Positions 1 to 64,000 of a stretch of DNA of 64,000 nt are shown here, piece by piece (position 1 is the stretch's first letter; each line of letters opens with the position of its first letter). A program made the position numbers and the translations under genes. The stretch spans positions 1-64,000 of the forward strand of contig JACZWU010000009.1 in the NCBI GenBank assembly GCA_022571985.1, read 5' to 3'. Below the pieces are notes generated by a model. That model was given only the letters and a program-made list of their open reading frames with translations, searched no databases and was not told the origin of the DNA. Source of the stretch: Candidatus Zixiibacteriota bacterium (GTDB lineage: Bacteria; Zixibacteria; MSB-5A5; GN15; FEB-12).

Positions 1-403
1 CACATTGAACCTTGAGCTTCTCTCGCTCAGATGTGTTGAGATTAACCAGTAACTCACTGTTTATCTGATTGACCATGTTAAGCATAAATCGCGCTTTGGT
101 CTTAAGTTCTTTCTCATCCGATGCAAATTCAAAACTGGAAAATCCAATACTGGCATCGCCGACGTGGCAATTCACGCAGCGAACACCAAGGGCCGATGTA
201 AATTTTTTCATAATACCGACCAATTTGGATTTCGTGATATCCTGTGGAAGAACTTTAAGGTTCTCAAACTTGTCCGGAATCTGCGCTCGAATAGTACTTT
301 GGCCTGCAAGCAAAAAGAAAACAAAGGCAAGTGCGAATATCATAACTTGTTCGCGCACCTTCCTCGTAGATTGATGGCTGTCTTTAATTGTATTTGGTCT
401 CAT
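1..403 (-). CDS. c-type cytochrome, reaction-centre-cytochrome-like (3' end outside window)
   Basis: The reading frame opens at an ATG at 403 on the minus strand and runs off the left edge, giving 134 residues. Residues about 20-40 form a signal peptide (hydrophobic run, then a QS..RAQ cleavage region). A single heme-binding motif CVNCH lies at residues 76-80, inside a segment (VLPQDITKSKLVGIMKKFTS, then ALGVRCVNCHVG) typical of small periplasmic multi- or mono-heme proteins related to the photosynthetic reaction-centre cytochrome subunit. This fold is widespread in non-phototrophs, so it does not indicate photosynthesis. A GAAAGGA ribosome site lies about 10 nt upstream of the ATG. The function is periplasmic electron transfer by family knowledge; the partner is unknown because the neighbouring gene is off the window. 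Confidence 0.8.
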   Translation of the reverse strand, partial: MRPNTIKDSHQSTRKVREQVMIFALAFVFFLLAGQSTIRAQIPDKFENLKVLPQDITKSKLVGIMKKFTSALGVRCVNCHVGDASIGFSSFEFASDEKELKTKARFMLNMVNQINSELLVNLNTSEREKLKVQC

Positions 404-515
404 AAGGATAGTATCCTTTCAAAATTAATTTTAAATCAGGCTTAAAAAAGTATCAGATTAGATTACGCAGAACAATCAGAAAAGTTACAGGTCTATTGGT
501 GCTTCAATATCTTGG

Positions 516-660
516 CTTTCCAGCTTTAGTCCCGTGTAATCTCGGGGCGAAGGCTGGAATCCATCTTTCTTGCAGTCACCCCGAGCCTTATGTCTTTCCA
601 GCGCAGGCTGGAATCCATCTTTTTTTCCGTCATTCCCGCGCAGGCGGGAATCCATCTTCT
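516..660. repeat. Three adjacent GGAATCCATCTT palindromes, one filled and two empty
   Basis: Positions 516-568 read CTTTCCAGC, then an inner hairpin module TTTAGTCCCGTGTAATCTCG-GGGCGA, then AGGCTGGAATCCATCTTT. Positions 594-620 carry the same outer arms joined directly by GCA (an empty version). Positions 631-657 carry CATTCCCGC-GCA-GGCGGGAATCCATCTT, again empty. The stretch 404-789 contains these palindromes, the next repeat and no gene that I can support. Confidence 0.85.
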
Positions 661-670
661 ATTATAATTG

Positions 671-724
671 TCATGGTGAGCGGAGTCGAACCATGCTCTG
701 TCATACTTCGACTCCGCTCAGTAT
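671..724. repeat. CTTCGACTCCGCTCAG-type palindrome pair
   Basis: GTCATGGTGAGCGGAGTCGA is followed by its inverted partner TCATACTTCGACTCCGCTCA and GTATGACG, so the unit folds on itself as a long imperfect hairpin. Related half units occur at 1096-1118, 38517-38583 and inside the attachment-site copy at 23966-24008. Confidence 0.75.
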
Positions 725-789
725 GACGCACAGGAACTCACGATGAATGGTGGGCCACCCAGCGAACGGTGACTCAATTCTTTATTGAT

Positions 790-1053
790 TCAATAATCTA
801 CCCTTCCATCAGCATAGAAAAACATGGTTCCAGAAACGGGGAAAAGAGAACTTATCCCATCATCGTTTATTTCAATTGCCAATCGAATATATTTCTCTTC
901 TTGCTCAAGTTTTAATACCTTAACTTCATATGAAATATTACCGGCATTGCTTTCGTAAGAAAACGGCGTTTCCATAGTCAGAATCTCATTATATGTTTTC
1001 TTACTCCAATTATTTGTTTCAATCTTCAATATATCCTCAAGTGTCTTTCTCAT
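790..1053 (-). CDS. Small hypothetical protein, 87 aa
   Basis: I do not recognise a family. The protein is soluble and acidic, without signal peptide or membrane segment; its middle (residues ~30-70) alternates hydrophobic and charged residues as in a small beta sheet, and it ends with FFYADGRVDY. A strong GGAGGT ribosome site lies 11 nt before the ATG, which supports a real gene. It stands alone between palindromic repeats on both sides. It could be a cargo or immunity-type small protein, but nothing in the sequence shows that. Confidence 0.55.
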   Translation of the reverse strand: MRKTLEDILKIETNNWSKKTYNEILTMETPFSYESNAGNISYEVKVLKLEQEEKYIRLAIEINDDGISSLFPVSGTMFFYADGRVDY

Positions 1054-1095
1054 CGTGATTTTTAACCTCCGTGCATTCCTGTATCACACTTCTTT

Positions 1096-1118
1096 CCTTC
1101 GACTCCGCTCAGGGTGAC
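1096..1118. repeat. CCTTCGACTCCGCTCAGGGTG repeat copy
   Basis: Half unit of the CTTCGAC/CTCAGG dispersed family, placed between the 3' end of the RecB-like nuclease gene and the 87-aa gene. Confidence 0.6.
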
Positions 1119-1128
1119 GCTCCTAAAC

Positions 1129-2361
1129 CTATTCATTTTCCCCCGGCTTTTTGTAATTCACCCGCACGGTGGCTGATTCTTTTAGTCGGATAAATTCTTT
1201 CAATATCTCCAGTTCGTTTTCCGGCAGCCGTTTTTTCAGGTAGGCTTCTTTTAGGAGGGCGGTAGTGTCGACCGTCATATACTCGTCGTAGCCCAGCTCA
1301 CGGATTTTACTGACCAGCTCGGCAAAGGCCTCGGCGCTTTCGGATTTGGTCACAAACTTTTCGGTCTGCTTGATAGAGACTTTGACAGAAGCGCCATCGG
1401 CATCAAACGAAGTCAGACCGGTAATTTTGCCCATCTCCACCATCTCTGCTTTTGTTGCATCAAGCTCTGATTTTATATCTTTATTCTTGGTGTGTAACTC
1501 AACATAACGATCGGCAATTTCTCTGGCCTTCTTGGCGCGTTCAATTTCATCCATATCTGCAAACTCAGAGCCGTCATCACTCATCAGCCGCTTATGAATC
1601 TTGGCCGGGCAATGCTGAAAATATTCACAGTAGCTGCAGTAGTGACCTTCTTTGGGGTTATAGTTGCCGAGACGGGCAGCGTCCTGAACTTCCAGCACGG
1701 CGTTTCTGTATTCGCCCGCTACCACGTCAAGCTCGTCGGCCGACATCTGGTATCTGACAATTTCATCTTTGCGCAGATAGAAATGAGTCAGCTCTACGTT
1801 CTCGTATTGCGGGTGAGTCGCTTTTAATGCCAGGCGATACAAGCCCATTTGGTAGTAAAAGCCTTTTTCTGTGTGGCTGTAGATTTTGTTACCTGTCTTA
1901 AAATCACGGATTTCGATGGTACCGTCTTCTCTTTTAAGAAGCAGGTCAATTATAGCTGTAAACTTAAAAGGCGTACCGGGCAGCTCAAATCTCAGTCTCA
2001 TTTCAGAACCTAAGAGAACACCGTCGTTAAAGGGCTGATACTTGTTATAATATTTTTCGAGCATCTCGCGGCCGATGCGAATGTAATCATCAATCGTATA
2101 CATTTCGCTTGAAGGTACGATATGCGCCCGTTTCGGTTTTTCCCAATGAGCATGGTAAGTTTCCAGCAATGTTTTAAGAGGATATTCGACGCCGTCTGAG
2201 ACATGCTTGTACAAATCTTTGAGCGAGCGGTGCACAGCATCACCAAGATAAAGGTCGGCGGAAATACGGACGGGTACTTCGACCCGGTCAAGATATTTGA
2301 ACTTATATTGCTGCGGGCACTGCTCAAATAAGTTTAATGCTGAGTAGCTGTACTGCGCCAT
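1129..2361 (-). CDS. RecB-family PD-(D/E)XK nuclease with Fe-S cluster
   Basis: A 410-aa Cas4/AddB-like nuclease. The Fe-S cysteines are C15 (EQCPQQYKFKYLDR) and C242, C245, C251 (YCSYCEYFQHCP), the split arrangement expected for a 4Fe-4S cluster that pins the nuclease domain. Catalytic motifs follow the family order: H44 (GDAVHRSL), D139 (IIDLL), D153-x-K155 (RDFKTG) and Q171-xxx-Y175 (QMGLY). After about residue 260 there is an extra ~150-aa helical, charged region without a recognised domain. By family knowledge it is a DNA exonuclease; no helicase partner or cas gene is nearby, so it probably acts as a stand-alone repair enzyme. The start is supported by AGAGGA 9 nt upstream. It follows a glycosyltransferase gene by 18 nt and may be co-transcribed with it. 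Confidence 0.85.
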   Translation of the reverse strand: MAQYSYSALNLFEQCPQQYKFKYLDRVEVPVRISADLYLGDAVHRSLKDLYKHVSDGVEYPLKTLLETYHAHWEKPKRAHIVPSSEMYTIDDYIRIGREMLEKYYNKYQPFNDGVLLGSEMRLRFELPGTPFKFTAIIDLLLKREDGTIEIRDFKTGNKIYSHTEKGFYYQMGLYRLALKATHPQYENVELTHFYLRKDEIVRYQMSADELDVVAGEYRNAVLEVQDAARLGNYNPKEGHYCSYCEYFQHCPAKIHKRLMSDDGSEFADMDEIERAKKAREIADRYVELHTKNKDIKSELDATKAEMVEMGKITGLTSFDADGASVKVSIKQTEKFVTKSESAEAFAELVSKIRELGYDEYMTVDTTALLKEAYLKKRLPENELEILKEFIRLKESATVRVNYKKPGENE

Positions 2362-2379
2362 TTTCTTAAGTCCTCTATT

Positions 2380-3390
2380 TTAGTTTTTTGAGGCGTGCGA
2401 CAACAGCTGTCTCAAAAAACCGAGCCCCAGCCCGAAATGAATCGCCGGAAAAATAACCAGACCATATAACAAACAGCCTAAATAATGCCGCTGCACGGCC
2501 AGATATCCGGAAAAAAATATAACCACTAACAGATAGACGAAAACCATCTGCCTGAAATAGTCAAACATTGTCGTCGAGAAAAAAGAAAAAACCAAAAGGA
2601 TAAAAAACACGCCCACCCCAAACCCGGCCAGCCACTGCATTACGGAGTACTCGTCATGTTTTCTGGCAAACCGAAAGCGCCCCCTGCCATAGCGGTACAT
2701 CTGCGTCCATAGTTCGCGAAAAGTTTCCGGCGGATAATATGCCTGTCGTATTTTTTGAGTCAGGTAAGATTTTAGTCCGGCAAGTTTTAAGCGGTAGTTA
2801 AATTCGACATCTTCGCAGCCGTCGAATGATTCATCAAAATAACCTACTTTTTCAAAAACTGAGCGAAGATACATGGCACCTGAAGCAATCGGGTCAATCG
2901 GCCCCTCGAATCCTTCAAAAATCTCCTGCCCCGGACGATGCCCTAATATAGATGAGCGACAATGGGCGGTTGAAATCTGAAATTCGTTGCTGTCCGGCGG
3001 CGCCAGAGGCTGCGGACGGCAGAGACAATCGGACGCTGTCGATTCAAAAGTCTCGACCATGCTGCGGATGATATCTTTGGTCGGAAAATAGCTGCGGACA
3101 TCAAGCGTCATCAGATATGGCGCTGTGGTGTTCTTGATGCCAAGATTGTAGCCCGAGGCCTGCAAACCGCCTGCGTTATCCAGAATTTTTAAGGAGCCGA
3201 AGCGCTTTTTGAATTTTTCTACTACAGTTCGGGAATTGTCTCGTGAATAACCCAGTGCCACTACTATTTCGATTTTGTCCATCGGGAAATCCTGAAGATA
3301 AACCTGATCCAGCAGGCGGCTGATATGTTTCTCATCATTTTTAACCGGAATTACGATGGCAACTTTGAATTTCGATTTTCTAACAGGCAA
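2380..3390 (-). CDS. Family 2 glycosyltransferase with C-terminal membrane segments
   Basis: A 336-aa GT-A enzyme. The nucleotide-sugar domain opens with AIVIPVKNDE (residues 11-20); the usual DxD position reads DVRS (residues 97-100), a variant seen in ExoA-like succinoglycan enzymes; a conserved EDVEFNYRL motif follows near residue 200. Residues ~250-330 contain three to four hydrophobic segments, placing the enzyme at the inner membrane. It likely adds a sugar to a lipid-linked intermediate for surface polysaccharide. The start codon is TTG at 3390 with AAAGGGA upstream; no ATG fits before the catalytic domain. The neighbour upstream is a second glycosyltransferase, so the two probably serve one glycan pathway. 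Confidence 0.85.
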   Translation of the reverse strand: MPVRKSKFKVAIVIPVKNDEKHISRLLDQVYLQDFPMDKIEIVVALGYSRDNSRTVVEKFKKRFGSLKILDNAGGLQASGYNLGIKNTTAPYLMTLDVRSYFPTKDIIRSMVETFESTASDCLCRPQPLAPPDSNEFQISTAHCRSSILGHRPGQEIFEGFEGPIDPIASGAMYLRSVFEKVGYFDESFDGCEDVEFNYRLKLAGLKSYLTQKIRQAYYPPETFRELWTQMYRYGRGRFRFARKHDEYSVMQWLAGFGVGVFFILLVFSFFSTTMFDYFRQMVFVYLLVVIFFSGYLAVQRHYLGCLLYGLVIFPAIHFGLGLGFLRQLLSHASKN

Positions 3391-3501
3391 CTGTATTCCC
3401 TTTATTTTGGCTTATTTTAGAATAACGAATGATAGCTTGATACGGAAAATCTTCAAGCAAAAAGTTGGTTTTATGGCAAAATGTGATGTGAGGAAATAAT
3501 T

Positions 3502-4536
3502 CTAAGGCTTTGGCAGCTTTTTGGCCTCAGCTGATATTTTGGCAACTGTCTCAGGCGCTTCGATAAGGTCAATAATGGCACCTGCCAATCCGCCGACAGC
3601 ATTATGCCTGACCAGCACACCGTTCCGATTGTGCTCAATCAATTCTCTGGAACCGGAGGTGTCGAAACTTATTACCGGCAATCCGACCGACATGGCGCAG
3701 GTCATGGCGACCGATACAGTTTCTGAAGACGAACAGTTTATAAAAAGATCTGCACCGGCATACGATTTCCGCAGGGAATCGGAGTCGTCCAATGCCCGAC
3801 AGTCAACACCATTCAGGGTTCTCATTGCCGGACTCATCAGCAATTTTATTATATGTTTCTTATGAGTCAGTACAATCAGCTCGGCCCGGGGATATTTCTG
3901 CTTCACCAGTTCGAACGCTCTTAACAGAGTAAAAAGACCGGCCAATTGACCGTCTGGCTCAACTACCAGCAGGCTTGGTTGAACCGAAACTATCTCTTTT
4001 TTCTCATAAATATTGGCATCACAGGGAGGCAGGTAGAGTTTGCTGGCGATTTTTTGCCTCAGCAGCTGTCGCTGCAAAAATCTGCTGGCTACGTAAACTT
4101 TATTACAAATTGATAAGAGTGCACCATGAAAACGTGAGACGCTGCTGTCGATTGACTCCCCTGGATAATAAAACAGGCTGACTTTTTTGCCAAAAAACCT
4201 GCCGATTAATACTAAGGGCAAGACACTCTTTATGAATGAGCCAGAACCAGTATAAATTATTTCAATCGAACCTGCGCTCGGTATTAGTCTTAGAAACTTC
4301 TGCCATTTATGATATGCTGAACTGAGCTGAGCAGACTCGATCAAAATTACAGAGTCTGTCTTATTTTGACTCTCTTTGGTCTTACTGAGTTTTCGTTTAT
4401 AGATTGCGGCAATCGCCCTGCCGGTCGCAAAAGGGTCAGGGCCGGCTTCAATTATCAGCTTAGTTTTTGAGCGCTCTCTTGGGAGAACGGCCGCAAATTC
4501 ATCGCCTCTGAGTATGTGATCTTTGCTGTGACTCAT
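3502..4536 (-). CDS. Family 4/1 glycosyltransferase (GT-B fold)
   Basis: About 344 residues. The C-terminal half carries the GT-B donor-binding signature: a GADLFINCSSSETVSVAMTC segment followed by SVGLPVISFDTSGSRELI, with the ExxxxxxxE-type spacing between Glu residues. The N-terminal half is divergent. No signal peptide or membrane helix is clear, so it is cytosolic or peripheral. The first in-frame TTG (4539) is directly followed by ATG at 4536, which I take as start. A 111-nt gap separates it from the downstream family 2 enzyme on the same strand; both likely build a surface glycan. Substrate cannot be told from sequence. Confidence 0.82.
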   Translation of the reverse strand: MSHSKDHILRGDEFAAVLPRERSKTKLIIEAGPDPFATGRAIAAIYKRKLSKTKESQNKTDSVILIESAQLSSAYHKWQKFLRLIPSAGSIEIIYTGSGSFIKSVLPLVLIGRFFGKKVSLFYYPGESIDSSVSRFHGALLSICNKVYVASRFLQRQLLRQKIASKLYLPPCDANIYEKKEIVSVQPSLLVVEPDGQLAGLFTLLRAFELVKQKYPRAELIVLTHKKHIIKLLMSPAMRTLNGVDCRALDDSDSLRKSYAGADLFINCSSSETVSVAMTCAMSVGLPVISFDTSGSRELIEHNRNGVLVRHNAVGGLAGAIIDLIEAPETVAKISAEAKKLPKP

Positions 4537-4660
4537 CAATTATTCTACTGATTTTCGGTCAAAAAGTACCAAAAATTGTCCGAAAGTTTAAGTTTGTGCC
4601 GATTTTGGCCAATGCCTATTATTAGGCCGTTGCAAATCAACCAGAAAGCGAGTTTATCTT

Positions 4661-5923
4661 ATGACCGGCAAAAGTGGCAATATTATTCTTATCGGCATGA
4701 TAGCAGGAGCTGCCCTGGGCGTGATGGGCGGGCTCTGGCTTGGAGATGTTTTCCTGGCTACCGCCTTTATTGGTACGATCTTTTTAAACGCCCTTAATAT
4801 GGTAGTTATTCCGCTGGTTGTCGCCACTATGATAGTGGGCATCACCTCGCTGGGCGATATCAGCAAACTTGGCCGCACCAGCGGCAAGACTATTTTGTTC
4901 TATATGACCACTACCGGAATGTCGGTTTTGGTCGGCCTGATTTTGGTCAATATCATTAGTCCGGGCAGCGGGGTCGAACTCTGGCAGACCGAGATTCCGG
5001 ATCTGGTCAAGTCCAGTGATAAAAAGGGCATAATTGATGTCATCATCGGGCTCGTTCCCAAAAATGTTTTCAAGGCCGCCGCCGACGGCAAGATTTTACC
5101 GCTGATAGTTTTTTCACTGCTGCTGGGCGGAGTGCTTTCGGCCATCGGTGAAAAAGCCAGAACGGTTATAAGTTTCTTTGAAGGCTTCAGCCTGGCTATG
5201 ATGAAAATCGTCCACCTGATAATTTATATGGCACCTCTGGGCGTTATGTCTTTGATAGGCACCATCATTGCCCAAAACCGCGACTCGGTCGAACAGTTAG
5301 TTTCTGGTCTTGGCTGGTATTCGTTTACTGTAATTTTAGGCCTGTCAATTCATGGCCTGATAACCCTGCCGCTATTACTTAAATATTTGGGCAACAGAAA
5401 GCCCTTCCCCTACTTTGTAAACATGGGACCGGCTTTGACAACCGCTTTTACGACTGCTTCTTCCTCAGCGACATTGCCGATTACAATCGAATCGGTTGAG
5501 GTAAAGAATAAAGTCGACAGCCGTGCCGCTTCGTTTGTTTTGCCGTTGGGTGCGACTATCAATATGGACGGCACCGCCCTTTACGAAGCTGTGGCGGCTA
5601 TGTTTATCGCCCAGATTTGGGGAATAGAATTAACCTTCGGCCAGCAGGTAATCATCTTTTTGACTGCGACCCTTGCTTCTGTTGGCGCTGCCGGTATACC
5701 GCACGCCGGCACTGTGATGATGGTCATGGTCTTAAATGCTGTCGGACTTCCGCTTGAAGGCATCGGTCTGATATTTGCAATTGACTGGTTTTTGGATCGC
5801 TGCCGGACGACAGTCAATGTCTGGGGCGACTCAGTCGGCGCCGCAGTCATAGCAGAGACAGCAGAATTCGCCGGCAACAGCGGCGGCGGCACGATATTGA
5901 GCAGATTGTTCGGAAAGAAATAG
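4661..5923 (+). CDS. Dicarboxylate/amino acid:cation symporter (DAACS family)
   Basis: A 420-aa inner-membrane transporter of the GltPh/GltT fold with eight membrane segments and two re-entrant hairpins. Visible motifs: the Ser-rich hairpin 1 tip at 267-269 (TTASSSATLPIT), NMDGT at 301-305, hairpin 2 VGAAGIPHAG at 341-350 and TM8 with D379, R382, T383, N386 and D390 in DRCRTTVNVWGD. In GltPh the equivalent Arg binds the substrate side-chain carboxylate and the Asp residues bind Na+ and the amino group, so aspartate, glutamate or C4-dicarboxylate uptake with Na+ is the likely job. It is transcribed alone, divergent from the glycosyltransferases. The ribosome site is weak. Confidence 0.9.
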   Translation: MTGKSGNIILIGMIAGAALGVMGGLWLGDVFLATAFIGTIFLNALNMVVIPLVVATMIVGITSLGDISKLGRTSGKTILFYMTTTGMSVLVGLILVNIISPGSGVELWQTEIPDLVKSSDKKGIIDVIIGLVPKNVFKAAADGKILPLIVFSLLLGGVLSAIGEKARTVISFFEGFSLAMMKIVHLIIYMAPLGVMSLIGTIIAQNRDSVEQLVSGLGWYSFTVILGLSIHGLITLPLLLKYLGNRKPFPYFVNMGPALTTAFTTASSSATLPITIESVEVKNKVDSRAASFVLPLGATINMDGTALYEAVAAMFIAQIWGIELTFGQQVIIFLTATLASVGAAGIPHAGTVMMVMVLNAVGLPLEGIGLIFAIDWFLDRCRTTVNVWGDSVGAAVIAETAEFAGNSGGGTILSRLFGKK

Positions 5924-5942
5924 TTTAGATACGTAATACAAT

Positions 5943-6003
5943 CGTCACCCTGAGCTTGCTTTAGTCCCAAGTTCGCTTTGCCGGACGGGGGTCGAAGTGT
6001 CAT
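5943..6003. repeat. Nested palindrome: CACCCTGA arm with inner TTTAGTCCC module
   Basis: GTCACCCTGAGCTTGC is followed by TTTAGTCCCAAGTTCGCTTT and a CCGGACGGGGGTCGAAGTGTC arm. It is a diverged filled copy of the CTTCGAC-type palindrome just after the symporter stop codon. Confidence 0.6.
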
Positions 6004-6026
6004 TCTCGTGTAGGTCAGGATTTCGT

Positions 6027-6063
6027 GGGCGGCCCGCGTAAGACGGGTCCCATCTGCCCCTCC
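6027..6063. repeat. GTGGGCGGC...CATCTGCCCC repeat
   Basis: Copy of a second dispersed family whose ends read GTGGGCGGC and ATCTGCCCC. Other copies are at 26575-26614, 38610-38735 and 56722-56751. Confidence 0.6.
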
Positions 6064-6070
6064 TAAATCT

Positions 6071-6151
6071 GTTGTAGGTCAGTACCCGCCTCCTTGGCGT
6101 GGTCCTAACGATTAAGACTAAACATGTCAGGAAGAAAGATTCCCGACCTAC
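6071..6151. repeat. GTAGGTCAG...CCGACCTACA inverted repeat
   Basis: TGTAGGTCAG at the left and CCGACCTACA at the right form the outer arms of an ~80-bp unit. The right arm and the following ~20 nt recur at 8797-8820, each time directly behind the 3' end of a minus-strand gene with a dockerin-like tail. Confidence 0.6.
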
Positions 6152-6159
6152 AATTCATA

Positions 6160-8616
6160 TCAATAGCAGGGCCCCGGTGCCGGGCCGCCGCGGAATATAA
6201 AGTCGACAAGGTAGGTTAGATCAAGAATATTTGATGGTGTGCCGTCGTTATTCAAATCAGCTTTTTCATCACAAGGTGCGAGAAGGCCGCCACGAAAGAT
6301 GAAGTCAACCAGATAAGTCAAATCAAGGATATTAGCATCACTACCGTCATCGTTTATATCTCCGCTGCTACCTATACAACAAGCAATGATCGGTTCAAGA
6401 CAGGTGCAATCGACTATTTGCAGCGGCACTATCCCCATTGCAATATTGTCGGCAAGCTGGCTTACATCAAGCAAATTGATAATGCAATCGCCGTTGTAGT
6501 CAGCATTGGCTAACGGATAAGGTGCAGGACCAGTTTCTGCCAAAAAATTAATCAATGCTGTCACGTCATTTGCGTCAATATCCCTGTCACCATCGGCATC
6601 ACCCGGCATTTGAATCATACAAGAGTCTGGTTTTGTTTTCTCCAATAAGAATAAGCCCGAATACTGATCGGAAACAATAATTCTCCCTGACTCAAAATAT
6701 GGGTAAACTGTCCAGGCGCCTCCATTGTCGAATCCAATAGGTAAATAGGTGTCATAATAGCCTATATTGACAGGATTTTCCGGATCGATGACGTTGTACA
6801 ACTGTGCCCCCTGCGAATAATGGGCTATATATAATATCCCATTTTTTTCGTAGCAATTATGCACTACTGCCAGCGAACTTATATTTATCTCGGAAACTAA
6901 GCTGATATTTTCAAGATTGCGAAGGTCAAAAATTCTGGTGTGATTTCCTGACGTTCCAATCTCATCACCAATCGCTACATAATTCATTCCTTGCAGGAAT
7001 TCTGCGTTGTGAGCCCCGGAACCTGGGTAATTAAATCGTTTGATAAGAGACGGTGCGGATTTATTACTTACATCAATGATGTCAATTCCCTCTCCGTAAA
7101 CACCAAGTGCGATCAAAGTGTCGTTATAAATGTCAACATCGTGATAATAGAACGGTTGAAACTCACCCACCTTTACTGGTACCGCCGGATTGGAAATATC
7201 AAAAATTTCCAGTCCGCCAGTTGCTTCGTTTCCGACAACATATAAATAGTCGCCGTCGACCATGCAATTATGCGCACCAAGGCCGCCATCAAGAATAATT
7301 TCAGAGACTTTTACCGGAGCAGTAACATCCGAGATGTCAAATATCTGCACCGGTTCAAATTGGGCGACCACGATCGCATAATGCCTATAAACTTTTACAT
7401 CATGGCAGTCTGGATTTTCGGTTACGACTGGCATAAACCCAACTTCGTCAATCGGATCCAGGCTGAGATCTATGATGCTTACTCCTTCACTCCGATGGTT
7501 CAACAGTCCGTACTCTTTCCCGGTAGCTGAGTCGGTATAGCCCCAGCAATCTCCATAAGCGTCGGTGCCGCTGCGACCGTCCCAAATACCAATTAGCCGC
7601 ATATTTTCTGCAACAATACGTGCCTTAATTTCAATTTCTTTGGATTCCCCAACTAGAATAGACATCGAATCTATTGCCTCTATCCGATAAAAGTAAGTCT
7701 GCCCAACTTCTAATCCGGTATGAGTGTAAGCAGGCGGTGTTCCCGGAACCTGCGCCGCAATAATATTGGCAGGTGAAGATGTACCATAATAGATGTCAAA
7801 ATGGTCAACCACTTCCGAACCGGTATAAGACCATCTGAGATACATTTTAGAGCTGTCCGGCCTGGCTTCGAAATCAGCTACATGGATAGGAGAAATTGTT
7901 AGCGTGCACGGATGACTTTCAAAAAAAGTATGTCCCTTTGCAACCCTCGACCGCCAGAAGTACAGGATATCCATATCTGAACCGCTGTCAAATGGGTTCG
8001 AGGTGGCATATGTCAGTCCCGTGCCATCGTAGTCGCTTAGCATAATATACAGCCATTCGTAATTACCATATCCTGAAGTGTCCGGGTCCCATTGATGGTT
8101 CGGAGCTATACTTACTGCACATTCACTAAAACAGATATTTAACCTCCGCGGGTTGAGCGGGTCAGTCATATCCCAGGCCTGGCCGGGAAAAGTGCCAACT
8201 CCTGCTCCAACCGAGTCCGGGTGAAAATCTGATCGAAAGGTTTGGCACAAAGTCTGATTGCCAGCTCCGGTGTCAAAAACAATACTTACTTTAACATAGT
8301 CTCCGGTTTCGAGGTTAGTGCATGAGTAGTCAACTCCTTTCCAAATACTCCAGTTAAAAGTTTCTCCGGCCCAAGCGCTACCGCTCATCCATTCTGTCGG
8401 ACCAGTCCAGACAGCGTTAATTTCGGGCTCGCTATAATTCGACGTCCCTCCTCCGCAGGTGCCAGACGAGACACAATATGCGCTTTCTATCTGAGTCACC
8501 GATTGTTGGCTGTAAATATCTTCTGCTTTGGAATCGCAAAGAGGTTTGGCGCTTCTAAGCGGACTTGATAATCCCAGAAGTAATAAAATAATAATTACTG
8601 GATGTTTCAGCTTCAT
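6160..8616 (-). CDS. Secreted LVIVD-propeller protein with fibronectin type III domain and dockerin-like tail
   Basis: About 818 residues. Order: signal peptide (1-23), an N-terminal region of ~220 aa of unknown fold, a fibronectin type III-like domain (~255-345), an LVIVD-repeat beta propeller of the choice-of-anchor B type (~345-690, with repeats such as HRSEGVSIIDLS and GGLEIFDISNPAVPVKVGEF), then dockerin-like calcium-loop repeats (GDADGDRDIDANDV; GDINDDGSDANILDLTYL; DLNNDGTPSNILDLTYL) and a terminal GPAPGPCY. The propeller probably binds a ligand at the cell surface or outside; function is not known. I place the start at ATG 8616 rather than the GTG at 8622. The 3' end and its downstream flank match those of the next gene (10335-8818) at DNA level. 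Confidence 0.8.
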   Translation of the reverse strand: MKLKHPVIIILLLLGLSSPLRSAKPLCDSKAEDIYSQQSVTQIESAYCVSSGTCGGGTSNYSEPEINAVWTGPTEWMSGSAWAGETFNWSIWKGVDYSCTNLETGDYVKVSIVFDTGAGNQTLCQTFRSDFHPDSVGAGVGTFPGQAWDMTDPLNPRRLNICFSECAVSIAPNHQWDPDTSGYGNYEWLYIMLSDYDGTGLTYATSNPFDSGSDMDILYFWRSRVAKGHTFFESHPCTLTISPIHVADFEARPDSSKMYLRWSYTGSEVVDHFDIYYGTSSPANIIAAQVPGTPPAYTHTGLEVGQTYFYRIEAIDSMSILVGESKEIEIKARIVAENMRLIGIWDGRSGTDAYGDCWGYTDSATGKEYGLLNHRSEGVSIIDLSLDPIDEVGFMPVVTENPDCHDVKVYRHYAIVVAQFEPVQIFDISDVTAPVKVSEIILDGGLGAHNCMVDGDYLYVVGNEATGGLEIFDISNPAVPVKVGEFQPFYYHDVDIYNDTLIALGVYGEGIDIIDVSNKSAPSLIKRFNYPGSGAHNAEFLQGMNYVAIGDEIGTSGNHTRIFDLRNLENISLVSEINISSLAVVHNCYEKNGILYIAHYSQGAQLYNVIDPENPVNIGYYDTYLPIGFDNGGAWTVYPYFESGRIIVSDQYSGLFLLEKTKPDSCMIQMPGDADGDRDIDANDVTALINFLAETGPAPYPLANADYNGDCIINLLDVSQLADNIAMGIVPLQIVDCTCLEPIIACCIGSSGDINDDGSDANILDLTYLVDFIFRGGLLAPCDEKADLNNDGTPSNILDLTYLVDFIFRGGPAPGPCY

Positions 8617-8796
8617 ATGCACGGTCTCATTTTCGGGCCGGAATAAGTCGGGGACTCCACGTTGCTGCCCTATCTCAATTCAAGATAATCAATTTTCTCT
8701 ATTCTTCAAGATTAAATTGTCGAATTCTCAGGGGGTTTTGAGATGCCAACTGCTGAACATTACCAACAGTCGTCAGAACCCGCCCCAGAGTCTGGT

Positions 8797-8885
8797 CCTG
8801 ACCTACAATTTATATTATTAGCACGGCCCCGGTGCCGGGCCACCGCGGAATATAAAGTCGACCAGAAAAGTCAAATCCAGAATGT
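8797..8885. repeat. 3'-end module shared with 6138-6230
   Basis: From the GACCTACAATT flank, across the stop codon and through the region coding the FRGGPAPGPC tail, the sequence is nearly the same as 6138-6230. Similarity thus extends past the stop codon of both genes, which shows that the tail was copied as a DNA module rather than converged as protein. Confidence 0.7.
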
Positions 8886-10335
8886 TAGATGAATTGGTGT
8901 CACCATTGATGTCGGCTTCCGGCGAACAAATGGCGGATTCTCCTCCGCGAAAGATGAAATCGACTATGTATGTCAAATCAAGAATATTGGCGTTGCCATC
9001 GTCATTGTTAACGTCTCCTCTGTTGCCGACACAACAATAGGAATAGACATAGGAACGGCCGCCGTTGGCGTAAAAAGTTCCGCTTTCAATTACATCATGA
9101 TTATATGCACCTACTATAATATCAGCCAATCCGTCGCCGTTCACATCACCGGCTCCGGCAATAGCCTGGCCGTAGGCATCATATTTGCGTTCGCCTTCAA
9201 AACTCATTACGATATGTCCGTCCTTACCGGAATAAATATAGGAACTGCCCAAATTTATGTCCGGCGAAAGGCTTCCATAGGCCCCGGCCGCTACGTCGTC
9301 ATATCCGTCCCCATTGATATCCCCGACCGATGAGACAGAAATGCCGAGTCCAAGATGTTCAGCTTTGCCCGTAAAGGTATAGAGCGCAGACCCAGTTTTA
9401 CCGGAGAAGACATAAACCTTTCCGGCACCCGAACCCGCTTTATCATTGAACGGAGTGCCTAAGAGTAAGTCATCGTAACCGTCGTTATTTACGTCGCCTG
9501 CTGATGAAACTGCTCTGCCTAGATAGTCCCCAACAGCTTCTCCGTCAAAGACGTGAATGACCGCGCCGGTTCTACCAGAATACACATATGCCCGACCTCC
9601 CATTTCTAGCAACCCGCTATATTTCCAGGCCCCAATTATGACATCCCCAAAACCATCCGCATCGACGTCGCCTGCAAAAGACAGGGTCCTTCCAAATTCG
9701 TCGTACTCATTCTCGCCAACAAAAGTATGAATAATCTCTCCTGTTTTCCCCGAATAGATGTATGCTTTACCGGCACCAATTGCAACATCATCATTGCCAG
9801 GCGCGCCTACGAGGAAATCGGCGTAGCCGTCACCGTTTGCATCTCCCGCCGATGAAACACGCCGACCGAAAAGGTCAGCAGTATTTTCCCCGTCCAGAAT
9901 ATGCAATACTTGACCATCCAGTCCAGAGTAGACATATACTCGTCCGGCATTTTCGCCCATCGCATCGTTGTGAGCGGCGCCTATTATGATGTCGGCATAT
10001 CCGTCACTGTTGACGTCACCGGCCGCTGATACCGAACGACCGAATTCATCTTGCAAGCCCTCTCCCTCGAACTGATAAAGCAATTCTCTCGTCTTACCTG
10101 AATAGACGAAAGCCATGCCCGTGAAATTTGTCTGACCCACATAGGGCGCTCCCACAATTATATCATCGTAACCGTCATTGTTGACATCACCAGCACCGGC
10201 AACAGCTCTGCCTCTTTGCTGGTTAAAGCTCGACCCGTCTAACGTGAACAGCAGCGGATCTTTGGCATCTGCAATTGAAATCATCGACAATAAAAGAAGT
10301 GTAAGTGCAAGACAAGTAATAACGAAATAACGCAT
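8818..10335 (-). CDS. Secreted FG-GAP (integrin-alpha-like) seven-repeat protein with dockerin-like tail
   Basis: About 505 residues. A signal peptide (FVITCLALTLLLLSMISIADA) is followed by seven FG-GAP repeats, each with a calcium loop of the form GDVNNDGYDDIIVGAP; seven copies would close one beta propeller. The last ~65 residues hold the paired dockerin-like motif (GNRGDVNNDDGNANILDLTY and ADINGDTNSSNILDLTF) and the protein stops at GPAPGPC, the Cys being the final residue. It is probably displayed on or released from the cell surface. Two ATGs sit side by side; GGAGG lies 6 nt before the second (10335), 3 nt before the first, so I prefer the second. Partners are unknown. Confidence 0.85.
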   Translation of the reverse strand: MRYFVITCLALTLLLLSMISIADAKDPLLFTLDGSSFNQQRGRAVAGAGDVNNDGYDDIIVGAPYVGQTNFTGMAFVYSGKTRELLYQFEGEGLQDEFGRSVSAAGDVNSDGYADIIIGAAHNDAMGENAGRVYVYSGLDGQVLHILDGENTADLFGRRVSSAGDANGDGYADFLVGAPGNDDVAIGAGKAYIYSGKTGEIIHTFVGENEYDEFGRTLSFAGDVDADGFGDVIIGAWKYSGLLEMGGRAYVYSGRTGAVIHVFDGEAVGDYLGRAVSSAGDVNNDGYDDLLLGTPFNDKAGSGAGKVYVFSGKTGSALYTFTGKAEHLGLGISVSSVGDINGDGYDDVAAGAYGSLSPDINLGSSYIYSGKDGHIVMSFEGERKYDAYGQAIAGAGDVNGDGLADIIVGAYNHDVIESGTFYANGGRSYVYSYCCVGNRGDVNNDDGNANILDLTYIVDFIFRGGESAICSPEADINGDTNSSNILDLTFLVDFIFRGGPAPGPC

Positions 10336-10460
10336 CATTTACCTCCCTTAAAAATTTGGAATAGTATATGTTATAAAAAATATACTAACGCCCCTATTTT
10401 TATGCAACCGGTTTCTGTGAGGCTGTGTAACTTATTAAACTGTAGTGCCTTCGGCCTGTC

Positions 10461-13100
10461 TCAAAACGAAACTCTTAGGCCGAAATAATACTGCCGCGGG
10501 TTCCAGTAATTTATGGGCAGCTGCTGTTTGATTTGGTATTTCTGTTCGCCGGTCAAACCTGTCCGGTCAGGCTGGCTATTAGCTTGAATGAATGCCTGTC
10601 CGTCCTGCGTGGTTAACCAACGGGTAGTATTTGGTAAACCGGAGCCGTTCCAGACATCGGACTCATTGGCTCTGTTAAAAAGATTAACTACATTGACGTA
10701 AGAAGTAATATCAAAGTTGCCTTGGCTAATAGTTTTTTCAAGTTTGAAATCTATAGTAGCGGTCCAGTCTCCTTGTCTTGAGTTTCTTGTATCTATCTGG
10801 ATCGGATTAAAGGGGAAAAGCGTGGCGTCGTTGAAAATCTGAAAAGGAGTATTAGGCAAGCCGCTGCCGACCCTAACAATGAGATTTAGAAAAAGACCGT
10901 CGAGAATACTAGTACGGCTTAATCCCTCGCCTTCTTTGTTCCTGAAATCCAATTCAAACATTCCTATCAGTTTGTGAGTTTGGTCATAGTCCAGCGGTGG
11001 AGTTGAAACAGGCACATTTGAATTGACCCAGGCAACATTTCCAAATGAAGTCGGATAAGATCCGGAACCATTAGCATCGGAATAAGTATAGCCCAAGCGA
11101 AGTCGGGCATAGTCTGCCGTTTGAATATTGGCAAGCAGTTCTACACCAAGTACATCGACTTCATCAGAATTGCGGTATGTAGCGTATGAAGTCGGCATTG
11201 AAAGCTGATTGTAAACCTGTACCTTACCGTCTTGGCTTTTAAAGTAACCAGTTATCTCGATAGAAGAAGTTTTGCCCCAATTATATCGCGCACCAGCTTC
11301 GATAAATCTGCTCTTTTGAGGCTCCAAGGCAGAATTTCCCGTTGCAATATAATAACCGCCAGTAATGATCTTAAATTCTACATAGTCATAATCATTATAA
11401 ATAAATTTATACGGAGCCTTTTGATAATGAAAACCTGAACTAAAGCGAAAATTTAGTGCATCATTTATTGGAATATGAATGGACCACTTAGTTGATAGTC
11501 TGAAAAACTTGTCAACTTGTTCCATATCTTGCAGATCTAAAGTCATAAACGAAGTATCATTGGTAAAGATTGTGTCGAATAGCAGCGAGTCAGGGTCAAG
11601 CGGAAGCGCCAGATTCCTAGGAGCAAGTGCGTCATAGTCAAAGATGTCCAGACGGACGCCACCCCTTAGTTCAACCCCGCCATAATCCAGTTTATCTTCA
11701 ATAAAGAACGACAGCTCGGTCGGATGTTTGGTTTCATTCTCCCAATTACTGGGGTCGGTTTCGTTGCCAAATTCATCATAGCCGTAATTGATAGCATCCT
11801 GAAATCCTAATGCTGTTAATCCGCTCCAAACTCTTGTTGGAATCAAGTGCTGATAGTAGCGAATAGTACTCTTACTGTATTCAATTCCTAAAGTTGCACT
11901 ATGAGTTTCCGAATACTGATGTTGAAATCGTCCTCTTAGGCTCAACACTTCGGATTTATGCTTCAAATAATCGTCATAAACATGACCCTCGTCACCACCT
12001 ATAACAAAACTGCGAACTTGTCCGTCAACTGTCATTGTGTCTGTAATAACAGGTGTCGTAGGATCATCGAACGACCTGAACAAATTACCATTCAGAGCTC
12101 CGGGGTTGCCGGCTGGCCGGCCGTAGGCCCAAAGGTCTTGGCGGTAAACACCGTCGCCAACAAAACGCTCGGACTTAAAATACGACACACTAAGTGATAA
12201 GTTTGTCTTCTCAGGTTCCAATTTGTATTGCAGTTTGCCGCCAATAAGCAAGTTGTCATCATCGTGATAGGGAGTATGTTCTATATTGAACAAGTACGAA
12301 TGCAAGTACTCGCTCCATTGGCTGTTGGAACCATCAAGATGCGCACTAATGCTTAACTGCTTATCAAAATCATAATCCAGTTTAGCATGGTAGGCCCAGC
12401 TTTCGTTCCAGTTGTTTGGCAGCCTGCTGGGACTTTCCGGCAGCGACTTGTCGGTTATCCAGGATGGGTTCCTGTCATCAAGCTGGCGACGTTCGACCAG
12501 ACCAAATATTCTGCCTTTGTTCGTACCGGGCATAGGGCCGCTAATTCCTGCCGTGTAATAATTCTGACCAAAATCCGAACCGATATAATTGTCTGAATAA
12601 ATTTCGGCAAAGCCTCTGTATTCGTCCGTGCCGGACATAGTCTGCATACTAATTACACTCGAATTGGCATTGCCGAATCTTACGGGCATATATCCGGGGT
12701 AGAACTCTAATCGTTTCAAGGCGTAGGTACTGATAGAACCAATGTAAAGACCAGTCATAGGGTCATTTATTCTGGTGCCATTAAGATAAAAGCCGTTTTC
12801 GTAATCACGTCCTCCCCTGACATGCAATTCAAATGAATTGATCGCATCTCGTTGAATTGCAAACGAACCGGCTTGACGAACATTATCCTGAATAACAACC
12901 ACTCCGTTCTGCAGCCCGATTAATTCTTCAATCGTCCTATAAGGCAGTGAACGAATCTCATCTGTGGTCAGAGTAACCGCCGAGATTATGCCTTGCTTGA
13001 GTGCCAGCGAGTCCGTCTCATTACCACTGCCGGCCAGGGCCGTGCTGATGAAATTAAGAAGAAAAAAAACCTGAAGAATAACAGTATGAAAAATCTTCAT
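10461..13100 (-). CDS. TonB-dependent outer-membrane receptor
   Basis: An 879-aa protein. A signal peptide (to about residue 23, STALAG) is followed by a plug domain from ~40 to 155 (TTDEIRSLPYRTIEELIGLQ, HVRGGRDYENGFYLNGTRI) and a long C-terminal beta barrel that ends in YYFGLRVSF, with the terminal Phe needed for barrel insertion. No carboxypeptidase-like N-terminal domain is present. By family it imports a large or scarce ligand (metal chelate, glycan or cofactor) using TonB energy; the ligand cannot be predicted. AGGAG lies 10 nt before the ATG. Its neighbours are secreted propeller and lectin proteins, so glycan-related uptake is possible, but no SusD-like partner is visible. Confidence 0.88.
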   Translation of the reverse strand: MKIFHTVILQVFFLLNFISTALAGSGNETDSLALKQGIISAVTLTTDEIRSLPYRTIEELIGLQNGVVVIQDNVRQAGSFAIQRDAINSFELHVRGGRDYENGFYLNGTRINDPMTGLYIGSISTYALKRLEFYPGYMPVRFGNANSSVISMQTMSGTDEYRGFAEIYSDNYIGSDFGQNYYTAGISGPMPGTNKGRIFGLVERRQLDDRNPSWITDKSLPESPSRLPNNWNESWAYHAKLDYDFDKQLSISAHLDGSNSQWSEYLHSYLFNIEHTPYHDDDNLLIGGKLQYKLEPEKTNLSLSVSYFKSERFVGDGVYRQDLWAYGRPAGNPGALNGNLFRSFDDPTTPVITDTMTVDGQVRSFVIGGDEGHVYDDYLKHKSEVLSLRGRFQHQYSETHSATLGIEYSKSTIRYYQHLIPTRVWSGLTALGFQDAINYGYDEFGNETDPSNWENETKHPTELSFFIEDKLDYGGVELRGGVRLDIFDYDALAPRNLALPLDPDSLLFDTIFTNDTSFMTLDLQDMEQVDKFFRLSTKWSIHIPINDALNFRFSSGFHYQKAPYKFIYNDYDYVEFKIITGGYYIATGNSALEPQKSRFIEAGARYNWGKTSSIEITGYFKSQDGKVQVYNQLSMPTSYATYRNSDEVDVLGVELLANIQTADYARLRLGYTYSDANGSGSYPTSFGNVAWVNSNVPVSTPPLDYDQTHKLIGMFELDFRNKEGEGLSRTSILDGLFLNLIVRVGSGLPNTPFQIFNDATLFPFNPIQIDTRNSRQGDWTATIDFKLEKTISQGNFDITSYVNVVNLFNRANESDVWNGSGLPNTTRWLTTQDGQAFIQANSQPDRTGLTGEQKYQIKQQLPINYWNPRQYYFGLRVSF

Positions 13101-13380
13101 GTATATTTCACTCCTGAAATGTTATCGTGATCTGAGAGACAATATATTATTCTAAAGACGAAAATGTCAACTCTTATGCCACTGCCTGCGGGCGTTCTGG
13201 TCGCCGCTTGACGGGTTAACTACTTACAATACAACACATTCTGGTATACGCTGGTTACCAGGCAGTGTTGCTTAACACTTAAAAAGGGCTTGCATAATCG
13301 AATTGAAACCATATCTTTTAACGTTTTATCTTTCTTTGGGTCTTAGGTAAAACCGCCACTCAGCGGGAAAGAGAGCAAGT

Positions 13381-14991
13381 ATGAAAATCAAATCATTTCT
13401 ACTAACAATTGTTGCAGTCACACTTATCAGCAGTCCCTGTTTTGCCGATCCGGTAGATTCTCTATTTAACGTTGTCACCTGGAGTGAAACTGGTGGAGGC
13501 AACGGACACACTTACGCCATACTAAAGATGACCATTACCTGGGACTCTTCGCGTGTCATCGTACCGACCTTAACTATGGATACCATGTCGGGGTATCTGG
13601 CTACTGCGACTTCACAGGCAGAGAACGACTTTATATTGGACAACGTCGTTATTGGCGCTGGCGTACAGCCGGTAATTGCACAGCAGTTTTTTCTTGGCGG
13701 TGAAGAACAAAGTTCGATTTGGGGCTGGCTGAACGGTGAGTTGTTCAATTTCACCAACTGGGCACCGGGTGAACCTAATAATGGTGTCGGAATCGAAACG
13801 GCACTTTCCATGTGGGGCTTTGAGGAAAGCGGACAACCTGCCGGCAAATGGAATAACACTCTGCCGAACCTTGAAGTTAATCCTTATATCAGGCAGTGGT
13901 CGGTAGTAGAATGGGGTGATCCCGACACAACCCAGGGTTCAGAAGATACTTTGGTAAATATAGTTACCTGGGACGAAGCCGAAGGCGGCAACGGACACAC
14001 CTACGCTTTACTCAAAATGACTATTACCTGGGACTCGGCTCGTGTCATTGTACCAACTTTAACTATGGATAGCATGGCCGGGTACTTGGCTACTGTAACT
14101 ACACTGGAAGAGAACGACTTTATTTTGAACAACGTTTTAAGTGGTGCTGGCGTTCAGCCGGTAATTGCCCAACAATTCTTTCTTGGAGGAGAAGAACTGA
14201 GTGCAGTTTGGGGCTGGCTGAACGGAGAGCCGTTCAATTTCACCAACTGGGCACCGGGGGAACCTAATAATGGTGTCGGAATCGAAACGGCACTTTCCAT
14301 GTGGGGCTTTGAGGAAAGCGGACAACCTGCCGGCAAATGGAATAACACTCTGCCGAACCTTGAAGTTAATCCTTATATCAGGCAGTGGTCGGTAGTAGAA
14401 TGGGGCGAACCCGATACAACTAAATCAATAATTGAACCTGAACCTGTTGCTGCTATCTCGGCATATGCTAAAATTCCGGCTATGGTCGAAATTTATCTTG
14501 GTAATTTTGAGGGTGATCCGGAAATTTACAACGAAAGTAGTGTAAATTATAGCAGTATTGTAATCAACAACACTGTTATACCCCAGTCTATAGTTACTAT
14601 TTCATCACACCCCGAGTTCAAAAGTGGTGTAGTGAGAATCTCTGTTGATGCTGCCGACTTTTTAGGCACTTATGATTTTATGTGGAGTATGACACAACAA
14701 TCATTCAATGTCGCCGGCATGTTCTCGGATAACACGTCGTTTTCGAATGATGCGATGGTGAGAATACAAGGACATATCGCTGGGGACGTAAATTTGGATG
14801 GCTCCGCTAATATAATTGACCTCACGTTTCTTGTGGACTATATTTTCAGGGGCGGACCTGAACCAATACTAACAGAGACAAGCGATGTTGACGCTTCCTG
14901 CAACAAAGCCAATATCGTAGATCTTACATATTTTGTTGATTATGTATTTAGAGGCGGGCCATCACCCGTACCAGGCTGTACCGAGAACTAA
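13381..14991 (+). CDS. Secreted protein with two C-type-lectin domains and dockerin-like tail
   Basis: A 536-aa protein: signal peptide (ending SSPCFADP), two C-type-lectin-like domains (~23-190 and ~190-345), a ~120-aa beta-rich linker (starting IEPEPVAAISAYAKIPAMVE) and the dockerin-like pair (GDVNLDGSANIIDLTFLVDY; ANIVDLTYFVDYVFRGG) ending GPSPVPGCTEN. Each lectin domain shows SGYLAT or AGYLAT, the EPN calcium-site motif in TNWAPGEPNNG and a WNNTLPN segment in place of the WND motif. EPN is the mannose/GlcNAc/fucose-type signature in this superfamily, so sugar binding is likely. The 3' parts of the two domains are almost identical DNA (offset 489 bp). The next two genes are paralogues. Confidence 0.85.
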   Translation: MKIKSFLLTIVAVTLISSPCFADPVDSLFNVVTWSETGGGNGHTYAILKMTITWDSSRVIVPTLTMDTMSGYLATATSQAENDFILDNVVIGAGVQPVIAQQFFLGGEEQSSIWGWLNGELFNFTNWAPGEPNNGVGIETALSMWGFEESGQPAGKWNNTLPNLEVNPYIRQWSVVEWGDPDTTQGSEDTLVNIVTWDEAEGGNGHTYALLKMTITWDSARVIVPTLTMDSMAGYLATVTTLEENDFILNNVLSGAGVQPVIAQQFFLGGEELSAVWGWLNGEPFNFTNWAPGEPNNGVGIETALSMWGFEESGQPAGKWNNTLPNLEVNPYIRQWSVVEWGEPDTTKSIIEPEPVAAISAYAKIPAMVEIYLGNFEGDPEIYNESSVNYSSIVINNTVIPQSIVTISSHPEFKSGVVRISVDAADFLGTYDFMWSMTQQSFNVAGMFSDNTSFSNDAMVRIQGHIAGDVNLDGSANIIDLTFLVDYIFRGGPEPILTETSDVDASCNKANIVDLTYFVDYVFRGGPSPVPGCTEN

Positions 14992-15010
14992 TACAGCAAT
15001 TGTGTGAACA

Positions 15011-15041
15011 AAACTACTATTTTTATTGATGAAATAGTGGT
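15011..15041 (+). terminator. Hairpin after the two-lectin gene
   Basis: ACTACTATTT (15013-15022) pairs with AAATAGTGGT (15032-15041) over a 9-nt loop. Only a weak T-rich tract follows, so termination strength is uncertain. Confidence 0.4.
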
Positions 15042-15122
15042 CTATTATTATATCTGTATTGCTTGTCGCAGTTAAGATAATTTGCCGTTTCATAAGTTCA
15101 ATTTATCGGGAGGTGCCACATT

Positions 15123-18100
15123 ATGAGAAAAGCAGCAATCTTAATCGTCGTTTTGGCAGCCGCTATTTGCTCTTTGACACAAACAGCTCATTCAATTGAT
15201 ACCCTTATCAATGTTACTGTCTGGAATGAAGCCGAGGGCGGCAACGGACACACCTATGCAGTACTTGCCGTCACCAAAAACTGGACAGACGCCAGTGCGA
15301 CCGCAGCATCATTACAGATGGCTGGCAGCTCCGGATATCTAGCCTCTATAACTTCTCAAGCCGAAAACGATTTTATTTTACATAACGTGCTGGCCGGCAT
15401 CAATAGCCAGCCGGAACCATCGCTGCAGAATTTGTTTTACATCGGAGGCACCCAGCCCGAATGCGACTGGAATTGGTCGACAAACGAGTCATTCTGCTTT
15501 ATGAACTGGGCACCTACAGAACCTAATAATTTCGGCGTTGAAAATGTAACGGGAATTTGGGGACATGGCGAAACTGACTGGAGACGCCCGGCCGGAGGCT
15601 GGAATAATACTTTACCCGACGACCTCTCTAATGAGCACGCTGTACAATGGTCAGTAGTTGAATGGGGAAATCTCAATCTGGATACGGAACCGTGCCATGC
15701 CAACCAGGATACCATATTTAATCTCGTCACCTGGAATGAAGCTGATGGCGGCAATGGCCATACTTATGCTGTAATAGGCTTAACTCTTAACTGGACAGAA
15801 GCCAACGCCCTTGCCCCCACACTCAGCAACGATGCCCTGCCCGGCTATCTGGCGACTATTACATCTCAGGAAGAAAATGACTTTATTCTAAACAACGTGC
15901 TGACCGGAATTACAACTCAACCCAGCCCCTCACTCCAGAATTTGTTCTTTACTGGAGGTACAGGCGAGAGCATATACTTTAGCTGGCAAAATGGCGAGTC
16001 TTTTTGCTTTATTAATTGGTCGCCGACTGAGCCCAATAACATCGGCGTTGAAACCGTAACTGGTATCTGGGGTTTCGGTGAAACAGACAGCAGACGCCCG
16101 GCCGGTGGCTGGAACAATACTTCGCCCGACGATTGTTCTAATCCGTACGCTGTTCAATGGTCGGTTATAGAATGGGGTACCTCGAATCTTGATACTGAGC
16201 CCTGCCCGGTTGATACAATTATCAATCTGGTAACCTGGCCTGAATCCGAAGGCGGCAACGGTCATACTTATGCTGTTATAGGTTTGACAATGAACTGGAC
16301 AGAGGCCAGCGCCTTTGCGCCGACATTATTGCAAAATTCCGAATCCGGCTATTTGGCAACAATTACCTCTCCTGCTGAAAACGAGTTTATTCTAAATCAT
16401 GTTTTGTCTGGTATCACCAATCAGCCCTTTCCATCGCTGCAAAACTTGTTTTATACCGGAGCAGTTGATTATGGCTGCGATTGGAATTGGCAAAATGGCG
16501 AATCATTCTGTTATTTAAATTGGTCTCCTACCGAGCCTAATAATATCGGGATAGAAACTGTAACCGGTATCTGGGGATATGGCGAAACTGACTACAGACG
16601 CCCGGCCGGAGGCTGGAATAATACTTCACCAGATAACAGCTCCAACCAATATGCCGTACAATGGTCGGTAATCGAATGGGGTGAAGCTAATCTTGATACT
16701 GCAGCTTGCTCCACAGGCGCAGATACATTGATTAATATTGTCACCTGGCCTGAAGCTGACGGCGGCAATGGTCACACTTATGCTGTAATAAGCTTGACTA
16801 TTAATTGGACAGAAGCAAACGCCCTGGCACCTACACTTACGCGCGAAGCGCTGCCCGGTTATCTGGCGACAATTACTTCTCAGGAAGAAAATGACTTTAT
16901 TTTACATAACGTGCTGGCCGGAATACAAAATCAACCCAGCCCCTCGCTCCAAAATTTGTTCTATACTGGAGGTACTGGCGAAAGCTATGCCTTTACCTGG
17001 CAAAACGGCGAGTCTTTTTGCTTTATTAATTGGTCGCCGACTGAGCCCAATAATATCGGCATTGAAACCGTAACCGGCATTTGGGGTTTCGGCGAAACTG
17101 ACAGCAGACGCCCGGCCGGTGGCTGGAACAATACTTCGCCCGACGATTGTTCTAATCCCTACGCTGTTCAATGGTCGGTTATAGAATGGGGTACCTCTAA
17201 CCTTGATACTGAGCCCTGCCCGGTTGATACAATTATCAATCTGGTAACCTGGCCTGAATCCGAAGGCGGCAACGGTCATACTTATGCAGTTATAGGTCTG
17301 ACAATGAACTGGACGCAGGCCAACGCTTTTGCGCTAAGTTTAGAACATGAATCTCTGCCCGGTTATCTGGCAACAATTACTTCTCCTGCTGAAAACCAAT
17401 TTATAGTCCAGCATGTGCTCTCTGGTATTACCAATCAGCCCTTTCCATCGCTGCAAAACTTGTTTTATACCGGAGCAGTTGATTATGGCTGCGATTGGAA
17501 CTGGCAAAACGGCGAATCGTTCTGCTATTTTAACTGGTCTCCTACCGAGCCTAATAATATCGGGATAGAAACTGTAAGCGGTATCTGGGGATATGGCGAA
17601 ACTGACTGGAGACGTCCGGCTGGAGGCTGGAACAATACTTCACCAGATAACAGCTCCAGCCAATATGCCGTACAGTGGTCAGTGATAGAATGGGGTGAAT
17701 CAAATCTTGACACGGCAGCTTGCTCCGCAGGCGCAGATACACTGATTAACATTGTCACCTGGAACGAAGCCGATGGCGGCAACGGACATACCTATGCCAT
17801 AATAGGCATAACCTTAAACTGGTCTGAGGCTGACGCCTTGGCTCCTGCTCTCATGCACGAAGCAAACTCCGGATATCTGGCAACTATAACATCTGCTGAA
17901 GAAAATGATTTCATCCTGCAAAATGTACTCTCTGGTATCTCACATCAACCATTTCCATCATTGCAAAACTTGTTCTATGTTGGCGCTGTTCAGGCAGCCG
18001 GACTATGGGCCTGGCAGAACGGAGAAACTATGAATTTCTTCAACTGGTCACCAACAGAACCCAATAATCTTTATGACGAAACAGTAATGGGTATCTGGGG

Positions 18101-19283
18101 CTTTGGGGAAACGGACGACAGACGTCCGTCGGGAGGCTGGAATAATACTTGGCCAGATGATTGTCGAAATCCGTACGCTTTGCAGTGGTCGGTCATTGAG
18201 TGGGGTGAACCTGATCCCGCCAATTTCCTGGTCGATACACTTGCCAACATAATTTCATGGTCGTCTTTAGATGGAGGCAACGATCATACTTATGCCATTA
18301 CAAAAGTGTCTCTGAACTGGACCGATGCCAATGCTTTTGCTCCTACCCTAGATCATCTGGGGAAACCAGGATATCTCGCCACCATTACATCGGCTGAAGA
18401 AAATGAATTTATACTCAGTCATATCTTAGCAAACTTTACCGGTCAGCCATCGGCACTCGACCAGTTCTACCTGGGAGGCGTTTATGATGGCGTTGAATGG
18501 GGCTGGCAATCAGGTGAGACATTCGATTTTACTAACTGGTCACTCTATGAGCCAAATAACGAAGGCATCGAAACTGTCATCGCCGTCTGGGGAGTTAATG
18601 AAACGGATGAAAGACGAGCCGCCGGAACCTGGAACAGCACCCTGCCGGATAATAGTTTCAATCCGTTTACTATTCAGTGGTCTATTATTGAGTGGGATGT
18701 ACCCGATACTACTAAATCAATAATAGAACCTGAACCGGTCTCTGCTCTCTCAGCTCATACAAAAATACCTGCGACGGTTGAAATATACTTAGGCAACTTT
18801 GAGGGTGACGAGAATATCTATAATGAAAACACGCTTGACTACGGCAGCATTGTTATTAACAATACTGTAACTCCCATTTCGGTAGTTGCCGTTTCATCGC
18901 ACCCGAAATTCAAAAGCGGCGTTGTGAAAATATCGGTTAATTCTGATGATTTCATAAACACCTACGACTTCATGTGGGGCATGACCATAGAATCATTTAA
19001 TATAACTGCGATGTTCTCAAATAACACATCGTTTTCAAATGACGCCATCGTGAAGATACAAGGATATATCGCTGGGGACGTCAATCTGGACGGCGGTGCA
19101 AATATTCTCGATCTGACAACCCTGGTAGATTATTTATTCAGAGGCGGCTCTGAACCATTAGTTCCCGAAACAAGCGATGTGGACAATTCCTGCGGAATAG
19201 CCAACATCATTGATTTAACATATTACGTTGATTTCCTCTTTAGAGGCGGACCACCACCTCTGCCGGGATGTTCAGAAATTTAG
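15123..19283 (+). CDS. Secreted protein with seven tandem C-type-lectin domains and dockerin-like tail
   Basis: A 1386-aa protein. After the signal peptide (1-24) seven lectin domains start near residues 26, 196, 364, 534, 702, 872 and 1038, each ~169 aa and each opening with a DTLINIVTW-type strand and NGHTYA. All contain the EPN motif (for example SPTEPNN) except none is truncated; domain 7 reads YEPNNEG. A beta-rich linker (~1190-1320) matches that of the preceding gene, followed by the paired dockerin-like motifs and a final GPPPLPGCSEI. The array suggests multivalent binding of a polysaccharide or host/prey glycan outside the cell. Domains repeat with a two-domain period of exactly 1014 bp at DNA level. 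GGGAGGTG lies just before the ATG. Nothing shows what it binds. Confidence 0.87.
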   Translation: MRKAAILIVVLAAAICSLTQTAHSIDTLINVTVWNEAEGGNGHTYAVLAVTKNWTDASATAASLQMAGSSGYLASITSQAENDFILHNVLAGINSQPEPSLQNLFYIGGTQPECDWNWSTNESFCFMNWAPTEPNNFGVENVTGIWGHGETDWRRPAGGWNNTLPDDLSNEHAVQWSVVEWGNLNLDTEPCHANQDTIFNLVTWNEADGGNGHTYAVIGLTLNWTEANALAPTLSNDALPGYLATITSQEENDFILNNVLTGITTQPSPSLQNLFFTGGTGESIYFSWQNGESFCFINWSPTEPNNIGVETVTGIWGFGETDSRRPAGGWNNTSPDDCSNPYAVQWSVIEWGTSNLDTEPCPVDTIINLVTWPESEGGNGHTYAVIGLTMNWTEASAFAPTLLQNSESGYLATITSPAENEFILNHVLSGITNQPFPSLQNLFYTGAVDYGCDWNWQNGESFCYLNWSPTEPNNIGIETVTGIWGYGETDYRRPAGGWNNTSPDNSSNQYAVQWSVIEWGEANLDTAACSTGADTLINIVTWPEADGGNGHTYAVISLTINWTEANALAPTLTREALPGYLATITSQEENDFILHNVLAGIQNQPSPSLQNLFYTGGTGESYAFTWQNGESFCFINWSPTEPNNIGIETVTGIWGFGETDSRRPAGGWNNTSPDDCSNPYAVQWSVIEWGTSNLDTEPCPVDTIINLVTWPESEGGNGHTYAVIGLTMNWTQANAFALSLEHESLPGYLATITSPAENQFIVQHVLSGITNQPFPSLQNLFYTGAVDYGCDWNWQNGESFCYFNWSPTEPNNIGIETVSGIWGYGETDWRRPAGGWNNTSPDNSSSQYAVQWSVIEWGESNLDTAACSAGADTLINIVTWNEADGGNGHTYAIIGITLNWSEADALAPALMHEANSGYLATITSAEENDFILQNVLSGISHQPFPSLQNLFYVGAVQAAGLWAWQNGETMNFFNWSPTEPNNLYDETVMGIWGFGETDDRRPSGGWNNTWPDDCRNPYALQWSVIEWGEPDPANFLVDTLANIISWSSLDGGNDHTYAITKVSLNWTDANAFAPTLDHLGKPGYLATITSAEENEFILSHILANFTGQPSALDQFYLGGVYDGVEWGWQSGETFDFTNWSLYEPNNEGIETVIAVWGVNETDERRAAGTWNSTLPDNSFNPFTIQWSIIEWDVPDTTKSIIEPEPVSALSAHTKIPATVEIYLGNFEGDENIYNENTLDYGSIVINNTVTPISVVAVSSHPKFKSGVVKISVNSDDFINTYDFMWGMTIESFNITAMFSNNTSFSNDAIVKIQGYIAGDVNLDGGANILDLTTLVDYLFRGGSEPLVPETSDVDNSCGIANIIDLTYYVDFLFRGGPPPLPGCSEI
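15708..17735 (+). repeat. Two-domain lectin unit duplicated in tandem, period 1014 bp
   Basis: Lectin domains 2-3 (15708-16721) and 4-5 (16722-17735) align with a fixed offset of 1014 bp (338 codons). The stretch around 16090-16270 and its copy at 17104-17284 differ at only a few positions, and domain 6 starts again at the same 1014-bp step from domain 4. Confidence 0.85.
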
Positions 19284-19335
19284 TAAACAGCTGCGGATAC
19301 CGCTGTATAACTTATACCGGTCCATAGAATATTCT

Positions 19336-19369
19336 ATAGCTATGGCCTCTTAATTGAGGTCATAGCTAT
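19336..19369. terminator. Strong hairpin after the seven-lectin gene
   Basis: ATAGCTATGGCCTC (19336-19349) pairs with GAGGTCATAGCTAT (19356-19369), 14 bp with one G-T pair and loop TTAATT. There is no clear T tract, so it may act as an mRNA-end stabiliser rather than a classic terminator. Confidence 0.5.
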
Positions 19370-19492
19370 CATACTTACAGCCGGTCTGTGCCTATATTAA
19401 GTGTTGCAAATATTATCCGGTTTACTATATTGAGAATGTCTAAAATTACATCCAATTTCTTGTAATTCTCTAATCTCTTGGAGAGCGCTGAT

Positions 19493-21085
19493 ATGAAGAT
19501 CAAATCACTAATACTGACAATTGTTATAGCCGCCTTCGTCTGTAACCCGTGTTTTGCAGACCCGGCAGATTCCCTGGTAAAAATCATTAAATGGCAACAC
19601 CAGGACGGCGGCAACGGCCATACCTATGCTGTACTGAAAATGACCCTGAACTGGACAGAGGCTGACGCATTAGTGCCTGCACTAATTCGTGATGACTTGC
19701 CGGGTTACCTGGCGACTATTACTACGCCTCAAGAAAACGATTTTATCAGAAATCAGGTTCTCAATGATCTTCCTGACCAGCCCTCTCTCTTAGACCAATT
19801 CTATCTTGGTGGGATTTATGTCAACGAAACCTGGGTCTGGCAGCCGGATGAAACAATTGTCTATTTTAACTGGAACCAAGGCGAGCCCAATAATGTCGGC
19901 GTGGAAACCGTCATGTCTATCTGGGGTTATCATCAAGTGGAAGGAAGCGCCATAGCCGGACTGTGGAACAATACTCTACCGGATGACAGCTTCAACCAAT
20001 ATGCTATTCAGTGGTCAGTTGTTGAATGGGACGAACCCGACACCACCGAGAGTTCTGCAGATAGCTTGGTAAAGATTACCAAGTGGGAAAAATCAGACGG
20101 CGGCAACGGCCATACTTATGCTATTTTGAAACAGATATTGATCTGGGATTCTGCCAATGTACTTGTTCCTACATTAGTGCGATTTGGGGAACCGGGATAC
20201 TTAGCGAGTATCACATCGCAGGAAGAAAATGACTTTATTCAATTTCAATTGCTTGAGGGTATGCCGCGACAAACATCAATAGCCGATCAGTATTTTACTG
20301 GCGGTATATATGTAAACAATGAATGGTTCTGGCAAACTGGAGAGCCGTTTGACTATACCAATTGGGCACCTCCGGAACCCAATAACATTGGCATTGAAAT
20401 TGTAACATCAATCTGGGGATACGGTGGAAGGGAACCGAGACAACCAGCAGGAAAGTGGAATAATACCCTTCCAAATCATAACGTTAACCCCTATATACAC
20501 CAATGGTCAGTTGTTGAATGGGACGAACCTGAATTACTAAACATTGCTATTGAACCCGACGAACTCAATGCCGCAGATTCAAAACCCAGAGACTCTGCTA
20601 TTGTCTCAATCTATCTTATGCAGTTTTTAACTCCCTATACATCGAATGACATTGACCGGAACAGCCTGTTAATTAACGGCCATCTGGGACCGTTAAACGT
20701 GTCAGTCACGACGTCATTTGGTGGCGCCCTAAAGGTTGAGGTGCTGCTTCATGATTTCCTGAAAGATTACGTGATTCTCTGGGACACCACCACACTTGGA
20801 TACAGTATTGAAGGAAGTTTCACAGACAATACTCCTTTCAATATTGCCGGCAGTTTTCAGATCATTGGACATAATCCCAGAGATTCAAACCCGCACAGTA
20901 ATGTCAGTGTGGCAGAACTTACAGTTTTTATCAATATGCTGTTTCGGGGAAAGTCTGCACCAGGACGTTTAGATGCCTTTGATTTTGACGGCTCCTGCGG
21001 TGTTCCAAATATTTCGGATCTCAGGTACTTAATCAATTTTCTGTTCCGCGGCGGGCCACCACCTCTGCCGGGCTGTTCTGAGTGA
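19493..21085 (+). CDS. Secreted protein with two C-type-lectin domains and degenerate dockerin-like tail
   Basis: A 530-aa paralogue of the gene at 13381. I start at ATG 19493, where GGAG lies 9 nt upstream and the protein begins MKIKSLILTIVIAAF like its paralogue; an upstream TTG (19478) is less likely. Two lectin domains carry EPN motifs (QGEPNNVG, PPEPNNIG) and WNNTLP. The linker and first dockerin-like half are diverged: the calcium loop reads RDSNPHSNVSVAEL and lacks most Asp ligands, whereas the second half (FDFDGSCGVPNISDLRYLIN) keeps the FRGG motif and the C-terminal GPPPLPGCSE. So the terminal Cys-bearing motif is conserved even where the calcium loop is not. Confidence 0.83.
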   Translation: MKIKSLILTIVIAAFVCNPCFADPADSLVKIIKWQHQDGGNGHTYAVLKMTLNWTEADALVPALIRDDLPGYLATITTPQENDFIRNQVLNDLPDQPSLLDQFYLGGIYVNETWVWQPDETIVYFNWNQGEPNNVGVETVMSIWGYHQVEGSAIAGLWNNTLPDDSFNQYAIQWSVVEWDEPDTTESSADSLVKITKWEKSDGGNGHTYAILKQILIWDSANVLVPTLVRFGEPGYLASITSQEENDFIQFQLLEGMPRQTSIADQYFTGGIYVNNEWFWQTGEPFDYTNWAPPEPNNIGIEIVTSIWGYGGREPRQPAGKWNNTLPNHNVNPYIHQWSVVEWDEPELLNIAIEPDELNAADSKPRDSAIVSIYLMQFLTPYTSNDIDRNSLLINGHLGPLNVSVTTSFGGALKVEVLLHDFLKDYVILWDTTTLGYSIEGSFTDNTPFNIAGSFQIIGHNPRDSNPHSNVSVAELTVFINMLFRGKSAPGRLDAFDFDGSCGVPNISDLRYLINFLFRGGPPPLPGCSE

Positions 21086-21110
21086 TTTAGAATATTTTAG
21101 ACTCTCATAA

Positions 21111-21142
21111 AAATAGCTGCGCAGGGACTCAGAACCCCGGAC
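21111..21142. repeat. Third, outermost copy of the tRNA-Met 3' end (attachment-site remnant)
   Basis: The 32 bases match the 3' end of the tRNA-Met gene and its flank (26401-26432) with one substitution and one inserted base, in the same orientation. The match stops before the anticodon arm, so this copy is shorter than the one at 23951. Confidence 0.7.
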
Positions 21143-21156
21143 ACTTGCCAGCAGTC

Positions 21157-23873
21157 TCAAATGCTGATCCAGTAATTTACTTTGACAAGCACAGTATTGT
21201 CGGCTGCGGTTGATAAAACGTCACTCAGATCATCTCTCCAGTTAAAAGAACCGTCCGAGCGTGAATTATTTCTTCCGTGCTGCCAGGCGAAAAACAAAAC
21301 CGAGCCCGGTTTGTATTCCCAGCGAACCACCAGAGTCGAACGTATTTCACTAAAATTAAAATCAGGCTGGCCAAACGAAAAATCTGCAGTGTCATCGTTG
21401 TCTAAGTCAACGTCACATTGACCATCGACACAATCGATTTCATCATCATATATTCGAAATCTGTCGTAGAATTCTTTGGCACGAGGATCTACAACTTCCT
21501 TAAATCTGCTGTAGCTTCCGGCCGCCACAAACGGCTGTGCATACAACTGAACAGAAAGAGTCGGATTAAGCGTCCAGTTAACCCGCATTGTCATGCGCAA
21601 CTGTCGATTTTCGATTTCGGCCAAAACATAACGGGTGGAACCAAGTGCATCAAACTTGCCGACCCACTGGATCGGATCACGGTTCCAAGTGTAACTTAAT
21701 CCGAAACTTGCGTTGAGTATTGCGCTTGGTCGTATTCTTATAGAAGGGCTGATGTCATAGAAAGACTTTCTATTGTTAAAATTACCTCCAATATTTGACC
21801 ATAGTTCAAAGGACAATCGCTTTCTGCTGTCTGATAGTATTCCAATAAAACTATTGTGCCACAAGTCTCCCCGCAAAGCCGGTCCGCCTCGGAGCTTACC
21901 AATAGCCAGAGGCTGCCATTCTATGGCTATAGGATTAAAATCTATCGTCCAGTTATTATGGAAAGTTGCGATGGCATGAATCGGCCGAAACCATGTCCAC
22001 CTGTGTTCTCCTGCTGTAGTTAGTCCGGTATTAGTCCCAAGGTCGTAACGGAAACTCCGTAATATGCCTTTCGGCTTTGATTGAATATACTTAAGAAACG
22101 TTTCTGCAAATTGCATATCAGCATTGATCTGAAAGCCCATATCATTAATTTCAAATCCGGGACTGGTACGCTCGTAGTATGCGAAATATTGCCAATTGCC
22201 GGACTCTTTTGCTCCTCTTACGCTGAACGAAGTGCCGGAAAGAGTCGTTCTGGTAGTATCCAGCTCAACGTGATCGGCATCAGGCCGTTGATAGTATCTA
22301 AACGGTGAAAGCTGAGCATTTGTTATAGCTTCGCGGCTGCCGCGGATGTTGCTTGCAGCCAGACGCCAACGAAATGCATATTTGTTCTTCTGCCACCTAT
22401 GAACCCCGTCAGCCAGTCCTACATAGGCGGCTGATGGTATAAAACTGAGATTATCATTCAGATTTCGATTGACCGCAGTGACCGACATACCAACAATATT
22501 ATTTCCTTGATTAAATTCCTGTTCAATCCGGCCGGCAAAATAATGCGTAAACGGACCAATCTCTGCTGAACCAACAATACTTCCCAAAGAGTCTCGAAAT
22601 ACTCCGTCTTCTGAAGCATTGAACGCGCTCAAAATTCCGACACCGAGACCACCGGCCGTTTTACCTGTTACTTTTGCCGCACTTATGATAGTTGAAGCCT
22701 CCGGAATTTCAATCGTTCCGCCAGATGGCGGACTGGCGAATCCCCGTGGACGTCTTCCAATCCTGCGTGAATAAAAAATCTGTCCACCCGGTGCTTCTTT
22801 GTTAAATAGTCCGGAGCCTTCGACAAAAAACCTGCGCTTCTCTGAGAAAAAACTCTCAAATGCAGTCAAATTTATTTCCGACGGATCGGCCTCGACTTGT
22901 CCAAAATCCGGATTGATTGTCAAATCAACAGTTAGGTTAGAAGTCAGGCCGTACTTTATATCCAACCCTCCGCTAAAGTCGGTTTCATCGGAAGGTGCGT
23001 AAAAGATTCCGGTTCCTTGTGGTCTCTTTCTGCTGCTGGCTACGGTATAGGGACGAATCTCCAGCCTGGTCGGCGCTTCCAGGTCATTTAATCCCTCAAG
23101 CACGCCAAATAGCGACACAAAACCGCTGGCTTCTTTAGAAGTGGGTGCCCAAAAAGTTTCTTCGGCCTTGCGTTGAATCCAGCGATTTACCTGAAATCCC
23201 CAGGTCGTATGCGCTTTTTTAAATCGAAGCTGCGAAAGAGGAATTCGAAACTCCGCAGTCCAGCCAAGACTGTCGATCGATGTTTCGACTTGCCAGACGG
23301 GATCCCAGGTAAGATCAGGATTATCTTCAGAGTCTCCGAAGAAAATTCCGTCCCGGAAGGAGCCTCCTGGAGTGACAGCAAAGGCAAAGCAATTTCGCCG
23401 GTCGTGATAAGAGTCAAAATAGATAACAATCTCATCAGATTCTGCCCACACATCCCGGCGGGCAATTTCTTTACTTATCAGCCGAGGTTCCGAATCAAAT
23501 GCCCGCACACCGACATACATGGCGTCGTTACTATACAATACCCTGACTTCGGTCTTTTCGGTTGCCGGGCTGCCATCACTTGGGTCACGCTGAGTGAAAC
23601 CAGTTGCAATAGCCGCTTCTTGCCATGGTTTTCGTTCAAATATCCGTCAATCTTCACTTCTGTGTTTGCTACCTTTGACGCTTGCAGTCTGCGAACTGAA
23701 TATTGTTCGCCTCCCTGCGCACTTAGAGAAGATGCCTGACAAAACACAGCGAATAAAATTAGAATAATAACTGCTAGTGGGTTAGTCGTTAAAATCGCTA
23801 AATCGGAAAGTATTGAAATAGTTTTTGTGATAGAGTTTCTAGTTTGTCCAGATAGAGTTATAACTCTGTTCAT
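21157..23873 (-). pseudogene. CBM9-like/DUF5916 outer-membrane protein gene, frameshifted near the N-terminus
   Basis: The reading frame is split at 23629-23632. The upstream piece (23873 to ~23632) codes a signal peptide and the start of a family 9 carbohydrate-binding-like domain ending IDGYLNE; the downstream piece continues KPWQEAAIATGFTQRDPSDG and runs to 21157. Adding one A to the AAAA run on the coding strand joins them perfectly. The remainder matches DUF5916 proteins: a CBM9-like sandwich followed by a beta barrel (NPDFGQVEADPSEINLTAFE is a family hallmark) with C-terminal VKVNYWISI. So it is either a fresh pseudogene, a sequencing indel in a homopolymer, or programmed slippage. The rest (~880 aa) is intact, which speaks for a recent event. 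It lies between two copies of the tRNA-derived attachment sequence. Confidence 0.75.
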
Positions 23874-23950
23874 AGATTTTCTCGTTTTAGATTAATGGAC
23901 ATAAAAGCTTAGTTGATTATACGAAATTTTTAATGATATTGTTAAAAATT

Positions 23951-24033
23951 AATAGCGGCGCAGGGACTTGTCGAAGCGCAAGCGGAGATCCTGAGTGAAA
24001 CGAAGGGAACCCCGGCCCACGGATTATGATTCC
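23951..24033. repeat. Distal attachment-site copy of tRNA-Met, split by a palindrome
   Basis: AATAGCGGCGCAGGGACT (23951-23968) and GAACCCCGG plus CCCACGGATTATGATTCC (24007-24033) match tRNA positions 26402-26448 in direct orientation, covering the tRNA from the anticodon loop to the 3' end. Between them lie 38 bases of the CTTCGAC...CTCAGGATC palindrome family where the tRNA has one base. Confidence 0.8.
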
Positions 24034-24615
24034 TCGGCGTTGTGTTACATAGCAACAACTTACAACGGTTCGTCATAATAAAAGTGTCCCATGATGTATC
24101 ACCATCCTATTCATCGTCGCCCTGTCCCACTATTTGCCAAAAAGTGTCTAACCGTCTATAACAGTGTTGTCCCAATTTACCATACTGGGAGTTGGAAATG
24201 AGAGTTGTACCCTCTTCGTCAAAGAGCGTAAAGAAAAGTGTATCGGAAGATAAGTAAAAACGTCGCATTATGTAAACTATAACATCAAGATATTCTCACA
24301 GCACTAATCAATATTGTTCACAAATATTGGCTTTCATAAAGACGACATACACGATACATTATTGAATATAGATAAAGTCCTTATGGGCTGCTCTGATTGC
24401 CCTGATACGCAGTGTTGACGTAACTATCTTTGCAATTTGCTACTCAGGGTCATCTGATTCTGCCCAAACTACAAATTGTCTGGTTTTGGATATATGAAAA
24501 AAGGAGAATTGTAGTCGCGGGTTCGATGGGTGTAGCCGGTGTAAACCATAGTTATATAGAAGTGAAAGAGAAATGGACTTACGACTTAAATTACTTGTGA
24601 CGGAGGAGGTGTGAT
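24034..24615. other. Non-coding left part of the integrated element
   Basis: No gene is supported in these 580 bases. They hold two AAAAGTGTC motifs (24080-24089 and 24137-24151) that resemble the pair just inside the other end of the element, and an AT-rich stretch before the 181-aa gene. Confidence 0.45.
24137..24151. promoter_or_regulatory. Candidate integrase arm-type site, left
   Basis: CCAAAAAGTGTCTAA matches CCAAAAAGTGTCCTAA at 26262-26277 in the same orientation, with one extra C in the latter. A partial copy, AAAAGTGTCC, is at 24080. Confidence 0.4.
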
Positions 24616-25161
24616 ATGAAGACTGCGCTTATTAGTATCATTGTGTTTGTAAGCCTGGTTCAGATAGGCCAAGGTCAGATGTTGTCGCGTCAGGTGAAAT
24701 CGCTAGAAGGCACGCCCAATTTTTTTGTTTTCTCTGATATTTACGCACGGAACGAAATATACTTAGGGATTATCGACAAAACATGGCTCAAGACCAAAGT
24801 TGAGCTGGCATGCAGAAAATCTGGCATTGCTGTCGTAGATTATTATCTACAAACCATGCTTAGAATCAATTTACATGTGATGCGCTTAGATACCAAGGAA
24901 GTTTTCGGTGATTATTATTTTTATACTATCAGCCTGTCAGTAGTTGATCTGGTCGTCATGAGTCGCGCAGTAACAAACAAGATTATCGCCGGGGAACCTT
25001 GGGAAAATACGTCTACCGTAGAAGCAATTACTTGGTCGTATTCATACTTGGGTGGTTCACCCAAGAAAGATTTTCAGGATGCGATGTCTGACATGGTCAG
25101 TGACCTAATGGACACTTTCATCAACGACTACTTGGCTGCCAATCCAAAGGATGACGGATGA
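24616..25161 (+). CDS. Secreted protein of unknown function carried next to the integrase
   Basis: 181 aa; I do not recognise the family. A signal peptide (MKTALISIIVFVSLVQIGQG) is followed by a soluble domain with mixed helices and strands; Tyr-rich stretches (DYYLQTML, GDYYFYTISLSVVD) dominate the middle, and it ends in a charged tail. There is no lipobox Cys, so it should be periplasmic or secreted. A very strong GGAGGAGGTG ribosome site precedes the ATG. It is the only gene besides the integrase between the two inner attachment copies, so it is probably cargo. Nothing links it to defence or toxicity. Confidence 0.65.
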   Translation: MKTALISIIVFVSLVQIGQGQMLSRQVKSLEGTPNFFVFSDIYARNEIYLGIIDKTWLKTKVELACRKSGIAVVDYYLQTMLRINLHVMRLDTKEVFGDYYFYTISLSVVDLVVMSRAVTNKIIAGEPWENTSTVEAITWSYSYLGGSPKKDFQDAMSDMVSDLMDTFINDYLAANPKDDG

Positions 25162-25236
25162 TACTCGATCTAATATACTTAGCCCTTGGACCATTAGTCA
25201 CCAACCTTTGTTACCGTAGCATTAAAAGGATGAAAG

Positions 25237-26253
25237 ATGCCTCAACCGATTAAGTATGACCGTGGGTACAGAGTAAACTTCAATTACGAAGGCAGAAAGA
25301 GTCGTAAAAAGTTCCCTGCTCATAAACACCGAGACGCAAAACAGTCGGCCATAAACTTCATCAATACTATTCAGCGAGGTGTAATCCCGGATGATGCACT
25401 TTTACAAAACCAAATAAATGAATATTTGAGCTGGGCTGAGGCTACTGGTAAAAAGCGACCATCAACAATTAGGTCGGACAGACTGAGACTAAACATATTT
25501 TCAGAATACACAGATGCCAAATCGGCCAGACGAATCACAATCCAACACATCAGGGCATTCCAAATGTACTTCCTCGAAAATCACCCTCTTTATCGGTCTC
25601 CCAATTCACGAACTCTGGGGAATAAGTTTGTCACTTGGGATAGATACAAATCGGCAATTTCAGCAATTATGGGGTGGTGTAAAACTCGTTACTACATAGA
25701 GAATAATCTATTGCTGGACACGGACGAGTTCAAAACCAAACACCAAGAAAGACTTCCCCAGAGAATCTACACATCAGAAGAACTAAGTCAGATATTTGAG
25801 TACTTTGAAGACGATAAAAAACTGAGTGCTTTTTTTAGATTATTGGCCTACACGGGAATGAGATTAGGTGAAGCGCGTCAGTTAGAATGGAAGTCTATCC
25901 GGGATGATACAATTCAAGTCCTGGGAGAAACTAAGAATAAAAGGGTCAGATCAATCCCTATCAGCCCAAAGCTAAAACCCTACCTGACGAAACTGAAGAA
26001 GAAGGGCGTACTCTTCCCGCGCGCTGGTCATGCCTATTACAAACAACTTCAAAAAGTTATTAGAGATTGTGGTTTGCCGCCAGGTAAGATTCACGACTTC
26101 AGACATACATTCGGCGCAACCTTAGCAAAAGAGGGCGTTCACATCGGTACAATCAAAGAACTGATGGGACACCAAGACATAAAAACCACAATGAGGTACT
26201 TGCACTTTGCGCCTAAGCATTTATCAGATTCTATCGGAAAATTGAGCTATTAA
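25237..26253 (+). CDS. Tyrosine recombinase / site-specific integrase
   Basis: 338 aa with the full catalytic set: Arg in TGMRLGEARQLEW, Lys in ETKNKRVRSIPIS, HxxR in HDFRHTFG, His in LMGHQDIKTT and the Tyr nucleophile in MRYLHF. The N-terminal ~60 residues (GYRVNFNYEGRKSRKKFPAH) look like an AP2-type arm-binding domain; residues ~65-165 form the SAM-like core-binding domain. The gene points at the 3' end of tRNA-Met 150 bp away, the classic layout of an element integrated into that tRNA. The reading frame is undamaged, so the enzyme may be active. It is a serine-free, phage/ICE-type integrase rather than XerC/D, which lack the AP2 arm. Confidence 0.93.
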   Translation: MPQPIKYDRGYRVNFNYEGRKSRKKFPAHKHRDAKQSAINFINTIQRGVIPDDALLQNQINEYLSWAEATGKKRPSTIRSDRLRLNIFSEYTDAKSARRITIQHIRAFQMYFLENHPLYRSPNSRTLGNKFVTWDRYKSAISAIMGWCKTRYYIENNLLLDTDEFKTKHQERLPQRIYTSEELSQIFEYFEDDKKLSAFFRLLAYTGMRLGEARQLEWKSIRDDTIQVLGETKNKRVRSIPISPKLKPYLTKLKKKGVLFPRAGHAYYKQLQKVIRDCGLPPGKIHDFRHTFGATLAKEGVHIGTIKELMGHQDIKTTMRYLHFAPKHLSDSIGKLSY

Positions 26254-26261
26254 AAAGTGAC

Positions 26262-26278
26262 CCAAAAAGTGTCCTAAC
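26262..26278. promoter_or_regulatory. Candidate integrase arm-type site, right
   Basis: CCAAAAAGTGTCCTAAC lies 9 bases after the integrase stop codon, preceded by AAAAAGTGACCC at 26252. The pair mirrors the motifs at 24080 and 24137. Confidence 0.4.
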
Positions 26279-26400
26279 TTGGGTCATTCTTGGTTCATTT
26301 TGGTTGAAAGTGGATAACCGAAGTCCCAATAGTTCCCTATCAATTTACGGCGTAAGCCTCTTTGTAGTAGGGGATTGCACTGCATACCAACGACTTATAT

Positions 26401-26448
26401 AAATAGCGGCGCAGGGACTCGAACCCCGGACCCACGGATTATGATTCC
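26401..26448. repeat. Proximal attachment site within tRNA-Met
   Basis: The 48 bases from the tRNA 3' flank through the anticodon loop are repeated directly at 23951-24033 (with an insertion) and, in part, at 21111-21142. Confidence 0.75.
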
Positions 26449-26477
26449 GTTGCTCTAACCAACTGAGCTACGCCGCC
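26404..26477 (-). tRNA. tRNA-Met (CAU anticodon)
   Basis: The minus strand folds as a full cloverleaf: acceptor GGCGGCG / CGCCGCT (first pair G-U), D arm GCTC...GAGC, anticodon stem ACGGA/TCCGT with loop ATCATAA (anticodon CAU), variable GGGTC region and T arm CGGGG-TTCGAGT-CCCTG. The 3' CCA is not encoded. Elongator Met is the best fit; tRNA-Ile2 with a CAU anticodon is the alternative because lysidine cannot be seen in DNA. Its 3' half doubles as the attachment site of the neighbouring integrase. Confidence 0.9.
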
Positions 26478-26574
26478 ATCTTAGTCAATTTGCAGGCCAT
26501 TGAAAGTAACCAATTTATCGGCATAGTCAAGATTCAAGCCTGAGATGTCAGCACATGAGCGGCTACCCTAATTA

Positions 26575-26614
26575 CGTGGGCGGCCGCCAAAGGCGTGTCC
26601 TCATCTGCCCCAAT
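26575..26614. repeat. GTGGGCGGC...CATCTGCCCC repeat
   Basis: GTGGGCGGCCGCCAAAGGCG is followed by TGTCCTCATCTGCCCCA. It is a copy of the family at 6027 and 56722. Confidence 0.65.
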
Positions 26615-26654
26615 CAAACCAGAGACGACAGCTGCTTTAATCAAAACTCATGAC

Positions 26655-26755
26655 CATAAAAAAGGAGCTCCACCCTCACAATGGAACTCCTCGATCCCCA
26701 TCTCTCAAATACGTTTCACCGCCAAAATTATCTGAGAGATATTTCAAACTTCACT
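26655..26755 (-). ncRNA. Candidate ~100-nt RNA with two stem-loops
   Basis: On the minus strand a sigma-54-like promoter (26764-26781) is followed by an 8-bp stem ATCTCTCA/TGAGAGAT (26733-26740 with 26700-26707, ~25-nt loop) and then an intrinsic terminator (26657-26691). There is no open frame of note. It could equally be the far 3' end of the lpdA transcript. I know of no named RNA family that matches. Confidence 0.35.
26657..26691 (-). terminator. Intrinsic terminator
   Basis: On the minus strand AGGAGTTCCA pairs with TGGAGCTCCT (one mismatch, 9-nt loop) and is followed by TTTTTT. It could end the candidate RNA and any read-through from lpdA. Confidence 0.75.
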
Positions 26756-26763
26756 GTTATTAT

Positions 26764-26781
26764 TAACAACTCTTGTGCCAA
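26764..26781 (-). promoter_or_regulatory. Sigma-54-like promoter, -24/-12
   Basis: The minus strand reads TTGGCACAAGAGTTGTTA: TGGCAC, five bases, TTGTT. The GG-to-GT distance is the canonical 10 bases; the -12 element has GT where GC is the rule, so the site is one base from consensus. Confidence 0.4.
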
Positions 26782-26999
26782 ACCGAGAAAACCCCGATTG
26801 AAATGCCCGCAAGCCATTCAAGGCCTTAACAATCAACAGTTTAGGTTTTGGGCAGAATCTTAGGAATCTTACGGACGCATTGCTTGCGCCATTCTTCCTA
26901 AACGAATTGACGGCCAGGCGCACTAACCTGTTTAATATTATGACGTTAAGCAGTCGCAGAGAATGCGATGCAGAATCTAAATTATCGCAGAACAGACGG

Positions 27000-28400
27000 C
27001 TATTTAGACTTCTTCTTAGCCAAATGGACGCATTCGCCATGAATATCATGGACAGCTTCCATTATTGCCTCAGAAATCACCGGATGGCCAAAAATCAGCG
27101 AGCCGAGCTGCTTAGCTGTCAGCCCTTGATTTACCGCCAGTGCCGCCACGTGAATAACCTCAGTAGCGTGCACGCCGCAGACATGAACCCCTAAAAGCTT
27201 GTCTGTCTTCTTGTCAGCAATAACCAGCACCTCACCGGCTATTTCATTTTCTGCATGAGCTTTACCAAGTGCCCGCAGAGGAAACTTACCGGTGACGACA
27301 TTATGTTTTTTAGAGGCCGCTTCTTCTGTGATGCCGACTGAGGCAACCTCGGGGTGGGTGAAAATAACAGACGGCACGCCGGCGTAATTTTTCTTATATT
27401 TGCCGTTTAAGGCATTTTCTACCGCCACCACTCCGTCATGAACAGCAGTATAAGCCAGCAGAATTTCACCGCGGACATCGCCAATGGCAAAAATATTTTT
27501 GACATTCGTCCGCATATCATCGCCGGTTGGTATCGAGCCGTTCTTGTTCATCTTGACTTTAATCTCTTCCAGCCCCAGATCTTCGGTATTAAAGGCCCGC
27601 CCGACAGCTACCAGCGCCTGATCTGCCTCGACAGATATGCCGCCGGATAACTTGGCGACTATTCCCTTAGCACTCGGGTTAATTGATTCGACCCTGGTGC
27701 CGGTATGAATATCTACTTTATGTTTCTTGAGTTCACGCGCCAGTATCTTGGAATTGTTGGCGTCTTCCATCGGCAGAATTCTGTCCATCATCTCGACTAT
27801 GGTAACTTTGACATCCAGAAGAGAGAGCATGCAAGCCCACTCACAGCCGATTACACCCGCCCCGATTATAAACATCGAACCGGGCAGATTTTCGAGTTCA
27901 AGCAAATGATCTGAGTTAAGAATACGGATTCCATCGACCGGAAAGGGCGGCAAATTGACCGCTCTGGAACCGGTCGCAATGATGATATTTTTGGCTTCGA
28001 TTTTTGTCTCTTCGTTATCTTCATCAATGACAACAACCTGATTTTTGCCGGCTATCTTGCCCCAGCCGTCAAAATGTTTGACTCCGTGAGATTTTAAAAG
28101 CTGCCCGATTCCCCCGACCATCGTGGATACTATCTTGTTTTTTCTGTCAAGCATAGCCGACCAGTCATAAACAGGCGGAGTTTCAAGATTAATCCCAAAA
28201 CTCTTAGCATTTTTCATCTTTTGGTACTGCTCAGCCGTTGCAATCAATGTTTTAGAAGGAATACAGCCACGATTTAAGCAAACGCCGCCGAGCTTGTCAT
28301 ACTCCACTACGGCTGTCCTGGCGCCTTTCATAGCTGCCTTTATTCCGGCCGTATAACCGCCGGGACCGCCGCCTATTATTACTATATCAAACTTTTCGAT
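27000..28400 (-). CDS. lpdA: Dihydrolipoamide dehydrogenase (E3)
   Basis: 466 aa if read from codon 28400-28398. FAD-binding GGGPGGYTA lies near residues 9-17, the redox disulfide in GGVCLNRGCIPSK (~residues 42-54), the NAD-binding glycine motif in IIGAGVIGCEWA and the C-terminal HPVISEAIMEAVHDIHGE with the active-site His-Glu pair. It reoxidises lipoyl groups of 2-oxoacid dehydrogenase or glycine cleavage complexes; no E1/E2 gene is nearby. No ATG, GTG or TTG precedes the FAD motif: AAGGAG sits 9 nt before an ATC codon that would start (M)EKFDIVIIGGG. The first ATG in frame (28331) would delete the FAD motif, so it cannot be the real start. It is not mercuric reductase: the C-terminal vicinal Cys pair is missing. 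Confidence 0.9.
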   Translation of the reverse strand: MEKFDIVIIGGGPGGYTAGIKAAMKGARTAVVEYDKLGGVCLNRGCIPSKTLIATAEQYQKMKNAKSFGINLETPPVYDWSAMLDRKNKIVSTMVGGIGQLLKSHGVKHFDGWGKIAGKNQVVVIDEDNEETKIEAKNIIIATGSRAVNLPPFPVDGIRILNSDHLLELENLPGSMFIIGAGVIGCEWACMLSLLDVKVTIVEMMDRILPMEDANNSKILARELKKHKVDIHTGTRVESINPSAKGIVAKLSGGISVEADQALVAVGRAFNTEDLGLEEIKVKMNKNGSIPTGDDMRTNVKNIFAIGDVRGEILLAYTAVHDGVVAVENALNGKYKKNYAGVPSVIFTHPEVASVGITEEAASKKHNVVTGKFPLRALGKAHAENEIAGEVLVIADKKTDKLLGVHVCGVHATEVIHVAALAVNQGLTAKQLGSLIFGHPVISEAIMEAVHDIHGECVHLAKKKSK

Positions 28401-28582
28401 TTTCTCAGACTCCTTATCTGTTTCAGTAACTCAATAACTTTGTAACTTTAAAACAATGACGCCCAATTTAATCTATTTGGAAGCTCTGGCAAGTAAGGAT
28501 AGGCAAAAACAACTGAATGAATTGGCTTCTTTAGCAAGAGCCCTTAGTTTAGGAATTTGTTCACAAAATCTGTCAAAAACAC

Positions 28583-28610
28583 TTGACAGCACTCAGAAAA
28601 TCAATATCTT
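28583..28610 (+). promoter_or_regulatory. Sigma-70-type promoter of the polyamine operon
   Basis: TTGACA at 28583-28588, a 16-bp spacer and TATCTT at 28605-28610. The predicted start near 28617 lies at the edge of the operator. Confidence 0.55.
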
Positions 28611-28618
28611 GGCAAGTC

Positions 28619-28651
28619 TTTATTAAACTAAAAGGTTTAGTTTATTAAACT
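28619..28651 (+). promoter_or_regulatory. Candidate operator of the HTH-cupin regulator
   Basis: TAAACTAAA (28624-28632) and TTTAGTTTA (28636-28644) form a perfect inverted repeat around AGG. TTTATTAAACT is also directly repeated at 28619 and 28641, 22 bp apart, that is two helix turns. The element lies between promoter and ribosome site (AGGAG, 28653), the right place for autorepression. Confidence 0.6.
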
Positions 28652-28665
28652 TAGGAGTAGGCAAA

Positions 28666-29217
28666 ATTTCCTTAATTGATATAAAAATCGGGGATAAAAT
28701 CAAGACTTTGAGACTGGCTTCAGACCTTACTCAGGAAGAGCTGGCTAACAGAGCCAGGCTTACCAAAGGCTTTATATCTCAGCTGGAAAACGAGCAAACC
28801 TCAATATCGCTCGACTCTCTGGCAGATATTCTGGACGCTTTGGGAATTTCGATACCTGCCTTTTTTACCGAAGAAAAAAGGCCCCAAGTGGTCTTCTCTC
28901 CCAAAGAGGCTATTCAGATTTCTGATACAGGCGCTGCAAATTTTGAACTGATGATTCCCGGCTCGACTAATAATCTGATGGACCCCATAATGGTCGGTCT
29001 TGAGCCTGGCGAAGAACTTGAAATAAGTACACCGCACCCGGGGGAGCAGTTTGGCTATGTTCTCAAGGGAACAGCGACCCTGACTATTGACAAAGATGAA
29101 TACAAAGTGCCCAGTAAACACTGTTTTTATTTTAAGTCTGACAAACCACACCAATTATCGAATAAAAGCGCAGCGAGAGTTGACCTGTTATGGGTAACCA
29201 CTCCGCCACAGATGTAA
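28666..29217 (+). CDS. XRE-type HTH regulator with C-terminal cupin domain (PuuR-like)
   Basis: 183 aa. The HTH (IGDKIKTLRLASDLTQEELA, then SQLENEQTSISLDSL) fills residues ~6-65; a cupin barrel follows (~105-180, with PGEQFGYVLKGTATL and KPHQLS). This domain pair is found in PuuR and relatives, which sense small metabolites. It leads the speD-decarboxylase-speE run and overlaps nothing but the leader of speD, so it probably adjusts polyamine synthesis. The HTH begins upstream of the first usual start codon (TTG 28708). AGGAG (28653-28657) is 8 nt before an ATT codon at 28666, the start I choose; ATT is rare but used by infC in E. coli. Starting at TTG would cut into helix 1. Confidence 0.75.
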   Translation: MSLIDIKIGDKIKTLRLASDLTQEELANRARLTKGFISQLENEQTSISLDSLADILDALGISIPAFFTEEKRPQVVFSPKEAIQISDTGAANFELMIPGSTNNLMDPIMVGLEPGEELEISTPHPGEQFGYVLKGTATLTIDKDEYKVPSKHCFYFKSDKPHQLSNKSAARVDLLWVTTPPQM

Positions 29218-29252
29218 GTTATGAAACTTTTAACGCCCAAAGGAGGTGCCAG

Positions 29253-29669
29253 ATGAAAATTCTCGGACGACACTTGATCGCTGAATTCGCTAACTGCGAC
29301 AACTGTAGACTGACAGATGTTGATTACTTAAAAGACTGCCTGGAAGAAGCAGTGCGAAAGTCCGGCGCCACCATAGTCCGCTCAGTATTTCATCGGTACA
29401 ATCCTCAGGGCGTCTCAGGCGTTGTAGTCATTGCCGAATCACATCTGTCTATTCATACCTGGCCTGAATATAATTATGCCGCCGTGGATTTCTTCACCTG
29501 TGGCGATACGGTCGACCCCTACAAAGCCTATGACCATATGAAAACAATGCTGGCCTCTGATGAGGCTCATGTCTATGAGCTGAAACGGGGAATTCCGTCT
29601 GAAACAGACGAAGTTCTGGCCCATAAACCGGCCCAAATTCAATTCGATAACGCAGTAACATCGCGCTAA
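29253..29669 (+). CDS. speD: S-adenosylmethionine decarboxylase proenzyme
   Basis: 138 aa, the prokaryotic small form. Self-cleavage should occur between E62 and S63 (VVIAESHLSIHTWPE), making the pyruvoyl cofactor from S63; H68 and C83 (FFTCG) are the processing and catalytic residues, at the same positions as in the Thermotoga enzyme. It makes the aminopropyl donor for spermidine. I start at ATG 29253 because AGGAGG lies immediately upstream; longer frames from 29190 only overlap the regulator gene. It is followed by the decarboxylase after 18 nt. Confidence 0.95.
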   Translation: MKILGRHLIAEFANCDNCRLTDVDYLKDCLEEAVRKSGATIVRSVFHRYNPQGVSGVVVIAESHLSIHTWPEYNYAAVDFFTCGDTVDPYKAYDHMKTMLASDEAHVYELKRGIPSETDEVLAHKPAQIQFDNAVTSR

Positions 29670-29687
29670 GATTTCAGGAACATCCAG

Positions 29688-30854
29688 ATGCCATCTACCA
29701 ATGCTACTAAATTACTACAGGATATCATAACTACTCAGCACAATATTATTGTGCAGGGCCAAGAGGTTGACTTAAATCAGTTCAAGACACCTTTTTTGGC
29801 GCTGTCTGCTAAGCAGGCCGGACGAAATTATGACCGACTCAAAGCTGCGTTGCCCGGAGTGCGTATTCATTATGCCGTAAAACCAAACAACCACCCGGCG
29901 ATATTAAGAGAAATATATAATAGAGGCGGCAGTTTCGAAGTCTGCTCTTTAGGTGAAATGAAAAAAGTTCTAGCTATCGGTGTTAATCCCCCCGATTTGA
30001 TTCACACTCACCCGATTAAGTCTGTCGATGAATTTGACGGCGCCATCGCTGCCGGCATTAACACCTTCGTGATTGATAATTTTGAAGAAGCCAAGAAACT
30101 TCACCGCTATACCGACCGAAGATTAAAAATATTGATTCGCTATCGTATAAGTACCAGCACAAGCGCCGTGGTTAATCTTCAGTACAAATTCGGCTGCAGA
30201 ACCGAGGACGTGCTCCCTCTTGCTCAAAAAGTAAGCGAAGCCGGCCATGAATACTACGGCCTCAGCTTTCATATCGGTTCGCAATGCACCAATAGTGCCA
30301 ACTATATTATAGCGATAAGAACCGCACACCGGCTGATAAATAAACTGAACGCCAATGGATTTGACAGTCGGGTGCTGGATATAGGCGGCGGCTTTCCGGT
30401 TGCTTACGTTGAACCGGTACCGTCAATTGAAGAATTTTGCAAACCGATTACCGAGGCTCTCGACCAGCAGATTCGACCTGACATTAAAATCATCAGCGAA
30501 CCGGGAAGATATATTGCTGCTTCTGCCGCTACCCTCGTTTGCAGTATCATAGGTAAATCCTTTCGTGACGGCAAAATCTGGTACTATCTCGATGATGGCC
30601 TCTACTCTACTTTCTCCGGCCAGCTATATGACCAGTGCAAATATCCTGTCATAACCCAAAGACAAGGGCAGCCGCGATTGTCTGTGCTTTCCGGTCCTAC
30701 CTGTGATTCATTTGATGTAATGTACGACGGCCTGCTGATACCGGAGCACGAAGTTGGTGACAAGCTTATTTTTACAAAAACCGGCGCTTACTGTGAAGTT
30801 TCCGGCTCAAGCTTTAACTCACTAAAAAGACCCGACTACGTCGTCGTAGATTAG
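29688..30854 (+). CDS. Ornithine (or lysine/ornithine) decarboxylase, alanine-racemase-fold type
   Basis: 388 aa. PLP Lys is K65 (HYAVKPN); the PLP phosphate loop is DIGGGFP and the second active-site Cys is C339 (SGPTCDSFD), the pattern of eukaryote-like ornithine decarboxylase rather than diaminopimelate or arginine enzymes (which have a Glu after the Cys). HIGSQ carries the ring-stacking His. It should form putrescine, the acceptor for the spermidine synthase encoded next, 5 nt downstream. Lysine or bifunctional use cannot be ruled out. Cytosolic dimer by family knowledge. Confidence 0.9.
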   Translation: MPSTNATKLLQDIITTQHNIIVQGQEVDLNQFKTPFLALSAKQAGRNYDRLKAALPGVRIHYAVKPNNHPAILREIYNRGGSFEVCSLGEMKKVLAIGVNPPDLIHTHPIKSVDEFDGAIAAGINTFVIDNFEEAKKLHRYTDRRLKILIRYRISTSTSAVVNLQYKFGCRTEDVLPLAQKVSEAGHEYYGLSFHIGSQCTNSANYIIAIRTAHRLINKLNANGFDSRVLDIGGGFPVAYVEPVPSIEEFCKPITEALDQQIRPDIKIISEPGRYIAASAATLVCSIIGKSFRDGKIWYYLDDGLYSTFSGQLYDQCKYPVITQRQGQPRLSVLSGPTCDSFDVMYDGLLIPEHEVGDKLIFTKTGAYCEVSGSSFNSLKRPDYVVVD

Positions 30855-30859
30855 AGCTT

Positions 30860-31750
30860 ATGGAAAAGAAACTCGAAGACGTCTACATCGCCGAAGAAGG
30901 TATGAACGACCTCTGGAATGTCTGGTACAGCGAGCTGCACAATGGCAATTCAGGGCTGACGCTCAAAATTGAGCGTGTTTTAGAATCTCTGGTCTCTCCT
31001 TTTCAGAGAATCGAAGTCCTCCAGAATAAAGATTTTGGCAAAATGCTGGTGCTTTACGGCTCTCTGATGGTCGCTGATAATGATAAAAACGCTTATAACG
31101 AAATGCTGGCGCACGTACCGCTTTTTTCCCACCCCTCACCAAAAGAAGTCCTCATAATCGGCGGCGGCGATTGCGGCTGTCTTACTGAAGTTTTAACACA
31201 CCCCGAAGTCCAGCGCTGCACTATGTGCGAAATTGATGAAATGGTGGTGGAAGTCTCCAAAAAACACTTCCCCAAACTTACCAAAGGTCTTGCTGACAAA
31301 CGTGCAAATTTGAAGTTTCAAGACGGCAAGAAATTCGTCGAAGAATCAGATCAAAAGTTTGACATTGTTCTCTTAGACCTGTCCGACCCGATTGGTCCGG
31401 CAGCTGACCTCTTTCAAAAAACTTTCCACCAGACAGTCTTTGACAGACTCAACGACGACGGCATAATGGTCGCACAGACTGAATCACCATTCTTTAATCA
31501 GAACACAATAAAGTTGATGTACAATAATTTAAAAGATATTTTCCCTATAGTAAAAATGTACACCTGCTTTATGCCCATCTACCCCTCGACCTTGTGGTCA
31601 TTCGCTTTTTGCAGCAAAAAATATGACCCGATAAATGATTTTGATAAAGCCCGTTTAGCTAAATATTCCCACAAAACGCAGTATTATAATCAAGATATTC
31701 ATCTCGGTTCATTCCTACTGCCCCGGTTCGCCAAAGAACTGGTAGAATAA
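30860..31750 (+). CDS. speE: Spermidine synthase (aminopropyltransferase)
   Basis: 296 aa. The N-terminal beta-strand domain (residues ~15-80) precedes the methyltransferase-like core. The decarboxylated-AdoMet loop reads IGGGDCGCLTEVLTH (from ~100), where the usual GGGDGG is changed to GGGDCG; the catalytic Asp region reads LDLSDPIGPA (D173, D176). YNEMLAHVP is the conserved putrescine-side segment. With speD and the decarboxylase it completes spermidine synthesis. The start overlaps nothing and lies 5 nt after the decarboxylase stop. The Cys-for-Gly change could alter acceptor size preference, but fold and operon support the call. Confidence 0.92.
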   Translation: MEKKLEDVYIAEEGMNDLWNVWYSELHNGNSGLTLKIERVLESLVSPFQRIEVLQNKDFGKMLVLYGSLMVADNDKNAYNEMLAHVPLFSHPSPKEVLIIGGGDCGCLTEVLTHPEVQRCTMCEIDEMVVEVSKKHFPKLTKGLADKRANLKFQDGKKFVEESDQKFDIVLLDLSDPIGPAADLFQKTFHQTVFDRLNDDGIMVAQTESPFFNQNTIKLMYNNLKDIFPIVKMYTCFMPIYPSTLWSFAFCSKKYDPINDFDKARLAKYSHKTQYYNQDIHLGSFLLPRFAKELVE

Positions 31751-31768
31751 ACTGCTGCTAAAGTTTTG

Positions 31769-31823
31769 TCATTCCCGCGTTTTAATCCCGCGCGAGGTCG
31801 CGGGGCAGGCGGGAATCCATCTT
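31769..31823. repeat. Filled nested palindrome after speE
   Basis: CATTCCCGCG, inner module TTTTAATCCCGCGCGAGGTC-GCGGGGCA, then GGCGGGAATCCATCTTT. It is the filled version of the empty copy at 631-657. Confidence 0.8.
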
Positions 31824-31882
31824 TATTTTGAGAATACAGGACAACCCCAACCTTCGGCAAAACGAATCGAATAATTGGCAAT

Positions 31883-31911
31883 AAAAAAAGCCCGGCCAGA
31901 CGACCGGGCTT
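31883..31911 (-). terminator. Intrinsic terminator between convergent genes
   Basis: AAGCCCGG (31889-31896) and CCGGGCTT (31904-31911) pair perfectly; the A7 run at 31883-31889 gives a U tract on the minus strand, ending the outer-membrane protein gene. It may also stop speE transcripts. Confidence 0.85.
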
Positions 31912-31941
31912 CTTATCTAGAAAATAGACTGGAAGTATCTA

Positions 31942-33084
31942 TTATAGCATTTCATATACGGCGCTGATCTGGAAATTCATGTTCTGATTTCCACCAGAAA
32001 TGAAGTTAAAGCCTTCCAGGAACAACTGCGGGTCGGCATAGGTATCGACGTGGAAATTACCCCAGTGAAAACCAAAGCCGAGAAAGGTGTCATTCGCAGC
32101 ACTACTGGTCTTAAAGTCTATACCATTTTCCTGCTTAAACCTGTTCCAGAAAGATGTTGCACCAAAGCGAACATCCATCCAGCTGAATACTTCCGCATCA
32201 AGGCCAAGTTTGAAATAGAATATACTGGTAGTATTGAAATTGCTCTCTGCATTATTTGTCGCATCAAGCAGATCGATGTCTTCAAACTTCAGGCGGTTGA
32301 ATCTAATACCAAAATCAAGTACTGCTTCAACATTATTGCTCGGTGTATAGATTTGACCGATTCCAAGGTCGAATACAAAAGTAGAGAACTTATCTAGCGA
32401 AGTAGGAACACTGACTACATCAAATTGAATGCCGATCTTATGGAATTCAATTGACGCATGCGGTACATAAGTATAATTCGGTCCCTGATCCCAGAACATA
32501 CGACCTTCCAGTATGAAATCACTATAGCCATCTGGTGACGTCTCGGTTATGCCAGCACCAGTTTCATCAGTCCAGTCACCCAATCCGAAAGAAATTGCAA
32601 TATCCCAGCTGCCATCATCAGCAGTTAGGCCAGCATTGAGCAAATAGTACGAAAACGATTCATTGTAGCTTCCTACAAGTTCCTGGCCACTTTGAGTCAC
32701 AGAAAATCTCAGGCCAAAATTGGTAGAACTCATAGTGCGGCCATAAAACAAATGTATTCTGCGGTTATCAAGCAAGGCATTGTCGAATGGTACGAAAACT
32801 GCCGGAGACATTGGTCCCATATTATCAAAGTAAGTTGCCAGCACCCAAGACTTTTCGTCACCAAGTTTCCAGTGGACACCAAACTGAGTGACATCGCCTG
32901 AGCCTATTTCAGCAATGGCCAGGCCAGGATAATCGTTTATACGTGATGGAAACATCCAGATATTGGCGTCATCCACCAGAATCATATTATTGTTACCCAT
33001 TGTCAGCGTACGGGTATTGCTACCAAAAGCCGACATAGCTAGCATTAGACTTAAAATTAAAGTTATAAATATCAATTTCTTCAT
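31942..33084 (-). CDS. Outer-membrane beta-barrel protein
   Basis: 380 aa. A signal peptide (MKKLIFITLILSLMLAMSAFG) precedes a protein made of short amphipathic strands with alternating aromatic residues, a pattern of a 12-16-strand barrel; the last strand reads QNMNFQISAVYEML. No specific porin family is recognised, and the plain Trp/Tyr-rich strands with many Asp/Asn turns suggest a general channel. GAGAGG lies upstream of the ATG. A tiny upstream frame with a very strong ribosome site (33174-33200) may be a leader peptide. It has its own terminator and looks monocistronic. Confidence 0.75.
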   Translation of the reverse strand: MKKLIFITLILSLMLAMSAFGSNTRTLTMGNNNMILVDDANIWMFPSRINDYPGLAIAEIGSGDVTQFGVHWKLGDEKSWVLATYFDNMGPMSPAVFVPFDNALLDNRRIHLFYGRTMSSTNFGLRFSVTQSGQELVGSYNESFSYYLLNAGLTADDGSWDIAISFGLGDWTDETGAGITETSPDGYSDFILEGRMFWDQGPNYTYVPHASIEFHKIGIQFDVVSVPTSLDKFSTFVFDLGIGQIYTPSNNVEAVLDFGIRFNRLKFEDIDLLDATNNAESNFNTTSIFYFKLGLDAEVFSWMDVRFGATSFWNRFKQENGIDFKTSSAANDTFLGFGFHWGNFHVDTYADPQLFLEGFNFISGGNQNMNFQISAVYEML

Positions 33085-33462
33085 TTCTTTACTTTCCTCT
33101 CAAAAAGTTAGTTAACGGAAATACCGGCCTAATTCATATTTTGGCCAGCGACTGTGACGTAATCAATTTAAGATTAATCACAAGTAATGGTTTGGGTCAT
33201 AGGCAATCCTCCTTTTCACAGTACTATCGAACCTGTACTTCCTAAATCTATTGCTTCATTTGACTTTCTTACAAAACCTTACCACAGATGTAATACCAAA
33301 AAGCACAACAAAGCGCCTCCAAATCGCGCCAATATTAGCATTGGTCCGCTTGATTTACAACAAAAACATCGTTGTTTTTTTACTCTCTTGTCAACTTGAA
33401 AATCCCCTGAAATCCCTTCATAATTTACGCCAAATAACTGCTAAAGCATGATAACTGCCCTG
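33085..33462. other. Upstream region of the outer-membrane protein gene
   Basis: Apart from the 8-codon frame at 33174-33200 I see no gene, RNA fold or repeat in these 378 bases. The part 33215-33460 is AT-rich and featureless to me. Confidence 0.5.
33174..33200 (-). CDS. Possible 8-residue leader peptide (MTQTITCD)
   Basis: AAGGAGG (33208-33214) stands 7 nt before an ATG on the minus strand; the frame codes eight residues and stops at TAA, 89 nt before the outer-membrane protein start. The ribosome site is the best in this area, which is why I list it. No attenuator hairpin is evident. Confidence 0.3.
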   Translation of the reverse strand: MTQTITCD

Positions 33463-34266
33463 CTATCGCTTCTTACTATCCTCCCAAAGCTTGTTAAGCT
33501 CATCGGGGGAAAGATTATAGAGCTTTTTTTTCTGCTTGTCTACTTCCTTTTCCATTTTTTCGAACCTCACCTGAAACTTGTTAAGCGATTGCCTGAGAGC
33601 GAGTTCGGGGTTTATACCGGCTTTTCTGGCCAATGAAGCCACCGCAAAAAGCAGGTCTCCAATCTCTTCTGAGAGCCTTTCGGGAGAATTTTTGCCCAAT
33701 TCTGCCCGAACCTCAGAAATCTCTTCATCTATTTTTCCCAGCACATTTTCGGCTTTTTCCCAGTCAAAGCCCATTCCAGCAGCCTTTTCCCCTATCCTGA
33801 AAGCCCGGAGCAGGGCCGGCATTTCTTTGGGAAGCCCTGAAAGGCTCGATTTTTTAGTCTTTTCCTTGTCCCCTTTTTTAATTTGCTCCCACTGATTACG
33901 AACCTCGTGCGGCTCTAAGTCCTTCTCTTCCTTGAAAATATGCGGATGACGCCGGATCAGTTTTTCGACAATCATATTAATAGAATCATCAATTTCGAAA
34001 TGGCCGTTATCAGAGGCAATTTGAGCATGAAAAATTGCCTGACAGAGAAAATCTCCTAATTCTTCTTTAATTTGCTCAGTATCTTCAGATTCAATAGCCT
34101 CGGCCAGTTCATAGGTTTCTTCGATCAGATAGGGTAAAAGACTAAGATGAGTCTGCTGCCTGTCCCAGGAACAGCCTTTTTCTGAGCGCAAATAGGCCAT
34201 AGTCAGTTTCAGCCGCTCAAAGGGAGGTGTCTTGGGGTCGAGTATTTTTGCTTTCATATCTTTCAT
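33463..34266 (-). CDS. mazG: Nucleoside triphosphate pyrophosphohydrolase
   Basis: 267 aa, two MazG domains as in E. coli (263 aa). The N-terminal one carries the metal-binding EEtxE...EELGD pattern (IEETYELAEAIE, KEELGDFLCQ) and RRHPHIF; the C-terminal one repeats it as RLSEEIGDLLFAVASL. It hydrolyses (d)NTPs to monophosphates and pyrophosphate, cleaning abnormal nucleotides; in E. coli it also lowers ppGpp. It diverges from valS. Two in-frame Met codons lie near the start (34266, 34257) without a clear ribosome site. Confidence 0.92.
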   Translation of the reverse strand: MKDMKAKILDPKTPPFERLKLTMAYLRSEKGCSWDRQQTHLSLLPYLIEETYELAEAIESEDTEQIKEELGDFLCQAIFHAQIASDNGHFEIDDSINMIVEKLIRRHPHIFKEEKDLEPHEVRNQWEQIKKGDKEKTKKSSLSGLPKEMPALLRAFRIGEKAAGMGFDWEKAENVLGKIDEEISEVRAELGKNSPERLSEEIGDLLFAVASLARKAGINPELALRQSLNKFQVRFEKMEKEVDKQKKKLYNLSPDELNKLWEDSKKR

Positions 34267-34310
34267 AACTGTCGATAATATCTGTAATGTTTAACTAAAA
34301 TGCGAGCAGC

Positions 34311-34339
34311 TTGACAATAAAGAAGAGCATTCCTATACT
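34311..34339 (+). promoter_or_regulatory. Near-consensus promoter upstream of valS
   Basis: TTGACA (34311-34316), a 17-bp spacer and TATACT (34334-34339): the best sigma-70-type promoter seen in the window. Transcription should start near 34346. Confidence 0.8.
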
Positions 34340-34354
34340 TGGTTTCTTTAAAAG

Positions 34355-34375
34355 TCCGCCGCGGGCGGATTTTTT
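34355..34375 (+). terminator. Hairpin with T tract in the valS leader
   Basis: TCCGCC-GCG-GGCGGA is followed by TTTTTT, a compact intrinsic terminator only ~10 nt after the predicted start of transcription. Either valS is expressed by read-through or the hairpin has another role. The same TCCGCC...GGCGGATTTTT string occurs inside the coding region at 58504-58524. Confidence 0.65.
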
Positions 34376-34418
34376 CTGTTATGCCATATGATTTGATATT
34401 AAAATAATATGTACGTAT

Positions 34419-37091
34419 ATGAAAGATAATAACGACTCAAAAAAGACTGCCAAAGCCTACTCTCCGGCTGAGATCGAAGAGCGCATTTACAATAATTGGA
34501 TTGAAAAAGGCTATTTTCACGGCGATGAAAACTCCTCTAAAGAGCCTTATTCAATAGTAATCCCGCCGCCGAATGTCACCGACGTTCTGCATCTGGGTCA
34601 CGCCCTAAACGGCACCATTCAGGATATTCTAATTCGTCGCAAGCGCATGCAGGGCTTTGAAGCAGCCTGGATTCCCGGAGCCGACCATGCTGGAATTGCC
34701 ACTCAGGTCATAGTTGAGAAAAAATTAGTTTCAGAAGGCACTACCCGCCGGGAAATGGGACGGGAAAAATTTATAGAACGTACCTCGGAATGGGCCAGCA
34801 GCAATAAAGAGAAAATCTTAAATCAGCTCAAGAAATTGGGCTTCAGCTGCGACTGGGACAGAACCAGATTTACTCTGGATGACAAACTTTCCAAAGCCGT
34901 AGCAGATGTTTTCAAAGCGCTATACGAGAAAGGGCTGGTCTACCGCGGCAACAGAATTGTTAACTGGTGTCCGTCCTGCCAGACTTCGTTATCCGATGAC
35001 GAGGTCGAACACAAAGATAAAGATGGCAAACTCTGGTATATAAGATATAAGCTGCGCGGCTCTGATGAGTTTCTGACAATCGCCACCACCCGGCCCGAAA
35101 CAATGTTAGGCGATACGGCTCTGGCTGTTTCACCCAAAGACGAACGTTATGCCAAGTATGTCGGCAAGTCTGTTATACTGCCCATTCTCGAAAGGGAAAT
35201 TCCCATAGTCGCTGACAGCTATGTCGATAAAGATTTTGGCACAGGTGTTATCAAAGTAACCCCGGCACATGACCCCAACGATTTTGAAATCGGCAAAAGA
35301 CATGATCTCGAAGAGATAAATATTCTCAATACCGACGGCTCACTTAACGAAAATGCCGGCAAGTTCAAAGGTCTCGACCGTTTCGAGGCGCGGGATCAGC
35401 TTGTCGAAGAACTGACCAAAAAAGGTCATCTTGAGAAAATCGAAGATCACGCCCTTTCGGTTGGCACCTGTTACCGCTGCCATAAAATTGTCGAGCCGTA
35501 TCTTTCCGAACAGTGGTTCGTGAAAATGCGGGAACTGGCCGAACCTGCTACCGAAGCTGTTAAATCCGGGAAGATCCGCTTTCATCCTGAATACTGGTCA
35601 AAAACTTACCTGCACTGGATGGAAAATATCCGCGACTGGTGTATTTCCCGCCAGCTCTGGTGGGGACATCGTATTCCGGTCTGGTACGCCGAGGACGGCA
35701 CAATATTTATCTCAGTCGACAGACCGACCAAAGATGAATGCAAAGGCTACGACCCGAAAACTTTAGTGCAGGACGAAGACGTGCTGGACACCTGGTTTTC
35801 ATCCTGGCTCTGGCCTTTTTCTACTTTGAACTGGCCGGAAAAATCCAAAGAACTAAAGAAATTTTACCCCACCCGCGTTCTTTGCACCGCCTCGGAGATA
35901 ATCTTTTTGTGGGTGGCACGGATGGTCATGTCCGGCTATGAATTCATGGGCGAAGCCCCGTTTAGCGATGTTTACATTCACGGCACAGTCCGCGATGCAC
36001 ATGGCGTCAAAATGTCGAAGTCACTCGGCAACGGCATTGACCCGCTGGAAATGATTGCCAAATACGGTTCCGACGCTACCCGTATTTCGCTGATACTGGC
36101 CACGCCCGACGGACAGGACCCCTGGATTGGAAAAACCACTTTTGAATCGGGCCGGAATTTTGTGAATAAGCTTCATCAGGTCTCCCGTTTTGTAATGATG
36201 CGCTCCGAAGGCAAACAGGTAAACCTTGATTCTGTCAATGACGAAGATTTAGTTATATTCGATAAGTGGATTTTGTCCCGCTTGGAAAAAACAATCCGGG
36301 ACGTAGACAAGGCCTTTGACGAGTTCAGATTATCGGCCGCCTCGAAACATTTGTATAACTTTGTTTGGAACGACTACTGCTCCTGGTATATCGAGCTGAT
36401 AAAACCGGACTCCCCGGGCGAAGAAATTCGCGAAGGCTCTATAAGCGTGGCGGTCTACGTGCTTGATAAAATCCTCAAACTGCTGCATCCATTTATTCCG
36501 TTTGTAACCGAGAAAACATATCTGGAACTTGTTGGCGATGAAATCGGCGGCGAAGAGACCATCACCTTTGGTCCCTGGCCGACCAGCGATGGCCGCCACA
36601 TCGACGACAAACTCGAAAGCAGCCTGGAGCAGATTCAGGCGGTAGTCACGGCCGTGCGCTCTATGCGCTCTGAGCTTAACGTTCATCCGGGCAGGACTTC
36701 TGACCTTTATGTTAAAGTTGATGACCAATGGCTGGCTAAAATGTTAGAGCAGCATATTGATTATTTTCGCTCTCTGGCAAAAGTCAAAGAACTTCATGTC
36801 GGTACGAATATAAAAAAACCGCCGCTTTCGGCATCGGCTGTTATATCAGGCGCCGAGATATTTCTGCCGCTGGAAGGCTTGATTGATGTAGAGGTTGAAA
36901 AGAAACGACTTGAAAAAGAATTGACAAATCTCAAAAATCTGTTAGAGAAAGTTTCCAAGAAACTTGCCAACGCCGATTTCCTGGCCAATGCCCCCAAAGA
37001 AGTAATTGACCGCGAAAAACAGAAAAAAGAAGACTACACCGAGCGCATCGAAAAACTCAACAAGAACTTAGAACAAGTCCTGGGCTGGTAA
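34419..37091 (+). CDS. valS: Valyl-tRNA synthetase
   Basis: 890 aa class I synthetase. HIGH-type motif in PPPNVTDVLHLGHAL (~residues 50-64), a large editing domain (~200-345, with TTRPETMLGDTA), KMSKS in HGVKMSKSLGNG (~residue 530), anticodon-binding helices and a C-terminal coiled-coil arm (~820-890: VEVEKKRLEKELTNLKNLLE) typical of ValRS. The usual Gly after NVT is Asp here (NVTDVL), a minor oddity. It charges tRNA-Val and hydrolyses Thr-tRNA. The gene has its own strong promoter and an odd leader hairpin. The start ATG has only a weak ribosome site. Confidence 0.96.
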   Translation: MKDNNDSKKTAKAYSPAEIEERIYNNWIEKGYFHGDENSSKEPYSIVIPPPNVTDVLHLGHALNGTIQDILIRRKRMQGFEAAWIPGADHAGIATQVIVEKKLVSEGTTRREMGREKFIERTSEWASSNKEKILNQLKKLGFSCDWDRTRFTLDDKLSKAVADVFKALYEKGLVYRGNRIVNWCPSCQTSLSDDEVEHKDKDGKLWYIRYKLRGSDEFLTIATTRPETMLGDTALAVSPKDERYAKYVGKSVILPILEREIPIVADSYVDKDFGTGVIKVTPAHDPNDFEIGKRHDLEEINILNTDGSLNENAGKFKGLDRFEARDQLVEELTKKGHLEKIEDHALSVGTCYRCHKIVEPYLSEQWFVKMRELAEPATEAVKSGKIRFHPEYWSKTYLHWMENIRDWCISRQLWWGHRIPVWYAEDGTIFISVDRPTKDECKGYDPKTLVQDEDVLDTWFSSWLWPFSTLNWPEKSKELKKFYPTRVLCTASEIIFLWVARMVMSGYEFMGEAPFSDVYIHGTVRDAHGVKMSKSLGNGIDPLEMIAKYGSDATRISLILATPDGQDPWIGKTTFESGRNFVNKLHQVSRFVMMRSEGKQVNLDSVNDEDLVIFDKWILSRLEKTIRDVDKAFDEFRLSAASKHLYNFVWNDYCSWYIELIKPDSPGEEIREGSISVAVYVLDKILKLLHPFIPFVTEKTYLELVGDEIGGEETITFGPWPTSDGRHIDDKLESSLEQIQAVVTAVRSMRSELNVHPGRTSDLYVKVDDQWLAKMLEQHIDYFRSLAKVKELHVGTNIKKPPLSASAVISGAEIFLPLEGLIDVEVEKKRLEKELTNLKNLLEKVSKKLANADFLANAPKEVIDREKQKKEDYTERIEKLNKNLEQVLGW

Positions 37092-37110
37092 TTCCCCAAT
37101 AGTCGCCCCC

Positions 37111-37353
37111 CTTTCTGTCTTTCCAACGACCTCCTCTGTCTTTCCACCTCGTTGGTCCCGAGCGTAGTCTCGGGAGCGCAGGCTGGAATCCATCTTTGCT
37201 ATTTTGTCATCCCCTCCTTACTTGTCATCCCCGCTTTAGTCCCGTGTACTCACGGGGAGCAGTCGGGAATCCATCTTAATACAATAGTCACCCTGACTTT
37301 AGTCCCGAGTCTTGCCTCGGGAGCCTGCGCCAGTCCCGAACCGGGGTCGAAGG
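37111..37353. repeat. Cluster of nested palindromes after valS
   Basis: At least four units: a CTTTCCA...GCAGGCTGGAATCCATCTTT copy filled with TTGGTCCCGAGCGTAGTCTC (37141-37196); TCATCCCCGC filled with TTTAGTCCCGTGTACTCACG (37225-37277); and CACCCTGAC filled with TTTAGTCCCGAGTCTTGCCT up to GGGGTCGAAGGGTG (37287-37355). The inner module is the same in different outer arms. Confidence 0.8.
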
Positions 37354-37367
37354 GTGTACCGCTCATC

Positions 37368-37472
37368 AATGGGTTCGTTTTGTCATATTTTACTTTCCCG
37401 TTATCAGAATCTGTTGGCTTTTTGCTTTTAACGCAAATTCCCCCGGGAATAGTTATAGCCGCTTTATTTTAG
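37368..37472 (+). repeat. ~100-bp dispersed repeat, copy 1
   Basis: From AATGGGTTCGTTTTGTCATA to GCCGCTTTATTTT it matches 61340-61447 in inverted orientation and, over ~35 bases, 57964-58001. Read on its minus strand it is coding-like (KSKKPTDSDNGKVKYDKTNP). Confidence 0.7.
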
Positions 37473-37541
37473 GGCAGCGCAGTATTTTGCAGTGATTCAT
37501 GAGTTAATTCGCGGTGGGGTTCTACCGCCCACTAATATTCA

Positions 37542-38432
37542 CTACGGACAAGCCGGCGGCACCGGCCCACCCCTGAAAATAACATCAACCAAGTATGTTA
37601 AATCTAATATGTTTCCCGCATTGCCATCACCATTAACATCGCTTTCAACAGGACATCCTCCTGGACAGCCACTACCAACGATGCGGAAAATGATGTCAAC
37701 TAAACATGTCAAATCAAGAATATTAGCGTCGTCACCATCACCGTTCAGGTCACCTCTGGTGCCTATGCAACAACAAGCATCGCCAACACCGTTGCTGTCT
37801 GCATCTGCTTGAGAAGGATTAAAGTCAATGGGGCAATTGTCACAGGCATCAGAAACTCCGTCGTCGTCGAAATCGAAAACATAACCAGGGCAATTATTTA
37901 TAACTATCGTATCTCCTGCTTCTGAACAAATTAAAGCTGCCTGCTCAGATATATACCAACCAGGAACTATAATTATGCTCGAAGTATCTGAAACATACCC
38001 TCGGTCTGGATTACAATCGCAAATATCCTTATTTCCGGTAAACCACGAGCCAGCTAAAACACCGCTGAGATTTACGAAAGCCCAGCCAAAATCATATTGC
38101 ATTTCACACCAATATGCGAAATATCCATCATTCGAAGAATTTTTAAGAGCATATCCCTTAGCTACGTAATTCCCATTATCGTTCTGAGTGAGTACAAAAC
38201 CAGCTCTACCGGCTGGATGATTAACCGTATAGTCAGAGAATTCAGAGAAAGATGACCAGCAGATAAATTGTGAATCTGGCCATTGGTCGACAATATATTC
38301 ATGGGAAGCTACCCAAGCTGAATATATCAAGTTGGAATCAGTTACTACTGTTTGAGCTCTTAGAGAAAAATTAAATAGCAAACAACCCACTATTAGAAAA
38401 TTGATGAAAAACACTCGTTTTGCGACAGTCAT
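37542..38432 (-). CDS. Secreted protein with thrombospondin type 3-like calcium repeat and dockerin-like tail
   Basis: 296 aa. Signal peptide (MTVAKRVFFINFLIVGCLLF...SLRA), a unique ~165-aa Trp/Tyr-rich domain (residues ~28-195), then a thrombospondin type 3-like repeat (DFDDDGVSDACDNCPIDFNP, QADADSNGVGDACC), then the paired dockerin-like motif (GDLNGDGDDANILDLTCLVD; SDVNGDGNAGNILDLTYLVD) and the end GPVPPACP. The first FRGG position reads FRIVGSG, a small irregularity. The same thrombospondin-dockerin layout is in the next gene, so the two C-terminal halves are paralogous while the N-terminal domains differ. Function unknown; extracellular. Confidence 0.78.
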   Translation of the reverse strand: MTVAKRVFFINFLIVGCLLFNFSLRAQTVVTDSNLIYSAWVASHEYIVDQWPDSQFICWSSFSEFSDYTVNHPAGRAGFVLTQNDNGNYVAKGYALKNSSNDGYFAYWCEMQYDFGWAFVNLSGVLAGSWFTGNKDICDCNPDRGYVSDTSSIIIVPGWYISEQAALICSEAGDTIVINNCPGYVFDFDDDGVSDACDNCPIDFNPSQADADSNGVGDACCCIGTRGDLNGDGDDANILDLTCLVDIIFRIVGSGCPGGCPVESDVNGDGNAGNILDLTYLVDVIFRGGPVPPACP

Positions 38433-38726
38433 AAGCCCTCAAGAATTTAAAATCGTATCCCCGCTATCGGTATAAATGTATGAATTTAGTCTATTTTTGT
38501 CAAGGGAATAAGCCGATCCCTTTGACCCTTCGACAAGCTCAGGGTGACTGTTGTTTGAATTGACCCTTCGACAACAGGGTGACTGATAATTGGATTGCCC
38601 AGCAAATCAAAAAGCGGCAGATGGGGACATCTGCCGCCCACTGGAATGGGGACACGCCATAGGCGGCCGCGTACTGCAAATGAGGGGCAGACGAGGACCA
38701 GTCTTGCGCTGGTCGCCCACGGAACT
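38433..38726. repeat. Repeat-filled spacer: CTTCGAC and CATCTGCC families
   Basis: GACCCTTCGACAAGCTCAGG (38520-38539) and GACCCTTCGACAACAGGGTG (38563-38582) are CTTCGAC-type units. From 38610, GCGGCAGATGGGGACATCTG and CCGCCCA, then GGGGACACGCCATAGGCGGC, are copies of the CATCTGCCCC family, the first forming its own hairpin. The second part reaches the 3' end of the next gene. Confidence 0.65.
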
Positions 38727-40001
38727 TTACAGACACAGTCCGGGAGGGAAACCGCCGCGAAAAATAGCATCTATTAAGTAAGTCAAATCGAGTATGTTTG
38801 CGGAATTCCCGTCGAGGTTTAAATCTGCTTCTACAGGACAGTTTATAATTTCTCCGCCGCGAAAGATTCGATCAATAAGATATGTCAGGTCGAGGACATC
38901 AGCATCTTTTCCATCTCCATTGATGTCACCGCGGTTACCTATACAACAGCAAGCATCCCCAACGCCGTCACCATCGGCATCTGCCTGAGAGGGGTTGGGT
39001 CTGTCGGGGCAGTTGTCCGGGCTGTCCAGAGCAAACCCTGAAGGCTGCGTGCAGGATATTATGGTAGAGTCGGTTAATCCGAAGCCGTCACCGTCAGTAT
39101 CAATGTACCAGACTGTGGTCGGATTGATTCTCGAGTCACTGTCGTCGCAATCGCTGCTGTCTAAAACATAGCCCGATGGCTGCAGACACTCAAGCGTAGT
39201 ATTGGCAGGGTCTCCGTAGCCATCACCGTCGACATCCGCATACCATTTTGTCGGCGGAATTATGGCCGTGTCGGCCGTGTCACAATCGACAACCCCGGGA
39301 AAACCGCGAGCATATAGAACTGTTCTACCGGGAAAGCTGAAGTCGCCAATTGAAATAGTGTCCAAGTCAACTAACCCAATGGCTGTGTTCCAGAAGTTAT
39401 ACGAAACGCACGGCGTAGGAAAGTTATCTGTAAGCAAACTGGGATTAACAGCTGATTCAAATGTATTCGATATAAAGAAACCTGCAAAGAACGGTCCGTT
39501 TACTACGACTGCCGTGTCCAGGGAAACCCAGATATCATATACACCAGCTGCGGGAACAGTAAAATTATGAACAGAAGAAGTAGCTACTGCTGTTCCGGGT
39601 GTTGGGCAGCTGGGATTTGATGAATCTACTTCGGTAACATAAACTGTAACTTCTAAAGGTGTAGCGGAATCAAAGGCCATGGGCATATTTATTTCTGTAA
39701 CTGTGAATGGATAGGCAAAATCGCAGCTTGCGTCCGGGTCAAGATAGGAGAGATACGATTCGTTTCCGATAATCCAACCGTCAATTCGAAATTTTATACC
39801 AGCGTCATGTCTGACAATGCAAGTATCTGCAGAAGACAGGGCATATCCAGCTTGTAATTTGCCAGCAGGAATATCGCTTACTCTATGCAGAACAGGCAGT
39901 TTTTTGGTCTCAGCAGCAATTGTTGACTGGACAACTACAAATAGAGGCAATACAGCCGCTATGAGAAAAAAGATGAAGAACAATCGTTTTGTGATAGCCA
40001 T
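38727..40001 (-). CDS. Secreted protein with calcium repeats and dockerin-like tail
   Basis: 424 aa. Signal peptide (to about residue 29), a beta-rich N-terminal domain (~35-235) with Cys pairs, then repeats of the metal-binding type WYADVDGDGYGD and WYIDTDGDGFGL alternating with DCDDSDSRINP (a bacterial DxDxDGxG/MopE-like pattern), a thrombospondin type 3-like NCPDRPNPSQADADGDGVGD, and the paired dockerin-like motif ending GFPPGLCL. The D-rich repeats should bind Ca2+ and form a rigid stalk that projects the N-terminal domain. It is followed by a paralogous gene on the same strand. No catalytic motif is visible. Confidence 0.78.
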   Translation of the reverse strand: MAITKRLFFIFFLIAAVLPLFVVVQSTIAAETKKLPVLHRVSDIPAGKLQAGYALSSADTCIVRHDAGIKFRIDGWIIGNESYLSYLDPDASCDFAYPFTVTEINMPMAFDSATPLEVTVYVTEVDSSNPSCPTPGTAVATSSVHNFTVPAAGVYDIWVSLDTAVVVNGPFFAGFFISNTFESAVNPSLLTDNFPTPCVSYNFWNTAIGLVDLDTISIGDFSFPGRTVLYARGFPGVVDCDTADTAIIPPTKWYADVDGDGYGDPANTTLECLQPSGYVLDSSDCDDSDSRINPTTVWYIDTDGDGFGLTDSTIISCTQPSGFALDSPDNCPDRPNPSQADADGDGVGDACCCIGNRGDINGDGKDADVLDLTYLIDRIFRGGEIINCPVEADLNLDGNSANILDLTYLIDAIFRGGFPPGLCL

Positions 40002-40119
40002 AAATCCTCGAACATTTTAAGTCTTGCCCTCACCTAAGCAATAAACGTACCTAAATTACTGTTTTTTGTCAATTTATATAGATTAGCAGTAATTTAGAGT
40101 ACTAATTTGGCTTTAATCC

Positions 40120-42921
40120 TTAACATGGCGGCGGTGGGCCACCTCTGAAGATAAAGTCTACCATAAACGTCAGATCTAAAATATTAACATTGCCGTCATT
40201 AGTCAGGTCGGCAAGATTTAAATCGACTGGAGCCAAACCACCCCGGAACATGAAGTCCACCAGATAGGTCAGGTCAAGAATGTTAATGGGACCAGCCAGC
40301 CCGTCTATATCACCACAACCCGGGCTTGATGGAAGCAGACTAAAGACATTCAAGGGACTATACTCAGTTTCAGAGGTAGGTCTTATTCTCCAATAAAAGG
40401 TAGTGGTGTCAGAAATCAAAAGAGCCTCTGCAGGCTGAAACGATGAGGTTGCGATAGTTGTATCGATTATTACCGAAGCGAAAGCCAGATCGGTTGCAAG
40501 CTGAAAATCAACACTTGATTTGTTCGGCCAGACGAATAACGGCGGATTAATATAGATGAAGCTGCCTGATTTAGGCGCGTAGCCCGAGTTGCCGGAAAAA
40601 TTGACATTAAATTCATATCCCCCGGCAGACATATTCGCATCTTTGGCCAGCCGGTAGAGTTTGCCATTAACGGTAAACTCAGCTGTAAATGGTGTATTGA
40701 TTGGTTGAGTCGGGTCGGGCTTGACTGACAAAATATAATTGCCGCTTTCGCTGACACTCATGCTGGCGTAGTCATCAAGAATATCGTTTTGATTTAAGTT
40801 CCGGCGATAGTAGCTGCCGGTTGGTATGGTGCTGCTGACTCTGTTTAAGACTTTATTACTTGGAGATATCAGTTCCAATTGAGCATTGTCTTCTCCTTGT
40901 ATTGTAATCGAAGAAGCAGAAAATCCGGCCGGATTACTCTGATTTTCGTAGTAAAAAATTGACGACCCCTTTGTGATGGTATATGAAATTACAGCAATAT
41001 CAACGTCCCCATCAATATCGAAATCAGCGCAAATCAATCGAGACGGATCAAATTTAGGTACATTAAAACGAAGTTCGTTTGTAAAGTTTCCATTACCATC
41101 GCCGTAGATAAGTGCCAAATATTTATGGGCGCTGTTTAAATAAGCGATATCCAGCAAGCCGTCGCCGTTAAAGTCTGCCGGCATATTGGCAGCTATTTGG
41201 CCAAGCACCGTACGAACTATCCTTTGCTCAAAAGTACCGTCGCCATTACCGAGATAAACTACCAATTCGCTGCTGGTGTCTCCTACTGACGGTGTGGCGA
41301 TGCACAGGTCATAAATGCCGTCGCCGTTAAAATCAGAACCTTGATTGGTTACTTCAATATTTACAGAACCAAACATTTGCGAATAAGTAGCTTGCAGTGA
41401 AAGATTACCTGCACCATCGCCGAGATAAATTTTCAGACCCGTTCTAACACCAATTGCCATATCGTCGTATCCGTCATTGTTGAAATCTGATGAAGATAGA
41501 GTCATGATTGAATCTCCAACATCTGTTTTGCTCAAAAAAGTGTATTCAGATGTAGCTGACCCAGAAAACAGATATAGTGTATCATACCCACCAATCGCAT
41601 AGTCGAGGAACTCATCGTTATTGAATATACCAAGTGCAGCTACGGGAGCCCAGTGTATTGGCAAAGAAGAAAATATTGGCGTTTGAAAATCGTTTTGACC
41701 ATCTCCCAAAAGAACAGAGATTTTATTAGGTCCACTTGAAGATTGAAATGATATGACGTCTAAAAAGCTGTCATCGTTTAAGTATCCGACTTCCAGCCCA
41801 CGAAGCGGATAATTTGGATCTTCATATATGTAAGCTTCTTGAAAAATTCCGTTTCCAACATTATCATACAGAGAAAGAGGTGAAGTATATAAGTATGCCA
41901 GTCCTGATGAAACTATTTCAGGTTCCAGATCGTTATCAAAATTGCCATATCCAACAGCTGTAGGCAAATTGAATCCGGGGCTTTCTGTCACTTGCAAATC
42001 TATCAAATAGTTTGCGCTGGCGACTACCTGAATTATCACTTCTTCTGTTGTACAACTGCCCACAGAGTCACAAGCAGATATTACCACGCGCCAAACGCCA
42101 ATATCGTTGCTTGTGCTATTCCAAGAGAAGTCATAGAGACCCGTGCCTGAATTATAACCAAATATAGGGACGTTGGCAGGCAAACTAGACCCATCATCGA
42201 ATTTCGAAAAAGATTCCAGGCTCGCGGAGACTGGAAATCCCTCAGGTGAGGACGCACCCAGATCAAAAATGAAGTTCGTACCACCTACGTCACTTGTATT
42301 TGATAAATATGTAACATTAACTTCGGGAGCGGCAAATCCCTCCACTACAATTATTTCCTCCGCTGCATACTGGGGAGTAATGGCATTCTGTCCCGGTAGA
42401 ATGAACCAGAAAGGATTTCCAGGGGGGAACCAGGCACTATCGATTTTCATTTTTCCCGTGCTAAGTCCAGTCATATATATTTGCATGATTGCAGAATTCC
42501 CTTCAATTAGTTCATTGCCAACTATGTTGTAGGCAGCCAAAAGTAAACTATCAGGAGGAATACCATTTGAATCTTTTGGGATAACCCACCTCACCTGCAA
42601 CACCGAGGGATCTGACATCCGATTGACGAAGACTACCGAATCAAAAACGGCAAAACCAGAATCAATTGATGTCAGCACAAATCCAAGATTGTAGTACGGA
42701 ACAGGTTCATCATTTACAATAGTCAATGTGATAGGAAGAGACCTTCCCACAATCAGCGAATCACATTCAATTCTGACTGTATCCGGAATGCCCGGGTCCT
42801 GAGCTTGTGTCAAGAGCGGAACAGAAAATAAGAAAATCGTGACGAAAAGAAGACAAGACCAGAATTTTGACGATTTGTAAAATCCTTGTTGAACTTCTTC
42901 TAAAAACAGATGCCGAAACAT
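40120..42921 (-). CDS. Large secreted VCBS/FG-GAP-like repeat protein with dockerin-like tail
   Basis: 933 aa. After an N-terminal signal/anchor (LLFVTIFLFSVPLLTQAQDP, residues ~23-42) come an Ig-like region (~45-310), a VCBS/FG-GAP propeller with repeats such as FNNDGYDDMAIGV, FNGDGIYDLCIATP, FNGDGLLDIAYLN and FDIDGDVDIAVIS (~310-640), a further beta domain (~650-860) and the dockerin-like pair; here the first half reads GDIDGLAGPINILDLTYLVD and the protein ends GPPPPC. The signal peptide follows ~20 extra residues that include a charged stretch; the start may be internal. Likely surface exposed; ligand unknown. Confidence 0.8.
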   Translation of the reverse strand: MFRHLFLEEVQQGFYKSSKFWSCLLFVTIFLFSVPLLTQAQDPGIPDTVRIECDSLIVGRSLPITLTIVNDEPVPYYNLGFVLTSIDSGFAVFDSVVFVNRMSDPSVLQVRWVIPKDSNGIPPDSLLLAAYNIVGNELIEGNSAIMQIYMTGLSTGKMKIDSAWFPPGNPFWFILPGQNAITPQYAAEEIIVVEGFAAPEVNVTYLSNTSDVGGTNFIFDLGASSPEGFPVSASLESFSKFDDGSSLPANVPIFGYNSGTGLYDFSWNSTSNDIGVWRVVISACDSVGSCTTEEVIIQVVASANYLIDLQVTESPGFNLPTAVGYGNFDNDLEPEIVSSGLAYLYTSPLSLYDNVGNGIFQEAYIYEDPNYPLRGLEVGYLNDDSFLDVISFQSSSGPNKISVLLGDGQNDFQTPIFSSLPIHWAPVAALGIFNNDEFLDYAIGGYDTLYLFSGSATSEYTFLSKTDVGDSIMTLSSSDFNNDGYDDMAIGVRTGLKIYLGDGAGNLSLQATYSQMFGSVNIEVTNQGSDFNGDGIYDLCIATPSVGDTSSELVVYLGNGDGTFEQRIVRTVLGQIAANMPADFNGDGLLDIAYLNSAHKYLALIYGDGNGNFTNELRFNVPKFDPSRLICADFDIDGDVDIAVISYTITKGSSIFYYENQSNPAGFSASSITIQGEDNAQLELISPSNKVLNRVSSTIPTGSYYRRNLNQNDILDDYASMSVSESGNYILSVKPDPTQPINTPFTAEFTVNGKLYRLAKDANMSAGGYEFNVNFSGNSGYAPKSGSFIYINPPLFVWPNKSSVDFQLATDLAFASVIIDTTIATSSFQPAEALLISDTTTFYWRIRPTSETEYSPLNVFSLLPSSPGCGDIDGLAGPINILDLTYLVDFMFRGGLAPVDLNLADLTNDGNVNILDLTFMVDFIFRGGPPPPC

Positions 42922-43167
42922 GACTTAACCCTCCGAAAATTGATTTGGACTAAGCAATCAATTATATGATACCAAATAGACGAATTATGTCAATAATTTG
43001 TTTAGTTCTCATAAATAAGAATGTCTCTTGATGCATTCCATTTAGCCCCTGCACTAGTTTTCTGACCATTACAACCTATTGCTACCCAATAACTTCAAGT
43101 ATGCACTGATAAAAGTTGGCGATGCTAAAGCTGTTGAAGAGTAGCTGCTGGGCAGAAACGATACCGG

Positions 43168-44586
43168 CTATTTGGCGTCGTTAAGTTTATATTCTTTGAT
43201 TTTGTAGAGCAGTGAGCGGTAGCTTATCTCAAGCATCTTGGCGGCTTTGCGCCTGTTCCAGTTGGTCTTGTTTAGAACATCTGAAATAAGTTTCTTTTCT
43301 TCGGCGGCCACAATACGGCCGATTCTTTCTTTCATCGCATATTGATTTTCCAGATCGGAAAAGTCGGTCTCGACTCGTGTCTCCGCAAGAGAAGAACGTC
43401 CCGAAGGAAGCGGATGTCTTCCGGCCGCTTCAATCAGGTCATGGATGATATTTTCGTCGTTTCTTACTATAACCTGTTTAATCATATTTTCCAGCTGTCT
43501 TATATTTCCCGGCCACTGAAATGAAATAAGTTTATCGAGAATAGCTGATGAAAGCTGAATCGGTTCTTTTTCATAGAGTTTAGAATACTTGTCTAAAAAA
43601 TAGTCGACCAGCAAAGTTATATCTGAGGGCCTTTCACGCAAAGTCGGCAGCTGCAGAGTGATTTCGTTTAGGCGGTAAAAGAGGTCATCGCGGAATTCTT
43701 TCTGCGAAATTGCCAGTTCCAGATCTCTGTTGGTAGCACAAACAATACGAACATCTACATGAATATTATTGATACCGCCGACTCGAACAAATTCATGTTG
43801 CTCTAAGACCTGCAGTAATTTTGACTGCAGCTCCAGCGGCATATCGCCTATCTCATCTAAAAATATGGTCCCTTTGTGAGCGGATTCAAATCTTCCCTGT
43901 TTGGTCCTGTGCGCGCCGGTGAATGCGCCTTTTTCATATCCAAACAGTTCAGCCTCAAGTAAATCGCGAGGGATGGCGGCGCAGTTTACTTTTACAAACG
44001 GCTGGGTCTTGCGATCCGAAGATTGATGCAGCATGCGGGCGGCTATCTCTTTACCGGTGCCGGACTCGCCTCTGATTAATACCGTCAGGTCAGAATTGGC
44101 CACCTCTTCGATAATCGACTTCACTTTGAGCATCGGTTCAGAATCACCGATACAGGCACCGAAAGAAGTAGAGGCCTGAATCTCCGCCCTGAGACTGCTG
44201 ACCTGGCTTTTGAGTTTCTTTCTCTCTAAGACGCCGTTTATATGAATCTCTATTTCCTGAACATCGAATGGCTTGTTGATAAACTCGGCAGCGCCTAATT
44301 TAACAGATTCCACAACGTAACTGGTTTCGCCGTGACCGGAGACCATGATTACTTCCGGTCGGTCTTCGATTTTATTGAGTCTTTCTAAGACTTCAATACC
44401 GCTCATGCCGGGCATTTTGATGTCCAGCAGAATCAATTCGGGTTTCTCGGTGGCAACCATCTGGATGCCCTCAATCCCGTCTCTGGCACTCAAGAAATGA
44501 AAGTTTGAGGAAAGTCCCTCGGACAGAATCCAGGAGACTTTTGGGTCATCATCTATTACGAGTATTTTAGTTTTGTTCTTAGGCAT
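43168..44586 (-). CDS. NtrC-family sigma-54-dependent response regulator
   Basis: 472 aa: receiver domain with phospho-acceptor D55 (LLDIKMPG); AAA+ domain with Walker A GESGTGKE (173-180), the sigma-54-contacting GAFTGA loop (220-225) intact, and Walker B GTIFLDE (239-245); Fis-type HTH at the C-terminus (NWNRRKAAKMLEISYRSLLY). It should activate sigma-54 promoters after phosphorylation. It is the last gene of a run with two histidine kinases directly upstream, its likely partners. Sigma-54-like sites in this window lie upstream of the flagellin gene and of a candidate RNA; whether it acts there is inference. Confidence 0.93.
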   Translation of the reverse strand: MPKNKTKILVIDDDPKVSWILSEGLSSNFHFLSARDGIEGIQMVATEKPELILLDIKMPGMSGIEVLERLNKIEDRPEVIMVSGHGETSYVVESVKLGAAEFINKPFDVQEIEIHINGVLERKKLKSQVSSLRAEIQASTSFGACIGDSEPMLKVKSIIEEVANSDLTVLIRGESGTGKEIAARMLHQSSDRKTQPFVKVNCAAIPRDLLEAELFGYEKGAFTGAHRTKQGRFESAHKGTIFLDEIGDMPLELQSKLLQVLEQHEFVRVGGINNIHVDVRIVCATNRDLELAISQKEFRDDLFYRLNEITLQLPTLRERPSDITLLVDYFLDKYSKLYEKEPIQLSSAILDKLISFQWPGNIRQLENMIKQVIVRNDENIIHDLIEAAGRHPLPSGRSSLAETRVETDFSDLENQYAMKERIGRIVAAEEKKLISDVLNKTNWNRRKAAKMLEISYRSLLYKIKEYKLNDAK

Positions 44587-44691
44587 AGTTTATCGTCCTG
44601 ATATTCAGAGATATCGGCATTCTTTTCAGATAATGAAGAGCAATCTTATAACTTGTTGCGGTTTTAAAGCAAAAAAATGCAAATCTTAAAT

Positions 44692-46833
44692 TTATGACGA
44701 CAGCGGAAAATACAGGGTAAAGGTAGTCCCCTGGCCTTCGGTAGAGTCAACCTTAAGAGTTCCGTTATGGGCCGAGATTATTCTCTCTACTACCGCCAGC
44801 CCGAGCCCGGTTCCGGTATCTTTCGTGGTATAATATCTTTCGAATATACGAGAAAGTTTTTCCTTTTTTATACCAACACCAGTATCAGATATTTTCACAG
44901 CCAGGTAGTCGGTCTTTTTGTGGTCGGGCCGCTCTATTATACCTGTTACAGCTAATTCTCCGCCGTCAGGCATGGCCTCGATCGCGTTTAAGAAAAGATT
45001 CAGCATCACTTCCATAATCTGGTTCTTGTTTACAATCAGTTCCCAGTTTGCTTTAGAAAATTTCCTTTTGAAAGAAATTTTATTTTTTCGCATATCCGGA
45101 CCGGTCAAATCTGCTGCCCACTCGATTATACTCCTTAAATCTACTTTCTTAGTCTGGTATTTGTTGGGATTGGAAAAATCTACCAGCTCCCTGACCAGTT
45201 CATTCATATGATAAATTTCTTCCTCAGCGGATTTGAAGTATTCGCTTTTTTCGAACAGTTTTGGCCATTTCTTGCGTACAATTTGTAGAGTGCCTTTTAG
45301 TGAAGTCAGCGGTTTGCGCAGATCGTGAGATATCTCGGAAATCATATTACCCATTGTAACCAGGCGGGTGGCATTGAGCATTGACTTTTCGCGCTCATAC
45401 ATGATTGCTGCCTGAGATATAACCAAACGGGCCAGCGATTCATCGGCATCATCGTACGCACGTTCTTTGTCCGCACCGAAAATAACTATTTCGGCCAGCT
45501 CTCCTGATTTGGCAATTGGAATAGCCATATTCACACTCTTGGGACAGGGAAGATTGTTACCGGATTTTATTTTTTCAATCAGGTATTCTGTCAGCTCTTT
45601 AATATTATTGTAATCCAAGCTCTTCAGCTCCGGCACACTTAGCTTTAATGATTCCGGGTTAACTTTGTCTAAGTCGATGCCGCCACTTTCTGTCACCGGG
45701 ATATCTTTAATGCCGCTGGCAGCTTCGGGCACCAGATGACCAGTTTCAGTTTCATAACTAAACCAGATCGAGCAATCAATTTGAACCACCCGATTTAATT
45801 TTTCTATTAACAGGCGGCGGAACTGATTCATCGTTTTGACTTTGGGCAGTTCCGAATTCAGCTCATGCAGTATCCGGAACTCGGCCAGCCTCCGGCGGTT
45901 CTCTTCAAACTGGTTGGCGTCATCGACTGTAACTGCTACTTGACCAGCAAATGTTGTAAGAAGCCTCAAATCAGCGGCTGAGAATATGCCGCCATCTTTC
46001 TTGTTGGCCATGTTGATAACGCCCAGAACTTTATTCTGAATTCTAAGAGGCACACACAACAGCGAGGCAGCTCCATAACGCTCTTTGTTCATGCGCCGGA
46101 ATTTTTCATCATTTTCGACATCATCAATGATCATCGGTTCGCCCTGCTGGGCAACCAAACCGGCAATAGAACTTCCCAGGGGAAGCTTAGTTGTGGCAAT
46201 TATTTTGTCTGAGAGACCAATCGCGGCTTCAATTGTCAGATATTCGCCGGCATCATCTAAGAGCATGACCGAGCCAACTTTTGCTTCGGTTACTTTTGCT
46301 GCTATTTCGACAATCTTCTTTAGTAGCTCTGTCGAGTTGGCCGCAGAACCTATCGAAGTTCCGGCTTCGTAAAGAGCGTTAAGCTCATTGACATGGCGCT
46401 TGAGCTTGTCGTTTGATTCTTTTAGATCGTCAACTATTTTAAGACGAAACTTGTCGGAATTTCTCTTATCCAGCGCGCGCTTTATGGCAAGTTCAAACTG
46501 GGCATACTCTACCGGCTTCAAAAGATAGTCATAAGCGCCCTTTGAGATTGCTTCAACAGCCGAGCTTAAAGTAGCATAAGCCGTCATCAATATAACCGGT
46601 AAGTGCTCATCTTTTTCTCGTACTTTTTCGAGAATATCAAGTCCCGTCATCTTGGGCATTTTGATATCAGTAACCACCAGATCTACATCCCCTGATTCTA
46701 TCAGCTTCATTGCCTCCAGCGGGTCCTGAAAAGTTCTTACCTGATAAGAGCTCTGGGATAAAAGAGCAGCGAGCGAGTCGCACATCCGCTTTTCATCGTC
46801 GATGATTATTATTTTTTCAACTTTTTTTGGCAT
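44692..46833 (-). CDS. Receiver-GAF-histidine kinase
   Basis: About 713 aa: N-terminal receiver (D56 in VVTDIKMPK), coiled-coil linker (~125-155), a GAF domain (~160-300) and a second GAF-like region (~310-470), then HisKA with H503 (SEISHDLRKPLTSL) and an ATPase domain (NLFLNAIEAMPDGGE; DTGVGIKKEKLSRIFERYYT; TGTGLGLAVV). A receiver at the N-terminus suggests that it is itself controlled by phosphotransfer before signalling to the NtrC-type regulator 105 nt downstream. No membrane segment, so it senses a cytosolic signal. I start at ATG 46833 with GAGG upstream; a TTG 9 nt earlier overlaps the previous stop. Confidence 0.88.
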   Translation of the reverse strand: MPKKVEKIIIIDDEKRMCDSLAALLSQSSYQVRTFQDPLEAMKLIESGDVDLVVTDIKMPKMTGLDILEKVREKDEHLPVILMTAYATLSSAVEAISKGAYDYLLKPVEYAQFELAIKRALDKRNSDKFRLKIVDDLKESNDKLKRHVNELNALYEAGTSIGSAANSTELLKKIVEIAAKVTEAKVGSVMLLDDAGEYLTIEAAIGLSDKIIATTKLPLGSSIAGLVAQQGEPMIIDDVENDEKFRRMNKERYGAASLLCVPLRIQNKVLGVINMANKKDGGIFSAADLRLLTTFAGQVAVTVDDANQFEENRRRLAEFRILHELNSELPKVKTMNQFRRLLIEKLNRVVQIDCSIWFSYETETGHLVPEAASGIKDIPVTESGGIDLDKVNPESLKLSVPELKSLDYNNIKELTEYLIEKIKSGNNLPCPKSVNMAIPIAKSGELAEIVIFGADKERAYDDADESLARLVISQAAIMYEREKSMLNATRLVTMGNMISEISHDLRKPLTSLKGTLQIVRKKWPKLFEKSEYFKSAEEEIYHMNELVRELVDFSNPNKYQTKKVDLRSIIEWAADLTGPDMRKNKISFKRKFSKANWELIVNKNQIMEVMLNLFLNAIEAMPDGGELAVTGIIERPDHKKTDYLAVKISDTGVGIKKEKLSRIFERYYTTKDTGTGLGLAVVERIISAHNGTLKVDSTEGQGTTFTLYFPLSS

Positions 46834-46838
46834 TACTC

Positions 46839-48215
46839 TCAAGCCTCGGCTGCGGGGATAGTTATTTCTAAGCAGGCACCTTTTTCTCTGTTTCTAAAAC
46901 TTATCGTGCCGTTATGTTTCTTAATGATATCGGCACAGACAGACAGTCCCAAACCGGTTCCCTGGCTTCCGTCTTTGGTAGTAAAGAACGGCTCGAAAAT
47001 GGATGAAAGAATTTCCTCAGGAACACCGCAGCCGCTGTCGCAGATCAGAATCTGCAGATTATCATGAAAATTGTTCGCTGCAATTTCAATCTTGCCGCCA
47101 TCCGGCATGGCATCCATAGAATTCATTATGATATTTATGAAGACCTGTTTTAAATTATCGGCCGAGGCTTCAACATTGGGACAATTCGGAGAGTACTTTT
47201 TGATGATTTCAATGCTTTTATTTTTCAGCTGCGGGGCCAGAAACTCGATTACCTCGTCTAAGACCGGCAGGACATTTATTATTTTGAACTCCACATTTTG
47301 CGGACGGTGAAAATTTATCAGTTCTTTTACAATCGACGCAACCCGGTCTATTTCCTGCCCGACTATTTTCAGATATTTCGAGGCATCTTCAGGCTTAGTT
47401 TTAGCCCTTTTTATCATCAGCAGGTAATTTTTCATTATTCCCAGGGGATTGTTTATTTCGTGCGCTATTTTGGCCGACATCTCCCCCAATGCAGCCAGAC
47501 GTTCCGAATGTATCAACTGCTTTTGAGCTGTCTGAAGTTCCGCCAGTGCTCTTTTTTCGGCTTCGTGCAGACGTGCGTTTTCCACAGCTACTGCAATCTG
47601 GCTGGATAAAATTGACAAGAATTCCTCGTCGTCTGATGTAAAAGTATACTGCTCGGTTTCTGATTTCCTGCCGACGAAGAGCAGCCCGTTAAGCAGGCCG
47701 CGGTTCATTAGCGGCAGCACCAGACCCTCTCTAAACTGTTTGAGAATATCACGCTCTTCTTTGTTATGGTTATGGCTATTGTCAAGCTTGACTAAAACTT
47801 CCACGGCAATTGCCCGGTTGGCATCTTTGACAAAAACAGCTAAAGCCGAATCTTCTTCGATAGCCGGGCTCGAAGATGCGAGATTTAATTTGCTGCTTGA
47901 ACCGGCGAGTATAAAGTGTTTTTGTGAAGACTCTTTTTTTAGAAATACACAGGCCTTAGAGGAGCCAACTTGAGAGCAGAGAGTCCGCAGAAATACCTGC
48001 AGCAGAGAAGTTAAATCTAAGACAGCGTTAAAATTCCGGCTTAGTTCAAGTATAGTGTAAAAATCAAAAATCTGCCGCTTAAGCTGCTGATTTACCGCTA
48101 TAAGGGAATCTATATCAGCTGCTGGCGGGGAGGTATGGGAAAGCTGGTCGGATTTTTTCTCCGGCTTTGAACCGAGCTCGGTTGATTCGTGCTTTTGTTT
48201 TGCGCTTTTATCCAC
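46839..48215 (-). CDS. GAF-domain histidine kinase
   Basis: 458 aa: a charged disordered N-terminus (1-35), coiled coil (~38-60), GAF domain (~65-220), HisKA with H252 (SAKIAHEINNPLGIM) and ATPase domain (NIIMNSMDAMPDGG; DSGCGVPEEILSSIFEPFFT; GTGLGLSVC). Cytosolic. The start is GTG with GGGGA upstream, inside the last 106 nt of folC read in another frame; no later start exists before the GAF domain. Its stop overlaps the next kinase gene. Partner regulator probably the NtrC-type protein at the end of the run. Confidence 0.88.
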   Translation of the reverse strand: MDKSAKQKHESTELGSKPEKKSDQLSHTSPPAADIDSLIAVNQQLKRQIFDFYTILELSRNFNAVLDLTSLLQVFLRTLCSQVGSSKACVFLKKESSQKHFILAGSSSKLNLASSSPAIEEDSALAVFVKDANRAIAVEVLVKLDNSHNHNKEERDILKQFREGLVLPLMNRGLLNGLLFVGRKSETEQYTFTSDDEEFLSILSSQIAVAVENARLHEAEKRALAELQTAQKQLIHSERLAALGEMSAKIAHEINNPLGIMKNYLLMIKRAKTKPEDASKYLKIVGQEIDRVASIVKELINFHRPQNVEFKIINVLPVLDEVIEFLAPQLKNKSIEIIKKYSPNCPNVEASADNLKQVFINIIMNSMDAMPDGGKIEIAANNFHDNLQILICDSGCGVPEEILSSIFEPFFTTKDGSQGTGLGLSVCADIIKKHNGTISFRNREKGACLEITIPAAEA

Positions 48216-49489
48216 TTTTCCCCAAACAATTTGACAAACTCTCCAATCAGATAATGAGAGCCTATTATTGTTATAATATCGTCAGGGGCAGCGTCTTTTC
48301 TTAGATTTCTGAAGGCAGGCCCGACAGAGCCGAATTTGCTGACCGGGATATCTTTGAAATCGGTCTCTGCTATGAGTTTATTGATATCAGCTGATCTTTT
48401 CGATTTCAATGGCACAAAAGCAAACTCGGAGCTTATCTCTGAGAGCATTTTCAATATTTCTTTATGGTTTTTATCTTTTACAAATCCGGCGATTACTCTT
48501 GTTTTCTTAGCAGGAAAACGCAATTTAAATGAATCCACAAAAGCCCTGACGCCGCTCGAGTTATGAGCTACATCAAATATTAGTGCAGGTCTGTTTTTAT
48601 GAGACACAACCTGAAATCTGGCCGGCCAGACCGTACTTGCCAACCCTTCTCTTATGGCTTTTTTTGTCAGATAGATGCCGTTTTGTCTTAAGACCGAAAC
48701 CGCTTTTATAACCAGAGCTGCATTTTTTAACTGATGAACCCCTTCAAGCGACGGCGAGATATTTGAAATTTGAAGATTACCGTCATTGAAACTAATACTC
48801 CTGCCATCTTTGCTGAGACAATAATCTCGTTTTTGCAATTTATAGATTGGCGCTTTTAACAAAGCACACTTGTTGTTCATTACTTCTACTGCTTCTTTAT
48901 GAAGCTCCCCTATCAGGTGAGGTTGTCCCGGCTTTATAATACCGGCTTTTTCTGTGCTGATTTTGCGAATTGTCTTTCCTAAAATATCAACATGGTCCAA
49001 AGCGATTTCGGTGGTTATAGTCAGTGCCGGACTTAAGACATTGGTAGCGTCAAGCCGCCCACCCAGACCGGTCTCTATAACAGCAATCTCGACCTTACAC
49101 TTCTTGAAATATTCCAGAGCCAGAGCGGTAACTGTTTCAAAAAAAGAAAGTTTACGTTTGATAAGTTCCTTTTTGTAACTATTTACAAATGACACCAATG
49201 ATTTCCGGAGTATTTTCTGGCCGTTTACTTTGATACGTTCTTTGAAGTCAACTAAGTGCGGCGAAGTAAACAGACCGGTTTTGTAGCCCTGTGCCTCAAA
49301 GACTGCCGCCAGCATAGCCGCTGTTGAACCTTTGCCGTTAGTGCCGGAGATATGAATGGTCAGATATTCGTTTTGCGGATTTTTGATTGACTGGAGAAAC
49401 TCGGTAATGTTTTCCAGCCCCAGCTTCATGCCGAAAAATTCCCGTGATAGCAAGAACCGTTCGGCAGAATTATAAGAAATTTTGCTCAA
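48110..49489 (-). CDS. folC: Dihydrofolate synthase / folylpolyglutamate synthase
   Basis: 459 aa Mur-ligase-like enzyme. ATP loop HISGTNGKGSTAAMLA (~residues 45-60), ALDHVDILGKTIRKISTEKA with the Mg/ATP His and carbamylated-Lys region, and the C-terminal domain with FDVAHNSSGVRAF. It adds glutamate to dihydropteroate and folates. The normal C-terminus (GSHYLIGEFVKLFGEKW) is followed by ~33 extra residues rich in Lys, Ser, Pro that are encoded within the start of the next kinase gene, so the tail is probably non-functional read-through. It overlaps accD by 4 nt; accD-folC order is common in bacteria. Confidence 0.93.
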   Translation of the reverse strand: MSKISYNSAERFLLSREFFGMKLGLENITEFLQSIKNPQNEYLTIHISGTNGKGSTAAMLAAVFEAQGYKTGLFTSPHLVDFKERIKVNGQKILRKSLVSFVNSYKKELIKRKLSFFETVTALALEYFKKCKVEIAVIETGLGGRLDATNVLSPALTITTEIALDHVDILGKTIRKISTEKAGIIKPGQPHLIGELHKEAVEVMNNKCALLKAPIYKLQKRDYCLSKDGRSISFNDGNLQISNISPSLEGVHQLKNAALVIKAVSVLRQNGIYLTKKAIREGLASTVWPARFQVVSHKNRPALIFDVAHNSSGVRAFVDSFKLRFPAKKTRVIAGFVKDKNHKEILKMLSEISSEFAFVPLKSKRSADINKLIAETDFKDIPVSKFGSVGPAFRNLRKDAAPDDIITIIGSHYLIGEFVKLFGEKWIKAQNKSTNQPSSVQSRRKNPTSFPIPPRQQLI

Positions 49490-50331
49490 TTTTTGTCTCT
49501 CATATGCCCCAGAAGTCCGGCAACCGTCTGTCTGAGGTTCTTCCTTGATACAATCATATCAACGAAGCCTCTTTTCATAAAAAATTCAGACGACTGAAAC
49601 CCTTCAGGTAATTCCTGTCCTATTGTCTGCTGAATAACGCGCGGTCCGGCAAAACCAAGCAATGCTTTCGGCTCGGCAATAATTACATCTGCTAAAGAAG
49701 CGTAAGAAGCCATCACACCGGCAGTAGTCGGGTTGGTTAAAATAGAAATGTAGGGGATTTTCTTCTTGTGTGCGATTGCCAGAAGCGATGCAGTCTTGGC
49801 CATTTGCATCAGCGATAAAATCCCTTCCTGCATTCTGGCGCCGCCGGAAGAAGAAAGTATTATAAGCGGAATTTTTCTGTCTATTGACCTTTCTATCGCG
49901 CGCGATATTTTTTCACCAACAACAGAACCCATCGAGCCGCCGATAAACGAAAAATTCATTATCGCAAAGGAAACATCGCCACCTTCAATCTTACCAATAC
50001 CGACAATAACAGCGTCAACCGCTCCGGATTTCTGCTGGGCCAGTTTTATTCTGTCAGTATACTTTTTGGAATCACGAAACTTAAGCGGGTCTTTGCTGCT
50101 CAGAGTTTTATCATATTCTTCAAGCCGACCGTCATCTAAGAGTAAATCGATATATTTGGCGCTGGTATATTTGAAGTGATAATCACATTTCGGACAGACC
50201 CAGAGCAGTTCCTCAATCTTTTTTGTATAGATAATTTCACCACAGGAATTACATTTGGTCCAGAGACCTTCAGGAATGTTTTTCTTTTCCTGTGAATCTA
50301 TGCCCGGTTTTGCTTTTCTAAACCATTCCAT
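49486..50331 (-). CDS. accD: Acetyl-CoA carboxylase carboxyltransferase subunit beta
   Basis: 281 aa. Zinc ribbon CNSCGEIIY...CPKCDYHF (Cys pairs at ~28/31 and ~47/50), then a crotonase-like carboxyltransferase domain with GGSMGSVVGEKISRAIE, SSSGGARMQEGILSLMQMAK and TNPTTAGVMASYASL, which shape the acetyl-CoA and biotin sites. With AccA it makes malonyl-CoA for fatty acids; accA is not in the window. It lies in the serS-to-ntrC gene run, overlapping folC. Confidence 0.95.
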   Translation of the reverse strand: MEWFRKAKPGIDSQEKKNIPEGLWTKCNSCGEIIYTKKIEELLWVCPKCDYHFKYTSAKYIDLLLDDGRLEEYDKTLSSKDPLKFRDSKKYTDRIKLAQQKSGAVDAVIVGIGKIEGGDVSFAIMNFSFIGGSMGSVVGEKISRAIERSIDRKIPLIILSSSGGARMQEGILSLMQMAKTASLLAIAHKKKIPYISILTNPTTAGVMASYASLADVIIAEPKALLGFAGPRVIQQTIGQELPEGFQSSEFFMKRGFVDMIVSRKNLRQTVAGLLGHMRDKN

Positions 50332-50349
50332 AATCAGAGACTGCCAGTT

Positions 50350-50820
50350 TTATTCATTAAAGTAATAGACCATCACCAGTGCATCTTCTACCGGATTACG
50401 ATAATAATTAGGGCGGCTGTAAAGCAACTTGAATCCGGCATCTTCATAAAATGCGATGGCGCTTTTATTTTGCGGCCTGACTTCCAGTAAAATATGCTCG
50501 CATTCTTTCTTTATAGCGATATCTAAAATACGCTCAAGCAGCCCGCTGGCAACAGATTTTCGCCTGAAGGAATGTTCTACGGCCAGATTGGTCAAATGTG
50601 CCTCATGTTCAATAATCAGATAACAGGCATAAGCTGCTAATCTTGAGTCAGATACGACCACCAGGCCGCCATGTCCGGGCTGCCGGATAATCTCTTCAAA
50701 GGCTGTTTTAGGCCAGGGGTCAGGAAAACTTACGCTTTCTATAGCCAGAATATCGCTGATATCCGAAGATTTCAGCCCTCTAATTTCGTACTTAATTTCT
50801 ATCTGTTTGAGCCTGCTCAA
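50350..50820 (-). CDS. rimI: Ribosomal-protein-S18-alanine N-acetyltransferase
   Basis: 156 aa GNAT enzyme with FPDPWPKTAFEEII (substrate loop), HLTNLAVEHSFRRKSVASGL (acetyl-CoA loop; the usual G in RRxGxA is Ser here) and LEVRPQNKSAIAFYEDAGF, the RimI hallmark. Placement right after tsaB is the standard tsaE-tsaB-rimI order, which favours RimI over other GNATs. The start is TTG at 50820, overlapping tsaB by 29 nt; no other start precedes the domain. Confidence 0.88.
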   Translation of the reverse strand: MSRLKQIEIKYEIRGLKSSDISDILAIESVSFPDPWPKTAFEEIIRQPGHGGLVVVSDSRLAAYACYLIIEHEAHLTNLAVEHSFRRKSVASGLLERILDIAIKKECEHILLEVRPQNKSAIAFYEDAGFKLLYSRPNYYRNPVEDALVMVYYFNE

Positions 50821-51484
50821 AATTTATTTCTGCCTGTGATTTTTGAATATAGAGCGGTTCCAAATCGACAATATCCGGAACTTTACTTTTCTTAAGTTTC
50901 TCAAAGCCTATCTGTAACAAATCTGCAGTATCAAAGGAAACCGAACCGCCGGTCAGAACTGTTTCGACTTCGATTGGAATTTTCTCTTCGTCAAAACCGC
51001 ACGATACAACTTCCGATCCTGACAACTTTTCTTGGAGCTCTTTCATGAGCACAACTCTAATGCTGCTGTTATCAAATTTCCCAGACTTTACTTCCCCCGC
51101 AAAAACGGAGTCACGCTTGAATGGAACAATGACAGTAACTGCTTGCTCTGCATTACTTAGCTTAAAGGCAGCGATCTCAAAAAGAGAGACGCCGACCGCC
51201 GGAATGTCAAGAGCTGTAGCCATGCCTTTAGCTGCTGCCAGTGCAATCCTTAGGCCTGTAAAAGAGCCCGGCCCGGTAGATACTACCAGCGCCTTGAGAT
51301 GCTCGACTTTTATCTCGGCCGATTTTAACAAGTCCGATATCTTTTCTATGATTAGCTGACCGTGTGAACGACCGGCTTCTAAAGAGAGCTTAACGATTCT
51401 ATCGTGACCAAACCTTAAACCCAGCTTCAGTTCATTACCCGAGCAGTCTATTGCCAGAATATTTTCGTTACTGAAATCTGTCAC
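50792..51484 (-). CDS. tsaB: tRNA t6A37 biosynthesis protein TsaB
   Basis: 230 aa, ASKHA fold: ILAIDCSGNELKLGL at the start, GRSHGQLIIEKI and VVSTGPGSFTGLRIALAAAKG, the TsaB signature. It is the scaffold that binds TsaD and TsaE to transfer threonylcarbamoyl to A37 of ANN-decoding tRNAs. tsaD is not in the window. The GTG start overlaps the tsaE stop (GTGA). Confidence 0.93.
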   Translation of the reverse strand: MTDFSNENILAIDCSGNELKLGLRFGHDRIVKLSLEAGRSHGQLIIEKISDLLKSAEIKVEHLKALVVSTGPGSFTGLRIALAAAKGMATALDIPAVGVSLFEIAAFKLSNAEQAVTVIVPFKRDSVFAGEVKSGKFDNSSIRVVLMKELQEKLSGSEVVSCGFDEEKIPIEVETVLTGGSVSFDTADLLQIGFEKLKKSKVPDIVDLEPLYIQKSQAEINFEQAQTDRN

Positions 51485-51951
51485 TTCTCTACCAAACTCA
51501 CGTTAATTTCCCGTTCATTTTCATTGTCAATTTTATTGTCATTGTCGTTATCGTTGTCATTCAAACTGTTAATCTCTACCAAGTAATATTTTTGAGGAAG
51601 CAACGCTCCGGCTTTTTCTCCCCATTCCACAACCGCAACTCCCTGGCGCTCCAGATAGTCGTCCCAGCCAATCTCGACCAGTTCAGATATATCTGTCAGA
51701 CGATACAAATCAAAGTGATAAAGTTCTCTCTTGCCGTGGTATTCGTGTACGATATTAAAAGTCGGAGAAGTCGCGGTATCTTTTTCAATACCCATGCCCT
51801 GGGCCAGACCTTTTACAAAAACAGTTTTGCCTGCTCCCAGCTCGCCGCTAAGCACAACCAGGCTGCCATCGGGAAACATTGCAGCCATCTTTTCTCCAAG
51901 TGCAAAAGTTTCCGCCTCGGAGTGGGATATTATGTTGAGTACTCTGGGCAA
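51481..51951 (-). CDS. tsaE: tRNA t6A37 biosynthesis ATPase TsaE
   Basis: 156 aa. P-loop SGELGAGKTVFVKGLAQGMG (~residues 35-54), SPTFNIVHEYHG, LYHFDLYRL and EWGEKAGALLPQ are all TsaE motifs. It powers the t6A cycle as TsaBDE partner. The last ~25 residues are an Asn/Asp-rich tail (NDNDNDNDNKIDNENE) coded by a short GTTGTCATT-type microsatellite, unlike other TsaE proteins. Start codon is TTG at 51951, 3 nt after the PorX stop. Confidence 0.92.
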   Translation of the reverse strand: MPRVLNIISHSEAETFALGEKMAAMFPDGSLVVLSGELGAGKTVFVKGLAQGMGIEKDTATSPTFNIVHEYHGKRELYHFDLYRLTDISELVEIGWDDYLERQGVAVVEWGEKAGALLPQKYYLVEINSLNDNDNDNDNKIDNENEREINVSLVEK

Positions 51952-51954
51952 CTG

Positions 51955-53511
51955 TTATCTCGGGGTTAATACCGCCAGCGGTACCACCATTTCTTCTAAA
52001 GAAATGCCGCCATGCTGGAATGACTTTTGAAAATGCCTGACCATCTCGTTATAGTTATTGGGATAGACAAAATAGAAATCTTCTTTGGCTATAATATAGG
52101 TCGTTGCCAGAGTCATTGATGGCAGCCGCCACTGTTCCGGTTTCTTTATCAAAACAGAATCTTTGGGGTCAGAATTAAGGTTATCACCGTACTTATAACG
52201 CAGGTTGGTCGAGGTATCCCGTTTGCCATGTGCTATGGTGCCGCGATTGCAGAAAACCGAGCCGTGGTCTGATGTTATTACTAAGGTAAAGTCCTTTTTG
52301 GCAAACGATTTCAGAATAGTAAAAAGCGGTGAATGAACAAACCAGCTTTTCATAAGTGAACGGAAGGCTGATTCGGTGCCGGCTATTTCCTTTAAGATAA
52401 CGTTACTGGAGCGGCCATGCGCTAAGATATCCAGAAAGTTAAATACAAAGGTGACCAGTTGATTCTCATAGTAATCTGAAATGCGCTTGGCAATTTCTTC
52501 CCCTTCGGTGTTATTGAAAATCTTGACATATTTTGAACCGGCCGGCCTGACTCCCTGACGTGACAAATTATCTGCAAAAAATTTGCTTTCAAAACGGTTC
52601 AAAGAACCTTCGTCCTTAACTGAATAAGTTTCCGGATATACTCTGTGGATTTCATCCGGAAACATTCCCGCAAACAAGGCGTTGCGGGAAAACGGCGTAG
52701 CTGTCGGCAATATGGAAAAATAATATTCTCTGTTAATGTTATAAAACTCGGCTATGAGCGGTTCTATTAACATCCACTGGTCAAGGCGCATACAGTCAAC
52801 AACTATAAACAAAACTTTGTTTTTCTTTTTGAGTTCAGGCACGATATAACGCGACGTAATATCGGGCGACAGCAGCGGCCGCTTATCGGAACGGAGCCAG
52901 CTGACATAGTTCTTTTCAATATACTTGGTAAATTCGATGTTCCATTCTTTGCGGGTGCCTTCAAGTGTCTGCGCCAGCCCGACATCGGCATTGGCGTCCA
53001 GTTCCAAATCCCATGATGATAAAATCCGGGCAGCTTCGTACCAGTCTTCAGGCTCTATTCTGCCATAAAGCTTGTCATTAAATTTATTTATTTCTGTTAT
53101 ATAGCGCTTCATAGAACTGCCGCTGATTATTTTGCGGGAGTCCAGCAGTCTCTTAATAACAATAAGAATCTGCGAAGGATTTACAGGTTTGACCAGATAA
53201 TCATCGATCTTTTGTCCGATAGCGTCATCCATCAGGGACTCTTCTTCGGACTTGGTGACCATTACCACCGGCAGATGCGGGTTTAATTCCTTTATTTCTT
53301 CAAGCGTAGTCAGTCCGTCTTTGCCCGGCATCATTTCATCTAACAGCACCAGGTCAAAATTCTCCTTGCTTACCAGTTCTATCGCTTCGTCGCCCGACAT
53401 AGAAGCCTTAACTTCGTAGCCCCGCTTTTCCAAAAAGAGAATATGGGGTTTAAAAGAATCTATTTCGTCGTCAACCCAAAGTATGCGTCTTATATCTTTT
53501 TTCAGTACCAT
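51955..53511 (-). CDS. porX: PorX-type response regulator with PglZ phosphatase-like domain
   Basis: 518 aa: receiver domain with D58 (LLDEMMPGKDGL) and KSEEE, KPVNPSQILIVIKRLL; a helical linker (~130-215); and a PglZ/alkaline-phosphatase-superfamily domain with the metal ligand segment VVDCMRLDQW, nucleophile region LPTATPFSRNALFAGMFP (T272) and TSDHGSVFCN, and the C-terminal FQHGGISLEEMVVPL. The whole protein lines up with Bacteroidota PorX, which with PorY controls type IX secretion and has zinc-dependent oligonucleotide-cleaving activity. No type IX secretion gene or CTD sorting domain is seen here, so the regulon may differ. The PorY-like kinase is directly upstream. Confidence 0.88.
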   Translation of the reverse strand: MVLKKDIRRILWVDDEIDSFKPHILFLEKRGYEVKASMSGDEAIELVSKENFDLVLLDEMMPGKDGLTTLEEIKELNPHLPVVMVTKSEEESLMDDAIGQKIDDYLVKPVNPSQILIVIKRLLDSRKIISGSSMKRYITEINKFNDKLYGRIEPEDWYEAARILSSWDLELDANADVGLAQTLEGTRKEWNIEFTKYIEKNYVSWLRSDKRPLLSPDITSRYIVPELKKKNKVLFIVVDCMRLDQWMLIEPLIAEFYNINREYYFSILPTATPFSRNALFAGMFPDEIHRVYPETYSVKDEGSLNRFESKFFADNLSRQGVRPAGSKYVKIFNNTEGEEIAKRISDYYENQLVTFVFNFLDILAHGRSSNVILKEIAGTESAFRSLMKSWFVHSPLFTILKSFAKKDFTLVITSDHGSVFCNRGTIAHGKRDTSTNLRYKYGDNLNSDPKDSVLIKKPEQWRLPSMTLATTYIIAKEDFYFVYPNNYNEMVRHFQKSFQHGGISLEEMVVPLAVLTPR

Positions 53512-53531
53512 AACTAATAACTTTACTCTGT

Positions 53532-54779
53532 CTATCCTAAAGGTAAATGTATTTCAAAAACAGTTTCACCCGGTTTGGAACGCTTTAAGAATACTTTTCC
53601 GCCGTGTGATTCCTCTACTATTCTTTTTACCAGCGACAAACCCAGTCCCCAGCCGCGCTTCTTGGTAGTAAATCCGGGTCTGAAAACTTTTCGAGCGGCG
53701 CCGGCCGGAATCCCCTGACCATTATCAGATACTTCTACCACAGCATCCCGGCCGTCGGCAGATAAAAATGATCTTACTTCAACTCTGCCCGACTTTGAGT
53801 CAACCGACTGCAGAGCGTTCTTAATTATATTCTCAAAGGCCCAGCTTAATAATTCCGGACTTATTGCCACCGGCGGGATTTCTCCGGCCTTAAACTCCAG
53901 TGTTCTGCCCTGTCCTTCCAATGGCAGCCGCTTTTTATAATAGTCAACTGTCTGCTGAATAAGCTGGTTAAAATCCTGGGGAGCAAGTTCCGGTTTCGAG
54001 CCTATCAGACCAAAACGATTGGCAATACGCTCGAGCCGGTTAATATCGACCATCATATTATTTAAAGCTTCGTCAACTTCTTCGCTCCTGACTTTTGAAT
54101 CATCAGTATGTTTTTCCGACTTAATTATTTCCAGCCAGCCCATGAGCGATGAAATCGGCGTCCCCAGCTGATGCGCCGTCTCTTTGGCCATGCCCACCCA
54201 AATATAACGCTCTTCGCTGCGCTTTATGTTCTGAAAACCAATCAGGGCTACCAGCATGAATGAAACGACTATGCCAATCTCGATAAACGGCATCAACTTC
54301 AGCTGCTCGATAACTTCTGAATCCCCATAACAGAAATAATTGACATAGTTTTCTGCAAACTGCAGCGGGAACTCGTCATGCTCACGGCGCATTTCGGCGG
54401 CTATTTTTTTCAGCTCTTCTTTTGTGACAAAAGTCGTGTCGGCAGGGTCAATACCAGGTATATTCCGCCAGTGAATAGGTTCGTGCTCCTGACTCAAAAT
54501 TATAATTGGAAAAGTGGCTTTGACGATAATTTCATCGAATATAAACTGAAGTTCGGCGCTGCCGGTATTGGGCGAGTTGGCCGCCAGCTGCCACATTTTG
54601 ACAAATTTTTCTACCTGAGAGCGGGTGTCTCGCTGAAGGTTTTCAATTACCCCAAAAGTATACCAGATAAACAGAGCTGAAACTATGGCTACTCCCAATA
54701 GTAAGTAGACCTTGAACAGGGTCGATTTTGTTATATACAAACCGCCTGTGCGTCTGGCTTTGATTGAGTTATCTGACAT
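53532..54779 (-). CDS. porY: PorY-like membrane histidine kinase
   Basis: 415 aa: membrane segment 1 (~21-43), a ~120-aa periplasmic sensor region, membrane segment 2 (~166-185), HisKA with H203 (GMAKETAHQLGTPISSLMGW, the PorY-type H box), and ATPase motifs (ENIIKNALQSVD; DNGQGIPAGAARKVFRPGFT; GWGLGLSLVKRI). It abuts serS (start at 54779, serS stop at 54780) and precedes porX by 20 nt, the expected two-component partner. The symbol is by context and H-box similarity; function as T9SS regulator is not shown. Confidence 0.85.
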   Translation of the reverse strand: MSDNSIKARRTGGLYITKSTLFKVYLLLGVAIVSALFIWYTFGVIENLQRDTRSQVEKFVKMWQLAANSPNTGSAELQFIFDEIIVKATFPIIILSQEHEPIHWRNIPGIDPADTTFVTKEELKKIAAEMRREHDEFPLQFAENYVNYFCYGDSEVIEQLKLMPFIEIGIVVSFMLVALIGFQNIKRSEERYIWVGMAKETAHQLGTPISSLMGWLEIIKSEKHTDDSKVRSEEVDEALNNMMVDINRLERIANRFGLIGSKPELAPQDFNQLIQQTVDYYKKRLPLEGQGRTLEFKAGEIPPVAISPELLSWAFENIIKNALQSVDSKSGRVEVRSFLSADGRDAVVEVSDNGQGIPAGAARKVFRPGFTTKKRGWGLGLSLVKRIVEESHGGKVFLKRSKPGETVFEIHLPLG

Positions 54780-56042
54780 CTACTTGATTATTTCGGCACC
54801 ACCCATATATGGACGAAGCACTTCGGGAATTGTCACAGTTCCGTCCGGGTTTTGATAGTTCTCCAGTATCGCCGGAATAAGTCGGGCCAGCGCCAGGCCT
54901 GAGCCATTCAAGGTATGCACGTACTTGACTTTCTTGTCCTCATCCCGATAGCGGCAGTTCATCCGCCGCGCCTGAAAATCTTCGAAATTTGAAACCGAAG
55001 AAATCTCCAGATACTTCTCTACACCAGCCGACCAGAGTTCTATGTCATAACACTTTGCGGCCGCAAAAGAAATATCCCCGGCAGCTAACAAACAGACCCG
55101 ATATTGGATTTTCAGCTGCTGCAAAACTTTTTCCGCCTGCTTGACCAGTTCTTCCAGAACATTATACGAATTTTCGGGACGAACGATTTTTACCATTTCA
55201 ACTTTATCAAACTGATGAACCCGTATCATCCCCCTGGTATCTTTGCCGGCTGCTCCTGATTCACGGCGGAAACAGGCAGAGTAAGAAACCAAAGAAAGCG
55301 GCAGCTCTTTGCCGTCGATTATCTGGTCACGGTACATATTGGTAACCGGAACTTCGGCTGTAGGAATTAACCACAAATCATCAGAAGTCTTATACATATC
55401 ATCAGCCATCTTGGGCAGCTGGCCGGTGCCGTGCATACTGTGGCTTTTGACCATATAGGGCGTAACGCACTCGGTGAAGCCATCGGCTGAGTGCAAATCG
55501 AGCATAAAATTTATCAAAGCGCGCTGAAGTTTGGCGCCCATGCCTTTTAACAGATAAAACCCAGAGCCCGACACTCTGGCGGCTGCTTCCAGATCCAAAA
55601 TCCGAAGCTCCGGACCAATCTCCCAGTGCGGCTTAACTTTGAAATCTTGCTCTGGCTTTTCTCCCCATTCACGAATCAGCACGCTGTCATTTTCATCTTT
55701 GCCTTCGGGAGTTGTCTCATGCGGCATATTCGGAATCCAGGACATTTTATCCTGAAGCTCCTGTTCTAATTCAAGTAGCTTGCTATCTAAGCTCGCTATC
55801 TGTTCGCCGACTGCTCTCATTGCAACTATTTCAGAGTCAGCATTTTCACCTGCTTTTTTCTTTTTGGCGATATCAGCTGAAGCAGCGTTGCGTCTGGCTT
55901 TAAGAGACTCTGTCTCCCGGATTATTTCACGGCGGCTTTCATCGAGCTTTACAATCTTGTCGATATCTGCGTCACAATGTTTCTTGGCCATTCCGGCCTT
56001 GACCATATCTCGGTTTTCTCTAATCAGTTTCAGGTCGAGCAT
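54780..56042 (-). CDS. serS: Seryl-tRNA synthetase
   Basis: 420 aa class II synthetase: N-terminal coiled-coil tRNA-binding arm (~28-105), motif 2 SACFRRESGAAGKDTRGMIR with the FDKVEM segment, TSE-like serine pocket and motif 3 NGSGLALARLIPAILEN. It charges tRNA-Ser and tRNA-Sec. First gene of the long minus-strand run. Confidence 0.96.
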   Translation of the reverse strand: MLDLKLIRENRDMVKAGMAKKHCDADIDKIVKLDESRREIIRETESLKARRNAASADIAKKKKAGENADSEIVAMRAVGEQIASLDSKLLELEQELQDKMSWIPNMPHETTPEGKDENDSVLIREWGEKPEQDFKVKPHWEIGPELRILDLEAAARVSGSGFYLLKGMGAKLQRALINFMLDLHSADGFTECVTPYMVKSHSMHGTGQLPKMADDMYKTSDDLWLIPTAEVPVTNMYRDQIIDGKELPLSLVSYSACFRRESGAAGKDTRGMIRVHQFDKVEMVKIVRPENSYNVLEELVKQAEKVLQQLKIQYRVCLLAAGDISFAAAKCYDIELWSAGVEKYLEISSVSNFEDFQARRMNCRYRDEDKKVKYVHTLNGSGLALARLIPAILENYQNPDGTVTIPEVLRPYMGGAEIIK

Positions 56043-56196
56043 CGGTTTCCTTGTTTAATCTCTGGTTTTCCAGTCGAAATATTAAAGTAACTGCCAATAA
56101 TACACGAAAGCTATAAAGTAGTCAAATAGAGGCTTAAAAAGCTCGCTTTAGGCCGATTTTAAGAGCCGGTCACAAGATATCTTCTTGCCTTTTTGA

Positions 56197-56202
56197 TATA
56201 AT
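56197..56202 (+). promoter_or_regulatory. Extended -10 promoter of rpmB
   Basis: TGATATAAT gives TATAAT with the TGn extension; the -35 region is poor. The predicted start near 56209 leaves a ~40-nt leader. Confidence 0.55.
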
Positions 56203-56249
56203 CATGTAAATTAGCCTTTCTCTGTTTGAGAATTGAGGAGAATGAAAAT

Positions 56250-56486
56250 ATGTCAAAAGCTTGTGAAATATGCGGTAAGAAGACCTCTTTCGGGAATAAT
56301 GTCTCTCACGCCCATAATACGACTAAAAGGCGCTGGTACCCGAACCTGCAGTCAGTCAGAGCAATGATAAATGGCACCCCGAAACGAATCAAAGTCTGCA
56401 CTTCCTGTATCAAGGCCGGCAAAGTGACCAAAAATGTCAGAACTGTCCGCCCTAAAGTTTCGACTGCGGCTTCCAATACCGGCTAA
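56250..56486 (+). CDS. rpmB: 50S ribosomal protein L28
   Basis: 78 aa from the ATG with GAGGAG upstream. Two CxxC pairs (C5/C8 and C50/C53) make it the zinc-binding C+ form; [12 protein letters not shown] is the rRNA-binding core of L28. Monocistronic with its own terminator. Confidence 0.95.
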
Positions 56487-56526
56487 TTTAGATTTCAAAA
56501 ATTTTTAAGAATTAGATTCTTTTGAG

Positions 56527-56554
56527 ACCCGCCGTGGAGGCGGGTTTCTTTTTT
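56527..56554 (+). terminator. Terminator of rpmB
   Basis: ACCCGCC (56527-56533) and GGCGGGT (56539-56545) pair over GTGGA and are followed by TTCTTTTTT. Confidence 0.85.
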
Positions 56555-56654
56555 GTGAGTAGGTCGAAACCTCACGTACTCGGGATGGTTTCGACAACTT
56601 TGAGATTGCCGCGTCGTCCCGATAGAAATCGGAACTTCTCGCAATGACAGAATA

Positions 56655-56815
56655 CAGTCATCCTGACTTTAGTCCCGAGTCTTGCCTCGGGAGCTGAGTC
56701 GAAGGATGCCGACTACATTGTTGTGGGTGGCAGATGTCCTCATCTGCCCCTTCACTTGACAGAAGATGGATTCCAGCCTGCGCCCCTCTTAGGGACTAAA
56801 GCTGGAAAGACAGCA
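56655..56815. repeat. Mixed repeat cluster between rpmB and the flagellin gene
   Basis: 56656-56714: GTCATCCTGAC filled with TTTAGTCCCGAGTCTTGCCT, then TGAGTCGAAGGATG. 56722-56751: GTGGGTGGCAGATGTCCTCA-TCTGCCCC, CATCTGCCCC family. 56764-56812: inverse-orientation GATGGATTCCAGC...GGGACTAAAGCTGGAAAG, a filled GGAATCCATC unit. No gene is supported in 56555-56834. Confidence 0.75.
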
Positions 56816-56834
56816 TTGATTCTTCGCTACTGGA

Positions 56835-56870
56835 TAAAAAACGCCCGCCGGGCGGAGCAACACCCGGCGG
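56835..56870 (-). terminator. Terminator of the flagellin gene
   Basis: On the minus strand CCGCCGGG and CCCGGCGG pair over a 10-nt loop and are followed by GCGTTTTTT. Confidence 0.8.
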
Positions 56871-56919
56871 ACTCTCAAAAGGGGCCATCCCATAGCCACA
56901 GAGGGAGGTGGGGATCTTC

Positions 56920-57684
56920 CTATGCGAAAATTTTCAAAACTGTCTGTGCATTTATCCTGGAATGTGACAGCAGCGCCAAGCCCATTTTCAACTGCATAGA
57001 TGCTTTTATCATATTGGTAAACTCTAATACAAAATCGGTATCGCGCAAAGAAGACTCGGCCGCTATCAGATTTTCACGCGTTACCATCTTGGATGCCCGC
57101 AGCGACTCAAACTCATTTTTCTGTTTTGCACCGATTTCAACCTGAACGATATCTAACTGCGCCATTGCTTTATCGATTTCTACAATTGAAGCTTCGACCG
57201 TAGCGGCAGTACTGAAATCGATACTGGCCATTTTGTCGATTGCCGCCACCGAGCCTTCAGAACCATCAAAAAGCTTGCTGCCGTTGTACTCGGCGTTTTC
57301 AATCTGACGGTTGTAACTGTCGGCCAGAAGTTCGCCGGAACGCTGGTAAGCAATCTGCGCTTCGGGAGAATTGAAAGCAGTATTAGCCGCCCCTACCGCC
57401 ATGGCGCGCATATCTACCAATTGGTCGCGCATAACTCCGACCATCGCGTCGGCAGTCGAGTACTTATTCATATTGGCGTTGATATTTTCAATCTCCTGCC
57501 CCAATGATGCAATCTGCGCCCGCAGCTGCTCAGAAATAACCAGCGCGGCCGGGTTGTCTGAGGCTCGATTGATTTTTAATCCGGAAGATAATTTTTCCAT
57601 TGAACCAAAGAGACTCTTGGAACTTCGATTGATATCGTTCCCGATTCTCAACCCAACGATGCTCATACTATTGATGCTTAACAT
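56920..57684 (-). CDS. Short flagellin
   Basis: 254 aa with only the conserved ends: N-terminal D0/D1 (LSSGLKINRASDNPAALVIS, then EQLRAQI) and C-terminal D1/D0 (SLRDTDFVLEFTNMIKASMQ, LALLSHSRINAQTVLKIF). The variable outer domains D2/D3 are missing. Export would be through the flagellar type III system, which needs no signal peptide; none is seen. The C-terminal motif reads SHSRINAQTVLKI where most flagellins have AQANQxPQxVLxLL. No other flagellar gene is in the window. A sigma-54-type promoter lies upstream and a terminator follows, so it is its own unit. Confidence 0.9.
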   Translation of the reverse strand: MLSINSMSIVGLRIGNDINRSSKSLFGSMEKLSSGLKINRASDNPAALVISEQLRAQIASLGQEIENINANMNKYSTADAMVGVMRDQLVDMRAMAVGAANTAFNSPEAQIAYQRSGELLADSYNRQIENAEYNGSKLFDGSEGSVAAIDKMASIDFSTAATVEASIVEIDKAMAQLDIVQVEIGAKQKNEFESLRASKMVTRENLIAAESSLRDTDFVLEFTNMIKASMQLKMGLALLSHSRINAQTVLKIFA

Positions 57685-57734
57685 AGCTCTTACCCCTTTT
57701 CCTCTACATTACAGGAATAGCCACTATAATGAAT

Positions 57735-57750
57735 AGCAGCTTTTATGCCA
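57735..57750 (-). promoter_or_regulatory. Sigma-54-type promoter of the flagellin gene
   Basis: Minus strand TGGCATAAAAGCTGCT: GG and GC are 10 bases apart as the -24/-12 rule asks, with TGGCAT and CTGCT near consensus. The start should be near 57723, about 40 nt before the ATG, and AAGGGG provides the ribosome site. Confidence 0.6.
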
Positions 57751-57882
57751 CAGGGTTGATTATGTGTAAACCAATGCATATCAGTAGCTTACCTGTGCCG
57801 AACTGAAACAGTTGAGCTTGAAATTATGGGTTAATTCCAATAGATAATTGGGCAGATTGTTTCAGAATGGAAGGCCTCTTTT

Positions 57883-57955
57883 GCCTTTCCAGCGGAGGCT
57901 GGAATCCATCTTCGCCTTTTCTGTCTTTCCAAACTTGTTTTGGAATCCATCTTTA
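57883..57955. repeat. Two empty GGAATCCATCTT palindromes
   Basis: CTTTCCAGC-GGA-GGCTGGAATCCATCTTC (57885-57912) and CTTTCCAAAC-TT-GTTTTGGAATCCATCTTT (57925-57953). The arms differ in the second unit but keep their pairing. Confidence 0.75.
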
Positions 57956-57963
57956 CACAATTA

Positions 57964-58001
57964 AATGGGTTCGTTTTGTTATATTTTACTTTTCGGATAT
58001 T
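57964..58001 (+). repeat. ~100-bp dispersed repeat, truncated copy overlapping a gene end
   Basis: AATGGGTTCGTTTTGTTATA and the following TTTTACTTTTCGGATAT match the repeat at 37368. The match covers the stop codon of the minus-strand gene that ends at 57986. Confidence 0.6.
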
Positions 58002-58537
58002 AAGTCTGGTAGTGAATTTGATTTCTCCATCAGTTTTAAATGATTAAAGAGCTGATATGTACGATAAAGCTCCCGGTCAAGCCGCCATTCATAACGGAGC
58101 AAGGCTCGGCCACGGTAACCGACTGGAATTGAGCGAGAAAGGGCAGTATCGCTGGGCTGGTCGGGTGAATCAATATCGTCTGACAGTACGGGAAGCGGTT
58201 CCAGATAAGACGCGGTCAGCTGGTCGTTTACGGTGGCGGTTTCGGCGTTAATGGCGCGTCTGTAGCGCCAGATGCAGTTGGCGATTTTGAGTACTAAATG
58301 CTCCTGGAAAACGCCGACTGGTTTGAGCTCGTCGAAAAGGGATTCGATCAGCCGGTCGTAGTCTGTCTGGCTTTCTTTGAGATGGGGGGAATTGATGACA
58401 ATGTCAGTGGCATGCAGACCGTGGGTGATGGCATTTTGACTGGAGTTTTTCTTGCCGGTTTCGGTTTTGGGTCCGGTTGATTTTGGGGCATTTTGACGGT
58501 TGGTCCGCCAGCGGGCGGATTTTTCGCTTGTGGACAT
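57986..58537 (-). CDS. Unknown protein of the RQNAxxSTGPKTxxGK type, probably 3'-frameshifted
   Basis: 183 aa. The N-terminus (RQNAPKSTGPKTETGKKNSS, then QNAITHGL) is a recurrent unannotated signature in environmental genomes; the rest is helical with an IANCIWRYRRAINAETAT segment. Function unknown. I start at ATG 58537 (AAAGG upstream); a longer frame to 58627 is less likely. The C-terminus stops at LPDLISEK, but one extra G in TCCGAAAAG would open a frame reading VKYNKTNPF and KMDSKTSLERQKRRWIPASA across the downstream repeats, matching the coding-like frame of the repeat copy at 61340-61545. So the gene end may be a recent frameshift. Confidence 0.6.
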   Translation of the reverse strand: MSTSEKSARWRTNRQNAPKSTGPKTETGKKNSSQNAITHGLHATDIVINSPHLKESQTDYDRLIESLFDELKPVGVFQEHLVLKIANCIWRYRRAINAETATVNDQLTASYLEPLPVLSDDIDSPDQPSDTALSRSIPVGYRGRALLRYEWRLDRELYRTYQLFNHLKLMEKSNSLPDLISEK

Positions 58538-58733
58538 AGTTATAGGCCTTTCTTTTGTAAGGCCTACTGTTATTTTGGGGAGATTTGGTTGGAAATTTGT
58601 GGAGGAAATTGTACAGAAACCCACCATTAACGGCGGGCCACCCCAGCTCTCGTCAATTGCCGGCTTATAACGACAAGAGAATCAATAAGTTAGTCGAATT
58701 TTTCATTTTTTTGGTTTTTTTAAGGCAATCGGA

Positions 58734-58755
58734 ACCCTGTATCATAGTACAGGGT
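58734..58755 (+). promoter_or_regulatory. MerR-type operator
   Basis: ACCCTGTA-TCATAG-TACAGGGT is a perfect 8-bp inverted repeat, as in mer operators, 30 bp before merR. Poorly conserved -35 (TCGGAA) and -10 (TGTTAC) hexamers flank it with ~20 bp between, the stretched spacer that MerR proteins correct by twisting DNA. Confidence 0.75.
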
Positions 58756-58784
58756 GTTACAGGTAATGAATAGAGAACAAAACG

Positions 58785-59204
58785 ATGGAAACAACACATT
58801 TAAATTCAAGTGACCTTGCTCGAGCTGTTGGAGTCAATAAAGAGACCCTGCGATTCTATGAACGAAAGGGACTCCTGAGGAAGCCAGAAAGGACAGAGGC
58901 TGGTTATCGGCTTTTCAATTCTACTGATGTAGAGCGGTTAACTTTTATTAAGAATGCCAAGAGTCTCGGATTCAGTTTGGGGGAAATCAAGGAACTTCTG
59001 GCGATTGCTGACGGCAACATCACGTGTCGTGATGAGGTCAAGAGTATAGCTAAGAGCAAACTCAGTTTCATTGATACTCAAATTGAAAGCCTGTATAATT
59101 GGAAGAGAACATTATCAAAATTACTTTGTGATTGTGAAAAGACAGACAGTGATGATCTGTGCCCAATCATTCAAGATTTATCGAAAGGAAAAAACAATGA
59201 CTGA
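58785..59204 (+). CDS. merR: MerR-type Hg(II)-responsive regulator
   Basis: 139 aa. Winged HTH (SSDLARAVGVNKETLRFYER) at ~8-27, a long dimerisation helix, and Cys residues C81 (ITCRD), C115/C117 (LLCDC) and C126 (DDLCP) that match the three mercury ligands of Tn501 MerR (82, 117, 126) in spacing. This pattern separates it from the Zn, Cu or Pb members of the family. It should repress, and with Hg(II) activate, the four-gene unit from the operator at 58734. Its stop overlaps the next gene. Confidence 0.9.
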   Translation: METTHLNSSDLARAVGVNKETLRFYERKGLLRKPERTEAGYRLFNSTDVERLTFIKNAKSLGFSLGEIKELLAIADGNITCRDEVKSIAKSKLSFIDTQIESLYNWKRTLSKLLCDCEKTDSDDLCPIIQDLSKGKNND

Positions 59205-59631
59205 AAGAAGTGAGGCCATGAAAGCTACAGCCCCAAACCAGGAAGGGCGTGGCGTGAAAGAAAAGGTGATCAGTTTTCTGGCGCTTTTTACTTCCACAGG
59301 CACCTTAATCTGCTGTGCCTTGCCGGCCTCACTGGCTGCCATCGCCGGCGGATCAGCCGTGGTTGGTTTGATGTCAACTTTTCCGTGGCTGGCCCCGTTA
59401 TCTCAACATAAGGGCTGGATTTTTCTGGTGGCGGGTGTTCTGATCGCGTTTAATGCTCTGCTCTCTTTCCGTCCGAAGGGAGCCGTAGCTTGTGCTATAA
59501 CCGGTGGCAAGGGATGTGAAGTTGCCGGGAGATTCTCCAGAGCGATGCTCTGGACCTCGATTGTCGTTTACGCCGTAGGTGTTTTTATGTCATACGCTAT
59601 TGTGCCAATTTTGCGGTTGCTGGATGGTTAA
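59197..59631 (+). CDS. MerT-like mercury transporter
   Basis: 144 aa with three membrane segments (~27-60, 73-92, 116-139). The vicinal pair C39-C40 (TLICCALPASLAAIAGG) in segment 1 is the MerT/MerF hallmark; C99 and C107 (VACAITGGKGC) in the loop before segment 3 stand where MerT has its second Cys pair. The start overlaps merR by 8 nt. By family it moves Hg(II) from a periplasmic carrier into the cytosol. Sequence is far from Tn501 MerT, so MerT-like is all I claim. Confidence 0.8.
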   Translation: MTERSEAMKATAPNQEGRGVKEKVISFLALFTSTGTLICCALPASLAAIAGGSAVVGLMSTFPWLAPLSQHKGWIFLVAGVLIAFNALLSFRPKGAVACAITGGKGCEVAGRFSRAMLWTSIVVYAVGVFMSYAIVPILRLLDG

Positions 59632-59633
59632 TT

Positions 59634-60614
59634 ATGAAACATTGTTTAGTCCATATTTTGCCAAAAGGTGAAAAAATAAAAAACGTAATGAGAAAAGAGT
59701 CCGGCTACTTTATGATTAACTGGCGCAATTTGATTAAAGTAGTGTTATCCTGTGCAATTCTGCTTCCACTCACTGATGCTCTTGCACAGGGTCCGCCGAT
59801 TAACACAGATACGCCTATTATGCTTGGAGTGTCGGGAGGGGGGATTCGAAGCTTCGGTAAGATTACCCGCAAAGCTACCCTATTGCGCGATGGTAAAGAA
59901 ATAGCCGACACCTTAGATAGGAGTATTACTTCATGGGTTACGCCGGTGGCGATACCGTACAATTTGTACTCCGACAAATTGCAAATAGGTTTGATTTTCC
60001 CTTATGTGAATATTAACCTCGATAAAACGACAGGCGATGTCTCCAGCTCCGGCATTGGTGACATAAAACTGTCCGCGAAATATTTGGTCTACCAATTCGA
60101 CCGGAAGAACAAGACTATCCGAGTAGCCTCGAAGGCGGGAGTAAAACTTCCAACAGGTGACGAGGATACTCAGCCAGCGCTGGGCACGGGATCGACGGAC
60201 TATTTCTTTTCAACCGTTGCTGGTTGGCTTGAAAAGCGTGTTGGAGTGTTTATTGAGGGCATATACAATGTTAATACGTCCAGGGACTCCCTGGATTTTG
60301 GCAACAGCTTTTCCTACAATCTTGCGCTGGGTTATCGTTTGCTACCCGCGGTTTATGAAACGTATCCTTCGCCCCAGATTAACGGATATCTGGAGCTTAA
60401 TGGAACTACCGTCGCTAAGAGGGAAGTAAACGGCGCCAAGGTTGACAATTCGGGAGGAACGATACTCTTTTTATCTCCAGGGCTCCAATACATTGGAGGT
60501 CGAGGCTGGCTGGTGGAGACGTCATTTCAATACCCCATTATTAACGAGCCCAACGGTACCCAGTTAGCTACCGATTGGACGCTCTCATTTGGAACCAGGA
60601 TATTAGTGTTTTAG
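59634..60614 (+). CDS. Outer-membrane barrel protein of the MetA-pathway/transporter type within the mer unit
   Basis: 326 aa at most; the signal peptide MINWRNLIKVVLSCAILLPL begins at Met27 (59712), so the true start is probably there. The mature part is built of ~12 amphipathic strands (GQGPPINTDTPIMLGVSGGG at its start, SSGIGDIKLSAKYLVY, GYRLLPAVYE) and ends TLSFGTRILVF with a final Phe, typical of the transporter/phenol-degradation-associated barrel family (PF13557-like). It has Cys only in the signal region. Lying between merT and merP, it may let mercury or another metal cross the outer membrane, but the family has no proven metal role. Confidence 0.7.
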   Translation: MKHCLVHILPKGEKIKNVMRKESGYFMINWRNLIKVVLSCAILLPLTDALAQGPPINTDTPIMLGVSGGGIRSFGKITRKATLLRDGKEIADTLDRSITSWVTPVAIPYNLYSDKLQIGLIFPYVNINLDKTTGDVSSSGIGDIKLSAKYLVYQFDRKNKTIRVASKAGVKLPTGDEDTQPALGTGSTDYFFSTVAGWLEKRVGVFIEGIYNVNTSRDSLDFGNSFSYNLALGYRLLPAVYETYPSPQINGYLELNGTTVAKREVNGAKVDNSGGTILFLSPGLQYIGGRGWLVETSFQYPIINEPNGTQLATDWTLSFGTRILVF

Positions 60615-60711
60615 AATCGAAGGAGTTTTCTGAAAGCGATATCAAATACTTGAGAAAAAATAACTGAGAATGAGAGATCAAACTAACATTAGTAGAAAGG
60701 ACAATCAAATC

Positions 60712-61236
60712 ATGAAGAAGTTAATAGCACTAACGGTATCCATGCTGATTCTCGGCATGGGGATTTCACCGGCAGTCAATGCGCAGGTGGAGGAGGTCGG
60801 CATTAGGGTTGACGGGCTCTCCTGCCCGTTCTGTGCCTACGGTCTTGAGAAGAAACTCAAAAAGATCGACGGCGTTAACGATGTGATAATCAACATTGAT
60901 AAAGGTGTTGCGACGCTAAAAGGGAAGAAAGGTGAGTCTATCGTTGTTGAGGGATTGAAGGACGCAGTTGCCGATGCAGGCTTTACACCCAGGCAAATCA
61001 CTGCGATCGTAGTGGGAGCGGTCGAAGAGCATGGCGATTTTGTAGTTCTAAAGAATATTGGCTCAGACTTCATGTTCATTCTGAAAGAGAACGAACAACT
61101 CCTGGAACTACGTTCAAAGTTGCAGGACACTGAGAAGCAGGTCCGAGTCGAGGGTGTTCTGACCTATGTTGCCCCCGAAGGTCATGACAATCATCCCTAT
61201 ACTTTGACCATTGAGCGGTTTGAGGTCATTTCGTGA
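60712..61236 (+). CDS. MerP-like periplasmic heavy-metal-binding protein with extra C-terminal domain
   Basis: 174 aa. Signal peptide (1-24, VNA-Q), then an HMA domain (~27-98) with the metal motif GLSCPFCAYG (C38, C41) and the DAGF loop, then a ~75-aa beta-rich extra domain (ITAIVVGAVEEHGDFVVLKN onwards) that MerP lacks. The HMA part should pick up Hg(II) in the periplasm for MerT. I start at ATG 60712 with AAAGGA upstream; an ATG at 60670 gives a longer N-region. The extra domain looks like a small beta barrel, perhaps OB-like; role unknown. Confidence 0.8.
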   Translation: MKKLIALTVSMLILGMGISPAVNAQVEEVGIRVDGLSCPFCAYGLEKKLKKIDGVNDVIINIDKGVATLKGKKGESIVVEGLKDAVADAGFTPRQITAIVVGAVEEHGDFVVLKNIGSDFMFILKENEQLLELRSKLQDTEKQVRVEGVLTYVAPEGHDNHPYTLTIERFEVIS

Positions 61237-61599
61237 AGCTCGCATATTCCGAACGAGTGAGCCCGAGTGCCCCATCCGCTTGCGGTGGGATTCTTTCCCA
61301 GTTCAAATTAACTCGTAAATCACGGCAAACTACTCCGCCACCCCAATATAGAGCAGCTATGACTTTGGCTGGGTGAATTTGCGACAAGAGCAAAAAGCCT
61401 ACAGGTTCTGATAGTGGGAAAGTAAAATATGACAAAACGAAGCCATTTGAAGATGGATTCCCGCCTTCGCGGGAAAGACAGAAAAGCGAAGATGGGTTCC
61501 AACCTCCGCCCCGTGACTACACGGGACTAAAGTTGGAAAGGCAATAAAAAAGCCCCAACTTTCGTCGGGGCTTTTTTGTGTCAGGCTATAGATTCAATA
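61237..61599. repeat. Repeat-filled spacer with copy 2 of the ~100-bp repeat and two palindromes
   Basis: 61340-61447 is the inverted full copy of the repeat at 37368. Then GATGGATTCCCGCCTTCGCG-GGAAAGAC (61452-61479, empty) and GATGGGTTCCAAC filled with a CGTGACTACACGGGACTAAA hairpin and GTTGGAAAG (61490-61540). No stop interrupts a plus-strand frame (KKPTGSDSGKVKYDKTKPF, then EDGFPPSRERQ) across repeat and palindromes until 61545. Confidence 0.7.
61546..61577. terminator. Bidirectional terminator
   Basis: AAAAAAGCCCC (61546-61556) and GGGGCTTTTTT (61567-61577) pair fully over a 10-nt loop, giving U tracts on both strands. It ends the AsnRS-like gene from the right. Confidence 0.88.
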
Positions 61600-62595
61600 T
61601 TACGGTATCAGGAAATCCGGTGAGCGGGGCAGTTCGACGGCTGTCTTGATGCTGACATCGGCCATCTCTGTAGCCAGTATCGACTGCACTACTCTTTCAA
61701 AGCCGATACCGCAGCCCGATGACTGACCGGTGCCGTGCTGCAGCACTTCGAAATACCATTCGAACTGTTTCGGGTCGACGTTGCGCTCGATTAAGTGGTC
61801 ATACATGTAAGACTCTTCGAACTGTTTCTTGCACAGGGCCGCGTTACCTTCGCGGACAGCGCCGCCGACCGACTCGCCGGCTTCGGGCAGAAGCAGATCA
61901 CAGCAGAGGGTTATGCCGTTGTCGCGTTTCATCGAGAAGAACTTTATAACGCCGCCCTGTTTCGGTTTTGGGTCCGAGGGGTAATGCGTGATAAATGTCG
62001 GCAGTCCGTCGAGAATCCGGCAGATAGCTTTTTCTTCGGCTGAGCCAAAATCATCGCCGTATTCAACTGTAAAACCGTTCTTGTTTAGAAGGTCTATAGA
62101 ATCCTGGTAAGTGATACGGTTAAAGGACATCGTAAAAAATCTTTTCAGAATATCGTTCGGCATAACCGTGTGGGCGGTTCTGAACATGCTGTGCAGCAGC
62201 GATTCGATATTGTCCATCAGACCGTCGAGTTCGAAATCGCGGCCTTCGAATTCTATCAGAATGAACTCGCAGAGGTGCCGGTCGGTTACTTTTTTCTCCT
62301 GTCTGAAAGACGGCCCGATTGTAAAGACCCGGTTATGGGCCAATGTAAAGGCTTCAAGGTAAAGCTGGCCGGTCTGGCGCAGAAACATTTCGGTTTGATT
62401 GCCATCAGCGTCGAACATATCGACTGTCATGGCGTTGGGGAACCACTCGCAGGAGCCGGTGGCGCCGGTAATGTGCGGCACGCTGATTTCTGTAAAATCA
62501 TTCTTCTCAAACCAATCCCTGGCTGACTTAAAGAGTTTCGATCTGATCTCGGTGACTCTGGTGAACTTGCCCTCTACTACTTCAAAATGGCGCAC
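61600..62595 (-). CDS. AsnRS-like class II synthetase core without anticodon-binding domain
   Basis: 331 aa. The protein opens at once with the catalytic core (KFTRVTEIRSKLFKSARDWF). Motif 1 region ISVPHITG, motif 2 FRQEKKVTDRHLCEFILIEF and motif 3 GCGIGFERVVQ are those of asparaginyl-tRNA synthetase; the ~100-aa N-terminal OB-fold is absent and no upstream frame supplies it. Such cores (AS-AR type in archaea) can make asparagine from aspartate, ATP and ammonia instead of charging tRNA. Which role applies here is open. The start is GTG with GGAGG 6 nt upstream, so the missing domain is not an annotation slip. Confidence 0.85.
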   Translation of the reverse strand: MRHFEVVEGKFTRVTEIRSKLFKSARDWFEKNDFTEISVPHITGATGSCEWFPNAMTVDMFDADGNQTEMFLRQTGQLYLEAFTLAHNRVFTIGPSFRQEKKVTDRHLCEFILIEFEGRDFELDGLMDNIESLLHSMFRTAHTVMPNDILKRFFTMSFNRITYQDSIDLLNKNGFTVEYGDDFGSAEEKAICRILDGLPTFITHYPSDPKPKQGGVIKFFSMKRDNGITLCCDLLLPEAGESVGGAVREGNAALCKKQFEESYMYDHLIERNVDPKQFEWYFEVLQHGTGQSSGCGIGFERVVQSILATEMADVSIKTAVELPRSPDFLIP

Positions 62596-62870
62596 TTAAC
62601 ACCTCCACAAAATATTAGTTATATAATAAGCCGCCCAATCTCTGGTTCTACCGGGCTGCTGCTGTCTACGATTTGGAATGTCTTTTATAAAAAAATAGGG
62701 AGTCAAATCAGTAAAACTGATTTTCTCCCGGAAGAGTGTCGAATCTTTTGAGCAATTAAGTCTATTCAATACTTTTGCGCTTAAATTTTTAAGCGCCTCC
62801 ACATGTGACTGTCTCAGCAGTCGATTAATGTGACCTAAGAAACCTGCAATTTGCCGTTTCTTAAGGCCTT

Positions 62871-62898
62871 ATTTAACATAAGATTAGAGTGTTGTCAA
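62871..62898 (-). promoter_or_regulatory. Promoter of the AsnRS-like gene
   Basis: Minus strand TTGACA (62893-62898), 16 bp, TTAAAT (62871-62876). The predicted start near 62864 leaves a long leader of ~265 nt. Confidence 0.5.
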
Positions 62899-62964
62899 GT
62901 TGTTTCTAAAAAAAGTCTTTGCAGGGCAACCGCTTGCAGGAGTGGAATTTAACGTTTTGGGTCG

Positions 62965-63002
62965 AAAAAAATGCCGCCGGCAGGGTAGTTAAGCCGACGG
63001 CA
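62965..63002 (-). terminator. Terminator of ftsZ
   Basis: On the minus strand TGCCGTCGGC pairs with GCCGGCGGCA (one mismatch) and is followed by TTTTTTT. Confidence 0.8.
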
Positions 63003-63081
63003 CTGTGGAGGAACCAGAGATCTTTTAGAGCGACTCAGTAAGGAGGAACCACTCTACAAAATTTCGATAGCCACAATGTGG

Positions 63082-64000
63082 CTAATTGTCACTATCGAGC
63101 CTTCTTATATAAGCCGGTATGGAGCGGTCATCTTCGGAAAACATCGGCACTCTCTGACGGCTGGTGCTGCCATTGGCAACTCTGTGCAGTCTGTTGGTTT
63201 CGTAATCAGGATGCTGAGGAGCGTGCAGCGCGGCAGCTGCCTCTACCGGCTCGGCCGCAGCCTGACGCGAGGGGACTGCTGCTTCCTTGTCAAAAAGCGA
63301 CATCGGCTCTCCGGTGGAAACATTTTCAATCTCAGCGGCTTTCTTTTGGGCTACATGTTTGGCTGCCTGTTTTTCACCCAAGCCGGTAGCGATGACGGTA
63401 ACTCTTATTTTGCCTTTCATAGTAGGGTCGACCACTGCTCCGAAAATGATATTGGCATCATCTCCGGCAGTTTCGTAGATGAGCGAGGTGGCAGTATTGA
63501 CATCATGGAGAGTCATATCTTCGCCGCCGGTGATATTTATCAGCACCCCTCTGGCACCGCCGATTGAGACGTTTTCAAGCAGCGGTGACGAGATAGCGTG
63601 GCGGGCAGCATCGATGGCTCTTTCGTCCCCTTTGCCGATACCGGTGCCCATCAGGGCGTCGCCCATCTCAAGCATGACGGTGCGGACATCGGCAAAATCG
63701 CAGTTAATCAGGCCGGGAATGGTAATCAGCTCCGAGATTCCCTTGGTGGCCTGATGTAGAATTTCGTCGGCAATTTTGAAGGCCGAGGTCAGCGTGGTTT
63801 TTTTATCGACCAAATCGAGCAGGCGCTGGTTGGGAATTGTTATTAATGTGTCCACATGATTACGGAGGGCATCAAGTCCGGTCTCAGCCCGTTTGACGCG
63901 TTTGAATCCTTCAAATACGAACGGCTTGGTGACAACTGCCACAGTTAGTGCTCCGGCCTTTTTGGCAATTTCTGCTATTATCGGTGCCGCACCGGTGCCG
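63082..64000 (-). CDS. ftsZ: Cell division protein FtsZ (5' end outside window)
   Basis: 306 residues of the C-terminal part. The edge cuts in the tubulin signature loop (GTGAAPIIAEIAKKAGALTV). T7 synergy loop LINCDFADVRTVM with its catalytic Asp, MGDALMGTGIG, and the C-terminal tail: a Gln/Ala-rich linker and the conserved peptide IPAYIRRL that binds FtsA/ZipA-type partners. Polymerising GTPase of the division ring. The terminator at 62965 shows that it ends its transcription unit; ftsA would be expected beyond the right edge. Confidence 0.96.
   Translation of the reverse strand, partial: GTGAAPIIAEIAKKAGALTVAVVTKPFVFEGFKRVKRAETGLDALRNHVDTLITIPNQRLLDLVDKKTTLTSAFKIADEILHQATKGISELITIPGLINCDFADVRTVMLEMGDALMGTGIGKGDERAIDAARHAISSPLLENVSIGGARGVLINITGGEDMTLHDVNTATSLIYETAGDDANIIFGAVVDPTMKGKIRVTVIATGLGEKQAAKHVAQKKAAEIENVSTGEPMSLFDKEAAVPSRQAAAEPVEAAAALHAPQHPDYETNRLHRVANGSTSRQRVPMFSEDDRSIPAYIRRLDSDN

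Follow-up and report, generated by a model that had tools for sequence, protein, structure and literature searches.

Tiny hairpin modules, ranging from 15 to 33 nt and mostly of 19-26 nt, lie inside other palindromes in three congeneric Candidatus Zixiibacteriota MAGs, where they are gained or lost as units at orthologous sites and occupy at least seven unrelated outer families, with no tie to one outer arm. They are probably tiny mobile hairpins of a REP-like kind, which have entered other REP palindromes time and again, and with precision, at the 5' edge of the loop, a judgement which concerns the insertion and leaves the enzyme aside. Insertion is the best supported explanation, its polarity being unproven case by case. 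The window is a stretch of 64,000 nucleotides, C15:1-64000 of the MAG G000 (2.93-Mb assembly, 17 contigs); G001 and G002 are the sister genomes, and L-numbers denote loci extracted from G000, sister and other genomes. A protein adjoining one of the sites marks two of the congeneric genomes as Candidatus Zixiibacteriota MAGs.

Palindromes of the window

Direct reading bore out the original prediction of nested palindromes with empty and filled copies. The empty copies predicted at 594, 631 and 57885 are present, and a further one, on the minus strand, had been missed. In the lists, CM denotes the covariance model A2, built from 24 filled copies, and z values refer to folding as ssDNA of the interval given.

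594-616, plus strand: empty palindrome CTTTCCAGC-GCA-GGCTGGAATCC (sequence, CM match; fold z = -4.11, 592-618)
631-653, plus strand: empty palindrome CATTCCCGC-GCA-GGCGGGAATCC (sequence, CM match)
57885-57907, plus strand: empty palindrome CTTTCCAGC-GGA-GGCTGGAATCC (sequence, CM match)
61455-61477, minus strand: empty palindrome CTTTCCCGC-GAA-GGCGGGAATCC (sequence, CM match)

Their loop had been called a 3-nt GCA or GGA; the empty copies exist as such, but a 4-nt GNAG describes the loop better. The outer palindrome, O1, reads (T/C)GTC-[AT]TTCC[CAT]G...GGAATCCATCTT, and its empty loops are GNAG where the stem is CGC/GCG or CGA/TCG, or AGTGYCGTTG where the arms are TCGGG. The GTCATTCC/GTCTTTCC outer arms correspond to the CGTC-tagged REPs described by Di Nocera et al. 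(2013), for which the published account gives a (T/C)GTC tag, an 8-bp stem starting AT, a 4-nt loop and a CCA tail (PMC3733652). The empty palindromes agree with it in tag, stem, loop and tail: the unpaired tag 5' of the stem (CGTC, TGTC or CCTC) is found as TGTC or CGTC before ATTCCCGC in many copies, and an 8-9-bp stem from AT, a 4-5-nt loop and a CCA-like tail are found in ATTCCCGC-GCAG-GCGGGAAT-CCA and ATTCCACG-CTTGA-CGTGGAAT-CCA. In the GTCTTTCC copies of O1 a T is in place of A, and in the CTTTCC copies the first stem pair is gone. Others among the outer palindromes are GTAG-tagged or RAYT-flanking.

The filled copies are the following:

516-562, plus strand: filled CGTC-type palindrome, arms CTTTCCAG / CTGGAATCC (CM match 509-567, 78.8 bits; fold z = -4.64, 514-565)
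524-547, plus strand: inner module M1 of the preceding copy, CTTTAGTCCCGTGTAATCTCGGGG, 24 nt (pattern search)
5946-6001, plus strand: palindrome CACCCTGAGCTTG..TCGAAGTGTC (CACCCTGA arms), with a 33-nt module at 5959-5991
31770-31818, plus strand: filled CGTC-type palindrome, M2 TTTTAATCCCGCGCGAGGTCGCGGGG at 31780-31805 (CM match; z = -2.49, 31768-31820)
37140-37191, plus strand: palindrome CTTTCCA..GCGCAGGCTGGAATCC, with a 29-nt module (..GGTCCCGAG...CTCGGGA) at 37147-37175 (CM match)
37226-37272, plus strand: filled palindrome of the AGCAGTCGGG loop type, M1 at 37234-37257 (CM match)
37289-37356, plus strand: palindrome CACCCTGA..TCGAAGGGTG with two modules, 37297-37322 (26 nt) and 37328-37346 (19 nt); fold z only -1.47
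56659-56708, plus strand: palindrome CATCCTGA..TCGAAGGATG (CACCCTGA arms), with a 26-nt module at 56667-56692 (z = -3.65)
56768-56809, minus strand: filled palindrome, 19-nt module CTTTAGTCCCTAAGAGGGG at 56783-56801 (sequence, pattern search)
61495-61540, minus strand: filled palindrome, arms CTTTCCAA / TTGGAACC, M1 at 61509-61532 (CM match)

The copies at 516-562, 37226-37272 and 61495-61540 (minus strand) had been predicted as filled, while those at 37140-37191 and 56768-56809 (minus strand, 19-nt insert) had been overlooked. At the latter site (56763) both sister species are filled as well, and the copy is common to the three. The same inner module had also been placed at 31769; the insert at 31770-31818 turned out to be a relative, TTTTAATCCCG...CGGGG, lying 2 nt deeper in the loop. 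The claim that one module also sits in unrelated arms held, since the CACCCTGA arms at 5946-6001, 37289-37356 and 56659-56708 contain CTTTAGTCCC modules.

As to the rest of the window, a tRNA gene (26404-26477, minus strand) was its sole Rfam match at the gathering threshold. The contig start, window 1-640 (509 region compared with L004), is similar to DNA close to where contig C1 ends and also to L118 of G001, a shared repeat which may have broken the assembly.

Anatomy and distribution of the inner modules

The modules form a superfamily with a short unpaired 5' tail (about 3-6 nt) ending in G or A, followed by a hairpin TCC[CT]...GGG, and lie at the 5' side of the outer loop or, inverted, at its 3' side. 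M1, CTTTAGTCCC...GGGG, occurs mainly with one of three apices (GTGTANTCAC, TATAAG-like and GTGCGAAGACAC) and is usually found after TTCCNG and before [CA]GNAG or AGTGCCGTTG. M2, TTTTAATCCC...GGGG, is usually placed 2 nt further along, between CATTCCCGCG and CAGG, CATTCCCGAG and CAGTC, or CATTCCACG and CTTGACGTGG. The bases before the inner stem are AGTC, AATC, GGTC or CGTC, possibly a degenerate CGTC tag that falls short of the full definition, and no GTAG tag stands directly before the module in the copies inspected. In the covariance alignment 97% of the cells of the inner helix are paired, with few covarying pairs, and 82% of those of the outer helix, in which one pair shows compensatory changes from C-G to A-U.

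The number of copies exceeds chance. In the 2.93-Mb genome the pattern TTTAGTCCCGN{3,30}CGGG gave 36 rows, overlaps included, while its reversed control gave 1, and CTTTAGTCCCN{4,16}GGGG gave 30, 17 and 21 rows in the three congeners, the control matching 0. At E <= 0.001, the covariance model matched 76 times in G000, 34 in G001, 48 in G002 and 9 in G008, with no match in the other 10 of the 14 genomes searched. The matches take in empty copies (35 and 40 nt) and filled ones (46-87 nt); after deduplication, the matches within the extracted loci, filled or other as against empty, numbered 42/23 in G000, 36/6 in G002 and 28/8 in G001, ratios which are biased because the loci were mostly picked as filled.

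Exact searches for split palindromes, together with the RTCCYGAGYGNAGYCGARGGG contexts, placed modules of the form [tail][G/A]TCC[CT]...GGG inside O1, CATTCCACG..CGTGGAATCC, CACCCTGAGC..TCGAAGGGTG and AACCCACC..GGTGGGCCACC; further outer families are the GTAG REP GTAGGTCAGGA..TCCTGAC, the CCCACCGCAAGC and CCCACAGC palindromes, and GGGCAGA..TCTGCC. An inner module always co-varying with a single type of outer arm would, by the original prediction, have told against it, and no such co-variation was seen. M1 itself, when the places from the pattern search were compared by eye with CM matches and contexts, lay within the CGTC-REP (O1) arms at 62 of 64 distinct places (28/28 in G000, 16/16 in G001, 18/20 in G002), the two exceptions having the right arm only (G002:C7:9742) or being degenerate (G002:C21:6194). 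Since no free-standing copy occurs among the M1 places of the three genomes, movement of M1 without an outer palindrome cannot be shown. Of the RTCCYGAGYGNAGYCGARGGG places in G000, as read by eye, 21/24 are nested, in six outer families, two are free-standing CACCCTGA-type palindromes and one is without a clear outer arm. For the RTCCYGAG.. places, stems of at least 6 bp enclosed 6/24 in G000, compared with 6.2% in shuffles, and 1/7 in G002; these statistics are weak alone, so that nesting at such places is claimed from the reading of the arms.

The RTCCYGAG.. pattern occurs in 25/132 genomes of the phylum searched, the genus included, and abundantly in genus g31 (G055-G059). In the few contexts read there, it is mostly free-standing, as CGTC followed by GTCCTGAG..CGAAGGGCGAC, and at least one copy is nested in a GTAG REP (L228). 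These free-standing relatives with CGTC before the stem suggest that the module may descend from a CGTC-type REP.

Broader scans added support only. The last split-palindrome scan returned 120 rows, of which 46 match the loose module motif, most of the remaining 74 being coding DNA matched by chance; split palindromes with at least two different empty copies made up 51 rows (phase duplicates included, judged by eye), 49 of them in REP palindromes. An earlier version with exact short arms was swamped by tandem repeats, and a perfect-stem hairpin scan of 264 kb, which gave few stems of at least 8 bp and did not isolate the family, was dropped.

Presence and absence between sister species

Gapped orthologous alignments (90, 130 and 58 kb aligned for the three genome pairs) were scanned for gaps of 10-70 nt on both sides of which identity reached 75% or more. 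Of the 15 rows, 13 distinct, three were modules; they were the sole such hairpins, and all three lay inside palindromes. In the first case (L140/L126), 26 nt (GTTTTAATCCCTAGCGCAGTCTAGGG) stand between CATTCCAC and GCTTGACGTGG in G000 and are missing from G001; in the second (L033/L097), 26 nt stand between CACCCTTCGA and CAGGCTCAGGATG in G000 and are missing from G002; in the third (L128/L113), 19 nt stand between CTTTCCA and GCGGAGG in G001 and are missing from G002. In each of them one G of the module strand, which for L033/L097 is the minus strand of the locus, can be assigned to either side of the boundary, which means that the module lands after a G or that one G is duplicated. A fourth case (L055/L047), just downstream of orthologous RAYT genes, has the 24-nt CCCTTCGGCAAGCTCAGGACTGGG between CCCA and CAGCAAGCTGTGGG in G001 and not in G000, with a right flank that diverges soon past the palindrome.

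Vertical descent also occurs, as in a 55-nt copy identical in L133 and L123. The original prediction would have been refuted by filled copies due to vertical descent only, and the sister genomes show presence and absence at orthologous sites as well. At the first locus G002 has a different palindrome. At the third the palindrome is altogether absent from G000, which is compatible with stepwise accumulation. The limits of this evidence are that there are three clean cases only, none rooted by an outgroup, and that several pairs judged orthologous have shuffled flanks; precise loss by slippage could possibly explain any single case, and some cases may be gene conversion.

Three further comparisons were left uncounted. 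Window position 624 (empty, 631-653) was set against L118 of G001, which has a 26-nt insert and the same left flank; its right flank diverges beyond GGAATCCA, and L118 is also like L004. In L131/L096 (19 nt) the right flank is orthologous and the left one shuffled, and the alignment at window 31770 was unusable, the three species having different palindromes there.

Entire palindrome clusters come and go too: window 37109-37541, about 430 bp with three filled palindromes, corresponds to about 40 bp in G002 (L111:3236-3272). Repeats of about 126 bp and about 190 bp, of coding-like DNA, also vary in copy number between the sister species (L016/L095/L121; L048/L050).

Probable insertion and its alternatives

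The process that we infer would be the insertion of a module at the 5' edge of an outer REP loop, and sometimes of one module into another, so that gain rather than loss would account for the filled alleles. Many outer families, inverted copies and a broken closing pair in the AG..TC loop types all speak for it. In copies with the right arm AGNAGTCGGG, the module's own C replaces the outer closing A and the pair is broken, 8/24 being unpaired at columns 16/52, which is expected of an insert and awkward for a deletion. The module is inverted at the 3' loop side in six copies (L141, L113, L114, L145, L146 and L147), and one palindrome (L128) carries modules in both orientations, as would fit one target read on either strand. 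Nesting reaches three levels in L139, L143 and L108. The module would prefer the loop of an extruded single-stranded hairpin, for instance on the lagging strand, and once inside an outer REP might also spread with it as one nested unit. The original suggestion of a small element targeting hairpin loops, or of a modular REP-like family, is thus supported by the presence/absence in sister species and by the many outer arms, active targeting of loops being inferred.

The alternative that survives best, though we consider it rather unlikely, is an exchange between palindromes without a dedicated transposase, in which template switching or gene conversion would swap the apical part. Intergenic regions are in fact dense palindrome mosaics whose orthologous versions differ by cassette-like swaps, and one locus may carry different inserts across species: the same outer palindrome holds different modules in L133/L123 and L099, and the module is forward in L008 and inverted in L146. 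Moreover, an outer and an inner part may return together as one nested unit: L144 has the fourth insert within the same outer palindrome, and L164 has it within a similar one. Against such an exchange stand the exact boundaries, with at most one ambiguous base, the lack of flanking homology for a homologous route into a new outer family, and the want of donors in the DNA compared: the first case has no donor with the same outer palindrome and a close insert, its closest relative (2 mismatches) lying in a different outer palindrome, and the second insert is found nowhere else.

A single old family of long hairpins, whose empty copies would be deletion derivatives lacking the apical part, is improbable. 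Hairpins are known to lose their tips by slippage, and some filled copies fold as a near-continuous helix (window 514-565). Nevertheless, the presence of the same modules in at least seven unrelated outer families largely refutes this explanation, and neither the closing pair broken by the module in AG..TC loop types nor the inverted copies at the opposite loop side agree with it. The empty outer palindromes, besides, match REPs known without inserts in other bacteria, in the account given in PMC3733652.

A reverse transcriptase copying the module from RNA is very improbable. The size, hairpin form and nesting of the modules resemble those reported for cyanobacterial SDRs, for which an RNA-mediated route is said to have been proposed earlier; nevertheless, no reverse transcriptase domain (PF00078, E <= 0.001) was found in any of the three genomes, with 3/14 control genomes positive, although a missing gene is possible in MAGs that are 93-98% complete. 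Selection of longer nested hairpins at the RNA level, as terminators or mRNA 3' ends, with modularity as a secondary trait, would hardly be credible: some copies do lie at gene ends, and the first presence/absence case overlaps the 3' end of a coding frame in L140, but the module sequence shared across outer families, the inverted copies and the exact presence/absence would be left unexplained.

If modules are inserted, catalysis might be provided in trans by an HUH/Y1 enzyme of the RAYT kind, a suggestion that we make tentatively. RAYT genes (PF01797) occur in 20/20 relatives searched, with 3 in G000. Flanking DNA was read for 13 RAYTs of the genus and 20 of other genera, among which L210 yielded no frame and L207 lacked the upstream flank. 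It contains GTAG REPs or palindromes of other kinds, and several of these belong to the outer families in which modules sit; in L055 a module lies inside one RAYT-flanking palindrome. The RAYT link sought in the original prediction was not supported, none of these places having modules or CGTC REPs (O1) on both sides of the gene, and no dedicated enzyme for the modules was found. From the genes and hairpins present, an HUH/RAYT mechanism acting in trans on extruded hairpins would be plausible, with template switching as its main rival.

Relation to known systems

In Nostoc punctiforme, Elhai et al. are said to have described in 2008 SDRs of 21-27 nt, several with hairpin structure, nested in one another. 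Mitochondrial double-hairpin elements are likewise short mobile palindromic DNA. The SDRs, cited in PMC3116915 and PMC4390886, the latter with an SDR5 in HIP1, are the nearest precedent for the modules, followed by the yeast mitochondrial GC clusters (PMC4478555). The modules are like the SDRs, as these are reported, in size (mostly 19-26 nt), repetition and hairpin formation, and like an SDR-type element in their exact presence/absence, which would reflect gain, and in their three-level nesting into themselves. Unlike them, they belong to another phylum, target REP hairpin loops, form one superfamily in at least seven outer families and come without a reverse transcriptase domain found in the genomes. 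The GC clusters, as presented in PMC4478555, are short mobile palindromic DNA that merge and shuffle, with short direct repeats at their ends, but they are organellar, longer and flanked by AG or ACT duplications, compared with at most one ambiguous base here.

REPs or dimers inside palindromes have also been reported, namely variabilis GTAG-15, T. roseum GTAG-23 and H. neapolitanus CGTC-1 (PMC3733652). The cases given there are whole REPs or dimers within palindromes, whereas here a 15-33-nt module lies in the REP's own loop, in many families and with exact empty alleles in sister species. The statement that no family is built from exchangeable nested hairpins was therefore too strong, in view of the Nostoc SDRs (PMC4390886), the REPs in palindromes (PMC3733652) and the GC clusters (PMC4478555). 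As regards the RAYT/GTAG-REP systems, in the form described for them (PMC6006769) and for REPINs (PMC3116915), RAYTs are abundant here and their flanking GTAG REPs or palindromes partly serve as outer palindromes, but the module is without a GTAG tag and lies on both sides of no RAYT read. In the limited collection of literature searched, no paper listed describes such modules in Zixibacteria or reports 15-33-nt hairpins within REP loops.

The modules point to some of the smallest mobile DNA known. It is conceivable, if doubtful, that they represent a class of mobile DNA (about 15-33 nt) that is directed to a structure, namely the loop which a DNA hairpin of nearly any REP family presents, and that is moved by an enzyme so far unrecognised for this role; REP palindromes, even those without a known transposase, would then be the places where still smaller elements land. 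The movement of CGTC-tagged REPs and the origin of new REP types are treated as open questions in PMC3733652. In this context, tiny hairpins exchange among CGTC REPs, GTAG REPs and other palindromes, and the empty and filled alleles held by sister species are exact substrates to tell HUH/RAYT enzymes from replication template switching or other movers. Precise, nested mobility of the SDR kind would then extend beyond the cyanobacteria, and one way in which REP loops become diverse would be shown.

Related patterns were noted elsewhere. Across Zixibacteria, RAYT genes (L047, L048, L049, L050-L059; L198-L217) have many different flanking palindromes, mostly GTAG-tagged, and two GTAG REPs, GTCGAAACC..GGTTTCGAC and GTCAGGA..TCCTGAC, are alike in their apical part (CCGCCTCCTGGG / CCGCCTCCTTGG), which is once more a modular pattern. 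In G018 (L180-L183), another family has recurrent CTTTAGTCCCG..AGCTGGGG hairpins enclosed by CCCAACC..TTGGG arms, the six rows, in a differing CCCAACC..GGTTGGG context, being possibly unrelated to M1. In other genera (L209, L213, L228), GTCGAAA..TTTCGAC REPs, RAYT-flanking or other, carry longer and different apical inserts than their neighbours, which suggests that loop filling extends beyond this genus.

Follow-up and report, generated by a model that had tools for sequence, protein, structure and literature searches.

A putative 2.4-kb integrative element at a tRNA-Met gene, within an apparently older integration hotspot, in Zixibacteria

In tyrosine-integrase phages, a core of 30–45 bp containing the 3′ half of a tRNA gene is typical, and flanking arm sites are usual (PMC10865867). 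At the ssrA locus of Dehalococcoides, genomic islands with direct repeats lie in tandem at one tmRNA gene (PMC3146451). Here we describe a tRNA-Met locus in the phylum Zixibacteria at which a tyrosine integrase gene lies among stacked copies of the tRNA 3′ part. The whole stretch of DNA that was analysed, 64,000 nucleotides in length, is referred to as the window; it is contig C15, and the draft genome to which it belongs totals 2.9 Mb. The features of the locus are collected in Table 1.

The initial annotation had recognised three copies of tRNA-Met sequence, and this was confirmed by comparing the tRNA-Met 3′ half with the whole window by BLAST. Apart from the tRNA itself, the search returned copy 1 (91.7%, E = 8e-9) and the two parts of copy 2, at 24007–24033 (96%, E = 4e-7) and 23948–23968 (95%, E = 2e-4); the next match in the window had an E-value of about 1. 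Since only these sequences were returned, the repeats are not a chance occurrence. Copies 1 and 2 and the tRNA-Met all have the same orientation, yet they differ among themselves. Copy 2, annotated at 23951–24033, is indeed a complete tRNA-Met 3′ half reaching the anticodon stem (i.e. the distal direct repeat expected of a tyrosine-integrase element at a tRNA site), but it starts at 23948 and is split in the T-loop by an insert. Copy 1, annotated as a partial copy at 21111–21142, was borne out with slightly extended limits; it comprises the T-arm and acceptor strand only, and its T-loop has one extra nucleotide.

Table 1. Positions in the window of the tRNA-Met gene, its copies and the features between them
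Feature	Position	Strand	Remarks
Copy 1, decayed T-arm/acceptor scrap of tRNA-Met	21107–21142	−	
DUF5916 gene, two overlapping frames (21157–23538, 23478–23873)	21157–23873	−	between copies 1 and 2
Copy 2, att copy at distal end (tRNA-Met 3′ half, split by insert)	23948–24033	−	
REP-like insert, T-loop of copy 2	23971–24007	.	37 nt; identical in G001 relic
Putative inner integrative element, whole	24034–26400	.	~2.4 kb
Arm-type-like repeat TAAGTTGTTGCTATG, distal end	24048–24062	−	
ORFan, signal-like N-terminus, sole cargo gene	24616–25161	+	181 aa
Tyrosine integrase, points at tRNA	25237–26253	+	338 aa; PF00589; nearest solved structures P2 (presumed) and HP1 integrases
Arm-type-like repeat TAAGTCGTTGGTATG, tRNA-proximal end	26383–26397	−	
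att core	26401–26448		part of tRNA-Met
Intact tRNA-Met (CAT), integration target	26404–26477 (about)	−	ARAGORN and Rfam

The first description of the inner interval, as a very small element of ~2.4 kb with an intact tyrosine integrase directed at the tRNA and one unknown secreted protein, held up. The integrase ORF matches PF00589 over an intact frame (E = 7e-24) and has the conserved motifs TGMR, HDFRH, GHQD and RYLHF. In the structure comparison set, its best solved relatives were 5c6k and 5dor, which are listed as Integrase and which we take to be P2 integrase, together with HP1 integrases. Two of its closest relatives aim into tRNA genes, one for tRNA-Leu (G024) and one for tRNA-Ser (G004). 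An ortholog was absent from both same-genus genomes, G001 and G002, and no close relative was found in viral contigs. The ORFan is the only other gene. It gave no match in Pfam, NCBIfam, PHROGs or PADLOC, and no relative was found in 60 relatives, in 132 genomes of the phylum (including the same-genus genomes) or in phages; folding from the single sequence gave a poor model (mean pLDDT 40). The 0.6 kb at the distal end of the element is apparently non-coding, and the GC content of the whole element is 0.411, compared with about 0.45 on either side. Searches for phage structural and replication genes in the element returned only the integrase and the ORFan, and neither of these two ORFs is a relaxase. 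Genes for an excisionase, for replication or for transfer were not recognised in it, so that the element would need outside help or may be stranded.

The 15-nt motif TAAGTYGTTGSTATG occurs twice in the 64 kb, in the same orientation, when up to two mismatches are allowed, the motif having been derived from the two sites that it then matches. Both sites lie just inside the ends of the inner element, and nowhere else in the window. Random pairs of flanks shared a 15-mer equally well in 12 of 3000 cases. The repeats look as paired arm-type integrase sites would be expected to look, and binding is presumed. Several att relics found at the initiator-type tRNA-Met in G000 and G002 have a related motif, GTAAGTNGTTG, ~60 nt inside them.

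The tRNA-Met lies downstream of a dihydrolipoamide dehydrogenase-like gene (lpd; 27000–28331, named by inspection). This order is kept in most of the family, and the DNA downstream is hypervariable. A recombinase was found beside the tRNA-Met in five of the 18 family loci examined (the window, G002, G011, G020 and G017). In the last three of these, tyrosine integrases lie directly downstream of the same tRNA-Met and read away from it, with Pfam confirmation for G011 and G017. In G002, a large serine recombinase takes up the tRNA-Met site, and its ORF (L098:5482–7125, at the end of contig C6) ends inside the tRNA at the same locus as in the window. Among the remaining family loci, the first genes downstream vary widely. 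On the evidence of these sequence comparisons, the tRNA-Met locus is a recurrent integration target.

Two other observations were made around tRNA-Met genes. On a different G002 contig (C20; L051:10797–12537), the GC content jumps from ~45% to 62–65% exactly at a tRNA-Met, with unrelated genes beyond, and this contig is likely to be chimeric and joined at the tRNA-Met. At 26569–26612 in the window there is a 35–45-nt sequence that is present at many places in G001 and G002, a genus-wide dispersed repeat.

An empty tRNA-Met site had been proposed as a check in sister genomes. In G001, 24 nt separate an insert-bearing relic of the tRNA 3′ end from an intact tRNA-Met, and this gap contains no integrase. 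This junction lacks the inner element, but it has the 24 extra bases and different flanks, and the locus would represent an approximate empty site. Because copy 2 reaches the anticodon and the G001 relic extends over the T-arm only, one extra rearrangement must be assumed.

The outer interval, between copies 1 and 2, had been described as carrying only the DUF5916 gene. This gene is split over two overlapping frames, which points to a frameshift or a sequencing error. In G001 and G002 an ortholog is absent, with just 35–36% identical paralogs present, and a sister DNA match is absent over most of the interval. Sister genomes sharing the copies together with the genes between them had been named as evidence against insertion; G001 and G002 do not share those genes. 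Copy 1 directly follows a lectin-dockerin gene (19478–21085). In G002, a worn sequence resembling a T-arm lies equally far behind the homologous lectin gene (C6:145831–147102), and the 25 kb from there to the tRNA is different DNA. Because G002 keeps this decayed match behind the homologous gene, copy 1 is probably an old boundary of the hotspot; it is probably also older than the split from G002. The region before copy 1 (13351–21085) is made up of lectin-dockerin genes in tandem, with numerous lectin-C repeats inside them, and G002 has fewer at the corresponding place.

Inserts related to that of copy 2, ~25 to 62 nt in length, were found in 10 tRNA-Met relics across three genomes of the genus, at both elongator- and initiator-type loci. 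In all 10 relics the insert interrupts the T-loop between C56 and R57, and the extra nucleotide of copy 1 is at the same point. Searches of the three genus genomes with halves of the insert returned tRNA-Met relics and one unrelated site (G002:C16:63770), and no convincing copy was found elsewhere in the family. A similar short repeat is present in other phyla, where 25 other matches were inspected and were not at T-loops. An ordinary dispersed REP was considered and rejected: the motif does occur in other phyla, but the copies found in the genus are all in tRNA-Met relics except one. A covarying hairpin was sought in the insert, giving 5 weak pairs only (−1.1 kcal/mol), and a literature search for the repeat sequence returned nothing. 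Y1 transposases, which are possible movers of REPs, are present in all three genus genomes, with no link to the insert shown.

Because the G001 relic has the identical insert and no integrase before the tRNA, the comparison suggests an order of events in which the relic with its insert came first and the inner element later. G000 has, at its initiator-type locus, a plain copy of the tRNA adjacent to a T-arm with the insert, consistent with displacement of a 3′ half to a position beside an older relic. The same arrangement, in collapsed form, could account for copy 2 of the window. The relationship between the integrases of the elongator- and initiator-type loci is a distant one, at 28% across the catalytic domain. 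Candidates for the origin of the insert are a repeat specific to T-loops, a piece of former attP sites and the terminus of some other element. Its position at C56/R57 at two loci might reflect a site-specific process, either a mobile repeat directed at the T-loop of tRNA copies that no longer function or a common att design by which relics are kept from serving as targets again, an idea that we regard as a long shot. Downstream of the initiator-type tRNA-Met of G000 (L121:2464–2540, within G000:C10:40000–59999) a further four or more tRNA 3′ relics are found, some of them containing the T-loop insert, with integrase-tail remnants interspersed. This array also contains defence-looking genes, judged by eye to be methylase-like and AbiE-like.

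The initial annotation had read the locus as two successive insertions. Taken as two complete events, these would be an outer insertion from copy 1 to copy 2, with DUF5916 as cargo and its integrase since lost, and then the inner one. The inner part of this reading stood, whereas the outer part relies on copy 1 and the missing DUF5916 orthologs; as a tandem array, the locus has an att-bounded inner unit and an outer unit with copy 1 as its one supporting repeat. Three copies in one orientation would agree with two insertions, as would a DUF5916 gene with such distant paralogs and so little matching DNA in the sisters. However, 21143–23947 contains no integrase, no arm-like site and no GC shift, so that an older insertion minus its integrase is plausible at most, and copy 1 need not pair with copy 2: it consists of a T-arm scrap, lies at an old boundary and has its decayed counterpart in G002. 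We rate two complete insertions at somewhat below even odds.

It is more doubtful that the inner segment is the remnant of a larger prophage or island, cut down to its integrase end and one gene and now immobile. The presence of two genes only, the apparently non-coding distal end and an integrase of phage P2 type are in keeping with such a history, but att copies and arm-like repeats are found at both ends, and the deletion must then have been internal and have spared both. The copies might instead be tRNA-derived repeats spread by a REP-like element, independently of the integrase, as the 10 insert-bearing relics of the genus could indicate. Against this, the copies are arranged in tandem at their own tRNA, the insert has tRNA-specific sequence to either side and arm-like motifs are close to several copies; we consider spread of this kind very improbable.

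The reading that we favour, with a probability of roughly 0.8, is that a putative integrative element of ~2.4 kb entered at the tRNA-Met 3′ half by means of its own P2/HP1-like integrase, inside an older hotspot bounded by copy 1. Several features at the sequence level support the inner element well as a small insertion at tRNA-Met with an integrase of its own, namely the att duplication, the paired arm-like repeats, the lower GC content, its absence in both sisters and the approximate empty site of G001. The element's tyrosine integrase would have recombined attP with tRNA-Met, probably in the anticodon loop, given that the anticodon stem marks the limit of the shared core. An intact tRNA would have been rebuilt from the copy on the element, and the old 3′ half would have been displaced outward to become copy 2. 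The hotspot entered would have been a pre-existing one, with decayed copy 1 as its outer boundary, and the genus-specific REP-like T-loop insert in att relics appears to be older than the element.

The locus provides a record, from a poorly studied phylum, of a very small element with an integrase and of a tRNA-Met hotspot that has been reused, and the recurrence of the T-loop insert is a curiosity that could be relevant to the marking or retirement of att relics. With P2/HP1-type tRNA elements and prophages the window element shares the 3′-half core, the arm-like flanking sites and the integrase beside the tRNA; in contrast to such prophages, it measures ~2.4 kb and structural, replication and excisionase genes were not recognised in it. 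Tandem att-flanked units, some without an integrase, are reportedly also a feature of integrative and mobilizable or cis-mobilizable elements that arise by accretion (reviewed in PMC5704250), but neither a relaxase nor a transfer gene was recognised in the window element. The Dehalococcoides ssrA islands are alike in having stacked 3′-end repeats downstream of one RNA gene, variable cargo and islands without a recombinase, and the large serine recombinase of G002 runs into tRNA-Met as DsiB does at ssrA; unlike those islands, the window has a tyrosine integrase, a tRNA-Met target and a far smaller size (PMC3146451). The inner element would be a known kind of tRNA-site mobile element, and the unusual part is the insert that repeats at the same point in the relics.
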